40,605 nucleotides of DNA from positions 1-40,605 of the forward strand of contig JAPLBA010000119.1 of NCBI GenBank assembly GCA_026393015.1, given 5' to 3'. The stretch comes from Actinomycetota bacterium (GTDB taxonomy: Bacteria; Actinomycetota; Actinomycetes; Nanopelagicales; Nanopelagicaceae). The translations under genes were made by a program, and so were the position numbers. Below, piece after piece: positions 1 to 40,605 of this stretch. Position 1 is the first letter of the stretch. Each line of letters opens with the position of its first letter. Below the pieces are notes generated by a model that saw nothing but the letters and a program-made list of their open reading frames with translations, had not been told where the DNA came from and did not search any database.

Positions 1-1093
1 CCACGCCACCCTTGAGCTCAAAGGAGAGCACTGCGCCCGAACCCTTGGGCACGTACTTCTTTGCCAAGCGATGCCACGGGGAAGAAGGAAGTGAGGCGTA
101 ATTTACTTTCTCCACTTCTTCGCGAGTCTCAAGCCAAGATGCAATGCTCTTAGCGTTTTCCACATGGCGCTCGATGCGAAGGCTCAAGGTTTCTAGACCT
201 TGAGCAAGGAGCCATGCGTTGAATGGGCTCACTGCAGCACCGATATCACGGAGTAACGTGAGGCGAATCTTGAAGATGTAAGCAAGGTTCGCACCAAAGG
301 CCGATCCGACGCCTAGCGCCTGTGCGTATACAAGGCCGTGATAACTGGGATCTGGCTCGTTGAAGCTCTTGAAACGCTCTGGGTAACGGGCGTAGTCGAA
401 GTTACCCGAATCCACGATCGCACCAACGACAGCGTTGCCGTGACCCGAGAGGAACTTAGTTGCCGAATGGACCACGACGTCGGCTCCATGTTCGATCGGA
501 CGCAGTAGGTATGGAGTTGCCACCGTGTTATCGACGATGAGTGGAACACCAAATGCGTGAGCCACATTGGCCACACCTTCGATGTCGAGCACATCGTTTT
601 TTGGATTTGAAATAGTCTCACCAAAAAAAGCCTTCGTATTCGGACGAATCTCTTTACGCCACGACTCGAGGTCATCTGGATCTTCCACAAAGGAAACTTC
701 AATACCGAGCTTAGGGAGCGTGTAGTGGAAGAGGTTGTACGTTCCGCCGTAAAGGCTGGGGCTCGAAACGATGTGATCGCCGGCTTCAGCAAGTGCCAGG
801 ATTGAAAAAGTTGTCGCTGCAGAACCAGAAGCGACGAGTAGCGATGCCACGCCACCCTCAAGAGAGGCGATGCGTTGTTCTACGGCATCTTGAGTGGGGT
901 TCATGATGCGTGTGTAGATATTTCCTAGCTCTGCAAGACTGAAGAGATCGGCTGCATGCTTTGTGTCGCGGAATTGGTATGCCGTCGTTTGATAGAGCGG
1001 CAACGCGCGCGCACCTGTGGTGGGATCAGGAACTTGACCTGCGTGGATCTGGCGTGTTTCGAAGGACCAGCCACTCTTTGCGGAATCAGACAT
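1..1093 (-). CDS. metY: O-acetylhomoserine sulfhydrylase (3' end outside window)
   Basis: This PLP-dependent enzyme of the Cys/Met metabolism family makes homocysteine from O-acetylhomoserine and sulfide. Reading the minus strand from the ATG at 1093 gives 364 codons without a stop, running off the left edge. Seen: N-terminal [20 protein letters not shown] (phosphate/PLP region), [11 protein letters not shown], the aspartate segment [10 protein letters not shown] and the PLP-lysine segment [11 protein letters not shown], all in the order of the family. About 65 C-terminal residues should be missing compared with the usual ~430. The start lacks a strong Shine-Dalgarno (GAGAAAG only) and overlaps a small leader ORF. 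A SAM-IV riboswitch lies upstream, so expression should fall when S-adenosylmethionine is plentiful. The family assignment is firm; O-acetyl- rather than O-succinyl-homoserine is inferred from the closer resemblance to MetY than to MetB. Confidence 0.95.
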
Positions 1094-1172
1094 AGTTTTC
1101 AACTTTCTCGTCGTTTGTGTGAGAGCACGGCGAGAGTACGGATCGTGAACCTAAAAATAGGTAACGAAACAT
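1086..1172 (-). CDS. Putative 28-aa leader peptide overlapping the metY start
   Basis: A short frame begins with ATG at 1172, four bases after a strong Shine-Dalgarno (AGGAGG, within AGGAGGGG). It encodes 28 residues starting MFRYLFLGSRS. Its TGA at 1088-1086 lies inside the first codons of metY (ATGTCTGA), so ribosomes ending here could re-initiate at metY. metY itself has only a weak ribosome site. The Shine-Dalgarno sits in a hairpin (1174-1189) that competes with another hairpin (1186-1205) downstream of the riboswitch. Whether it is translated is inference; the alternative is an untranslated spacer. Confidence 0.45.
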   Translation of the reverse strand: MFRYLFLGSRSVLSPCSHTNDEKVENYV

Positions 1173-1173
1173 A

Positions 1174-1205
1174 ACCCCTCCTGAGGGGTCTCCGTTGAGA
1201 GACCC
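1174..1205 (-). promoter_or_regulatory. Candidate riboswitch expression platform with two exclusive hairpins
   Basis: Hairpin A pairs GGGTCTC with GAGACCC (1205-1186, loop TCAACG). Hairpin B pairs ACCCCT with AGGGGT (1189-1174, loop CAGG) and buries the AGGAGGGG Shine-Dalgarno of the leader ORF. They share bases 1186-1189, so only one can form. Hairpin B has no following U-run, which argues for translational control rather than termination. Which state SAM favours cannot be read from the sequence. Confidence 0.55.
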
Positions 1206-1209
1206 GCGC

Positions 1210-1309
1210 TTGTCGACCGGTGTCGACCTGGTCCTCACCCGGAGCACCCCACCGCGGTGGAGGGTTGCCGTCCAGCAAGCCGGGGCTAAACGCTGGAACT
1301 CATGACCTG
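1210..1309 (-). promoter_or_regulatory. SAM-IV riboswitch upstream of metY
   Basis: On the minus strand the RNA reads GGTCATGAG, CCAGCG, CCCCGGCTTGCTGG, CGGCAACCCTCC, CCGCGGTGGGGTGC, CCGGGTGAGGACC. The closing stem pairs GGTC (1307-1304) with GACC (1233-1230). This is the conserved core of the SAM-IV aptamer, a class known from actinobacteria that binds S-adenosylmethionine. An additional 6-bp stem GTCGAC-ACCG-GTCGAC (1227-1212) follows. Position about 120 nt before the metY start fits feedback control of sulfur assimilation. Confidence 0.9.
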
Positions 1310-1315
1310 TGCGAA

Positions 1316-1345
1316 AGATTAGCGAGCAAGAGGCAAAGTTGTCTA
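1316..1345 (-). promoter_or_regulatory. Probable metY promoter
   Basis: TAGACA (1345-1340) and TAATCT (1321-1316) are separated by 18 bp on the minus strand. Transcription would start about seven bases downstream, right at the 5' edge of the SAM-IV aptamer near 1309. The -35 element abuts the end of the upstream DUF4192 gene. Confidence 0.55.
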
Positions 1346-1346
1346 A

Positions 1347-2315
1347 TCAGGCAGCATCGCGCACTAGCGCCTCTAATTTCTCGGCTAACTCGTGGCGCAT
1401 CCGAGTGAAAGCCTCTGGAGGCCAACCTGATTCCATGGCGCGCTTCAGGAGGCGCGCTAGTGAGTACTCCGGATCATCCTTCATCGCCTCATCGAGGGCT
1501 AGCCGAGCGAGCCCACCCTCTCCTGCCTCATAACTCGTGGCCGCGAGCAGACAGGCAACCGGGGCTCGAAATCCGAGAGGCGCCTGAGTAAGGAAGGTGC
1601 GCCAAAGTTCCACGGCTCCGAGCAATTGCGTACTCCCGTGCATCGTGATCGCGAAATCGCGCAGAGCAACATTTTCCAGGGCCAGCAGCGTGGGTCCGAC
1701 CTCGGCCGGCAGAAGAGTACGACTTACCTGCCACCGCTCCCAGACTCTGCACAGCAGTGCGGCCGCTTCTGTAAGAGGCAAGTTCTCGTCTGCATCGGGA
1801 ATGGGCGCACCGACCCGGGCAAGAGTGGCAGCCAATTCATGCTCGGAGACGCATGGCATCACGTGTCCGCGGATTACATGTTCGGCAGCGATGCGCGAAC
1901 TTTCGAATGTAGGAAGTGGGTTGCCTTCATGTGGGCAGGAACCACATTCGCTCTCGCACAATCTTGAGATCCAATGCGTTTCGTTAACAACAATGGATTC
2001 GATGAGAGCAAATCCTGCGGACTTAATTTCGTTCTCACAAATCTCGAGGAAGGAAAGACCGTCGCCACTCGTGTAAGCAACGAGCATGACACCTTCGATA
2101 TTTTGCCAAGCAAGTGCCCCGATCAACTCTCGCGCAGAATCGCGTTCGTTAGGCACAATGATCTCGGCGCGCATGACTCGAGCGAGTCGGCGCTCTGAGG
2201 TGAGCGAGAGTACGACGAGGGAATCTTGCGGATGGAATCCTAAGAGAAAAGGGATCGTGAGAAGAAGATCCTGCGGCGTATCAAGGATGAGTGCAGATGT
2301 TTCATATGATTTCAT
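1347..2315 (-). CDS. DUF4192 domain-containing protein
   Basis: A 322-residue protein of the actinobacterial DUF4192 family, whose function is unknown. The N-terminal segment LDTPQDLLLTIPFLLGFHPQDSLVVL (about residues 12-37) is the family's hallmark; a helical, Ala/Leu-rich C-terminal half follows, with no signal peptide or membrane segment. It is probably cytoplasmic. Two cysteines (CESECGSC, about residues 118-125) could bind a metal, but this is a guess. It lies 31 bp downstream of an exported-protein gene on the same strand, so co-transcription is possible. Confidence 0.85.
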   Translation of the reverse strand: MKSYETSALILDTPQDLLLTIPFLLGFHPQDSLVVLSLTSERRLARVMRAEIIVPNERDSARELIGALAWQNIEGVMLVAYTSGDGLSFLEICENEIKSAGFALIESIVVNETHWISRLCESECGSCPHEGNPLPTFESSRIAAEHVIRGHVMPCVSEHELAATLARVGAPIPDADENLPLTEAAALLCRVWERWQVSRTLLPAEVGPTLLALENVALRDFAITMHGSTQLLGAVELWRTFLTQAPLGFRAPVACLLAATSYEAGEGGLARLALDEAMKDDPEYSLARLLKRAMESGWPPEAFTRMRHELAEKLEALVRDAA

Positions 2316-2346
2316 GTGCGGAGCCTGCCGACTTCCTCACGCGTTG

Positions 2347-3054
2347 TCAGGAGTGAGATCGGCTGGTTGTGGATATCAAGTGTCCGCGCGCAGACCGCAC
2401 ACGTATATACGAGGTGTAGGAAACCACTATCGGATCTCCAATGACCTCGACCATTTCTCCCTCGCTCGTCTCTGCAAAGACATTCCACATCACCTGCGCG
2501 CTTAACAAAAAGAGATTGACCTTGCGATACGAATGCACCACCAGCCCAGCCGGATAAGGGTCTCCTAATCCGGCCTCCCGCATTGCCCCATCTCCAAAAC
2601 TCCAATGCACTGATGGTTTCAATGTGATCCGTAAGTTAAAACCACCCACAGAGAGGACGAAGGGTCTAGGTAACGGTCTTAAATATGCATTAATCGGAAT
2701 CGCCACGACCGCCTCCCGTGGCTCCACCGTGATCGCCAAATCAGGAATATGTTCGCGGACACTTTCGCGAGCAAGCGGAGATGGCTTTCGCACTACCACC
2801 GGCGGAGTGCATATCCCCGGAAAATCGATGGGTGGTTGGCAGCGCCCAGGAGAATTCTCGATTTGTATCACGGGAGATGGTGTGCGAATCATTCCGGCAA
2901 GTGCGCGTTTAACGACCGTCGCCACCACATCGCTGTTATCTATATCCGTTGAAACGGTGAGACAAGAGCTCGTGGTGCACTGTGCCATCGCACCTCCCCA
3001 TGAACTTGCCACAAGAACAGATGTCAGAAGTACAAGAAGAGAGACACGCTTCAC
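2347..3054 (-). CDS. Unrecognised secreted protein with a PKD-like WSFGDG motif
   Basis: I do not recognise a named family. The 235-residue product starts with a Sec signal peptide (MKR, hydrophobic stretch, probable cleavage after AMA at residue 24). The mature part has Cys pairs at residues 26/31 and 72/82, a proline-rich linker (about 60-100) and a beta-rich C-terminal half. WSFGDG at 151-156, followed by the HSY segment, resembles the core of PKD domains. The start overlaps the end of the upstream lipoprotein gene by four bases (ATGA), so the two are translationally coupled and probably act together at the cell surface. Partners and role are unknown. Confidence 0.7.
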   Translation of the reverse strand: MKRVSLLVLLTSVLVASSWGGAMAQCTTSSCLTVSTDIDNSDVVATVVKRALAGMIRTPSPVIQIENSPGRCQPPIDFPGICTPPVVVRKPSPLARESVREHIPDLAITVEPREAVVAIPINAYLRPLPRPFVLSVGGFNLRITLKPSVHWSFGDGAMREAGLGDPYPAGLVVHSYRKVNLFLLSAQVMWNVFAETSEGEMVEVIGDPIVVSYTSYIRVRSARGHLISTTSRSHS

Positions 3055-3455
3055 GGAGTGATCACCTGAGATTTACCAGTCGCCATCATCCATCTGCCGT
3101 TGGTCTCTGAAAAATTAATGAGATCAATTGATTCCATCGCGCAATGTCGTGAGTGAATCTGCAGAGCAAGCCGTGTGCTCTGAAGTGCCTTCACTTCAAG
3201 CCCCAGCAGGTCAAGACGATCACTACCAGAGCGACATGTGGCCCCACCAAAGAGCCGCTGAAAGAGCCGCTGAAAGAGCAAGTCGAGTACCTCTGTAGGT
3301 ATGTTTTCGGGTATCAGCCGTTCGTGATGGTGGGAGAAGGTAGCCACCTGAGCGCTCACTTGCATCAGCTGCGGATTCGACTCAGGTTCGAGCGCCGCCC
3401 TGGTCGTGTCACATCCAAGTGGGATCAAGAGAAGCAGGAGCGCGAGATATTTCAT
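3051..3455 (-). CDS. Putative small lipoprotein
   Basis: A 134-residue protein with a short hydrophobic N-terminus ending IPLGC (Cys15), which looks like a slightly atypical lipobox (Pro at -3). No domain is recognised. Residues 61-69 contain a duplicated FQRL caused by a 12-bp tandem repeat. There is no Shine-Dalgarno; a TAGCGT -10 element (3467-3462) lies six bases before ATG, suggesting a leaderless mRNA. It heads a two-gene operon with the secreted protein downstream (4-bp overlap). An ordinary secreted protein is the alternative to a lipoprotein. Confidence 0.65.
   Translation of the reverse strand: MKYLALLLLLIPLGCDTTRAALEPESNPQLMQVSAQVATFSHHHERLIPENIPTEVLDLLFQRLFQRLFGGATCRSGSDRLDLLGLEVKALQSTRLALQIHSRHCAMESIDLINFSETNGRWMMATGKSQVITP
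3249..3279. repeat. 12-bp in-frame tandem repeat in the lipoprotein gene
   Basis: Plus-strand unit AAAGAGCCGCTG occurs twice exactly (3249-3260, 3261-3272) and a third time partially (3273-3279). On the coding strand it produces the repeated residues LFQR. Confidence 0.9.
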
Positions 3456-3461
3456 GGCGGC

Positions 3462-3467
3462 ACGCTA
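3462..3467 (-). promoter_or_regulatory. -10 element for leaderless start of the lipoprotein gene
   Basis: TAGCGT lies exactly six bases (GCCGCC) before the ATG at 3455. No credible -35 hexamer is seen. Confidence 0.45.
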
Positions 3468-3542
3468 AAGAGGTCAAGGCGCCGAGGAGACCCGGCTCCC
3501 CCAGCTCAGGATTCTCGCCCTGAAAATGGGACTCCAGGCTCC

Positions 3543-3548
3543 TAGACT
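3543..3548 (+). promoter_or_regulatory. -10 element for leaderless start of the Nudix gene
   Basis: TAGACT lies six bases (CTAACT) before the GTG at 3555. CTGAAA at 3520-3525, 17 bp further upstream, matches four of six -35 consensus bases. Confidence 0.5.
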
Positions 3549-3554
3549 CTAACT

Positions 3555-4076
3555 GTGAGTAATCGCGAGAGCAGTGACGACGAGAGCAGTGACGGCGAGA
3601 ACCACCGTCCCGAGAGTGGCGATGGTTGGCATGAGTGCCATTGCGGCCAAAAGCATTGGGGCATCTACGGCGCCGCTGGACTCTTAGCAGTGCGTCGAAG
3701 GGGCGAGGAACTCTTCGTGCTTCTCCAGCATCGAGCTCCGTGGAGTCATAACGGTGACACCTGGGGGCTCCCCGGAGGGGCACTCAATCGAGACGAGGAT
3801 GCCATCGCAGGCGCCTTTCGAGAGGCTCTTGAGGAAGTGGGGATCGATGCCACTCACCTCACGCCACTTCACTCACACTTGGACGACCATTCAACATGGA
3901 GTTACGAAACGGTCATTGCACTTGCATCAGATGAAGCTGATGCCTCGGTTGCCAATCACGAATCACTTGCGGTGGCTTGGATTACCACCAGCAGTGTCGA
4001 AGCAGAAAACTTGCATCCCTCGTTTGCCAAGTCGTGGCCGGCACTACAAGAGCTCTTACAAAGTTTAGGGATCTAG
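3555..4076 (+). CDS. Nudix (MutT-like) hydrolase
   Basis: A 173-residue hydrolase of nucleoside diphosphate derivatives. The Nudix box GX5EX7REUXEEXGU is intact (GALNRDEDAIAGAFREALEE followed by VGI). Before the fold is the segment ECHCGQKHWG, a Cys/His motif that may bind metal and is shared by an actinobacterial Nudix subgroup (recalled, not checked). The acidic N-terminus contains a duplicated ESSDD/ESSDG from a 15-bp tandem repeat. The GTG start is supported by a leaderless promoter; no Shine-Dalgarno is present. The substrate cannot be predicted; damaged dNTPs or ADP-ribose-like compounds are possible. It is convergent with nrdJ. Confidence 0.9.
   Translation: MSNRESSDDESSDGENHRPESGDGWHECHCGQKHWGIYGAAGLLAVRRRGEELFVLLQHRAPWSHNGDTWGLPGGALNRDEDAIAGAFREALEEVGIDATHLTPLHSHLDDHSTWSYETVIALASDEADASVANHESLAVAWITTSSVEAENLHPSFAKSWPALQELLQSLGI
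3567..3596. repeat. 15-bp in-frame tandem duplication in the Nudix gene
   Basis: GAGAGCAGTGACGAC (3567-3581) is followed directly by GAGAGCAGTGACGGC (3582-3596), one mismatch. It encodes two acidic pentapeptides at the N-terminus. Confidence 0.9.
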
Positions 4077-4084
4077 AAAAGAAA

Positions 4085-4112
4085 GCGGGGGCTCTCTCTC
4101 GAGAACCCCCGC
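4085..4112 (-). terminator. Intrinsic terminator of nrdR-nrdJ
   Basis: A GC-rich hairpin with arms GCGGGGG and CCCCCGC, extended by TCTC/GAGA, is followed on the minus strand by TTTCTTTTCT. It begins 16 bases after the nrdJ stop. On the plus strand no T-run follows, so it mainly serves nrdJ, though it may slow transcription from the Nudix gene as well. Confidence 0.85.
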
Positions 4113-4127
4113 ATTACTCGTTGATGA

Positions 4128-6923
4128 TTAGCTGCAACCGCTTGTCGATCCGCAACCTTCGCAGACGTAGCAAGAACCAGCTGGGCGCATCTTTGTGCCG
4201 CAAGTGACACACATCGGCGCATCTTGATTACGGCCCATCATGGCTTCGAGGAGCTCGGTAGAAGAGCCCACCTGCCGAGCAGGAGCAGCAGGAGCTGCAG
4301 CTACCGGCTTGGTGACCAAGTCTTCGCTCTCAAAGGCACCAACCTCATCTGGTGCGGAGTACGAACCTGTGTCGAGTTGACGAGCACGCTCTTCGGCAGT
4401 GTAGATACCGAGCGCCGAACGTGTCTCGTAATCCAAGTAATCCAGTGAGAGACGACGGAAGATGTAATCCATGATGGATTGCGCCATCCGTACATCAGCA
4501 TCATCTGTCATACCAGCTGGCTCAAAGCGCAGGTTGGCAAACTTTTGTACATAGGTCTCAAGAGGTACGCCGTATTGAAGGCCAATAGAGACCGCGATCG
4601 AGAAGGCATCCATCACGCCGGCAAGAGTGGAACCTTGCTTACCAAGCTTAAGGAATACCTCACCCAGTGAACCGTCTTCATACGAGCCAGCAGTCATGTA
4701 ACCCTCAGCGCCGCCGACTGTGAAGGAAGTGGTGAGTGATGGACGTGACTTGGGCAAGCGACGACGAGTAGCTACAGCTGAAACTTCAGCCGGCGCTGCT
4801 TCTTGTGCGCCACGAGCATCTGAAAGTGGTTGACCCACCTTGCAGTTGTCGCGGTAGATGGCGAGTGCCTTGAGGCCGTACTTCCAACCTTGGAAGTAAA
4901 CCTCTTCAACCTCTTCAACAGTGGCTTCTGATGGAAGGTTAACTGTCTTAGAGATGGCTCCCGAAAGGAATGGTTGGCATGCCGCCATCATGTGCACGTG
5001 GCCCATGGCCGCAATGGGACGAGCGCCCATCGCGCAATCGAAGACGCTGTAATGCTCAGGCTTGAGACCTGGGGCATCAATAACGTTTCCAGTGGTACCA
5101 ATGTGTTCCACAATGGCTTCGACAGTCTCTTCGGTGTAGCCAAGTTTGCGAAGTGAACGTGGAATCGCTTGGTTAACGATCTGCATAGATCCGCCACCGA
5201 CTAACTTCTTGAACTTAACGAGAGCAAGGTCTGGCTCGATACCGGTGGTATCGCAATCCATCATGAGCCCGATAGTTCCGGTGGGTGCAAGGACGGATGC
5301 TTGCGCATTACGCCAGCCATTCTTCTCACCAATCTTGAGGCAATCAGCCCAAGCCTTGGTGGCCTCACGATGTACATCTTTATCGAGAGTAGTGACTGCG
5401 CGAGATGCGTCATTTGCCGCAGCGTGCTTGCGCATGACACGGGTATGGGCATCTGCGTTACGGGCATAGCCTTCGTATTGACCCACAACACCTGCCAATT
5501 CAGCTGAACGCTTGTAAGCAGTACCCGTCATGAGCGAGGTGATAGCGCCAGCAAGTGCACGACCACCCTCGCTGTCGTATGGAAGACCACTTGCCATCAG
5601 GAGCGCACCGAGGTTGGCATAGCCAATACCTAGTTGACGGTACTTGCGAGTGGTGTCACCAATGGCCTCTGTGGGGAAATCGGCGAAGCAGATAGAGATG
5701 TCCATCGCCGTGATAACCGTTTCGACCAATTTGGCGAAATTCTTGGCATCGAAAGATCCATCTTCTTTGAGGAACTTAAGCAAGTTGATGCTGGCTAGGT
5801 TGCAAGAAGAGTTATCAAGTGACATGTACTCAGAGCATGGGTTCGAAGCATTGATTCGACCCGTCTCTGGATTGGTGTGCCAATCGTTGATGGTGTCGTC
5901 ATATTGAATGCCGGGATCTGCGCAACCCCACGCGGCGACAGAGACTTTACGGAAGAGCTCGCGGGCATCCACCGTTTCGATCACTTCTCCGGTAGCGCGA
6001 GCACGGAGACCGAATGTCTTACCCTCTTCGACAGCGCGCATAAATTCATCACTCACGCGAACCGAGTTATTAGCATTTTGGTACTGCACGGAGACGATGT
6101 CTTTACCACCGAGGTCCATATCGAAGCCAGCATCACGCAGAGCGCGGATCTTATCCTCTTCATTTGCTTTTGTTTCGATAAATTCTTCGATATCTGGATG
6201 ATCAATGTCGAGCACAACCATCTTTGCGGCGCGACGCGTAGCTCCACCAGATTTGATGGTTCCAGCCGAGGCATCGGCGCCACGCATGAACGAGACTGGA
6301 CCTGATGCAGTGCCACCAGACTTGAGAAGTTCTTTGCTCGAACGAATGCGGGAGAGATTAAGACCAGCTCCTGAGCCGCCCTTAAAGATCATGCCCTCTT
6401 CGCGATACCAGTTGAGAATTGAATCCATCGTGTCATCCACGCTCAGGATGAAGCAAGCGCTCACTTGTTGCGGCGCGGCCGTTCCGACGTTGAACCAGAC
6501 AGGTGAATTGAACGAGAAGACTTGATGCATAAGAGCCCACGTCAACTCATGCTCAAAGATTTCTGCATCGCTATCGGCAGCAAAGTATCCGAAGTCCTTG
6601 CCGGCCTTCGTATAGGTCAACACCACACGATCAATGAGTTGCTTGAGACTCCACTCACGGTTATCGGTGCCGACCACGCCTCGGAAGTACTTGGTGGTCA
6701 CGATGGTGGAAGCATTTACTGACCAGAAATCAGGAAACTCAGCGCCACGTTGCTCGAAGATGACCTCGCCGCTCTTCCAATTTGTCTGCACCACATCGCG
6801 ACGCTCCCACGTCACTTCGTCGTAGGGATGCACGCCTGGAGTCGTAAAAATACGCTCCATGCGTAGACCTTTCTTCGACTTTGATGCGGTAGCGGAAGGG
6901 CGACTGCTAACGGTCTCTGGCAT
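4128..6923 (-). CDS. nrdJ: Vitamin B12-dependent (class II) ribonucleoside-diphosphate reductase
   Basis: This 931-residue enzyme reduces ribonucleotides to deoxyribonucleotides using adenosylcobalamin to generate the thiyl radical, with no oxygen requirement. Seen: the NPCSE active-site segment (Asn361, Cys363, Glu365), the probable redox pair Cys157 (SACFIL) and Cys374 (NSSCNL), a glycine-rich substrate loop GGSGAGLNLSR (182-192), and a C-terminal Cys-rich tail (CVTC, CYVCEGC, SGC) that resembles a zinc-ribbon and likely holds the shuttling thiols. It starts with ATG after AGGAG with a 7-base spacer, 23 bp downstream of nrdR. Length fits long actinobacterial NrdJ proteins. The cell therefore needs cobalamin; no cobalamin riboswitch is visible. 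Confidence 0.97.
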   Translation of the reverse strand: MPETVSSRPSATASKSKKGLRMERIFTTPGVHPYDEVTWERRDVVQTNWKSGEVIFEQRGAEFPDFWSVNASTIVTTKYFRGVVGTDNREWSLKQLIDRVVLTYTKAGKDFGYFAADSDAEIFEHELTWALMHQVFSFNSPVWFNVGTAAPQQVSACFILSVDDTMDSILNWYREEGMIFKGGSGAGLNLSRIRSSKELLKSGGTASGPVSFMRGADASAGTIKSGGATRRAAKMVVLDIDHPDIEEFIETKANEEDKIRALRDAGFDMDLGGKDIVSVQYQNANNSVRVSDEFMRAVEEGKTFGLRARATGEVIETVDARELFRKVSVAAWGCADPGIQYDDTINDWHTNPETGRINASNPCSEYMSLDNSSCNLASINLLKFLKEDGSFDAKNFAKLVETVITAMDISICFADFPTEAIGDTTRKYRQLGIGYANLGALLMASGLPYDSEGGRALAGAITSLMTGTAYKRSAELAGVVGQYEGYARNADAHTRVMRKHAAANDASRAVTTLDKDVHREATKAWADCLKIGEKNGWRNAQASVLAPTGTIGLMMDCDTTGIEPDLALVKFKKLVGGGSMQIVNQAIPRSLRKLGYTEETVEAIVEHIGTTGNVIDAPGLKPEHYSVFDCAMGARPIAAMGHVHMMAACQPFLSGAISKTVNLPSEATVEEVEEVYFQGWKYGLKALAIYRDNCKVGQPLSDARGAQEAAPAEVSAVATRRRLPKSRPSLTTSFTVGGAEGYMTAGSYEDGSLGEVFLKLGKQGSTLAGVMDAFSIAVSIGLQYGVPLETYVQKFANLRFEPAGMTDDADVRMAQSIMDYIFRRLSLDYLDYETRSALGIYTAEERARQLDTGSYSAPDEVGAFESEDLVTKPVAAAPAAPARQVGSSTELLEAMMGRNQDAPMCVTCGTKMRPAGSCYVCEGCGSTSGCS

Positions 6924-6946
6924 TTTTCTTCTCCTGTGGTGTGTTA

Positions 6947-7498
6947 TTAATCGATCGAAGAGAGAGCCACGCTATTTGCGTACCCGCTCTGCAATGCATT
7001 GGATGGTGAACTGATATTGCTCCCTGAACTGATCTTGGAATTGCTATTTGTTGCAGGTATTGCTCGAAGCAGTGAAATCTCAGCCTCGAAATCTTCTAGT
7101 GATTCAAATGCGCGGTAAACAGAGGCATAACGAAGGTAGGCGACTTCATCGAGCTCACGTAACGGAGCCAAAATGGCGAGCCCCACCTCCTGTGCTTCAA
7201 TCTCGGCGCGACCACTCTCACGCAAGGCCTCTTCGACCCGTTGAGCCAGTAGCGCCAAATCATCATCGTTCACGGGGCGCCCTTGGCACGCCTTGCGGAC
7301 GCCAGCGACTACTTTCTCGCGGCTAAAAGGCTCAGAAGCGCCGCTGCGCTTGATGATGTAGAGAGCAGCAGTTTCTTGGGTAGTGAAGCGCCGGCCACAG
7401 GTGGTGCACTCACGACGGCGGCGGATAGAGATTCCTTCATCCACAGGACGCGAATCGACGACTCGGGAATCCTCGTTACGACAGTAAGGGCAGTACAT
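6947..7498 (-). CDS. nrdR: Transcriptional repressor NrdR
   Basis: NrdR represses ribonucleotide reductase genes in response to ATP/dATP. The 183-residue protein begins MYCPYC, with a zinc ribbon formed by Cys3, Cys6, Cys31 and Cys34, followed by an ATP-cone domain (about 46-136). I chose ATG at 7498 rather than the upstream in-frame ATG at 7546 because it has AGGAGG six bases before it and gives the family's normal N-terminus. The C-terminal 30 residues are Ser/Asn-rich with an [12 protein letters not shown] duplication, not part of the conserved fold. It forms an operon with nrdJ, and an NrdR-box-like site overlaps its promoter region, so it probably autoregulates. Confidence 0.97.
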
Positions 7499-7557
7499 CG
7501 TTCGCCTCCTTCCTACGCTCAACTTCTCACTCTTCGGGGCTTTCAAACACGGTCAGC

Positions 7558-7566
7558 TGTGGATAA
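7558..7566 (+). promoter_or_regulatory. Consensus DnaA box in the nrdR leader
   Basis: TGTGGATAA is the exact complement of TTATCCACA. It sits about 60 bp before the nrdR start. DnaA control of ribonucleotide reductase genes is known in other bacteria; here it is inferred from position only. Confidence 0.5.
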
Positions 7567-7635
7567 ACCTGTGTGTGGCCTGGGGAGAACTACCATCTAG
7601 TGACCACAACCTGTGGAGGAAGTACACGGTTATAA

Positions 7636-7651
7636 GCACTACATATAGGGG
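7636..7651. promoter_or_regulatory. Candidate NrdR box upstream of nrdR-nrdJ
   Basis: GCACTACATATAGGGG matches the core CwAtATaTwG of the NrdR box at nine of ten positions (CTACATATAG). TATAAC (7634-7629, minus strand) directly next to it could be the nrdR -10. NrdR boxes usually come in pairs; a second good copy is not obvious, although CCACAACCTGTGG at 7604-7616 is a perfect inverted repeat of unknown meaning. Confidence 0.5.
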
Positions 7652-7757
7652 TAAGAGTAGACCGCGAGTCGAGGGTTTGCAATACTTGTCTTGATCTCGG
7701 CGTGTTGAGCGTGTCGAAGGGCAAGGGTCCCTTGGAGGGCGTATCTTGCCTAGATTT

Positions 7758-8180
7758 TTACTTAGTTATCGGCACGATGAGGCGTTGCCCTGCGACCAAT
7801 CCGGCAGACTCCAAATGATTAAGTTCAGCAATGCTATCCACCACAGAGCGCAGATCTTGGCCGGTACTCACGTGCCGGGCGATCGACCAGAGTGTCTCCC
7901 CCGGAACCACCATGATCTCTTGATAGGTGACCGAGTGTCCGGCACTCACCCCGGCGTTGGTGCCATCTTCAGCGAGGGCTCCGACAAGGAGTGCACGTGA
8001 GAAAGTAGCCACTGAGAGGGTGAGGGTGAGGAGAGAGGCGAGCACGAGAAGACGTACTACGAGGCGACCGCGCGCCGTGAGGCGGAGCGGAACGGCGCTC
8101 CCCATGGGCTGGATCCTTCGAACGCTCTCCCGATGATTTAACCGGGGGGCCGTCTGATAAGAAACCACGTAGCTACTCAT
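7758..8180 (-). CDS. LysM-domain membrane protein, probable SOS division inhibitor (ChiZ/DivS/YneA type)
   Basis: A 140-residue protein with a basic cytoplasmic N-terminus, one membrane segment (about residues 41-65) and a C-terminal LysM peptidoglycan-binding domain (about 86-138, with GETLWSIARH and AGQRLIVP). It is divergent from lexA and next to nrdR, exactly like Rv2719c (ChiZ) in Mycobacterium and DivS in Corynebacterium, which delay division during DNA damage. A LexA box at 8243-8258 lies about 65 bp before its start. The ribosome site GAGGACGAG precedes ATG. Sequence similarity in the N-terminal half is low in this group, so the role rests on LysM plus context. Confidence 0.85.
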   Translation of the reverse strand: MSSYVVSYQTAPRLNHRESVRRIQPMGSAVPLRLTARGRLVVRLLVLASLLTLTLSVATFSRALLVGALAEDGTNAGVSAGHSVTYQEIMVVPGETLWSIARHVSTGQDLRSVVDSIAELNHLESAGLVAGQRLIVPITK

Positions 8181-8188
8181 CTCGTCCT

Positions 8189-8238
8189 CATCTCTCTATA
8201 TCTCTCTAGATCTCTCAACATCTCTTTGGATCGCTCAA
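8189..8238. repeat. Five degenerate 10-bp tandem units between the LysM gene and the LexA box
   Basis: Consecutive units CATCTCTCTA, TATCTCTCTA, GATCTCTCAA, CATCTCTTTG and GATCGCTCAA lead directly into LexA box 1. The 10-bp period is close to the helical repeat of DNA. The stretch would be the 5' untranslated region and promoter of the LysM gene. Confidence 0.85.
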
Positions 8239-8242
8239 CATT

Positions 8243-8258
8243 TCGAACATTTGTTCTA
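8243..8258. promoter_or_regulatory. LexA (SOS) box 1
   Basis: TCGAACATTTGTTCTA matches the Gram-positive/actinobacterial SOS box CGAAC-N4-GTTCG, with one deviation at the right end. Placed between the two divergent genes it could repress the LysM gene, lexA or both. Confidence 0.88.
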
Positions 8259-8294
8259 ATCAAACACCCAAATGACGAATAATGCAAGATTATT

Positions 8295-8310
8295 TCGAAC
8301 AGGTGTTTGA
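8295..8310. promoter_or_regulatory. LexA (SOS) box 2 over the lexA -35
   Basis: TCGAACAGGTGTTTGA is an SOS box with one mismatch in the right half (TTTG for TTCG). It overlaps the TTGAAT -35 hexamer of the predicted lexA promoter, fitting autorepression, and is 52 bp from box 1. Confidence 0.82.
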
Positions 8311-8335
8311 ATTTCTCTCCTCCGAAGGCTATCTT
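8307..8335 (+). promoter_or_regulatory. lexA promoter with leaderless start
   Basis: TTGAAT (8307-8312), a 17-bp spacer and TATCTT (8330-8335) are followed after six bases by ATG at 8342. This geometry puts the transcription start at the start codon. Confidence 0.65.
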
Positions 8336-8341
8336 GGGGGT

Positions 8342-9091
8342 ATGACACCTTCCGATCACGCTCCAGAGACCACTCCCGAGACCATTCCAGCACTTGCTCC
8401 TACCTTTGCTGAGCTGCCCGACGGCCCCGCCGATGACCATGGCCTCACCGCTCGCCAACGGAAGATTCTCGAGGTTATTTCTGCTTCGGTCTCTGAGCGC
8501 GGATTCCCACCCACGATGCGTGAAATCGGCGCAGCGGTCGGCTTAGCGAGCTCGGCGTCGGTGGCCTACCAACTCTCTAATTTGGTGGAGAAGGGACTCA
8601 TCAAACGTTCCGGCGGGCGTCAAATGGATGTCATCTCTCCCGACAGCGGAGAGCAGATCATTCCTGGAAGCGCATATGGCTCACCTGCGCAGACTCAAGG
8701 ACGCAAGAGCGGCAGTATGCGCGAGGTGCCACTTGTCGGGCGCATCGCCGCCGGCGCACCCATCTTGGCGGAAGCACATATCGAAGAGAGCTACTCGCTC
8801 CCCTCCGATCTCGTAGGCAGTGGCGAGCTCTTCCTTCTTACCGTTGTGGGTGACTCCATGGTCGATGCCGCCATCTGCGACGGTGATCTGGTAGTGATTC
8901 GTTCACAGAAACATTGCGAACCAGGCGAGATCGTGGCTGCCATGATCGACGGCGAAGCCACTGTCAAGACTTTCAAGCGAAGCGATGGTCATGTCTGGTT
9001 AATGCCCGCTAACCCTGCCTACGCGCCCATCCTTGGAGACCACGCAGAGATACTTGGAAAAGTTACTGCGGTCTTGCGCTCAATTCGTTAA
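8342..9091 (+). CDS. lexA: SOS repressor LexA
   Basis: LexA represses DNA-damage genes and cleaves itself when RecA filaments form. The 249-residue protein has a winged helix-turn-helix (about residues 34-100, LTARQRKILEVI onward), a linker, the Ala137-Gly138 cleavage site in GRIAAGAP, and the catalytic pair Ser172 (GDSMVD) and Lys209 (ATVKTF). The in-frame ATG at 8282 would place a LexA box and the -35 inside the gene; the leaderless promoter fixes the start at 8342. The first 33 residues are a non-conserved acidic/Pro-rich extension typical of actinobacterial LexA. Confidence 0.97.
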   Translation: MTPSDHAPETTPETIPALAPTFAELPDGPADDHGLTARQRKILEVISASVSERGFPPTMREIGAAVGLASSASVAYQLSNLVEKGLIKRSGGRQMDVISPDSGEQIIPGSAYGSPAQTQGRKSGSMREVPLVGRIAAGAPILAEAHIEESYSLPSDLVGSGELFLLTVVGDSMVDAAICDGDLVVIRSQKHCEPGEIVAAMIDGEATVKTFKRSDGHVWLMPANPAYAPILGDHAEILGKVTAVLRSIR

Positions 9092-9093
9092 AA

Positions 9094-9112
9094 AAGTTCC
9101 TTAAAGGAGTGC
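9094..9112 (-). terminator. Weak hairpin between hflX and lexA
   Basis: On the minus strand TCCTTTAAGGA can form a short 5-bp stem and is followed by ACTTTTTTAA. It lies in the 22-bp gap between the convergent stops. The stem is short, so termination is uncertain. Confidence 0.3.
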
Positions 9113-9113
9113 G

Positions 9114-10511
9114 TTAAAGAAGAGCGAGCGCTTCTTTAATCCGTTCAACCACATTTCGGTCTACCTGCGCCAAAACCGTGGTTCCTTCTTCGCCATGTAC
9201 TTCTTGATGCACTTCTCCAAATTCGTGCACGAGGTGAAGTAAATCGCCGCGAGAGTAAGGGATCAGGAGATCAAGACTGACTCGGCGTTTGGGCAACTCT
9301 GCTTCAACTCGCGCTAGTAACTCAGCTACCCCTTCGCCAGTAAATGCTGAGACAACCATGGAACGCGATTCTCGTCGACGGATTAAATCAATCGTTTCAG
9401 GATCGGCAATATCCGCCTTATTAATAACGATTATTTCTGAAATTGCGCGGGCGCCAATCTCATCAAGGACTTCGCGCACTGCATCGATCTGGCCCAATGG
9501 ATCTACATGTGAGCCATCAACAATATGCAAGATGAGATCGGAGCCACTGACCTCTTCGAGTGTGGATTTGAATGCCTCGATAAGTTGATGTGGAAGGTGG
9601 CGTACAAATCCCACCGTGTCAACGAATGTGTAAGTCTCGCCATCGCTACTTTCCGTTTTGCGAACCGTGGGGTCGAGGGTGGCGAAGAGTGCGTTCTCCA
9701 CCAGCACTCCGGCACCGGTGAAGCGATTAAGGAGAGATGACTTACCTGCGTTGGTATACCCCGCTATCGCGACCGACGGCACTTGATACTTCACACGTTC
9801 CTGGCGCATTGTGTCGCGAGACTTCTTCATCTCAATAATTTCCTTGCGCAACTTGGCCATTCGATCACGAATGCGGCGGCGATCCGTTTCTATTTTGGTT
9901 TCGCCCGGCCCGCGACCACCAATACCGGCTCCCCCTGCCGCGCGACCACCCGCCTGACGTGAAAGGGATTCGCCCCAACCACGCAACCTAGGAAGCATGT
10001 ACGTCATCTGAGCAAGCTCTACTTGCGCTTTACCTTCTCGACTCTTGGCATGTTGAGCAAAAATATCAAGGATAAGCGCAGTGCGATCAACAACTTTAAC
10101 TTTTACCTGTGCCTCTAACTGGCGCAATTGGCTGGGTGAAAGTTCGCCATCACAGATCACCGTGTCGGCTCCCGTTGCAATGACCACATCGCGTAGCTCT
10201 TTTACCTTGCCACTTCCAATGTACGTAGATGAATCCGGTGCATCACGTCGTTGAATGAGCCCATCAAGAACTTCCGAGCCCGCGGTCTCTGCCAACGCTG
10301 CCAACTCCGCAAGTGAATTCTCGGCCTCGAGAGCAGTGCCTTGAGTCCAGACTCCCACTAGTACCACGCGCTCTAATCGAAGTTGGCGATACTCAACTTC
10401 AGTAACGTCTTGCAATTCGGTGGAAAGACCAACCACACGTCTCAGCGCATGGCGTTCCGCTAAATCAAATTCTCCCGACGATACCTCATCGACATCGGCG
10501 TCGTTATTCAT
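9114..10511 (-). CDS. hflX: GTPase HflX
   Basis: A ribosome-associated GTPase that splits stalled or idle 70S particles. The N-terminal HflX domain contains QLRLERVVLVGVW and YIGSGKVKEL, followed by the Gly-rich linker GGRAAGGAGIGGRGPGETKI and a GTPase domain with G1 GYTNAGKSS, G3 DTVGFV and G4 NKAD. I place the start at ATG 10511, which overlaps the dapF stop (ATGAATAA) and suits re-initiation; ATG at 10532 in the same frame adds seven residues and cannot be excluded. It forms an operon with dapF as in other actinobacteria. Confidence 0.95.
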   Translation of the reverse strand: MNNDADVDEVSSGEFDLAERHALRRVVGLSTELQDVTEVEYRQLRLERVVLVGVWTQGTALEAENSLAELAALAETAGSEVLDGLIQRRDAPDSSTYIGSGKVKELRDVVIATGADTVICDGELSPSQLRQLEAQVKVKVVDRTALILDIFAQHAKSREGKAQVELAQMTYMLPRLRGWGESLSRQAGGRAAGGAGIGGRGPGETKIETDRRRIRDRMAKLRKEIIEMKKSRDTMRQERVKYQVPSVAIAGYTNAGKSSLLNRFTGAGVLVENALFATLDPTVRKTESSDGETYTFVDTVGFVRHLPHQLIEAFKSTLEEVSGSDLILHIVDGSHVDPLGQIDAVREVLDEIGARAISEIIVINKADIADPETIDLIRRRESRSMVVSAFTGEGVAELLARVEAELPKRRVSLDLLIPYSRGDLLHLVHEFGEVHQEVHGEEGTTVLAQVDRNVVERIKEALALL

Positions 10512-11301
10512 CAATGTTGACTTCAAAGTCATTCACGAGCACCGCTGGCCCAGTCATTGTCACTTCCCCCAGCGCGTCAATATCGATCTCTAATGAGCCA
10601 CCGAGTACATCAACGCGCCAGGTGCTAGCCCCAACAACTCCGGTATGCGCAGCCGCGGCAACTGCCACAGCGCAGGTACCGGTTCCGCATGAGCGAGTCT
10701 CCCCCACGCCTCGTTCGAATACTCGCATCGAAAGATGGCGCTCGCCAAGAATTTCAACAAACTCAACATTAACTCCGTCTGGATAAAGACTTGCTGGGGT
10801 CACTGTGGGTTTTTCGAGCACTTCAGGAAGGAGGGCGAGTGACTCAAGAAAAACCACCGCATGCGGATTTCCTACAGAGACTTTAAATCCGGGCCAACTA
10901 TTTCCTCCATAAATCACTGTGGGTGTACCCGGCTCAATGACGACTGCCCCCATCCCGGCCGAGATACGTCCATCTGCTTTTATCTCGATTCGTTTAATAC
11001 CGGCACGCGTATCTATATCGAAGGAAGTGCGACTCTCTAATCCTCGATCAACTAAATACTTAGCCATCACCCGAATGCCGTTGCCACACATCTCCGCAAG
11101 GCTGCCATCGTTATTTCGATAATCCATAAACCAATGTCCATCACGTTGCTTTATCTGAATAAGTCCATCGGCTCCTACCCCGGAGTCGCGATTGCAAAGC
11201 GAAGCAATGTCACTCGGACTAAGGTTGCCCTCCGGAATGAGAATGAATTCATTCTCGGTGCCGTGGCCTTTGGTGGCGCGTAGCGGCGTGCTCGGGTTCA
11301 T
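10504..11301 (-). CDS. dapF: Diaminopimelate epimerase
   Basis: Converts LL- to meso-diaminopimelate for lysine and peptidoglycan synthesis. The 265-residue protein carries both catalytic cysteines: MCGNGIR in the N-terminal half and SCGTGTCA in the C-terminal half, with the GVGADGL segment near the start. A TACGAT -10 seven bases before ATG suggests a leaderless transcript. It overlaps hflX downstream. With dapA and dapB elsewhere in the window it covers three steps of the lysine branch. Confidence 0.97.
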   Translation of the reverse strand: MNPSTPLRATKGHGTENEFILIPEGNLSPSDIASLCNRDSGVGADGLIQIKQRDGHWFMDYRNNDGSLAEMCGNGIRVMAKYLVDRGLESRTSFDIDTRAGIKRIEIKADGRISAGMGAVVIEPGTPTVIYGGNSWPGFKVSVGNPHAVVFLESLALLPEVLEKPTVTPASLYPDGVNVEFVEILGERHLSMRVFERGVGETRSCGTGTCAVAVAAAAHTGVVGASTWRVDVLGGSLEIDIDALGEVTMTGPAVLVNDFEVNIDE

Positions 11302-11331
11302 ACCTACGATCGTAGGCGCTACCGTTGGTAG
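11302..11331. promoter_or_regulatory. 30-bp bidirectional promoter region with two inverted repeats
   Basis: The whole space between the divergent dapF and transporter genes is 30 bp. It holds the perfect 14-bp palindrome CCTACGATCGTAGG (11303-11316) and the inverted repeat CTACC-GTT-GGTAG (11319-11331). The dapF -10 is TACGAT (11314-11309) and the transporter -10 is TACCGT (11320-11325, six bases before ATG, with TTCATA 17 bp upstream). Both genes would be leaderless. Confidence 0.6.
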
Positions 11332-12216
11332 ATGCGCGCGCGCCTAACGATCCTCTTCTCAGCGATCTGCTTTGGCACCACGGGTACCGCAGCCGCCCTC
11401 GGTCCTTCCGAGGCCAATTCACTTGCGGTGGGCACCAGCCGAATTGTCATTGGGGCCCTCCTGCTACAAATGTTTGCGATCGGCAAGAGCGCGGGAGTAT
11501 CACCAGTGCGGCTACGCGCCTGGCTCTGGGCCGGAGCCGGTATGGCCTGCTACCAGCTCACCTTCTTTGCTGCGGTACATCTCAGCGGCGTCACAGTAGG
11601 CACGGTGGTGGCTCTTGGTTCGGCTCCCGCGCTCACCGGAGCTATTGACTGGCTCTGGTCTGGAACAAAACCGCGTGGCCGTTGGTGGATAGCAACTTTG
11701 TGCGCCGTGGTCGGCGTCATCATCTTGACCGCCTCCAAGGGCAGCGCGACTCAATCAACTTCTCTCTGGGGAATTCTCCTTGCCCTCGCCGCTGGGGCCT
11801 CTTATGCGATCTTTGCCGTGTGCAGCAAGGAAATCTTGGCCAGTGGTGCTTCGTTTCAATTCGCTATGGCCCGAGTCTTTGGAATCGGCGCCATCATGCT
11901 GGCTCCGCTACTTTTCATCCTCCCCATGGAATGGATTACCACTTCAAAAGGTGCGGCCATGGCGCTCTGGTTGGGCGCGGTTCCCACTGCGATTGCCTAT
12001 CTTGCGTACGCATATGGTCTGAAAAGCGTGCAACCAAACGAGACACTGACGTTGGCGGAACCAGTTACTGCAACACTCTTTGGCGTTCTTATCCTGAATG
12101 AGAGATCTTCTCTCACTACGTGGGTGGGCGTGGTAATTGTGGCACTTGGCTTGCTTCTACTCGCTATGCAACGTTCGACGGACATACACCCTGGCGTGCG
12201 CAAGGGCATCGCTTAA
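11332..12216 (+). CDS. EamA/DMT-family transporter
   Basis: A 294-residue membrane protein with about ten hydrophobic segments forming two EamA repeats (roughly residues 5-130 and 145-280); the second repeat ends with the typical LAEPVTATLFGVLILNE. DMT exporters of this type move amino acids or other metabolites out of the cell, but the substrate cannot be deduced. It interrupts the otherwise conserved miaA-dapF order on the opposite strand and shares a 30-bp promoter region with dapF, hinting at regulation linked to lysine/diaminopimelate (inference). Confidence 0.9.
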   Translation: MRARLTILFSAICFGTTGTAAALGPSEANSLAVGTSRIVIGALLLQMFAIGKSAGVSPVRLRAWLWAGAGMACYQLTFFAAVHLSGVTVGTVVALGSAPALTGAIDWLWSGTKPRGRWWIATLCAVVGVIILTASKGSATQSTSLWGILLALAAGASYAIFAVCSKEILASGASFQFAMARVFGIGAIMLAPLLFILPMEWITTSKGAAMALWLGAVPTAIAYLAYAYGLKSVQPNETLTLAEPVTATLFGVLILNERSSLTTWVGVVIVALGLLLLAMQRSTDIHPGVRKGIA

Positions 12217-12274
12217 GTCTTCAAAAATGTGATGATCAAACCGGCACTCGTCGACAGAGCAGGCTGACGCGTTA

Positions 12275-13156
12275 CTAGCTCCGCGAACTCCACCATTGCA
12301 TGTGAGTTCCGGCTGGAATCCATTCGATCTTTTCATCACGCCTAAACCAACTCTCTTGGCGGCGAGCAAACTTACGAGTGGAGATGATGGTCGACGCTTT
12401 CGCATAATCGCTACTCTCACCTCGATCTTTGGCATCGAGGATCTGTGCATAACCCAGTGCGGCACGAGCCGTCTTGCCCTCTCGCAAACCACGTGACTCC
12501 AGATCTACGACCTCGTCTTCAAACCCGTTCTCCCACATCTCTTCGACTCTGATGGCGATACGCGCATCAAGCAGTTCACGGGGAGAGAGCAAGCCCACTC
12601 GAATTGCTTGCGGATATGGAGTGGCCCCATCGCGTGGCAAATTTGCAGTGAAGGGCTCGCCAGTTATCTCGATGACTTCAAGGGCGCGCACCACTCTGCG
12701 CACGTTGCCCGGCAAGATCGCCAGAGCCGCCATTGGATCTTTCTCGCTCAGCTCTTGATGAAGTGCTGCCCCACCTATTCGTTCGGCACGGGCTTCAATC
12801 TCGGCCCGCACCTCTGGATCATTTTCTGGAAAACGTAACTCTTGTAAGAGAGAAGAGATATAGAGTCCCGAGCCACCCACGACTATCAGTGGGGCGCCAT
12901 CGTTACTAGCGATGAGCTCATGAACTTTTCGTTGATAGACCGCAACGCTCGCTTCTTCCACCACATCGAGCACGTCGATCATATGATGAGGAATGCCACG
13001 ACGCTGCGAGAGCGGGAGCTTCGCAGTACCAATGTCCATTCCACGATACAGCTGAAGGGCATCTGCGTTAATTATTTCAGCCCCAATTTCCTCCGCCAGA
13101 TCAAGTGCGGCGTCACTCTTTCCAACCGCCGTGGGACCTACGAGAAAGAGCAACAT
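12275..13156 (-). CDS. miaA: tRNA dimethylallyltransferase
   Basis: Transfers a dimethylallyl group to A37 of tRNAs reading UNN codons, the substrate for MiaB. The 293-residue protein has the P-loop GPTAVGKS (7-14), the NADALQLYRGMDIGTAK segment and a C-terminal KFARRQESWFRR element. It starts two bases after the miaB stop, so both enzymes of this modification are made from one transcript. The 58-bp gap to the convergent transporter gene has no clear terminator. Confidence 0.97.
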   Translation of the reverse strand: MLLFLVGPTAVGKSDAALDLAEEIGAEIINADALQLYRGMDIGTAKLPLSQRRGIPHHMIDVLDVVEEASVAVYQRKVHELIASNDGAPLIVVGGSGLYISSLLQELRFPENDPEVRAEIEARAERIGGAALHQELSEKDPMAALAILPGNVRRVVRALEVIEITGEPFTANLPRDGATPYPQAIRVGLLSPRELLDARIAIRVEEMWENGFEDEVVDLESRGLREGKTARAALGYAQILDAKDRGESSDYAKASTIISTRKFARRQESWFRRDEKIEWIPAGTHMQWWSSRS

Positions 13157-13158
13157 GG

Positions 13159-14592
13159 TTAGGGCCGTGGAGTGAGTGAAAGAAAAGTACGAGTTTCGGT
13201 TGAGGCTTGCGCGCTCTCCCAGACATCACCTGATCGAGTGCGCCTCACCGCGATCGGAGCATTCTCGGCCACTAAATGATGAGGCGCGGCTTGAGTTACT
13301 GTCACCGTTGCAATATCTCCCGGACGCAGGCGTTCCTCAGACATAAAGTGCACGAGGTTGAAATCTCTAGCACGACCGCTCTGTCGCAACGTCGCGTCAT
13401 CTTTTCGTCCTGGCATATCAGAGACCAAGACTTCAACCTCACGGCCGAGTTGTGTCTTCTTCTGTTGCCAGGCGATCTCCTCAGTAAATGCATGGAGGCG
13501 CACATATCGCTCCGCCACCACATCCTCAGGTATTTGATTCTCCATCTCTGCCGCAGCAGTACCCGGACGCTTTGAATATTTAAAGGTGAAGGCCATCTCA
13601 AACTTGGCCGTTGCAATGAGATCAAGGGTGTGTTGGAAGTCAGCTTCGCTCTCCCCGGGGAATCCGACAATGATGTCTGTAGTAATACTCGCAAGTGGAA
13701 GTGCCTCGCGCACCCTTTCAACTATCCCCAGGTAGCGATCGGCTCGATACGAGCGGCGCATTGATTTGAGGATGGCATCTGATCCAGATTGAAGAGGCAT
13801 ATGCAGATGTGGCATCACATTATGTGTCTCTGCCATTGCGGCTATGACATCGTCTGTGAAATCGCGCGGATGAGGGCTGGTAAAACGAACTCTCTCTAAC
13901 CCTTCGACTTCACCACAAGCGCGCAGAAGGTCAGCAAAGGCTCCGCGCACGCCAAGTTCAACGCCATACGCATTTACGTTTTGCCCCAGGAGGGTAATCT
14001 CGTTAACGCCATCAGCAACCAAGGCGCGCACCTCTGCAAGAATTTCCTTCTTGTCTCGGTCCTTCTCCACTCCACGCAGTGCGGGGACGATGCAGAACGT
14101 GCACGTGTTATTACAACCCACAGATATTGATACCCATGCGGAGTGCAAAGAGTGGCGCTTTGAGGGAAGTGTGGATGGGAATATCTCAAGAGACTCTACG
14201 ATTTCTAATTGTGACTCGCGCCCGATGCGCGCTCTTTCTAAAAGCAGCGGAAGCGAGCCAACATTGTGCGTTCCAAAAACCACATCTACCCAAGGTGCCC
14301 GACGCAATATTTCTCCGCGATCTTTCTGGGCCAAACATCCACCGACGGCAATCTGCATAGTGGGATGTTGCAACTTTTCCGCAGCGAGCATTCCAAGGGT
14401 TCCATAGAGTTTCTGATCAGCGTTTTCGCGCACCGCACACGTGTTGAACACCATCACATCGGCTAGCGCGCGATCGCTCTCTTGAGCCTGATAACCAGCT
14501 TCTTCAAGCAGACCGGCCAGGCGCTCCGAATCGTGCGCATTCATTTGGCAGCCGAAAGTTCGAACTAGATACGTTCTTGAGTCGGTGGCCAT
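13159..14592 (-). CDS. miaB: tRNA-2-methylthio-N6-dimethylallyladenosine synthase
   Basis: A radical-SAM methylthiotransferase acting on i6A37 of tRNA after MiaA. The 477-residue protein shows the N-terminal cluster cysteines (FGCQMN, NTCAVRE, GGCLAQ), the radical-SAM motif CNNTCTFC and a C-terminal TRAM region. A TAGACT -10 element six bases before ATG implies a leaderless mRNA independent of recA-recX. Confidence 0.97.
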
Positions 14593-14598
14593 AGCGTG

Positions 14599-14604
14599 AG
14601 TCTA
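14599..14604 (-). promoter_or_regulatory. -10 element for leaderless miaB
   Basis: TAGACT (14604-14599) is followed by CACGCT and the ATG at 14592. No convincing -35 is visible. The same hexamer and spacing occur at the Nudix gene. Confidence 0.5.
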
Positions 14605-14617
14605 TGAGCCCCAGATC

Positions 14618-14657
14618 AAAAAAGAAATTTATGCTTGACTCACCTCGGAGAGAGTCA
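14618..14657 (-). terminator. Possible recA-recX terminator
   Basis: In the 122-bp gap between recX and miaB the minus strand carries TGACTC/GAGTCA arms (14657-14636, 10-base loop) followed, after about 12 bases, by a six-T run (14623-14618). The T-run is not adjacent to the stem, so strength is doubtful. Nothing else is seen in this gap except the miaB promoter. Confidence 0.35.
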
Positions 14658-14714
14658 GCTAAATCACGCTGCCATGTGAAGATCTTTGAATGAAGGCTAA
14701 TCAACGTCTTCTCG

Positions 14715-15251
14715 TTAATTCGCTTCGTAAAACTTTTGGAGAGCGGCGCGAACTGCCAGACCCGCTCGATCGCCTCGATGGCCCTTTCGCATGAGGAACC
14801 CGAGGAGGGCACGTTCCTGCTTCTTCCTATCCCCAGGGCGCAACGATCTCACTTTCTTTGCAAGCAACTCCTGTAGCGCAAATTCTTCGCTCTCCGAAGA
14901 GACCTCTGAAATCACTTCCAGGATGAGATCGGGATCGATACCTTTTTCACGGAGCTCACGCGCTATGACTCGGGGCGCCAGACCCCGCGATCGCATCCGC
15001 GAATCTCTCCACGCTCGAGCGAACTGGCCATCATCGAGCAAATTACTTCGAGTGAGCGCCATGATGAGTTCCTCGCCTATCTCGGTTGGAATTGCACGCT
15101 TTGCAAAAGCAGCGCGTAACTCTCCACAACTATGCGATCTGCGAGCTAACCTATCGAGCGCCATTCTCTGAGCGAGTATGCGAAATTCTTCCCCCTCAGA
15201 AAAGAGAGAGGAGCCCAACGAAGTGTCGGGCCCCTCCATTAACTCTTCCAT
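14715..15251 (-). CDS. recX: Regulatory protein RecX
   Basis: RecX binds RecA filaments and limits their extension. The 178-residue protein is built of three-helix repeats; LVMAL-type segments such as LIMALTRSNLLDDGQFARAW and RDSRMRSRGLAPRVIARELR, then the closing GFLMRKGHRGDRA, are characteristic. It lies 26 bp after recA without a strong ribosome site, so it is read from the SOS-induced recA transcript, probably at a lower level. A 12-bp palindrome occupies the gap. Confidence 0.93.
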   Translation of the reverse strand: MEELMEGPDTSLGSSLFSEGEEFRILAQRMALDRLARRSHSCGELRAAFAKRAIPTEIGEELIMALTRSNLLDDGQFARAWRDSRMRSRGLAPRVIARELREKGIDPDLILEVISEVSSESEEFALQELLAKKVRSLRPGDRKKQERALLGFLMRKGHRGDRAGLAVRAALQKFYEAN

Positions 15252-15262
15252 TATGTGGGTTG

Positions 15263-15274
15263 AGAGATATCTCT
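15263..15274. promoter_or_regulatory. Palindrome in the recA-recX gap
   Basis: AGAGATATCTCT is a perfect 12-bp palindrome between the recA stop and the recX start. In other bacteria a hairpin between these genes lowers recX expression; a similar job is possible here. It has little room for a loop, so an RNA hairpin would be weak. Confidence 0.35.
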
Positions 15275-15277
15275 AGC

Positions 15278-16372
15278 TTAGAAATCTACAACCGGAACTT
15301 CTACCAGATCTTCTACCGGCACTTCTACCAGCACTTCTACCAGCGGAGTGCTAGTGGAAGCTGCCTCGCGGCGCACTCCAATACCCATCTGCTCCTTGAT
15401 CTTCTTCTCAATCTCGTTTGCGAGATCAGGATTGTCGATAAGGAAGGTACGAGCGTTCTCTTTACCTTGACCGAGTTGGTCACCTTCGTAGGTGTACCAA
15501 GATCCGGACTTCTTGACGAAGCCTTCATCAACACCGAGATCGATCAGTGAACCTTCGCGCGAGATGCCATGACCGTAGAGGATGTCGAATTCGGCTTGCT
15601 TAAATGGCGGTGCCATCTTGTTCTTGACGACCTTGACCCGAGTACGGTTACCAACTGCATCTTGGCCATCTTTCAAAGTTTCGATGCGACGGACATCAAG
15701 ACGGATAGATGCGTAGAACTTAAGCGCTTTGCCACCCGTAGTGGTCTCCGGAGAGCCGAAGAAGACACCGATCTTCTCGCGGAGTTGGTTAATAAAGATG
15801 GCAGTGGTCTTTGATTGAGCAAGTGCGCCAGTGATTTTACGTAGCGCTTGGCTCATCAAACGAGCTTGCAGACCGATATGGCTATCACCCATTTCGCCTT
15901 CAATTTCTGCGCGTGGCACGAGTGCTGCCACCGAGTCGATCACAACAATGTCGAGCGCACCAGAGCGGATCAACATATCCATGATCTCGAGGGCTTGCTC
16001 ACCAGTATCTGGTTGCGAGACGAGGAGCGCATCGATATCGACGCCCAACTTCTTTGCATACTCGGGATCGAGTGCATGCTCCGCATCAATGAAAGCCGCG
16101 ATACCGCCGGCCTTCTGCGCATTAGCAATGGCGTGCAAGGCGACTGTGGTCTTACCAGAGGACTCTGGACCATAAATCTCAACGACGCGGCCACGGGGAA
16201 AACCACCGATTCCGAGGGCAAGATCAAGTGCGATAGAACCAGAAGGGATGACCTCTACTGGTGCGCGCCCCTCATCGCCCATCTTCATGATGGAGCCCTT
16301 ACCGAATTGGCGTTCAATTTGGGCAAGTGCGCTCTCTAGGGCCTTGCTGCGATCTGGAGTACTGGGTGCCAT
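15278..16372 (-). CDS. recA: Recombinase RecA
   Basis: RecA forms filaments on single-stranded DNA, catalyses strand exchange and triggers LexA self-cleavage. The 364-residue protein has Walker A GPESSGKT (68-75), the Walker B region [12 protein letters not shown] and the loop-2 region [12 protein letters not shown] at 16372 gives the standard N-terminus; a longer frame from a TTG at 16465 is unlikely. The C-terminal tail is odd: instead of the usual acidic tail it consists of four-residue units ([16 protein letters not shown]) encoded by a 12-bp tandem repeat. An SOS box lies about 145 bp upstream. There is no intein. Confidence 0.98.
15289..15343. repeat. 12-bp tandem repeat at the 3' end of recA
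   Basis: Plus-strand units ACCGGAACTTCT, ACCAGATCTTCT, ACCGGCACTTCT, ACCAGCACTTCT and a partial ACCAGC follow each other without gaps. They encode tetrapeptides of the pattern [LP]-V-E-[VD]. Confidence 0.92.
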
Positions 16373-16513
16373 CTCTCTACCTCTCAAGCTCTGGACCCGC
16401 TCCAGTGGGGAGTGGGCTATCTCGGCGACGGTAGCGGGAGGCACTGACACCAGCCGCTCTTGCAAGCGGGTTGTGGAGGGCTTTGCCTGCTCACCTATCT
16501 GTGGATGAGATTA

Positions 16514-16532
16514 TCCGAACATTTGTTCGAAT
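16514..16532. promoter_or_regulatory. LexA (SOS) box upstream of recA
   Basis: The 14-bp core CGAACATTTGTTCG (16516-16529) is a perfect palindrome and equals the actinobacterial SOS consensus. TAATCT (16513-16508, minus strand) directly next to it could be the recA -10, so LexA binding would block the promoter. The transcript would have a leader of about 130 nt, in which CCGCT/AGCGG can pair (seen around 16460) and which contains a near-DnaA box TCATCCACA. Confidence 0.9.
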
Positions 16533-16570
16533 GCGACCCGACACGCCCGAAGAGGCGGTAAATCTCTTCC

Positions 16571-16768
16571 CTAGCGGAGGTGGGCAGGGACCCTCGGATC
16601 ATGGCGACAGAGCGCTCGCCAGACCTCCTTAGCATCCTCACCTTGGGCTAACGCCTGATCGATAGTGCGACCTTGCAATTCTGAGAGCACGACATCGGCG
16701 GCAAAAGAGCGTGACCATTGCGCCCCTAAATACTCATCCATCCGTCGCCAAAATTCAGTGAGTCGCAT
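16571..16768 (-). CDS. DUF3046 domain-containing protein
   Basis: A 65-residue cytoplasmic protein of unknown function, conserved next to recA in actinobacteria. Seen: MRLTEFWRRMDEYLG at the start, the QGRTIDQALAQGEDAKEVWRAL centre and the RHDPRVP ending, which together define the family. It lies between the TetR gene and recA on the same strand; its stop is about 40 bp before the recA SOS box. Confidence 0.92.
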   Translation of the reverse strand: MRLTEFWRRMDEYLGAQWSRSFAADVVLSELQGRTIDQALAQGEDAKEVWRALCRHDPRVPAHLR

Positions 16769-16798
16769 CAGAATTCTTTGTCATGTGAGCCTGGTTCA

Positions 16799-17350
16799 TC
16801 AAAAGAGGGTAGCTCCGCCGCGCGCACTCTTCGCGAGCGCGCTCGCGACTAACGCATCAACATCTGCTACCGGGATGATCACACCCGACACCAAGATTCT
16901 CATGAGGACGTCGCGTTGCATGGCGCTACTCACCCCATACTTTTCAAAGAGCCGGTCGCACTCTTCACGAAAAGTGATCCATAAAGGGTCAGAGGTAGCG
17001 GCCAGCATTCGTCCAAATACTGTGGGCTCTGATGTCGCAATGAATCGAAGGGCGTCATGAGTGGCGATGAAAGTGAGGAGCACGCTCATCGCGCCACGGA
17101 GATCTTCGGCTTTCTCAGCCGATGCGATTCCTCGTGAGACTTCCTGCGAAATCAAAGCGCGCAAGAGTTCTTGCTTCGACCGGAAATGGTTATAAAGAGT
17201 GGCCCGAGCAATCTTGCCCTCGTCGGCAATTTCAATCATTGAGGTGGCTTTCACGCCCTGTTTAGCAATGCATGTAAGTGCACCAGCGAAGAGGCCAGCG
17301 CGCGCACGCCCCATCGCATTACCTGCGCGAGTATGTTCCCCGGCGCTCAT
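16799..17350 (-). CDS. TetR-family transcriptional regulator
   Basis: A 183-residue regulator with an N-terminal helix-turn-helix (about residues 25-68, including MIEIADEGKIARATLYNHF and KQELLRALI) and an all-helical ligand domain with no recognised ligand. It follows clgR by nine bases, so it belongs to the cinA-clgR transcription unit. The target is unknown. Confidence 0.92.
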   Translation of the reverse strand: MSAGEHTRAGNAMGRARAGLFAGALTCIAKQGVKATSMIEIADEGKIARATLYNHFRSKQELLRALISQEVSRGIASAEKAEDLRGAMSVLLTFIATHDALRFIATSEPTVFGRMLAATSDPLWITFREECDRLFEKYGVSSAMQRDVLMRILVSGVIIPVADVDALVASALAKSARGGATLF

Positions 17351-17359
17351 GGCGTGGAA

Positions 17360-17641
17360 TTAAGCAGCAACAGAGGTGGACGCAGAGGCCACCGGAAGGA
17401 GCGAAACATTCGAGGGAACCCTGAGCGAGAGCGCTACTTCGGAGAGCAGTTCAGCGAGCTCAATCTCAAGGGCTTGGCAGATGGATGAGAGCAGTTCAGA
17501 AGAGGCTTCCTTCTGGCCGCGCTCTACTTCAGAGAGATAACCGAGTGAGACTCGCGCCTTGGCACTTACTTGGCGCAAGGTCTGAGATTGCGCGACCCGG
17601 CGACGGCGTAGCGCCGCTCCCATGTGATCTCGCAACAACAT
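17360..17641 (-). CDS. clgR: XRE-family regulator, probably ClgR
   Basis: A 93-residue protein with a helix-turn-helix (about residues 12-66: [23 protein letters not shown]). In Mycobacterium, Corynebacterium and Streptomyces the ClgR/PopR regulators of clp protease genes have this size and lie near pgsA, cinA and recA, as here. The protein ends SVAA; C-terminal Ala-Ala is used in ClgR for recognition by ClpP protease. GAGGAG five bases before ATG is a good ribosome site, and the gene follows cinA by two bases. Symbol inferred from sequence plus synteny. Confidence 0.8.
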
Positions 17642-17643
17642 CT

Positions 17644-18930
17644 CTACTCCTCGGTGATAACGCCCGCTTTTGTCCCCATGGGGAGCCCGGCAAGGGATCT
17701 GCGAAATAAGTCTAGTGCGTGGGCGGCGCTCGCGCGGCGTACGCGCGCACGATCATCTGCCATTTGTCCGGAAAGCACCACTTTGAAAGCGCGCTCCCCA
17801 GCGGGCGAGCTCACCCCGACGTAGAGCGTGCCCGCCGGGTGGCCTTCGAAATCCCCTGGTCCAGCCACCCCCGTGGTCGCGAGCGCCCACGAGGCATCAA
17901 GGCGGAGACGGATTCCCCGAGCCATCGCTTTCGCAACCTGCGCGTTTACCGTTCCGAGGGTGTTCATCATCTCTTCTGGCACATCGGCAAGCTCATGCTT
18001 ACTTGCTGCCTGATATGTAACTGCGCCTCCCAGGTACACCTCGGAGGCGCCCGGGATATCCGTGAGCAATTGCGCAAGCCCACCTCCCGTGAGGGATTCA
18101 ACGGTAGCCAAAGTTTCATCTTGTTCGCGCATTAAATGAAGCACGGCCGATGCGAGCGTAGTACGCAGAGCCCTAGCTTCATCGATGGCATAGACCGAGT
18201 CACCAATCAGATCTGCTGCGAGCCTGGCACCTTCTTCTGCTTGCCGTGCACTTTGAGATGAGATCTTTACCTCGACATCGCCAAGAGATGCCAGATACGC
18301 CACCGAGACCCCGGGCGGCAAGTTACTTTCCCAATCACGCAAGCTCTCAGAGATGGCCGATTCACCTAGTAAGGCGACTCGCACAATAAATGTATGCTGA
18401 CGCACGCCTAAGAAGCGCTGACGCAATTCAGGTAACACTTCATTCACGAACATGTCTCGCATTTCATGCGGCACTCCAGGTAGTGCAAAGAGCGGCACAT
18501 TATCTAATTCCATAAAGATTCCTGGAGCGCTACCGCCGTTGTTCGTCAACGCACTTGCTCCGATCGGAATATCGGCCATTACAAGGGCTTGGCTCGGAAC
18601 TTGCATGTTGCGTGCGGCATAGCGAGCAGTGATTAATTCAACTAGTTCTTTGCGTTGTGCCACTTCCACGCGAGCTGCGCGCGCCACACCCAACCGAGTG
18701 AGATCATCACTTGTAGGCCCGAGTCCCCCAGTAACAATGACCGCGTCGGCGCGGGCAATTGCGGAGAGAATGGCATCACTAATCGCAGAGAGTTCGTCCT
18801 GAACCGAAATTGAAATAACCAAGGCATGGCCTTCAAGTGCGAGCTGATCTCCTAGCCATGCGGTGGATGTATCAACGACAGCACCATTGAGCAACTCATC
18901 GCCCACCGTAACAAGCGCTATGCGATTCAT
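17644..18930 (-). CDS. cinA: CinA family protein (competence/damage-inducible; NMN deamidase domain)
   Basis: A full-length 428-residue CinA. The N-terminal molybdopterin-binding-like domain has GDELLNG and [11 protein letters not shown]; the C-terminal PncC-like domain (about 270-428) has [19 protein letters not shown] and TTGVAGP. The usual ESCTGG motif has Leu in place of Cys, which is not a catalytic residue as far as I know. Proteins of this type recycle nicotinamide mononucleotide. It overlaps pgsA by four bases (ATGA). Confidence 0.93.
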
Positions 18931-19490
18931 GATGCGCGCAGTCGCGCAATTTCCTTGAGATATTGGAAACCAGTTACCAGAGTCAAAATTATCGCGATAC
19001 CCATTAAAAGTGCGTTAAGTGGATCAAACCAATGTGGCATGGGGAAAATATAGAAACCGATAGCAAATCCTTGCGTAAGGGTTTTTGCCTTGCCACCACG
19101 ACTTGCTGGGATAACTTTCTTGGAGATCACCGTAAAACGGAGCAACGTAATTCCGATTTCGCGGACCATGATGACGATCGTGACCCACCACCACACATCA
19201 CCAAGAATCGAGAGGCCGATAAGTCCTGCGCCGATGAGCGCTTTATCTGCGATCGGGTCAAGGAGCGCACCTAAATCGGTTCCAATGCCACGCTTGCGGG
19301 CCAGCTCTCCATCCAAGCGATCAGTAAAGGCGGCAATTGCGAAAATGAACCAGGCGAGGGCGCGCCACCACGAATTCATGCCATCATGAGCGAAAAGCGC
19401 CCAGAGCATTACCGGAACCAAGAGAATGCGAATGAAGGTGAGCCAATTAGCAATATTGACGATACCGACCTTGGGGGTTTGCTCACTCAT
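18927..19490 (-). CDS. pgsA: CDP-alcohol phosphatidyltransferase (phosphatidylglycerophosphate synthase)
   Basis: An integral membrane enzyme transferring a phosphatidyl group from CDP-diacylglycerol to an alcohol, most likely glycerol-3-phosphate. The 187-residue protein has the signature D-x2-DG-x2-AR-x8-G-x3-D-x3-D (DRLDGELARKRG then DLGALLDPIADK) and several membrane helices. It sits nine bases after rimO and overlaps cinA. A phosphatidylinositol-type synthase is a less likely alternative, since the linkage to cinA is typical of PgsA. Confidence 0.93.
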   Translation of the reverse strand: MSEQTPKVGIVNIANWLTFIRILLVPVMLWALFAHDGMNSWWRALAWFIFAIAAFTDRLDGELARKRGIGTDLGALLDPIADKALIGAGLIGLSILGDVWWWVTIVIMVREIGITLLRFTVISKKVIPASRGGKAKTLTQGFAIGFYIFPMPHWFDPLNALLMGIAIILTLVTGFQYLKEIARLRAS

Positions 19491-19499
19491 CGATACTCG

Positions 19500-20921
19500 C
19501 TACCCCAGTGGTTCTGCACGTACATCTGCACCCTCAGAAGCATAGATTCGTCCCTGCAAAATATCTCCCACCCGCGCCCGAGGAAAACCCACCAAAGTAG
19601 TACTTCCATCTACCTCGGGACCTTGATGAAGTGCACGACCCTCACACTCATGGTCATGGACGCTTTCAACCAGAACGCTCACCTCTTCGCCCACCCGCTC
19701 CTCAGCTCGCTGGGCCATCAACTCTTCAACAAGAGCGCTCGTTCGTTCCAGGCGGTATCTGATCTCGTCTTCGTCCAATTTTCCAGGCAGATCAACAGCA
19801 GAGGTGCCTTCCTCATCGCTATATCCAAAAACACCTACGGCATCTAGCCTGGCTGCCTCTAAGAATTGGAGCAGAGTCTCAAAGTCATCTTCGCTCTCGC
19901 CTGGAAATCCAACAATGAAATTGGAACGCACTCCGGCAAGTGGAGCACGCTCTCTAATTTGCGAAAGGAGCGAGAGGAACTTTTCGCTATCTCCAAAACG
20001 CTTCATATTGCGAAGCACTTCGCCACTCGCGTGCTGGAAGGAGAGATCAAAATACGGAGCAATGCCAGTAGTACTCGCCATGACATCTAACAATGTTGGG
20101 CGCACTTCGGCTGGTTGCAAATAAGCAACACGAATCCGATCAACACCATCGACGAGTGCTAACGCAGGTAACAGCGATTCAAGTAAACGAATATCGCCAA
20201 GATCTTTACCGTAGGAAGTTGAGTTCTCGCTCACCAGAACTAATTCCTTGACACCTTGACCTGCAAGCCATCGAGCCTCATCAATAATGTCAGTCGGCCT
20301 GCGAGAGATGAACGAGCCACGAAAGGCTGGAATCGCGCAGAAGGAACATCTTCGGTCACACCCCGAAGCAATCTTGATTGATGCGACAGGTTCGTTGCCA
20401 AGTCGGCGGCGGAGCATTCGCCTCGCTGGGGCGCTACCTGCAACGGTCAGATCTTCAACGCGCTCGCCGTGCCCCGGGATCTTGATGAGCGCATCTGATC
20501 TTTCACTCGGCGCGATGGGGAGCAAGTTGCGCCTGTCTCGAGGCGTATGGGTCTCGATAATCCCACCTTCGAGGATGTGTGAAAGTCGCGCTGAGATATC
20601 TTCATAGTCATCAAACCCAAGAACTGCATCTGCCTCGGGCAGTGATTGCGCAAGCTCCTTGCCATACCGTTCGGCCAGACACCCCACGGCCACCACTCGT
20701 CGAGTGCGCTTACCGCCTTTATGCGAGGCAGCTTCCAAAATGGCATCGATGGAGTCCTTCTTTGCACTCTCCACGAAGCCACATGTATTCACAACTGCAA
20801 TATCAGCTTCAGCGGCATCATCAACTAACAACCAGCCATCGCCTTCTAGGCGGGCGGCTAACTCCTCAGAATCAACTTCATTCCGGGCGCACCCCATGGT
20901 GACCAGTGCGACCTTTTTCAT
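19500..20921 (-). CDS. rimO: Ribosomal protein S12 methylthiotransferase RimO
   Basis: A radical-SAM enzyme that methylthiolates the conserved Asp of ribosomal protein S12. The 473-residue protein has N-terminal cluster cysteines ([37 protein letters not shown]), the CDRRCSFC radical-SAM motif and a C-terminal TRAM domain. The [10 protein letters not shown] segment separates it from MiaB, also in this window. TAGGCT lies six bases before ATG, so a leaderless transcript is likely, leading into pgsA-cinA-clgR-tetR. Confidence 0.96.
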
Positions 20922-20927
20922 GAGTCC

Positions 20928-20933
20928 AGCCTA
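20928..20933 (-). promoter_or_regulatory. -10 element for leaderless rimO
   Basis: TAGGCT (20933-20928) is followed by GGACTC and the ATG at 20921. No -35 consensus is apparent. Confidence 0.45.
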
Positions 20934-20979
20934 GTTGGTGGACCCGTGAACTCTGGTCACTCAGGCATTTTCGGCGGAA

Positions 20980-21717
20980 TCAGCCTTGCGTGGGGTCTCC
21001 AGTGCCAAAATCAAAGTGCAGTACTTCACGGCTCCCACCAGGAGTGCCGAGTTTCTTGCCATTTACCGAAAGTGTGACCGCTCCGGCATTACCGATGACG
21101 ACACGGAGGTGCTGCGGATCATGAAATTCCTTAGTGGCTCCCTTTTGAAGAATACCAGCGAAGAGCTGTGCCCCAGAATCACTCGTAATAGCGATCCATG
21201 ATGATTCAGAAACTGCAGCGATGATGACGGTGACATCATCGGTCAATAGCGCCGTAGCTTCACTCGCACTAGGAGTGTTGGAAGCCATAGATGGATCATT
21301 TTGCAGAATATCCGTGGTTACTGCCGAAGCAAGTGGAGGATCAAGTGGATTCTTTTCCCCCACAAAGAGTGAGAATCCGATTACCCCCGCAATTACCACC
21401 GCTGCAGCTGCCATGATTGGTGCCCACGGGAGTGTGCGCTTCTCAGGCCGCAACATCGATGCCATTTGGTTGAGTGCGCTCGCCGCAGGTTTTACTTGGA
21501 GACCGAATGCAACCATGAGCTCGTTGACATCCATACCCAATGCGGTGGCTATCGAACGTACGTGGCCGCGCGCATAAACCTCACCACCACAAGGATCAAA
21601 ATTATCTGATTCGATGGCCACCAAGACTGAGTTACGCAAACGCACTTTGGCGGCGACCTCGGCAACGCTCAAGCCCGCGGCGATACGCGCCTGCGCGATT
21701 TGAGTGCCAACGGTCAT
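20980..21717 (-). CDS. RodZ-like protein (HTH_25, one membrane helix, DUF4115)
   Basis: A 245-residue protein with an N-terminal RodZ-type helix-turn-helix (about residues 5-70: AGLSVAEVAAKVRLRNSVLVAIE and YARGHVRSIATALG), one membrane segment (about 108-125) and an extracytoplasmic DUF4115 domain (about 165-240). RodZ links the cell-shape machinery to the membrane in rods; in actinobacteria the homologue next to rimO/ftsK is less studied. AGGAGG precedes ATG and lies in a small hairpin. Confidence 0.9.
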   Translation of the reverse strand: MTVGTQIAQARIAAGLSVAEVAAKVRLRNSVLVAIESDNFDPCGGEVYARGHVRSIATALGMDVNELMVAFGLQVKPAASALNQMASMLRPEKRTLPWAPIMAAAAVVIAGVIGFSLFVGEKNPLDPPLASAVTTDILQNDPSMASNTPSASEATALLTDDVTVIIAAVSESSWIAITSDSGAQLFAGILQKGATKEFHDPQHLRVVIGNAGAVTLSVNGKKLGTPGGSREVLHFDFGTGDPTQG

Positions 21718-21721
21718 AAAT

Positions 21722-21744
21722 CCTCCTCGAGGTGGGGATACCCC
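21722..21744 (-). promoter_or_regulatory. Two tandem hairpins at the rodZ-like ribosome site
   Basis: The minus strand reads GGGG-TAT-CCCC (21744-21734) and then CCTC-GAG-GAGG (21732-21722). The second stem covers part of the AGGAGG Shine-Dalgarno. The remainder of the 126-bp gap to ftsK shows only weak -10-like hexamers. Confidence 0.4.
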
Positions 21745-21843
21745 TACGAAACTATGCCTCTAAGAGTACGCAACCCTGCGGTGATTGACTAACCCGTAAA
21801 CGAATTTAACGAGAACTCACGCCTCACCCCGTGTGAAATTCAA

Positions 21844-24201
21844 TCAAAGACTTGCAAGCACCCCTGGGAGATCGTCCGCCTTTATCAGGACATCGCGCGC
21901 CTTAGAACCTTCAGAAGGGCCGACGATTCCGCGGCTTTCCATGAGATCCATCAACCTGCCTGCCTTAGCGAAGCCCACTCGTAACTTCCTTTGCAGCATC
22001 GAGGTGGAACCAAATTGTGTGGAGACCACCAGTTCGATTGCTTGCATGAGCAGATCAAGATCATCACCAATGTCATCTTCGACTTCTTTGCGCTGAAAAC
22101 CGACGTTGAAAACATCCTCGCGGTAGATGGGTTCGTGTTGCGCCTTGACATGCTTTACAACAGCTTCAATCTCGCGCTCCGAGACATACGCTCCTTGAAT
22201 GCGCATCGCTTTACTAGCTCCCATAGGCAAGAAGAGACCATCGCCTTGCCCAACAAGTTTCTCTGCACCAGGTTGATCGAGAATCACTCGCGAGTCGGCA
22301 AGCGACGAAGTTGCAAAGGAGAGTCGTGAAGGCACGTTGGCTTTGATAAGACCAGTGACCACGTCGACGCTAGGTCGCTGCGTAGCAAGGACTAAGTGGA
22401 TACCCGCCGCACGGGCTAACTGTGTGATTCGCACAATTGATTCTTCAACATCTCGCGGTGCCACCATCATGAGATCTGCCAGCTCGTCGACAATCACAAG
22501 CAGGTAGGGGTAAGGACGAAGCTTGCGATCTGACCCAAGTGGCGGTGTGAGTTTTCCACTACGTACCGCTTTGTTAAAATCATCAATATGGCGGAAACCA
22601 AAATTGGAAAGATCGTCGTACCGTGCGTCCATTTCGCGCACTACCCATTGCAGCGCTTCAGCAGCTTTCTTGGGGTTGGTCAAAATGGGGGTAATCAAGT
22701 GCGGAATGCCTTGATAGGCGTTGAGCTCCACACGTTTGGGATCAATCAAGATCATCCGCACATCGTTTGGAGTGGCGCGCATCATCACTGATGTGACGAG
22801 CGCATTTATCCAACTTGATTTACCTGCTCCAGTTGCACCTGCGACCAAGAGGTGGGGCATCTTGGTGAGGTTGGCACAGACAAAGCCGCCTTCAACGTCT
22901 TTTCCAAGCGAAACCACCATGGGATGGTGATCGTTTCCAGCAACCGTCGACCGGAGCACGTCACCGAGTAACACGGTCTCTCGATCCGTATTAGGAATCT
23001 CAATTCCCACAGCAGACTTACCTGGGATCGGACTCAAGATGCGAACGTCGCTACTAGCGACCGCATAAGAAATATTCTTCGAAAGCGCTGTAATGCGTTC
23101 GACTTTGACTGCGGCACCTAGTTCAACTTCATATCGAGTCACTGTGGGGCCACGCAAAAAGCCAGTGACTTTTGCATCGATTTGAAACTCTTCAAATACT
23201 TGTGTGAGTGATTCCACGATCTTGTCGTTGGCCGCACTTTTCGCTTTGCTGGGCGCACCCGCTTTCAAAATATCTAATGGGGGTAATACATACTCGGCGC
23301 CTTCAGTAAATTCCATTTGAGTTGGCACGCTTGCTGACTTGGTGCCTTCAAAAGATGCGACTTGCTCCGGTGGTGCTACTCGAACCGGCTCAGCAAGTGC
23401 CTCTAATACTTGTTCAGCTAATTCATCCTGGGCCAACTCTTCTTCAAACTCTTCTTCAATGTTTTCTTGAATCTCTTCTGCTTGGCGAAGAATGGGAGAT
23501 TCAAAAGGTTCACTTTCAGAGATTTCAAACTCTTCCTGGAGTTCACGTGCTTCGCGTCGGTGGGCCAAACGCGTAGAGAGTGGGGAAATAAGAGAACGGA
23601 ACTTCTCGGGTACTGCATGCAACGGGGTTGCTGTGACAATCAAGAGCCCAAAGATAACGACAAGTAGTAGGACCGGGAAGGCTAGATACTTCGTCACTAA
23701 GGCGGAGAGCGGCGCGGCGATGAGATAACCGACCCAGCCACCCGAATTGCGGGCGCCAGAAAGTCCAGGATCATCTGTGATTACATGGACGAGTCCAGCC
23801 ACTCCAAAAGTCAAAATAAATACACCGATAGCAATACGACCGGTGGCCGCACCTTCTTGCGGTTTACGCAGAATTCGGATCGCCAACAGGATGAGTGCCA
23901 GCGGTATCAAGATGGCCAGGCGCCCCACGAGGTTATGGGCCGCACCATCCATGAAAGCACCGAAGAAATTTGGCACATGCCACCAGACCCCCGCAGCCAC
24001 CAAGATCGCCAACACGATGAGCCCTAATCCGAGGCCATCTCGACGATGACTGGGATCCAAGTCGCGCGCCTCCCGGCTGAGGAATCGGACGCCACCGCCC
24101 AACCCGCGAGCAATAGCGCGCCAGATACGCACAAGCACGCCAAAAAACCCTCGACCTTTTCCAAGTTCGGGGCGCGCGGGTTTCTTGGCTTTAGTTGCCA
24201 C
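21844..24201 (-). CDS. ftsK: DNA translocase FtsK
   Basis: FtsK pumps chromosome ends at the division septum. The product (785 residues from GTG 24201) has four hydrophobic segments near the N-terminus, an acidic linker, Walker A GATGAGKSS, the Walker B region LVIVDELADLMM and the C-terminal DNA-reading gamma domain (LLQRKLRVGFAKAGRLMDLME). An in-frame TTG at 24261 lies inside rnj and lacks support; GTG 24201 has TACTGT six bases upstream, the leaderless pattern. The linker is shorter than in E. coli, as usual in actinobacteria. Confidence 0.96.
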   Translation of the reverse strand: MATKAKKPARPELGKGRGFFGVLVRIWRAIARGLGGGVRFLSREARDLDPSHRRDGLGLGLIVLAILVAAGVWWHVPNFFGAFMDGAAHNLVGRLAILIPLALILLAIRILRKPQEGAATGRIAIGVFILTFGVAGLVHVITDDPGLSGARNSGGWVGYLIAAPLSALVTKYLAFPVLLLVVIFGLLIVTATPLHAVPEKFRSLISPLSTRLAHRREARELQEEFEISESEPFESPILRQAEEIQENIEEEFEEELAQDELAEQVLEALAEPVRVAPPEQVASFEGTKSASVPTQMEFTEGAEYVLPPLDILKAGAPSKAKSAANDKIVESLTQVFEEFQIDAKVTGFLRGPTVTRYEVELGAAVKVERITALSKNISYAVASSDVRILSPIPGKSAVGIEIPNTDRETVLLGDVLRSTVAGNDHHPMVVSLGKDVEGGFVCANLTKMPHLLVAGATGAGKSSWINALVTSVMMRATPNDVRMILIDPKRVELNAYQGIPHLITPILTNPKKAAEALQWVVREMDARYDDLSNFGFRHIDDFNKAVRSGKLTPPLGSDRKLRPYPYLLVIVDELADLMMVAPRDVEESIVRITQLARAAGIHLVLATQRPSVDVVTGLIKANVPSRLSFATSSLADSRVILDQPGAEKLVGQGDGLFLPMGASKAMRIQGAYVSEREIEAVVKHVKAQHEPIYREDVFNVGFQRKEVEDDIGDDLDLLMQAIELVVSTQFGSTSMLQRKLRVGFAKAGRLMDLMESRGIVGPSEGSKARDVLIKADDLPGVLASL

Positions 24202-24207
24202 GGAAAT

Positions 24208-24213
24208 ACAGTA
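24208..24213 (-). promoter_or_regulatory. -10 element for leaderless ftsK
   Basis: TACTGT (24213-24208) is followed by ATTTCC and GTG at 24201. The same hexamer and spacing precede thyX. Confidence 0.45.
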
Positions 24214-24250
24214 CGAGAATGGGGCGAATCGGACGGGCAGGCGCGCCGGG

Positions 24251-25936
24251 CTAGACCTCAACCACGATCGGCAAGATCATCGGACGTCGTCGATGAGTGG
24301 TATTGACCCATTGGCCCACAGTCCGGCGCACAATCTGTGCCAATTGATGCGAACCACCCACACCATCACTGGCTGCATTGCGAAGCGCTTCCACAATCTT
24401 GATCTTGACCTCATCAAATACATCTTCAGTTTCGGCAAAGCCACGCGCATGAATATCTGGACCAGAGACGATCTTCCCAGTGGTGGAATCCACTGCCACC
24501 ACAATGGAGATGAAACCCTCTTCGCCAAGTACGCGTCGGTCCTTAAGCGATGCTTCAGTGATGTCACCGACGCTCTGCCCATCAACATAGACATACCCGA
24601 CCGTAATTACCCCAGCAATATTGACTCGGCCGTCTCGGAGATCGACCACTACCCCGTCATCGACGGTGACGATATTCTCATCTGCAATGCCAGTAAGTCG
24701 GGCGAGATCCGCATTGGCTCGCAAGTGGCGCCACTCACCGTGGATCGGCATTACATTCTTTGGCTTTACTAAGTTGTAGCAGTAAAGCAATTCGCCAGCG
24801 CTTGCGTGGCCAGATACGTGCACCATCGCGTTGCTCTTATGAACTACCTTTGCGCCAAATCTCATCAAGCCGTTAATGACTCGATAAACAGAATTCTCAT
24901 TCCCAGGGATGAGCGAAGAAGCCAGAATGACCGTGTCACCCTCCCCTACGCGAATTTGGTGATCTCCACTCGCCATTCGCGAAAGCGCCGCCATTGGCTC
25001 ACCTTGTGAACCCGTACAGATGAGTACCAACTCGTTATCCTTGAAATTCTCCATCTGCTTGGCGTCAATAAGAACGCCATCTGGGATAGTCAGATATCCC
25101 AGCTCATGAGCCACCCGCATATTGCGAACCATCGAACGACCGACCAGCGCAACCTTTCTAGAGTGCGCGGCGGCAGTATCGATGACTTGCTGCACGCGGT
25201 GCACGTGAGAGGCAAATGATGCAACGACGACTCGACGCTCGGTCTTAGAAAAAACTCGATCGAGCACTGGCAAAATCTCGCGCTCGCTCGTGGTGAATCC
25301 GGGCACTTCGGCATTGGTGGAGTCAACCATGAAGAGGTCGACGCCTTGGCTGCCAAGTCGAGCGAAAGTGGCGAGGTCAGTGAGGCGACCGTCGAGTGGA
25401 AGTTGATCCATTTTGAAATCACCGGTGTGCAGAATTCGACCGGCGGAAGTGGTGATTGCGACCGCGAGGGCATCAGGAATGGAGTGATTCACCGCAATGA
25501 ATTCAAGATTAAATGGTCCGAATTGTTCGACCTGCCCCTCTTTTACTTCAAGGGATCGAGGGCGAATGCGATGTTCCTTTAGCTTCTCTTCAAGGAATGC
25601 AAGGGTGAGCCGAGATCCCACCAATGGAATCTCCCCCGCTTCGCGCAAGATGAAAGGAACCGCGCCGATGTGGTCTTCGTGTGCATGTGTGAGGACGATC
25701 GCTAAGACATCGCCCCATCGTTCGCGCAGATACGAATAATCAGGCAAGATCAAATCCACGCCAGGTTGATTCTCCTCCGGGAAGAGCACGCCTGCATCCA
25801 CGATAAGAATTTTTCCTTCATGTTCAAAGACCGTCATGTTGCGACCGACATCGCCCAGACCGCCGAGGGCAACAATGCGAGTCGTGCCCTTTTCTAGAGC
25901 TGCTGGTTCAGAGAGTTCTGGATGCGAATGGCTCAT
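24251..25936 (-). CDS. rnj: Ribonuclease J
   Basis: A metallo-beta-lactamase/beta-CASP ribonuclease with 5'-exo- and endonuclease activity in mRNA decay and rRNA maturation. The 561-residue protein has the zinc-binding HAHEDHIGAVPF motif, HTGDFKMD, the beta-CASP segment VSGHASAGE and MPIHGEWRHL. Its ATG overlaps the dapA stop (ATGA), so it is coupled to dapA, a linkage conserved in actinobacteria. Confidence 0.97.
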   Translation of the reverse strand: MSHSHPELSEPAALEKGTTRIVALGGLGDVGRNMTVFEHEGKILIVDAGVLFPEENQPGVDLILPDYSYLRERWGDVLAIVLTHAHEDHIGAVPFILREAGEIPLVGSRLTLAFLEEKLKEHRIRPRSLEVKEGQVEQFGPFNLEFIAVNHSIPDALAVAITTSAGRILHTGDFKMDQLPLDGRLTDLATFARLGSQGVDLFMVDSTNAEVPGFTTSEREILPVLDRVFSKTERRVVVASFASHVHRVQQVIDTAAAHSRKVALVGRSMVRNMRVAHELGYLTIPDGVLIDAKQMENFKDNELVLICTGSQGEPMAALSRMASGDHQIRVGEGDTVILASSLIPGNENSVYRVINGLMRFGAKVVHKSNAMVHVSGHASAGELLYCYNLVKPKNVMPIHGEWRHLRANADLARLTGIADENIVTVDDGVVVDLRDGRVNIAGVITVGYVYVDGQSVGDITEASLKDRRVLGEEGFISIVVAVDSTTGKIVSGPDIHARGFAETEDVFDEVKIKIVEALRNAASDGVGGSHQLAQIVRRTVGQWVNTTHRRRPMILPIVVEV

Positions 25937-26829
25937 GAGGGAAGAGTGATACCACCAGCAACAAGGTCGAGCTTGAGTTGTGCAATTTGCTCCGGCGTAG
26001 CATCAACAAGCGGAAGGCGCGTGTACCCGCCAGGCAGTCCGAGTAAGTTGAGTGCGGCTTTGGTGAGGATCGCACCTTGCGTGCGGAAAGTTCCGGTATA
26101 GATCGGGAGCAATGAGTGATGGATCTCTGTTGCGCGTACTCGATCGCCAGCAAACCAGGCATTCAACATCTCTTTAAGTGGGCGACCGATGACATGACCA
26201 CAGACGCTCACAAATCCCACCGCACCAATAGAGAGCAATGGCAGGTTATTAATGTCGTCACCGCTATACACCGGAATACCCGAGCGCTTAATCACCCACG
26301 AAGTTGCACCTAGATCACCTTTAGCATCTTTGAGCGCGACCATCTTGGGATGCTCGGCCAACCGACAGATAGTGTCGGTTTCAATGGCAACTCCGGTACG
26401 AGCGGGAATGTCATACATCAATATGTTGAGATCGGTGGCATCTGCGATCGCTTTAAAGTGGGCTTCAATACCTGCCTGCGGCGGCTTGTTGTAATAGGGC
26501 GTGACCACCATGAGCGCATGTGCGCCTGCCTTAGCGTGGCGCTTGGCAAGTTCCACAGAGTGCGCCGTTTCATTATTGCCGGCACCAGAAATAATGGTGG
26601 CCTTATCGCCGACAGCACGAACAACGAGTTTGATGATTTCATCTTTCTCTTCATCAGTCGTTGTGGGCGCTTCGCCAGTGGTCCCATTAACCACGATGCC
26701 ATCGTGACCAGAATCAACAAGGTGATGGGCCATCTTTTCCACCGCTGCAAAATCAATCTCACCCGTTGACTTAAACGGGGTGACCATGGCAGTCAGCAGG
26801 CGCCCGAAGGGAGGGGTGATTTCACTCAT
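25933..26829 (-). CDS. dapA: 4-hydroxy-tetrahydrodipicolinate synthase
   Basis: Condenses pyruvate with aspartate semialdehyde, the first step of lysine/diaminopimelate synthesis. From ATG 26829 the product is 298 residues starting MSEITPPFGRLL. Seen: NGTTGEAPT, the Tyr segment MYDIPART and the Schiff-base lysine segment VALKDAKGD. A longer frame from 26880 would overlap thyX; TATCGT six bases before ATG 26829 supports the shorter form. Confidence 0.97.
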   Translation of the reverse strand: MSEITPPFGRLLTAMVTPFKSTGEIDFAAVEKMAHHLVDSGHDGIVVNGTTGEAPTTTDEEKDEIIKLVVRAVGDKATIISGAGNNETAHSVELAKRHAKAGAHALMVVTPYYNKPPQAGIEAHFKAIADATDLNILMYDIPARTGVAIETDTICRLAEHPKMVALKDAKGDLGATSWVIKRSGIPVYSGDDINNLPLLSIGAVGFVSVCGHVIGRPLKEMLNAWFAGDRVRATEIHHSLLPIYTGTFRTQGAILTKAALNLLGLPGGYTRLPLVDATPEQIAQLKLDLVAGGITLPS

Positions 26830-26835
26830 GGTTAA

Positions 26836-26841
26836 ACGATA
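26836..26841 (-). promoter_or_regulatory. -10 element for leaderless dapA
   Basis: TATCGT (26841-26836) is followed by TTAACC and ATG at 26829. It lies in the 25-bp gap after thyX. Confidence 0.45.
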
Positions 26842-26854
26842 CCGGTCTCTCCCG

Positions 26855-27571
26855 CTAGGGACAGACTCGCCCGCCAGCATTAAAGGCTCCGTGGGTCAAA
26901 GGCATGAGCCCAGCCCAGACCGCTTCCATCTTCTCAGCGACCATTTCGATCTCCCTCTGAGGGTAAGAAGGAAAGTGTGAGCCTTCCGATTTTGTGCGTA
27001 GCGAGAGGAAGTTCATCAACGCTCGAGCATTCATGGAGACATACATACTGGAGTAGAGCCCCACTGGAAGGACCGTGCGAGCCACTTCTCGAGCAATGCC
27101 CACTTCTAGCATCTCTTGATAGGCCTCATACGAGACCATGTATGAACGCTTCATCGCACTCACCGAAGTTTCATACTGCTCATCAGTTCCATCAATGAAT
27201 TCGTACGCGCCAGTCTTGCCTACCTGTATCAGTTTTCTTTCAGGGCCAGGAATATAAAAGACTGGCTTCAATTCCCGATAGCGCCCGCTCTCCTCGTTGT
27301 ATGAGGCAATTCTGTGGCGCATAAATTCGCGGAAGACAAAGATCGGCGCGGAGATAAAGAAAGTCATTGAAGTGTGCTCAAAAGGTGAACCGTGGCGTTC
27401 ACGCGCTAGGTAATTAATGAGACCTTTTGCCTTTTCTGGATCCGAGCCGACATCTTCGAGAGATTGCTCCCCGGCGGTCGAGACCCGAGCAGCCCAAACA
27501 ACATCGGCATCACTAGCGCTAGCCTTAACCAATTCGACGGTCACATCTGAGCGAAATACGATCTTGTCCAC
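26855..27571 (-). CDS. thyX: FAD-dependent thymidylate synthase
   Basis: Makes dTMP from dUMP with methylenetetrahydrofolate and NADPH-reduced FAD. The signature RHRxxSxNExSxRY is present (RHRIASYNEESGRY). I place the start at GTG 27571 (238 residues, VDKIVFRSDVTVEL), since TACTGT lies six bases upstream with CTGGCA a further 17 bp up. The alternative ATG at 27601 adds ten residues and shares the CATG with the divergent acetyltransferase start. Together with NrdJ it supplies DNA precursors. Confidence 0.95.
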   Translation of the reverse strand: MDKIVFRSDVTVELVKASASDADVVWAARVSTAGEQSLEDVGSDPEKAKGLINYLARERHGSPFEHTSMTFFISAPIFVFREFMRHRIASYNEESGRYRELKPVFYIPGPERKLIQVGKTGAYEFIDGTDEQYETSVSAMKRSYMVSYEAYQEMLEVGIAREVARTVLPVGLYSSMYVSMNARALMNFLSLRTKSEGSHFPSYPQREIEMVAEKMEAVWAGLMPLTHGAFNAGGRVCP

Positions 27572-27606
27572 CCTTGGACAGTAACGGAGAAAGGCACTCA
27601 TGCCAG
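27565..27606 (-). promoter_or_regulatory. thyX promoter with inverted repeat across the start codon
   Basis: CTGGCA (27606-27601), a 17-bp spacer and TACTGT (27583-27578) precede GTG 27571 by six bases. TGTCCA-N4-TGGACA (27565-27580) straddles the start codon and part of the -10, a good place for an operator. The -35 lies inside the first codons of the plus-strand acetyltransferase gene. Confidence 0.5.
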
Positions 27607-28127
27607 AGCTAACACGCGCGAACGAAGAGGTCCGAGTGGCTCATCTCACGGACGCCTTTTCCATCGCCGCCATCTCTCATCGCGCCTGGACTGCCCGCAA
27701 CCTTCCTGCCCTGCCACTACCTTCCCTGGGTGACATGGAATCCCAATGGCGCAGCTCAATTGCCTCTCCCCCGTCCACCCGCCATCGAGTTCTTGTCGCA
27801 CTTTCAAACGGGATCGTCGTTGGGTTTGCCTGCCTCATACCGATCTCGGAAAGTGTGGATGAAGTAAGTGAATTACTTATCGATCCGGATCTTGTTCGAC
27901 GAGGCCACGGTTCTCGCTTACTCAACGCCATCGCAGATACGTCGGAGAGCGAAGTCACTGGCCTATCGATGTGGAGCGATATCACTGCGCTCGAAACTTT
28001 TCTCGAGAGTGCTGGCTGGGGAAAGAGCGATCGTACGCGCACTTTAGAGAGCCCCGATTTGACGCTTACACAGCACCGATGGGTAACCTCACTTCGAGAT
28101 TCACCTAGTGAAAGCGACGGTTCGTGA
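27600..28127 (+). CDS. GNAT-family N-acetyltransferase
   Basis: A 175-residue acetyltransferase fold: VRVAHLTDAFSIAAISHRAW at the start, a central beta region (VLVALSNGIVVGFACLIP) and the acetyl-CoA motif A (ELLIDPDLVRRGHGSRLL). Substrate unknown. AAAGG five bases before ATG is its ribosome site. It overlaps azlC by four bases (GTGA), so it is cotranscribed with an amino-acid exporter and may modify an amino acid or related amine (inference). A GNAT gene near thyX/dapB is also known in Mycobacterium. Confidence 0.88.
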   Translation: MPELTRANEEVRVAHLTDAFSIAAISHRAWTARNLPALPLPSLGDMESQWRSSIASPPSTRHRVLVALSNGIVVGFACLIPISESVDEVSELLIDPDLVRRGHGSRLLNAIADTSESEVTGLSMWSDITALETFLESAGWGKSDRTRTLESPDLTLTQHRWVTSLRDSPSESDGS

Positions 28128-28825
28128 ACCAAGAAGTTGAATTACCCGATAACGAACGCCGTCGCATTACTCGCGATGGCGTGAGTTTGGCGTTCACAGT
28201 GGGGCTCTACGGTACGGCCTTTGGCGCGGCAGCAAGTAGTAGTGGCCTCTCTCCTTGGCAAGCGCTTGCATTATCGGCGCTCCTCTTCTCTGGTGCTTCA
28301 CAATTTGCCGTCGTTGGTGTGGGCGTCATTACTTCATGGCCACTCGCGGTCACCGCGATTACCGGAGCACTGCTACTCGGGACAAGAAATGCACTCTACG
28401 GATTACGCATGGCTCCGATCTTGCAAGTGCGCGGCCTCAGGCGCGTCGCAGCCGCACAAATAACGATTGATGAATCAACTGGAGTAGCAATTTCACAAGA
28501 GCATCTTGGACTTCCTGCAATGCGTCACGGCTTCTGGGTGACCGGGTTGGGTGTCTATGTTTTCTGGAATTCATTTACCCTGCTCGGCGCACTCGGTGCC
28601 GACGCGTTAGGTGACCCGGCGCAATTTGGGCTTGACGCGGCCGTGCCTGCAGCATTCCTCGGTTTGCTCTGGCCGCGCCTCAAAGGTCGCACACCGTGGG
28701 CGGTCGGTATGGCTGCAGCTATTACCGTCCTCATCTTGCTACCGCATGCACCCGTGGGAGTTCCAGTTATCACTAGCGCCCTGGCCGCAGTCATCGCTGG
28801 CTGGAAGAACGGCGGTGCTAAATGA
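28124..28825 (+). CDS. azlC: AzlC-family branched-chain amino-acid permease
   Basis: The large subunit of the AzlCD (BrnFE) exporter of branched-chain amino acids and methionine. The 233-residue membrane protein has the signature FTVGLYGTAFGAAASSSGLS and LLFSGASQFAVVGV, and five or more hydrophobic segments. The GTG start overlaps the acetyltransferase stop; its own stop overlaps azlD (ATGA). Confidence 0.92.
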   Translation: MNQEVELPDNERRRITRDGVSLAFTVGLYGTAFGAAASSSGLSPWQALALSALLFSGASQFAVVGVGVITSWPLAVTAITGALLLGTRNALYGLRMAPILQVRGLRRVAAAQITIDESTGVAISQEHLGLPAMRHGFWVTGLGVYVFWNSFTLLGALGADALGDPAQFGLDAAVPAAFLGLLWPRLKGRTPWAVGMAAAITVLILLPHAPVGVPVITSALAAVIAGWKNGGAK

Positions 28826-29121
28826 TTTGGGCAACCGTTCTCATATCGAGTTTAGGCTGCTTCTTATTGAAGTATGCCGGGATGGCAATGCCAGACGCCT
28901 GGCTCTCATCACCACGTGTGCAACGCATAGCAAACCTCATGCCAGTGGCACTTCTCAGCGCTCTTGTAATCGCGCAAACTTTCGGTGTGGGCCAAACATT
29001 GGTACTCGATGCGCGCGCGGCTGGTGTGGCAGTAGCAATTGTGGTTCTCTTACTACGCGCGCCATTCCCAGTAGTGGTAGTTGCTGCCGCCGCCACATCA
29101 GCACTCTTGCATCGACTATGA
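28822..29121 (+). CDS. azlD: AzlD-family small exporter subunit
   Basis: A 99-residue membrane protein with three to four hydrophobic segments and the family pattern of a Phe-Leu-Leu-Lys near the start followed by PVALLSALV. It works with AzlC. It ends 19 bp from the convergent dapB stop; inverted arms AACCTC and GAGGTT around the two stops may weakly terminate either transcript. Confidence 0.9.
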   Translation: MIWATVLISSLGCFLLKYAGMAMPDAWLSSPRVQRIANLMPVALLSALVIAQTFGVGQTLVLDARAAGVAVAIVVLLLRAPFPVVVVAAAATSALLHRL

Positions 29122-29140
29122 ACCTCATAGCAAAATTAAT

Positions 29141-31173
<2,033 letters not shown>

Positions 31174-31205
31174 CGCACGCACCGTCCTTTCGTTATGTAC
31201 CGCAA

Positions 31206-33398
31206 TTAGTTTGCTGCCGCTTCGCCTTCGAGAACTGGAACGAGCGAGAGCTTGCCCTTGGGATCAATCTCAGCGATTTCGACTTGAATCTTGTCGCCGA
31301 CATTCATGACATCCTCCACGTTTTCGATGCGCTTGCCGCCATGCATCTTCTTGATCTGTGAAATATGAAGCAGACCATCCTTGCCTGGCAAGAGCGAAAC
31401 GAAGGCGCCAAAAGTAGCAAGCTTCACGACGGTACCGAGGTAGCGTTCGCCAACCTCAGGCATCGTGGGGTTTGCAATGGCATTGATCTGCGCACGGGCA
31501 GCCTCTGCAGCGCTTCCAACAGTGGCACCAATGTAGATGGTGCCGTCGTCTTCGATCGAAATTTCGGCGCCAGTCTCATCTTGGATTTGGTTAATGATCT
31601 TGCCCTTAGGCCCAATCACCGCACCAATTTGATCGACTGGAATCTTGATGGAAATGATGCGAGGAGCAAAGAGGCTCATCTCATCGGGAGCATCGATAGC
31701 TTCTGCCATCACCTCGAGAATTTCGAGACGGGCTTCGCGTGCTTGTTGCAGCGCACCGCCAAGGACGCTGGCAGGAATGCCATCGAGCTTGGTGTCGAGT
31801 TGCAATGCGGTGATGAAGTCCTTCGTACCGGCGACCTTGAAGTCCATATCACCGAAGGCGTCTTCGGCACCGAGGATGTCGGTGAGTGCCACATACTCAA
31901 TCTTGCCATCGACCACGTCAGAGACGAGGCCCATTGCGATACCGGCAACAGCCGCACGCAGTGGCACACCCGCATTGAGCAAAGCCATTGTGGAGGCACA
32001 CACGGAACCCATTGAAGTGGAACCGTTAGAACCAAGGGCTTCAGATACTTGACGAATCGCGTAAGGGAAATCAGCACGCGATGGAAGTACTGGAAGGAGA
32101 GCGCGCTCAGCAAGAGCACCATGACCAATTTCGCGACGCTTAGGAGTACCTACGCGGCCGGTCTCACCAGTTGAATATGGTGGGAAGTTGTAATTGTGCA
32201 TGTAACGCTTCGTCGTCTCTGGATCGAGAGTATCGAGTTGTTGTTCCATCTTGAGCATGTTCAAAGTGGTAACACCCAGGATCTGGGTCTCGCCACGCTC
32301 AAAGAGCGCCGAACCGTGAACGCGAGGAATAACAGCAACTTCGGCGGAGAGTTCACGAATATCACGAAGTCCACGACCATCGATGCGCACCTTGTCGCGA
32401 AGAATACGAAGACGAACCAACTTCTTCGTGACCGACTTGAATGCCGCAGAAACTTCACCTTCGCGACCTTCGAATTGTGTAGCAAGTGCAGCTTTGACGC
32501 CATCCTTGATGCGATCAATTTCTGTTTCGCGAACTTGCTTACCAGCAATGGTCATTGCCTTCTCAAGCTCTGTCGAGACAGCGCCTGAAACGGCTTCGTA
32601 CACATCTGCTTGGTACTCAAGGAAGATAGGGAAATCGCCAATGGCCTTTGCCGCCTTGGAAGCAACTTCCATTTGCGCCTCGCAAAGCGCCTTAATGAAT
32701 GGCTTAGAAGCCTCAAGACCTTGGGCCACAACTTCTTCAGTAGGAGCAATCCCGCCATCTGCAATCAGATCGATGGTACGAGCAGTAGCTTCGGCTTCCA
32801 CCATCATGATCGCGACGTCGTCGCCTGCGATACGTCCGGCAACAACCATGTCGAAGACGGCATTTTGAAGTTGTGGATGTGAAGGGAATGCCACCCATTG
32901 ACCTTCGATGAGTGCAACACGCACGCCACCGATAGGACCGGAGAAGGGCAAGCCAGCAAGCTGAGTGGACATTGATGCTGCATTGATTGCGATGACGTCG
33001 TAAAGCTCTGCAGGATTGAGGGCCATGACGGTCACGACAACCTGAACTTCGTTGCGAAGTCCCTTCACGAAAGAGGGGCGCAGTGGACGATCGATGAGGC
33101 GGCAAGTAAGGATGGCGCCTTCGCTGGGACGTCCTTCGCGACGGAAGAACGATCCTGGAATGCGGCCGACTGAGTACATGCGCTCTTCGACATCGACAGT
33201 AAGTGGGAAGAAGTCAAAGTGATCCTTTGGCGACTTCGATGCAGTGGTTGCCGAGAAGAGCATGGTGTCTTCATCGAAATAAACTGCGGTGCTTCCGGCT
33301 GCTTGACGTGCTAAGCGACCGGTTTCGAACTTGATAGTGCGTGTGCCATGTGTGCCGTTATCAATAACGGCCGTGGCGCTGTAAACCTGACCCTCCAT
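31206..33398 (-). CDS. pnp: Polyribonucleotide nucleotidyltransferase
   Basis: A phosphorolytic 3'-5' exoribonuclease of 730 residues. Two RNase PH domains are seen (first with [21 protein letters not shown]-type residues, second with [11 protein letters not shown] and [12 protein letters not shown]), then a KH domain ([20 protein letters not shown]) and an S1 domain ([20 protein letters not shown]). GGAG seven bases before ATG serves as ribosome site. It lies downstream of rpsO, the usual order, and its 174-bp leader has a strong palindrome. Confidence 0.98.
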
Positions 33399-33426
33399 GG
33401 GTCATCTCCATTTCTGGCAGGAGAGC

Positions 33427-33444
33427 GGTCTTCGATCGAAGCCC
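33427..33444 (-). promoter_or_regulatory. Palindrome in the pnp leader
   Basis: The 12-bp perfect palindrome CTTCGATCGAAG is flanked by GG/CC arms (one mismatch), so the RNA can form a short hairpin about 30 bases before the pnp start. PNPase commonly controls its own mRNA through leader hairpins. I see no intrinsic terminator in the rest of the 33399-33572 gap. Confidence 0.4.
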
Positions 33445-33572
33445 ACGGGCGTTCATCCCGGAGGCCACTACCGAGGAGCGATCAACCTGCACACTCGGAC
33501 GGATCCTTGTTGACCCGTTGCGATTTTTTTCGTCGCCCTACTAACTACGCCAATAAAGCGGTAGTGAGAGGA

Positions 33573-33842
33573 TTAGCGACGCAGACCAAGACGTTCGATG
33601 ATTGAGCGGTAACGCGCAATATCGGTCTTGGCTAAGTATTGAAGAAGTCGACGACGACGTCCGACCATCAAAAGCAGGCCGCGGCGACTGTGGTGATCTT
33701 GCTTATGGCTCTTTAAATGCCCGGTGAGGTCATCGATACGCTTGGAAAGCATCGCGATTTGAGCTTCGGGGCTACCGGTATCGGTAGCAGAGGCGCCGTA
33801 GGTGGTGATGATCTGCTTCTTCTCAGAACTTTCGAGTGCCAT
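33573..33842 (-). CDS. rpsO: 30S ribosomal protein S15
   Basis: A primary rRNA-binding protein of the small subunit, 89 residues from ATG 33842. Seen: [47 protein letters not shown] and the ending [12 protein letters not shown], all diagnostic. An in-frame extension to 34004 is not part of the family protein. AAGGGAG precedes the start. Confidence 0.98.
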
Positions 33843-33913
33843 ATGGCTCTCCCTTATCTCTCGCGTGGCGGCTACCGGTCTTTTACTCGGTAACTCTCTT
33901 ATCCAACGGGGGA

Positions 33914-33943
33914 AATCTATCAGCGAGGGCGGAATCGACCCAA
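33914..33943 (-). promoter_or_regulatory. Probable rpsO promoter
   Basis: TTGGGT (33943-33938), 18 bp and TAGATT (33919-33914) would start an RNA with a leader of about 65 nt. That leader contains TACCG/CGGTA arms with a 10-base loop just upstream of the ribosome site, a possible S15 feedback site. A second -35-like TTGACT lies at 33989-33984. Confidence 0.4.
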
Positions 33944-34015
33944 TTAGGGCGGGTTTCACGCTTAACTCAGCCCTGATCAGAGTCAAGGCCCTTAATTCTC
34001 TCACTTCCCCGCCTC

Positions 34016-34021
34016 TAAGAT
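34016..34021 (+). promoter_or_regulatory. -10 element for leaderless redoxin gene
   Basis: TAAGAT is followed by GTGCTC and ATG at 34028. No -35 consensus is seen. Confidence 0.5.
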
Positions 34022-34027
34022 GTGCTC

Positions 34028-34288
34028 ATGGAAATCCTGATGTATGGCGCCGAATGGTGCGGAGATTGCCGGAGATCAAAGGCGCTCTTAGACAAGTTGG
34101 GGACGACTCATCAATTGAAGTACACCTATATAGATATCGAAGCCGACCCCGCGGCCGCCGCCCGAGTCATCGAGATCAATGGTGGCATGCGCTCCATCCC
34201 GGTCATCTGCTTGCCCGATGGCACTCATCTCACAGAGCCGAGCGATAATGCTCTCCGAGAAAAACTCATCGAACTGAAAGTTATCTGA
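34028..34288 (+). CDS. Glutaredoxin/mycoredoxin-like protein
   Basis: An 86-residue thioredoxin-fold protein with MYGAEWCGDCRRSK (CxxC active site) and a cis-Pro segment SIPVICLPDG. Mycoredoxins, which use mycothiol in actinobacteria, have the same size; the usual active site is WCGYC or similar, here WCGDC. ATG 34028 is favoured over the upstream GTG 34022 by the leaderless -10. Its stop overlaps the ligase start (TGATG), so it heads a small operon. Confidence 0.85.
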   Translation: MEILMYGAEWCGDCRRSKALLDKLGTTHQLKYTYIDIEADPAAAARVIEINGGMRSIPVICLPDGTHLTEPSDNALREKLIELKVI

Positions 34289-35817
34289 TGGCTATTCATC
34301 CTGGTGGGTCCCAACTCAACATTGCTAACGGAATCCGTGAGTTCGCGCATGCCACTCCTCACAAAGTCGCGGTGATCGATGGTGATCGCTCACTTACCTT
34401 TGGGGCCATCAACGAACGCGCCTCGCGCCTGGCTTCCGGATTATTAAAAGCTGGGCTCAAGAAAGGTGACGCCGTCGCACTTCTCCTCGGAAATCGTTTT
34501 GAATATCCAGAGATAGCCGCGGGTCTTGCGATGGCCGGCCTGGTCCTCGTTCCGTTAAACCCGCGTCAAGTAGCCAACGAAATTGCCTTCGTACTTGAGC
34601 ACGCAAGCGTTCAAGCGATCATCGTCGACTCCGCGCTAGCAGGAAACCTGCCATCAAGTGGTCTACCAAAAATTATCTTTGCAATTGACGGAAATGATGT
34701 AGGAAAGAATTACGAAGATTTTCTTGCCGCATCTAATGCAGTTGATCCTCGAATTCCCACACTGGAAAGTGATCCCTTCTGTATTACCTACACATCAGGA
34801 ACTACAGGACAGCCCAAGGGCGTCCTGATTAGCCACCGGTCACGTTCGCTGACCTTCTATGCCACCGCACTCGAATGGGGTCTTGGTCCCAATACGCGCA
34901 CAGTCGGAGTGGCGCCGATGTATCACGGAGCGGGATTCGCCTTTGGCTATGCGCCGATATTTACCGGCGGAACCGTGGTGATGCAACGGAAGTTCGATCC
35001 AGATGAGACATTGCAATTAGTCCAGGATCAACGAATCGAATCTATGTTCCTGGTGCCCACGCATGCTCAAATGATGCGCGCGCTCGGCGATGAAGCCATC
35101 ACGCGTCGCGATCTCTCTTCGCTACACACTCTTTATTTCAATGCTGCTGCACTTCCCGTTGCATTGAAGAAGTGGGTACTCGATATATTTCCTCATACTG
35201 GCGTGCACGAACTCTATGGTTCGACCGAAGCCGGTATTGTGACTAACTCGCGCCCGCAAGATGCGCTTCGCAAGGCAGGCTCGGTGGGGCATCCATGGTT
35301 TATGACCGAAGTACGTGTGGTGCGCGAAGATGGCTCACTCGTTGATCCTGGTGAGTCAGGCGAACTCTTCAGCCGCTCCCCTTACTTGATGAATGGGTAT
35401 CTCAACGATCCTGCGGCCACCGCTGCCTGCACTACTGATGATGGCTTCCTCACATCGGGTGATGTTGTGGTCGTAGATGAAGAAGGATTCATCAGCATCG
35501 TGGATCGTAAGAAAGACTTGATCATCACTGGCGGCGCGAATGTTTATCCACGCGAGATCGAAGAAGTCCTGGCGACTCATGACGGCGTTGCAGAGTGTGC
35601 CGTCATTGGTATTAACGATGAGACATGGGGTGAGCGCGTGGTGGCAGTAGTTGTCGCCCGCGCGGGCAAAAGCCTCAACCACGAGATCATCGAAGCCCAC
35701 CTCCGTGGAAAGCTCGCCGGCTACAAAATGCCGAAAGAGACCGTGGTCATTGATGCCCTCCCTCGGAATGCGGCCGGCAAGATCGTCAAGCGCGATCTCA
35801 AGGTGCACTTCTCCTAG
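34288..35817 (+). CDS. ANL-superfamily acyl-CoA synthetase/ligase
   Basis: Activates a carboxylic acid with ATP and joins it to CoA. The 509-residue protein has the P-loop YTSGTTGQPKGV (168-179), the LYGSTEAG motif, the hinge DRKKDLIITGGANVYPREIEE and the catalytic Lys498 (NAAGKIVKRDL). Resemblance is to short/medium fatty or aromatic acyl-CoA ligases; the substrate cannot be read. It is translationally coupled to the redoxin gene. The 129-bp gap to the cupin gene has a separate promoter. Confidence 0.93.
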   Translation: MAIHPGGSQLNIANGIREFAHATPHKVAVIDGDRSLTFGAINERASRLASGLLKAGLKKGDAVALLLGNRFEYPEIAAGLAMAGLVLVPLNPRQVANEIAFVLEHASVQAIIVDSALAGNLPSSGLPKIIFAIDGNDVGKNYEDFLAASNAVDPRIPTLESDPFCITYTSGTTGQPKGVLISHRSRSLTFYATALEWGLGPNTRTVGVAPMYHGAGFAFGYAPIFTGGTVVMQRKFDPDETLQLVQDQRIESMFLVPTHAQMMRALGDEAITRRDLSSLHTLYFNAAALPVALKKWVLDIFPHTGVHELYGSTEAGIVTNSRPQDALRKAGSVGHPWFMTEVRVVREDGSLVDPGESGELFSRSPYLMNGYLNDPAATAACTTDDGFLTSGDVVVVDEEGFISIVDRKKDLIITGGANVYPREIEEVLATHDGVAECAVIGINDETWGERVVAVVVARAGKSLNHEIIEAHLRGKLAGYKMPKETVVIDALPRNAAGKIVKRDLKVHFS

Positions 35818-35861
35818 AGAGCTCTCCGGACGAATCGTAGATAAAAACCTTCGCAGGAACC

Positions 35862-35890
35862 TTGTCTCCGAAATCCCGCCCCGATAGAAT
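35862..35890 (+). promoter_or_regulatory. Promoter of the bicupin gene
   Basis: TTGTCT and TAGAAT are separated by 17 bp, a good vegetative promoter. The RNA would start near 35897 and carry a 50-nt leader ending in the ribosome site GAGGAG. Confidence 0.6.
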
Positions 35891-35898
35891 CGTGAAAC

Positions 35899-35921
35899 AG
35901 CGTTCCACCAGACGGAACACT
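35899..35921. promoter_or_regulatory. Candidate operator downstream of the bicupin promoter
   Basis: AG-C-GTTCC and GGAAC-A-CT form an inverted repeat with a 7-base centre (ACCAGAC), beginning about the predicted transcription start. The size and position suit a repressor site. The repressor is unknown. Confidence 0.45.
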
Positions 35922-35946
35922 CATCGGAAATCTATGAGGAGCCGCA

Positions 35947-37143
35947 ATGCGTCCACACGTCGAACTCATCTCTGAACACGATTACATCTGGCATGCCGCG
36001 GAACTTCCACAAGGGGAAGGCAAAGCGCATCAACGTAATCTCTCAGTGGACGAAGAGGATGGCTCCTCCTCAATGCGCGTTGATTTCCAATCAACGTGGG
36101 GACGCGGTCCTGGTCTCCACCACGCAGATACCGAGTACTACGTCATGTCGGGTTCCATGACCCTGGGCAACCAAAAGATTGGCCCAGGCGGTTACATCCA
36201 TGCACCCAAGGGCGTTCCGATGGATTCCATCGTCTTCGAAGAGGGCACCCAAATTTTGCATTATCGCGAATTTGGCGATGCGGGTTTTGATCGCACCGAC
36301 AACGCACATGTCGGTCGCAAATCTGATGCTTATGGCGACATTCTCGTAGTTGATAGTGGCGCGATGAATTGGACCGAAGTTCCTAACGCCGGACCACAAC
36401 CAGGCTTACTTATTAAATACTTGCACGTAGACCCAGTCACCGGTTTCTACACCCGCCTGGTGCACTCAAAAGAGGGTTGGACCGATCACCGTTTAGCCCA
36501 TCACCCTTGCTACGAAGAGGCCTACACTTTGCAAGGAAAGATGTCTTATAACTTTGGCGACCTAGACGTCGGCACCTACTTCTTCCGCCCCGCTCGAGTG
36601 AAGCATGGTCACTTCGTTTCTCTCGAAGGTGGTGCCACGTGGCTCCTTCGCTCAGATGGCGAACTCACCAACTGGTACACCCAGAATGAATGGCTCCGCT
36701 GGGGTGGGGAAGCCGTCAATTATGGCCCCGATGGCGGCCGCATGACCTACTCCCAATCGAGTTGGGATTTGGCTAACCGACCACATGCTCGCTCGGCGCA
36801 TGATCTCAAACAGCTCGAAGATTCTGTCGCTTTCCAGCGCGCGCAAGGCGCGCCAGATAAGGATTACCACCAACACGGAACGCACGTGGACCCCAGCCTT
36901 CGCGCGCTTGGTCTCGTTGATGATCATGGTCACGCTCATGACGATCATTCACACGATGTCATGGCCGAATGGCCAGCGCCTTCTGTGCTAGAGCATCCAG
37001 AAGAGCGCACAGATCGCGCACATAACTGGGGTACTGGCCGCAATTACAAGCAAAATATTGGCCAAGAAACCCCCGTACCGATCATTTCGACTCTCCCAGT
37101 GCGCTCGCGTTCTCGCGGCCGCTGGGATGGCGATGGAATGTAA
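35947..37143 (+). CDS. Bicupin protein with His-rich tail
   Basis: A 398-residue protein with two cupin modules. Module 1 has HHADTEYYVMSG (His58, His59, Glu63) and HAPKG (His85); module 2 has HHPCYEEAYTLQG (His185, His186, Glu190/191) and PARVKHGHF (His220, His222). These are the metal ligands expected in cupins, so one or two bound metals are likely. Residues 308-336 form a His/Asp-rich stretch (DDHGHAHDDHSHD) that may store or bind metal, unusual for cupins. The fold is known from dioxygenases, isomerases and sugar/aromatic enzymes; no specific reaction is assigned. Its stop overlaps the next gene (TAATG). Confidence 0.8.
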   Translation: MRPHVELISEHDYIWHAAELPQGEGKAHQRNLSVDEEDGSSSMRVDFQSTWGRGPGLHHADTEYYVMSGSMTLGNQKIGPGGYIHAPKGVPMDSIVFEEGTQILHYREFGDAGFDRTDNAHVGRKSDAYGDILVVDSGAMNWTEVPNAGPQPGLLIKYLHVDPVTGFYTRLVHSKEGWTDHRLAHHPCYEEAYTLQGKMSYNFGDLDVGTYFFRPARVKHGHFVSLEGGATWLLRSDGELTNWYTQNEWLRWGGEAVNYGPDGGRMTYSQSSWDLANRPHARSAHDLKQLEDSVAFQRAQGAPDKDYHQHGTHVDPSLRALGLVDDHGHAHDDHSHDVMAEWPAPSVLEHPEERTDRAHNWGTGRNYKQNIGQETPVPIISTLPVRSRSRGRWDGDGM

Positions 37144-37832
37144 TGCCATTTAAACCTCTATGGCTGATCATCCACGTCTTCTTGCTGGTCTACTGGTTGG
37201 GTGCTGATCTCGGCGTCTACTACTCCAGTAAATTTGTGGTGCGACGCGACCTCAGTAACGAGACGCGTGCCACCGTTGCCAAAGTAATGGAAGCAGTCGA
37301 TCTCTCCCCTCGAATCTGCCTCGTGCTCTTTCTTCCCAGCGGTATCTCTTTAATGGCAACAGATCCACACGGAGTCTCGTGGCTTTCCTGGCAACTTGCG
37401 ACGCTTTCATGGGTACTCTCATTTGGGTGGCTCTACATGGTCGTCACGCAATACCGCACGCACGGCAAGAATCCATTCCTCAGCAAAGCCGATCTCTACA
37501 TTCGCTACGCTCTCATCGTGGGATTGATCGGCATGGGGCTCTACACGATCATCGCCAGCGAGCCCTTCGGCGTCACCACTAATCCCAAGTGGCTCGGCGG
37601 CAAAGTCCTCGTTTACGCGATTGCCATCGCTGGCGGTGTAGGAATTCGCAAAGCTTTGGTTCCCTTCGGCCCCGCTTTTGGTTCAATCATGAGCAAGGGC
37701 TCGACTCCAGAAGCCGAAGACGCTTTAACGGCATCGATGAAGCGCGCCATTCCTTGGGTACACCTCATTTGGCTCTGCGTGATCATCGCCGCAATACTTG
37801 GAATCACCAAGCCGGGTATGAAGTTCTTCTAG
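37143..37832 (+). CDS. Unrecognised six-helix membrane protein
   Basis: A 229-residue protein with about six hydrophobic segments (about residues 6-24, 57-73, 80-100, 119-139, 149-167, 204-222). The start WLIIHVFLLVYWLGADLG, with a His in helix 1 and WVHLIW in the last helix, resembles the His-containing N-terminus of CopD/DUF2269-like membrane proteins, where histidines can bind heme or copper; this is a weak resemblance only. It is coupled to the bicupin gene by a one-base overlap and ends at a CTAG shared with the convergent gene. Confidence 0.75.
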   Translation: MPFKPLWLIIHVFLLVYWLGADLGVYYSSKFVVRRDLSNETRATVAKVMEAVDLSPRICLVLFLPSGISLMATDPHGVSWLSWQLATLSWVLSFGWLYMVVTQYRTHGKNPFLSKADLYIRYALIVGLIGMGLYTIIASEPFGVTTNPKWLGGKVLVYAIAIAGGVGIRKALVPFGPAFGSIMSKGSTPEAEDALTASMKRAIPWVHLIWLCVIIAAILGITKPGMKFF

Positions 37833-38293
37833 AACCAATCAGCAATGTGCGCGGTTGGTGACTCATTGGGGATTCGCCGTTCCTCAATGAGGGTAAATTT
37901 CACGATTGCGCCATGTTCAAAGGTTTGCCACACCCTCGTGCGGTAATCGCCCGTGAGATTGTGAATCGTTTCCAAGATAGTGCGATCTGGATTCTTCTTC
38001 CAATAATAAGGAAACATTAAAGTCTGCTCGTCGACGATATGAGTACGACCCATAAAATCGTCATCTTCGAAGAGCATGTCATTGCCGCGTACTTTGGCTC
38101 GGAAATCTAAGATCTCCGGTTCTTTACCTTCGCGCGTATAAATGATGCGCTCATACCACTCCTCACCAATCAAGCGAGTCTCTTGCCGGCTGCCGTACTT
38201 CTCAATCAGCGTGCCGTCGGGATTATGGTGGGCATAAGTGCCCTCCCAAACGCCGGTAACGCCATGTAGGAAATCTTCCAGAGTGCGTGTCAT
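37829..38293 (-). CDS. Lipocalin-like beta-barrel protein (DUF3598-like)
   Basis: A 154-residue soluble, beta-strand-rich protein. GVWEGTYAHHNPDGTLIEK at residues 13-31, followed by SRQETRLIG, matches the opening of lipocalin-like DUF3598 proteins, which bind small ligands. No signal peptide. It overlaps the upstream gene by four bases (ATGA) and is the last gene of the livF-headed operon. Function unknown; ligand binding is inference from the fold. Confidence 0.65.
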   Translation of the reverse strand: MTRTLEDFLHGVTGVWEGTYAHHNPDGTLIEKYGSRQETRLIGEEWYERIIYTREGKEPEILDFRAKVRGNDMLFEDDDFMGRTHIVDEQTLMFPYYWKKNPDRTILETIHNLTGDYRTRVWQTFEHGAIVKFTLIEERRIPNESPTAHIADWF

Positions 38294-38973
38294 CTTGGGT
38301 CTCCATTCAATTCAGCGAGGACGTACGAAGTCTTCAAGACATCCCAGTAAATTTTAACTAACTGATTCGAACCGGGCATGACCCAGACCTGCTCAGGTGC
38401 CCAACCGTAGTGATCCAAGTGGTAGGTGTAGTGGTACGTATCAAAAGTTCCTGCAGGTACCGTGATGCGCTCCTCCCCCACAAACTCAATATCAAATTCC
38501 CACTCCCCCAACATCGGTCCGGTGGAGCCATCGGGAGAGTGCGACGAGTTCAAAATATTGGTGACTCGCTGGCGCTGAGGTCCGCCATGTTTGTAGAGCG
38601 ATGCATGCAAGCAATCGCAGAGAACTGGGTGCGCACCAAAAGAAGCGGCTGGGCCGGGTGTCTTCATCGTTTGGCTCACGCGACCGCCACCAGCAATCAT
38701 GGCCTCGCAATGCGCTTCATTCTCGTCGAAGGTAAACCAGCCGGAACCTTCGTGCTTTCCCTTGATCACAATTCGGATGTACGCCTCTTCAGGGGTGAAG
38801 CCATTCATGGAGTAGGTGACATCTCGCATGATCTCGGTGTCATCCATTTCACAACGCGCCCGCACGACCCGGTGCCCATCTTGATGTGTCGTGACGGTAA
38901 ACCATTCGCGACCACGTTCCCCGCGTTCGTCGTGGATATAGTCGATCCGACCAGACCAGGCATGTTGCTCCAT
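38290..38973 (-). CDS. Unrecognised beta-rich protein (weak DUF3108-like C-terminus)
   Basis: A 227-residue cytoplasmic protein without recognised catalytic motif. ERITVPAGTFDTYHYTYHL at residues 168-186 resembles the conserved strand of DUF3108-type proteins; Cys119/Cys121 (LCDCLH) are notable. ATG 38973 has GGGAGG seven bases upstream and shares one base with the VOC stop (TAATG); an in-frame start at 38988 is less likely. It sits between the VOC and lipocalin-like genes with overlaps on both sides. Confidence 0.65.
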   Translation of the reverse strand: MEQHAWSGRIDYIHDERGERGREWFTVTTHQDGHRVVRARCEMDDTEIMRDVTYSMNGFTPEEAYIRIVIKGKHEGSGWFTFDENEAHCEAMIAGGGRVSQTMKTPGPAASFGAHPVLCDCLHASLYKHGGPQRQRVTNILNSSHSPDGSTGPMLGEWEFDIEFVGEERITVPAGTFDTYHYTYHLDHYGWAPEQVWVMPGSNQLVKIYWDVLKTSYVLAELNGDPR

Positions 38974-39926
38974 TAAATGGCCTCCCATAGCTCGATGAAC
39001 GCGCCTTCAGGTGTTTCAGCAGAAGCAAGGCGAGCCTTGCCGTGGATCGGATCATCGGTAATGAGTGGAGCAGAGAGCACTACGCCACCTTGTTTCGTGA
39101 CGACTTCCAGTGCACCGTCGAGATCGTGGGTTTTAAACGACCACCCCGAGTGTCCAAGTGCTTTACCGGGGCGCTGTTCGGCGCGTAGATCGCGCGGAGG
39201 TTCTACGTTATTTACCTTGATCACTTCGATGCGGGCAGTGCTCTCTCCGGCAAGGAATACCAAAGTGATTTCAGCATCAGCAGGAAGCTGTGCCATCTTA
39301 TTAAGGCCCTCGGAAGTGAAGCTCACGTCATACCACTTCGCCATTCCAAGACCTTCCGGTCCAAAGAAGGCGGTGAGACCCTCGAGATCGCGCACTCCGC
39401 AGACCACTGAAGTGAGCTCCGTGTAAGGAAGGTCTGGATTGGCCTCCCATGCCTTAGTAACGCGGGCATTCTTGGCTTCCACAAAAACCACTGCGGTGCC
39501 TTCAGGGCCGAAGAGAAATGCTTCGGTGATTTCGACAACTGTCTCACCGAGCGGTACCTGATACGCCTCAGGTTGGCGCACCCATTTGTGGCCCGCTTTG
39601 TTCATCTGCTCATACGTGGCCGCGCTATCTTTCGTATAAAGATCAAGTGCATGAAAGCCGAGTTCACTCGTGTGTGGATGGCGAGCCGTAAGAGAATCAG
39701 CATTCTGCGTGCGAAAAAGGTAGACCTGACCGGTGTCGGATCCCGCGGCACAAAGTACCTTTACTTCGATCTCTCCCTCAACGTTGTATACCTTCTTAGC
39801 CACATCAGCGGAGATCACTCCACTCTTGCAGTTATCCCAACCGAGCTCGCCACACCAAAAATCTAAGTGAGGTGCAAAATCTTGCACACCCACAAAGGCG
39901 CCTGTTACTCCAGTAATTAACGTCAT
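38973..39926 (-). CDS. VOC-family protein (glyoxalase/dioxygenase superfamily)
   Basis: A 317-residue protein made of vicinal-oxygen-chelate repeats: an N-terminal pair opening with TGAFVGVQDFAPHLDFWCGELGW and a C-terminal pair opening with LTSVVCGVRDLEGLTAFFGPEGLGM, each ending in a typical GAFIELWE/GTAVVFVE strand. Members include glyoxalases, extradiol dioxygenases and epimerases; the metal ligands are not obvious here, so the activity is open. The start ATG 39926 overlaps the PPOX-fold gene by four bases; a longer frame to 40091 would lie inside that gene. Confidence 0.85.
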   Translation of the reverse strand: MTLITGVTGAFVGVQDFAPHLDFWCGELGWDNCKSGVISADVAKKVYNVEGEIEVKVLCAAGSDTGQVYLFRTQNADSLTARHPHTSELGFHALDLYTKDSAATYEQMNKAGHKWVRQPEAYQVPLGETVVEITEAFLFGPEGTAVVFVEAKNARVTKAWEANPDLPYTELTSVVCGVRDLEGLTAFFGPEGLGMAKWYDVSFTSEGLNKMAQLPADAEITLVFLAGESTARIEVIKVNNVEPPRDLRAEQRPGKALGHSGWSFKTHDLDGALEVVTKQGGVVLSAPLITDDPIHGKARLASAETPEGAFIELWEAI

Positions 39927-40348
39927 GAGTTCAACCCATATATCCGGTAGCGACTTGGATTCACCACACCAAGTTGTGTCCCCTCGTTGGAAAGCGTGCG
40001 TTGCATGCCAGCTAATGCTTCTTCGCCGAGAGTGGAACGGATGAGCCACTCCCATTTCTCTTGTGCTGCTGGGCCAACTGAAAGTTCGCACTCGCCCCAG
40101 ATAGTGAGGTGAGCAAGATCGCCATCACGTGAGATCGAGATACAGACACGAGGATCGCGCTTAATATTCTTATTCTTCTGCTTTCCCGTGACGCTGAGAT
40201 AAAGCGCATCTTGGTCATATCCCAGCACTACCGGGGTGACATGTGGCCCACCATCGGGAGAGACCGTGGCGAGGTGAACCCATTTTCCAGGCGTGTTGAG
40301 CGTCTCAAGTGCACTCACCAATTCTGCATCTAGGTGCACGCGTGCCAT
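39923..40348 (-). CDS. Pyridoxamine 5'-phosphate oxidase-fold (PPOX/FDOR) flavin or F420 protein
   Basis: A 141-residue split-barrel protein with WVHLATVSPDGGPHVTPVVLGYD and LYLSVTGKQKNKNIKRDPRVCISI, the hallmark of the PPOX/F420-dependent reductase family. These bind FMN or coenzyme F420 and reduce or oxidise small molecules. Which cofactor is used here cannot be decided. It starts two bases after the livF stop and overlaps the VOC gene. Confidence 0.85.
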   Translation of the reverse strand: MARVHLDAELVSALETLNTPGKWVHLATVSPDGGPHVTPVVLGYDQDALYLSVTGKQKNKNIKRDPRVCISISRDGDLAHLTIWGECELSVGPAAQEKWEWLIRSTLGEEALAGMQRTLSNEGTQLGVVNPSRYRIYGLNS

Positions 40349-40350
40349 CT

Positions 40351-40605
40351 TTAGCCTGTGTGACCGAGGTACGCAGCGACAACTGCGGGGTCGTCCTTGA
40401 GCGATTCGGATGTGCCGCTGATGGCAACAACGCCGCGTTCAAGCACATATCCACGCTGTGAAATTTGCAAGGCTAAGCGAGCTTGTTGCTCCACGAGCAG
40501 AATCGTGAGGCCCTTTTCCTTATGAAGTCGCTTGAGGTAGCCAAACATTTCAATTACTAGGCGCGGGGCCAGACCAAGGCTCGGTTCATCGAGCATCAAG
40601 AGACG
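40351..40605 (-). CDS. livF: ABC transporter ATP-binding protein LivF-type (5' part outside window)
   Basis: The last 85 codons of an ABC ATPase; the gene enters from the right edge. Seen: Walker B/D-loop MLDEPSLGLAP and LLVEQQARLAL, which replaces the switch His as is usual in LivF, and the ending AAYLGH. LivF works with LivG, two permeases and a binding protein in uptake of branched-chain amino acids, amides or aromatic acids. It is directly coupled to the PPOX-fold gene, tying the uptake system to this operon. Confidence 0.9.
   Translation of the reverse strand, partial: RLLMLDEPSLGLAPRLVIEMFGYLKRLHKEKGLTILLVEQQARLALQISQRGYVLERGVVAISGTSESLKDDPAVVAAYLGHTG

Follow-up and report, generated by a model that had tools for sequence, protein, structure and literature searches.

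A DUF4437 bicupin with a histidine-rich insert and a predicted IclR-type operator in a lake actinobacterium

The bicupin gene and its neighbours

The window, i.e. the whole 40,605-nt stretch of DNA that was analysed, is a contig of a lake bacterium (genome G000). Towards its end it carries a 398-aa open reading frame (35,947–37,143, forward strand) encoding a bicupin of the family DUF4437 (Pfam PF14499). The match (2.4e-55, 187.9 bits versus a curated cut-off of 24) spans the whole domain (profile positions 1–250 of 250) and begins at residue 6 of the protein; at E values up to 1, the only other Pfam match is to Cupin_7 (ChrR cupin-like, 5e-19). The predicted structure model is consistent with two cupin barrels in one chain, as residues 1–250 align with the solved bicupin 2qdr with Z 27.2 (241 aligned residues, 2.2 Å), and the mean pLDDT is at least 84 in 20 of the first 24 ten-residue blocks. 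2qdr, a protein of Nostoc punctiforme titled putative dioxygenase, shares the two-module DUF4437 fold; however, the histidines of module 2 described below are absent from it, at least in the profile alignment, which covers positions 29–250 and ends before the C-terminal peptide. The bicupin fold is also common to (S)-ureidoglycine aminohydrolase (4e2q, Z 20.0) and YlbA (1rc6, Z 18.6), but with an identity of just 14–16% this likeness is known from the fold alone. Our literature search returned neither the term DUF4437 nor a published function for the family, and no paper that was on-topic by title for histidine-rich cupins or for bicupin gene clusters.

The cupin was found in 6 of 100 relatives, i.e. 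in all four genomes of the genus, in 2 of the 39 others of the class and in none of the 57 sampled genomes of the family's other genera, an absence that we count against the explanation favoured below. A plasmid search gave six distant matches (26–28% identity). A scan limited to proteins that carry either of two peptides of the core yielded 61 cupin loci, which serve as the basis for the comparisons below. One genus member (G002, contig C63; L007, L011, L018, L075) encodes two further cupin relatives with 44% and 33% identity, together with a second copy of the membrane protein described below and a branched-chain-type ABC transporter on the same contig. Two long-form bicupin frames lie close to each other in a Micromonosporaceae locus (L031:1702–2991 and 4480–5826), with FAD-binding-like ORFs between and after them, and the long-form cupin of Dactylosporangium roseum (L041:10001) has a stop after 70 codons, reflecting either a broken gene or a sequencing error.

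Upstream of the cupin lies an acyl-CoA ligase gene (34,288–35,817, forward strand; Pfam AMP-binding, 8.6e-87). According to home-made gene calls, the ligase cluster is present in 38 of the 61 cupin loci (15/21 in group A, 3/3 in F, 20/21 in C and 0/16 in B). Downstream, a gene for a 229-aa membrane protein (37,143–37,832, forward strand) begins within the cupin stop codon, at its final base (TAATG). It occurs in the same six relatives as the cupin, on a separate contig in the two class members outside the genus (G064 and G091). The membrane protein has no Pfam match at E up to 1 and no Foldseek match under E 0.001, and the best hit of a PDB profile search was 0.27. Its cluster is represented in 24 of the 61 loci from two phyla (17 in group C, 6 in A, 1 in B), and H11, D22, R42, W150 and K154 are invariant across an eight-row alignment that includes one protein twice.

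Three annotated genes further on lie on the reverse strand. The first encodes a DUF3598-like protein (37,829–38,293; Pfam 5.3e-5), a homologue of which (3.3e-5) adjoins the ligase-cupin pair in an Actinomadura locus (L025). The second encodes a two-domain glyoxalase-like protein (38,973–40,091; Glyoxalase_4 and Glyoxalase), the start of which is uncertain and overlaps the next gene; homologues are found in L106, next to a ligase, a cupin and an operator, and in L111, in the vicinity of an operator. The third is the C-terminal part of a branched-chain-amino-acid-type ABC transporter ATPase (40,351–40,605), the frame of which is open to the contig end. Its BCA_ABC_TP_C match (8.9e-5, 22.4 bits) is under the curated cut-off of 25.5, and a full-length homologue is encoded in L037.

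Candidate metal site and histidine-rich insert

The first-pass annotation proposed that both cupin modules keep metal ligands. This was examined in an alignment of 51 proteins, comprising 49 of the 61 scanned loci, the window protein and L004; eight loci were set aside as near copies or by thinning (L019, L037, L047, L051, L063, L065, L066, L069) and four as broken or partial (L041, L076, L078, L079). The claim stands for module 2, where the candidate ligands H185, H186 and E190 (codons 185–190, 36,499–36,516, forward strand) and H220 (36,604–36,606) are conserved in 51, 50, 51 and 51 of the 51 proteins, respectively, as is E191 (51/51). The combination of a conserved His and Glu in motif 1 and a conserved His in motif 2 makes this module a predicted metal cupin. 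The site is not a textbook motif, because position 184, where the HxHx3E spacing would put the first histidine, is Ala, Val, Ile or Glu.

The claim fails for module 1. H58 (50/51) and E63 (51/51) are kept there, but the complete motif is not: at position 93, where the last ligand would lie, the aligned proteins have Pro, Asp, Glu or Ala and never His, which rules this module out as a second metal site. The Glu-x6-Gly spacing fits E190/G197 in module 2, and the corresponding Glu of module 1 would be T62, a position occupied by Thr or Ser. The simplest reading of this conservation pattern is that the protein has one working metal site, located in module 2, and module 1 would then be degenerate and probably structural.

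The protein ends with a conserved peptide, PVRSRSRGRWDGDGM (residues 384–398; 37,096–37,140, forward strand), which is common to all three cupin subfamilies and is of the PVRSxSxGxW type (P384, R386 and S387 in 51/51, W393 in 49/51).

Between the core and this peptide lies a stretch rich in histidine and aspartate (residues 308–336; 36,868–36,954, forward strand), initially described as a tail with about ten histidines. The stretch is indeed histidine-rich, although it holds eight histidines (and five acidic residues), and it is an insert rather than a tail, since another 62 residues ending in the conserved peptide follow it. It sits within an approximately 100-residue insert relative to the short forms of the protein, in a region to which the model gives no confident fold.

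The homologue search showed that the insert is kept in the genus and, more broadly, in 28 of 31 long-form homologues, all of them actinobacterial, and that it is missing from three long forms, which represent one lineage, and from all 36 short forms. Four of the 28 rows are near copies from the genus. The short forms have at most three histidines per any 30 residues of their C-terminal part (36/36). The line between long forms with and without histidines (four in 30 residues) was set after the counts had been seen, and the insert is thin in two borderline proteins, L033 (4) and L030 (5). A class-wide draw with the whole window protein as the query added eight long forms, and the insert was present in each of them.

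In a core-only tree of 67 proteins (57 of the 61 loci, i.e. without L041, L076, L078 and L079, the window protein and nine new ones, of which L123 is partial), the long forms lie on one branch side (100/99), joined by one shortened protein, L042. The three long forms lacking the insert (L038–L040) are placed inside the long group, within a supported 27-row set (96/90), and their module 2 ligands are intact. With the root at the midpoint, the three labels given to the forms need at least three changes, as would be expected if the histidine insert had been gained once and lost twice. The lineage labelled f5 has neither the histidines nor the operator. The distribution rules out the insert as an oddity of the genus, as it is spread across the long clade, and the short forms rule it out as a family-wide feature; because three long and 36 short forms do without it, it is not a requirement of the cupin family at large. 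Judged from the sequences compared, the stretch is a clade property: its sequence changes fast, its character slowly, and at least one lineage can do without it.

What the insert does can be read in two ways. Loading of metal, as suggested by the first-pass annotation, is possible, the stretch being kept in 28 of the 31 long forms, and buffering of metal is plausible. In composition the stretch resembles the delivery loops of UreE, HypB and ZnuA, which we take to be histidine-rich metal-delivery segments: in each of them His alternates with Asp, Glu or Gly in a flexible stretch, and composition and conservation are what the comparison consists of here. In those proteins, however, the loop belongs to a chaperone or a transporter, whereas in the DUF4437 cupin it lies within a presumed enzyme. 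Among that part of the neighbours which was annotated, none was recognised as a metallochaperone or a metal transporter.

The serious rival is a neutral, disordered, low-complexity linker, in which HD and HG repeats arise by slippage and which plays no part in metal supply; we consider this a fair way short of probable, yet well worth holding against the first reading. It would account for the free variation of the insert in length and sequence (from 4 to 14 histidines per 30 residues across the 28 proteins), for its absence from three long forms, for the low model confidence, and for short stretches of exact repeats, e.g. HGDAHGDA in L032. It accounts less well for the histidine character kept by the other long forms and for the CAC and CAT codons mixed in many insert rows. 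Nor is such a composition common in L021–L036, where only 14 of 261 predicted genes reach seven histidines in 30 residues and 10 of those 14 belong to the DUF4437 cupin family itself (home-made gene calls, in which some cupins were missing or had a wrong start). Because some members of a single clade have the loop and others lack it, comparing them is a natural way to find out if enzymes can come with a metal-supply segment of their own.

The operator and its recurrence

The 129-base gap between the ligase and cupin genes holds a −35-like hexamer, TTGTCT (35,862–35,867, forward strand), and, 17 bases further, a −10-like hexamer, TAGAAT (35,885–35,890). These are followed after three bases by three boxes on the same strand, GAAAC (35,894–35,898), GTTCC (35,902–35,906) and GGAAC (35,914–35,918), separated by agc and accagac, and then by a ribosome-binding-like GAGGAG (35,936–35,941). 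The whole element, GAAACagcGTTCCaccagacGGAAC (35,894–35,918), has the form GAAAC-N3-GTTCC-N7-GGAAC. A 27-base block, TGAAACAGCGTTCCACCAGACGGAACA, is unchanged at 26 of 27 positions in the four genomes of the genus, whereas the −10 hexamer varies (TAGAAT in two, TAGGCT in two).

The gap had been described as containing a strong promoter followed by an imperfect 8-bp inverted repeat. A promoter-like pair is present, and its −35 hexamer is identical in all four genomes, but its strength is not borne out: it matches at 9 of 12 positions and, with one found versus 1.4 expected, is by itself no better than chance. The repeat is there as well, although its 8-bp arms pair at six of eight positions and the three 5-bp boxes describe it better; a generic inverted-repeat finder (minimum length 7) reported nothing at this place. 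The two-box form GTTCC-N7-GGAAC was dropped as a signal, as it is not above its reversed control (4 versus 5 in G000, and 4 versus 6, 7 versus 6 and 3 versus 2 in G001–G003), in contrast to the three-box form, which exceeds its control.

According to PMC8222616, IclR-family regulators recognise two types of site, namely GKTYCRYW3-4RYGRAMC and TGRAACAN1-2TGTTYCA; 32 regulator groups have three boxes that combine both. In the three-box operators described there (PcaU, PobR, HmgR), GRAAC-N3-GTTYC and GTTYC-N7-GRAAC have the middle box in common, as at the cupin. The element at 35,894–35,918 fits the consensus derived from this source (GRAAC-N3/4-GTTYC plus GTTYC-N7/8-GRAAC with a common middle box) and thus looks like a predicted site of the IclR-family three-box type. 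No regulon including this cupin was met in the consulted sections of PMC8222616, and the literature search found no paper on IclR sites with GAAAC and GTTTC. Lying directly after the −10 hexamer, the site would cover the transcription start, a position that would suit a repressor.

Since the operator is of the IclR type, metal sensing, the second role suggested for the histidines, is little supported, and a metal-responsive operator finds no support either, as the boxes fit the IclR consensus. MerR proteins can sense metals, and MerR-like ORFs were recognised by eye near two cupins (L025:12270–12665 and L106:15849–16847). Control of the cupin and the membrane protein apart from the ligase, as proposed, would agree with where the operator lies in the genus, but in L106 and L113 the operator stands at the start of a ligase-cupin unit.

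The first-pass annotation suggested looking for the operator elsewhere in the genome, and for the three-box form this was successful. With a box 1–2 spacing of 3 or 4, three sites were found in each of G000, G001 and G002 and two in G003, which is 80% complete, while the reversed control gave none; an extra spacing-3 site with a GTTTC middle box is present in G000 and G002 (this draw did not include G001 and G003). The spacing-3 sites of G000 are therefore three, the cupin site and two more on contig C122, and G002 carries the same four sites as G000 (three of spacing 3 and one of spacing 4). The site at C122:9673 lies upstream of a gene for an ABC transporter binding protein, approximately 35 bases from where this gene probably starts. 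That at C122:5859 precedes an operon encoding a small protein, an IclR regulator, a dihydropyrimidinase-like amidohydrolase and a luciferase-like oxidoreductase, and its IclR gene lies between two of the G000 operator sites. In L089, this IclR gene occupies positions 682–1455 and the binding protein gene positions 4053–5417. The G002 counterpart of C122:5859 falls, by eye, inside the over-extended start of an opposite-strand CoA-transferase-like frame (L092). The home-made gene caller gives rise to shadow genes where the DNA is GC-rich; it also sets starts too far upstream, so that several operator matches, this one included, lie inside called frames. A fourth two-box match in G000 (C66:2880), near an FAD-binding protein gene, has no third box.

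The window ends within the ATPase gene of a branched-chain-type transporter, and C122 ends within the second permease gene of that transporter type. In the Actinomadura loci L023 and L025 the cupin is followed by opposite-strand transporter genes, a binding protein and an IclR gene. Because of these cut transporter ends and this gene order, the window contig and C122 probably adjoin, forming one locus with three operators.

The repressor could also be another IclR protein, since five IclR helix-turn-helix matches over the cut-off were found in G000. Another IclR gene is present on C130, where the spacing-4 version of the site lies between this gene and an MTTB methyltransferase gene. The operator may be real but serve that regulator, which would place the cupin in a methylamine or betaine response. 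The similar three-box site in front of the C130 IclR gene (L088, L091) speaks for this possibility, but we hold it to be improbable: boxes 1 and 2 are four bases apart there (4/4), whereas they are three bases apart at the cupin (4/4) and at the transporter (3/3 found), and the spacing-3 site recurs in actinobacterial cupin loci, some of which encode a homologue of the C122 IclR. The C130 cluster itself, composed of MTTB (a trimethylamine-type methyltransferase), corrinoid-protein genes and its own IclR gene, has its spacing-4 site (G000:C130:5242–5267) in all four genus genomes. Single spacing-4 matches with AT-rich cores were seen in four genomes of the family's other genera (G007, G016, G034, G043), where the control is about as common.

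Outside the genus, the spacing-3/4 three-box pattern is no commoner than its control in genomes as a whole (5 versus 4 matches in 96 genomes). In the cupin loci of actinobacteria in groups A, F and B, 37 in number, there are 28 matches at spacings 3 and 7, with 0–2 at each other spacing tried and none in the reversed control; three of the loci are near copies from the genus. Divided by set, the spacing-3 form has 18 matches in the 24 actinobacterial loci of A and F, 10 in the 13 actinobacterial loci of B and none in the 24 others (20 proteobacterial group C loci, actinobacterial L075, L043, L052 and L056), versus none in the reversed control of each set and a mean of at most 0.05 in first-order Markov surrogates. 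The spacing-3 two-box half, each palindrome being counted on both strands, was found 56, 24 and 12 times versus 2, 0 and 0 in the controls, and is therefore raised in the third set as well.

Among 393 genomes of the class, the operator was found in 26 (45 matches); the reversed control also gave nine matches in seven genomes, and some operator matches may thus be due to chance. The cupin is present in 14 of the 393, and the operator in 8 of these 14 as opposed to 18 of the 379 genomes without a cupin (Fisher p 2.8e-7, or 2.0e-5 without the genus, with relatedness ignored). In seven of the eight genomes with both, the exception being G343, a site lies on the cupin contig, the nearest being from 28 bases to 21 kb away. 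Among stretches fetched around sites, L115, L116 and L118 have no labelled neighbour nearby, and L119 and L120 encode an IclR regulator and other transporters. Given these contexts and the 18 cupin-less genomes, the site marks an IclR subfamily at best. Altogether 44 distinct sites were listed; as most of L105–L114 and L124 were fetched around sites, this list describes the operator and does not test it. The operator and its recurrence nevertheless constitute our firmest result, more so than the histidine stretch.

Possible function of the cupin

The feature is real and conserved and can best be classed as a DUF4437 bicupin variant with a histidine loop, under an operator of known type. The interpretation that we favour, with moderate confidence, is that of a metal-dependent catabolic bicupin in an IclR-repressed, CoA-linked pathway, whose insert binds, hands over or buffers metal. 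The cupin would be a mononuclear-metal enzyme working through module 2, in a regulon devoted to the catabolism of a single compound, be it an amide, a ureide or a (hetero)aromatic, which would be taken up by the branched-chain/amide-type ABC transporter and degraded via CoA thioesters. An IclR-family repressor, most likely that of C122, would bind the three-box site over the transcription start of the cupin and membrane protein genes, as well as sites before the transporter and beside its own operon, and would be released by the pathway substrate or an intermediate. The insert would form a disordered loop that joins the catalytic core to the conserved C-terminal peptide, and it would most likely serve to bind and hand over, or to buffer, the metal of module 2.

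The neighbours argue for such a setting. Some cupin loci encode CoA-transferase III, MmgE/PrpD, thiolase-like, HMG-lyase-like and isochorismatase proteins, and further neighbours include polysaccharide-deacetylase-like, arylmalonate-decarboxylase-like and dihydropyrimidinase-like proteins. As far as such annotations go, the setting is catabolic, the compound being either aromatic or one that has an amide or C-N ring bond. The bicupin may carry out either oxygenative ring opening or hydrolysis. The hydantoinase-like and amidase-like neighbours may recall ureide breakdown, the process to which we would also relate the ureidoglycine aminohydrolase fold. The operator common to the cupin and the transporter suggests a degradation pathway that has not been described, and, with its partner set, candidate regulator and transporter named, the substrate can be sought via the transporter binding protein or by removal of the regulator.

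A bolder version of this interpretation, which we regard as rather unlikely, is a self-metallating catabolic enzyme, in which the histidine loop would act as a built-in metallochaperone for module 2 and the nearly invariant PVRS[RK][ST]xGxW peptide would close the active site. The reaction would belong to a CoA-linked pathway that has not been described, controlled by a three-box IclR switch that is widespread in actinobacteria.

ChrR-type anti-sigma factors have an N-terminal zinc-binding anti-sigma domain before the cupin. A role of the protein as a metal or redox sensor of this kind, rather than as an enzyme, is very improbable in spite of its Cupin_7 match and its likeness to the ChrR structure 3o14 (Z 20.5, 208 aligned residues, 2.9 Å), as the bicupin alignment starts at residue 1, leaving no domain N-terminal to it in the fold alignment or among Pfam matches at E up to 1, and the annotated neighbours are mostly catabolic enzymes with no recognised sigma-factor gene.

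The catabolic enzyme remains our preferred reading, and its setting differs between groups of loci. The literature search found no paper matching either the actinobacterial or the gammaproteobacterial gene set. Most gammaproteobacterial loci (group C, L054–L079) have a common gene order, in which the cupin precedes, in turn, an Amidohydro_2 protein, an acyl-CoA ligase, a DsbA-like protein and an oxidoreductase of the molybdopterin type, approximately 923 residues long. This pairing of a cupin with an Amidohydro_2 protein may be compared with that of 3-hydroxyanthranilate dioxygenase with an ACMSD-type enzyme; the Amidohydro_2 cluster was found in none of the loci of the other groups. In group C, a relative of the membrane protein is often encoded upstream, on the opposite strand.
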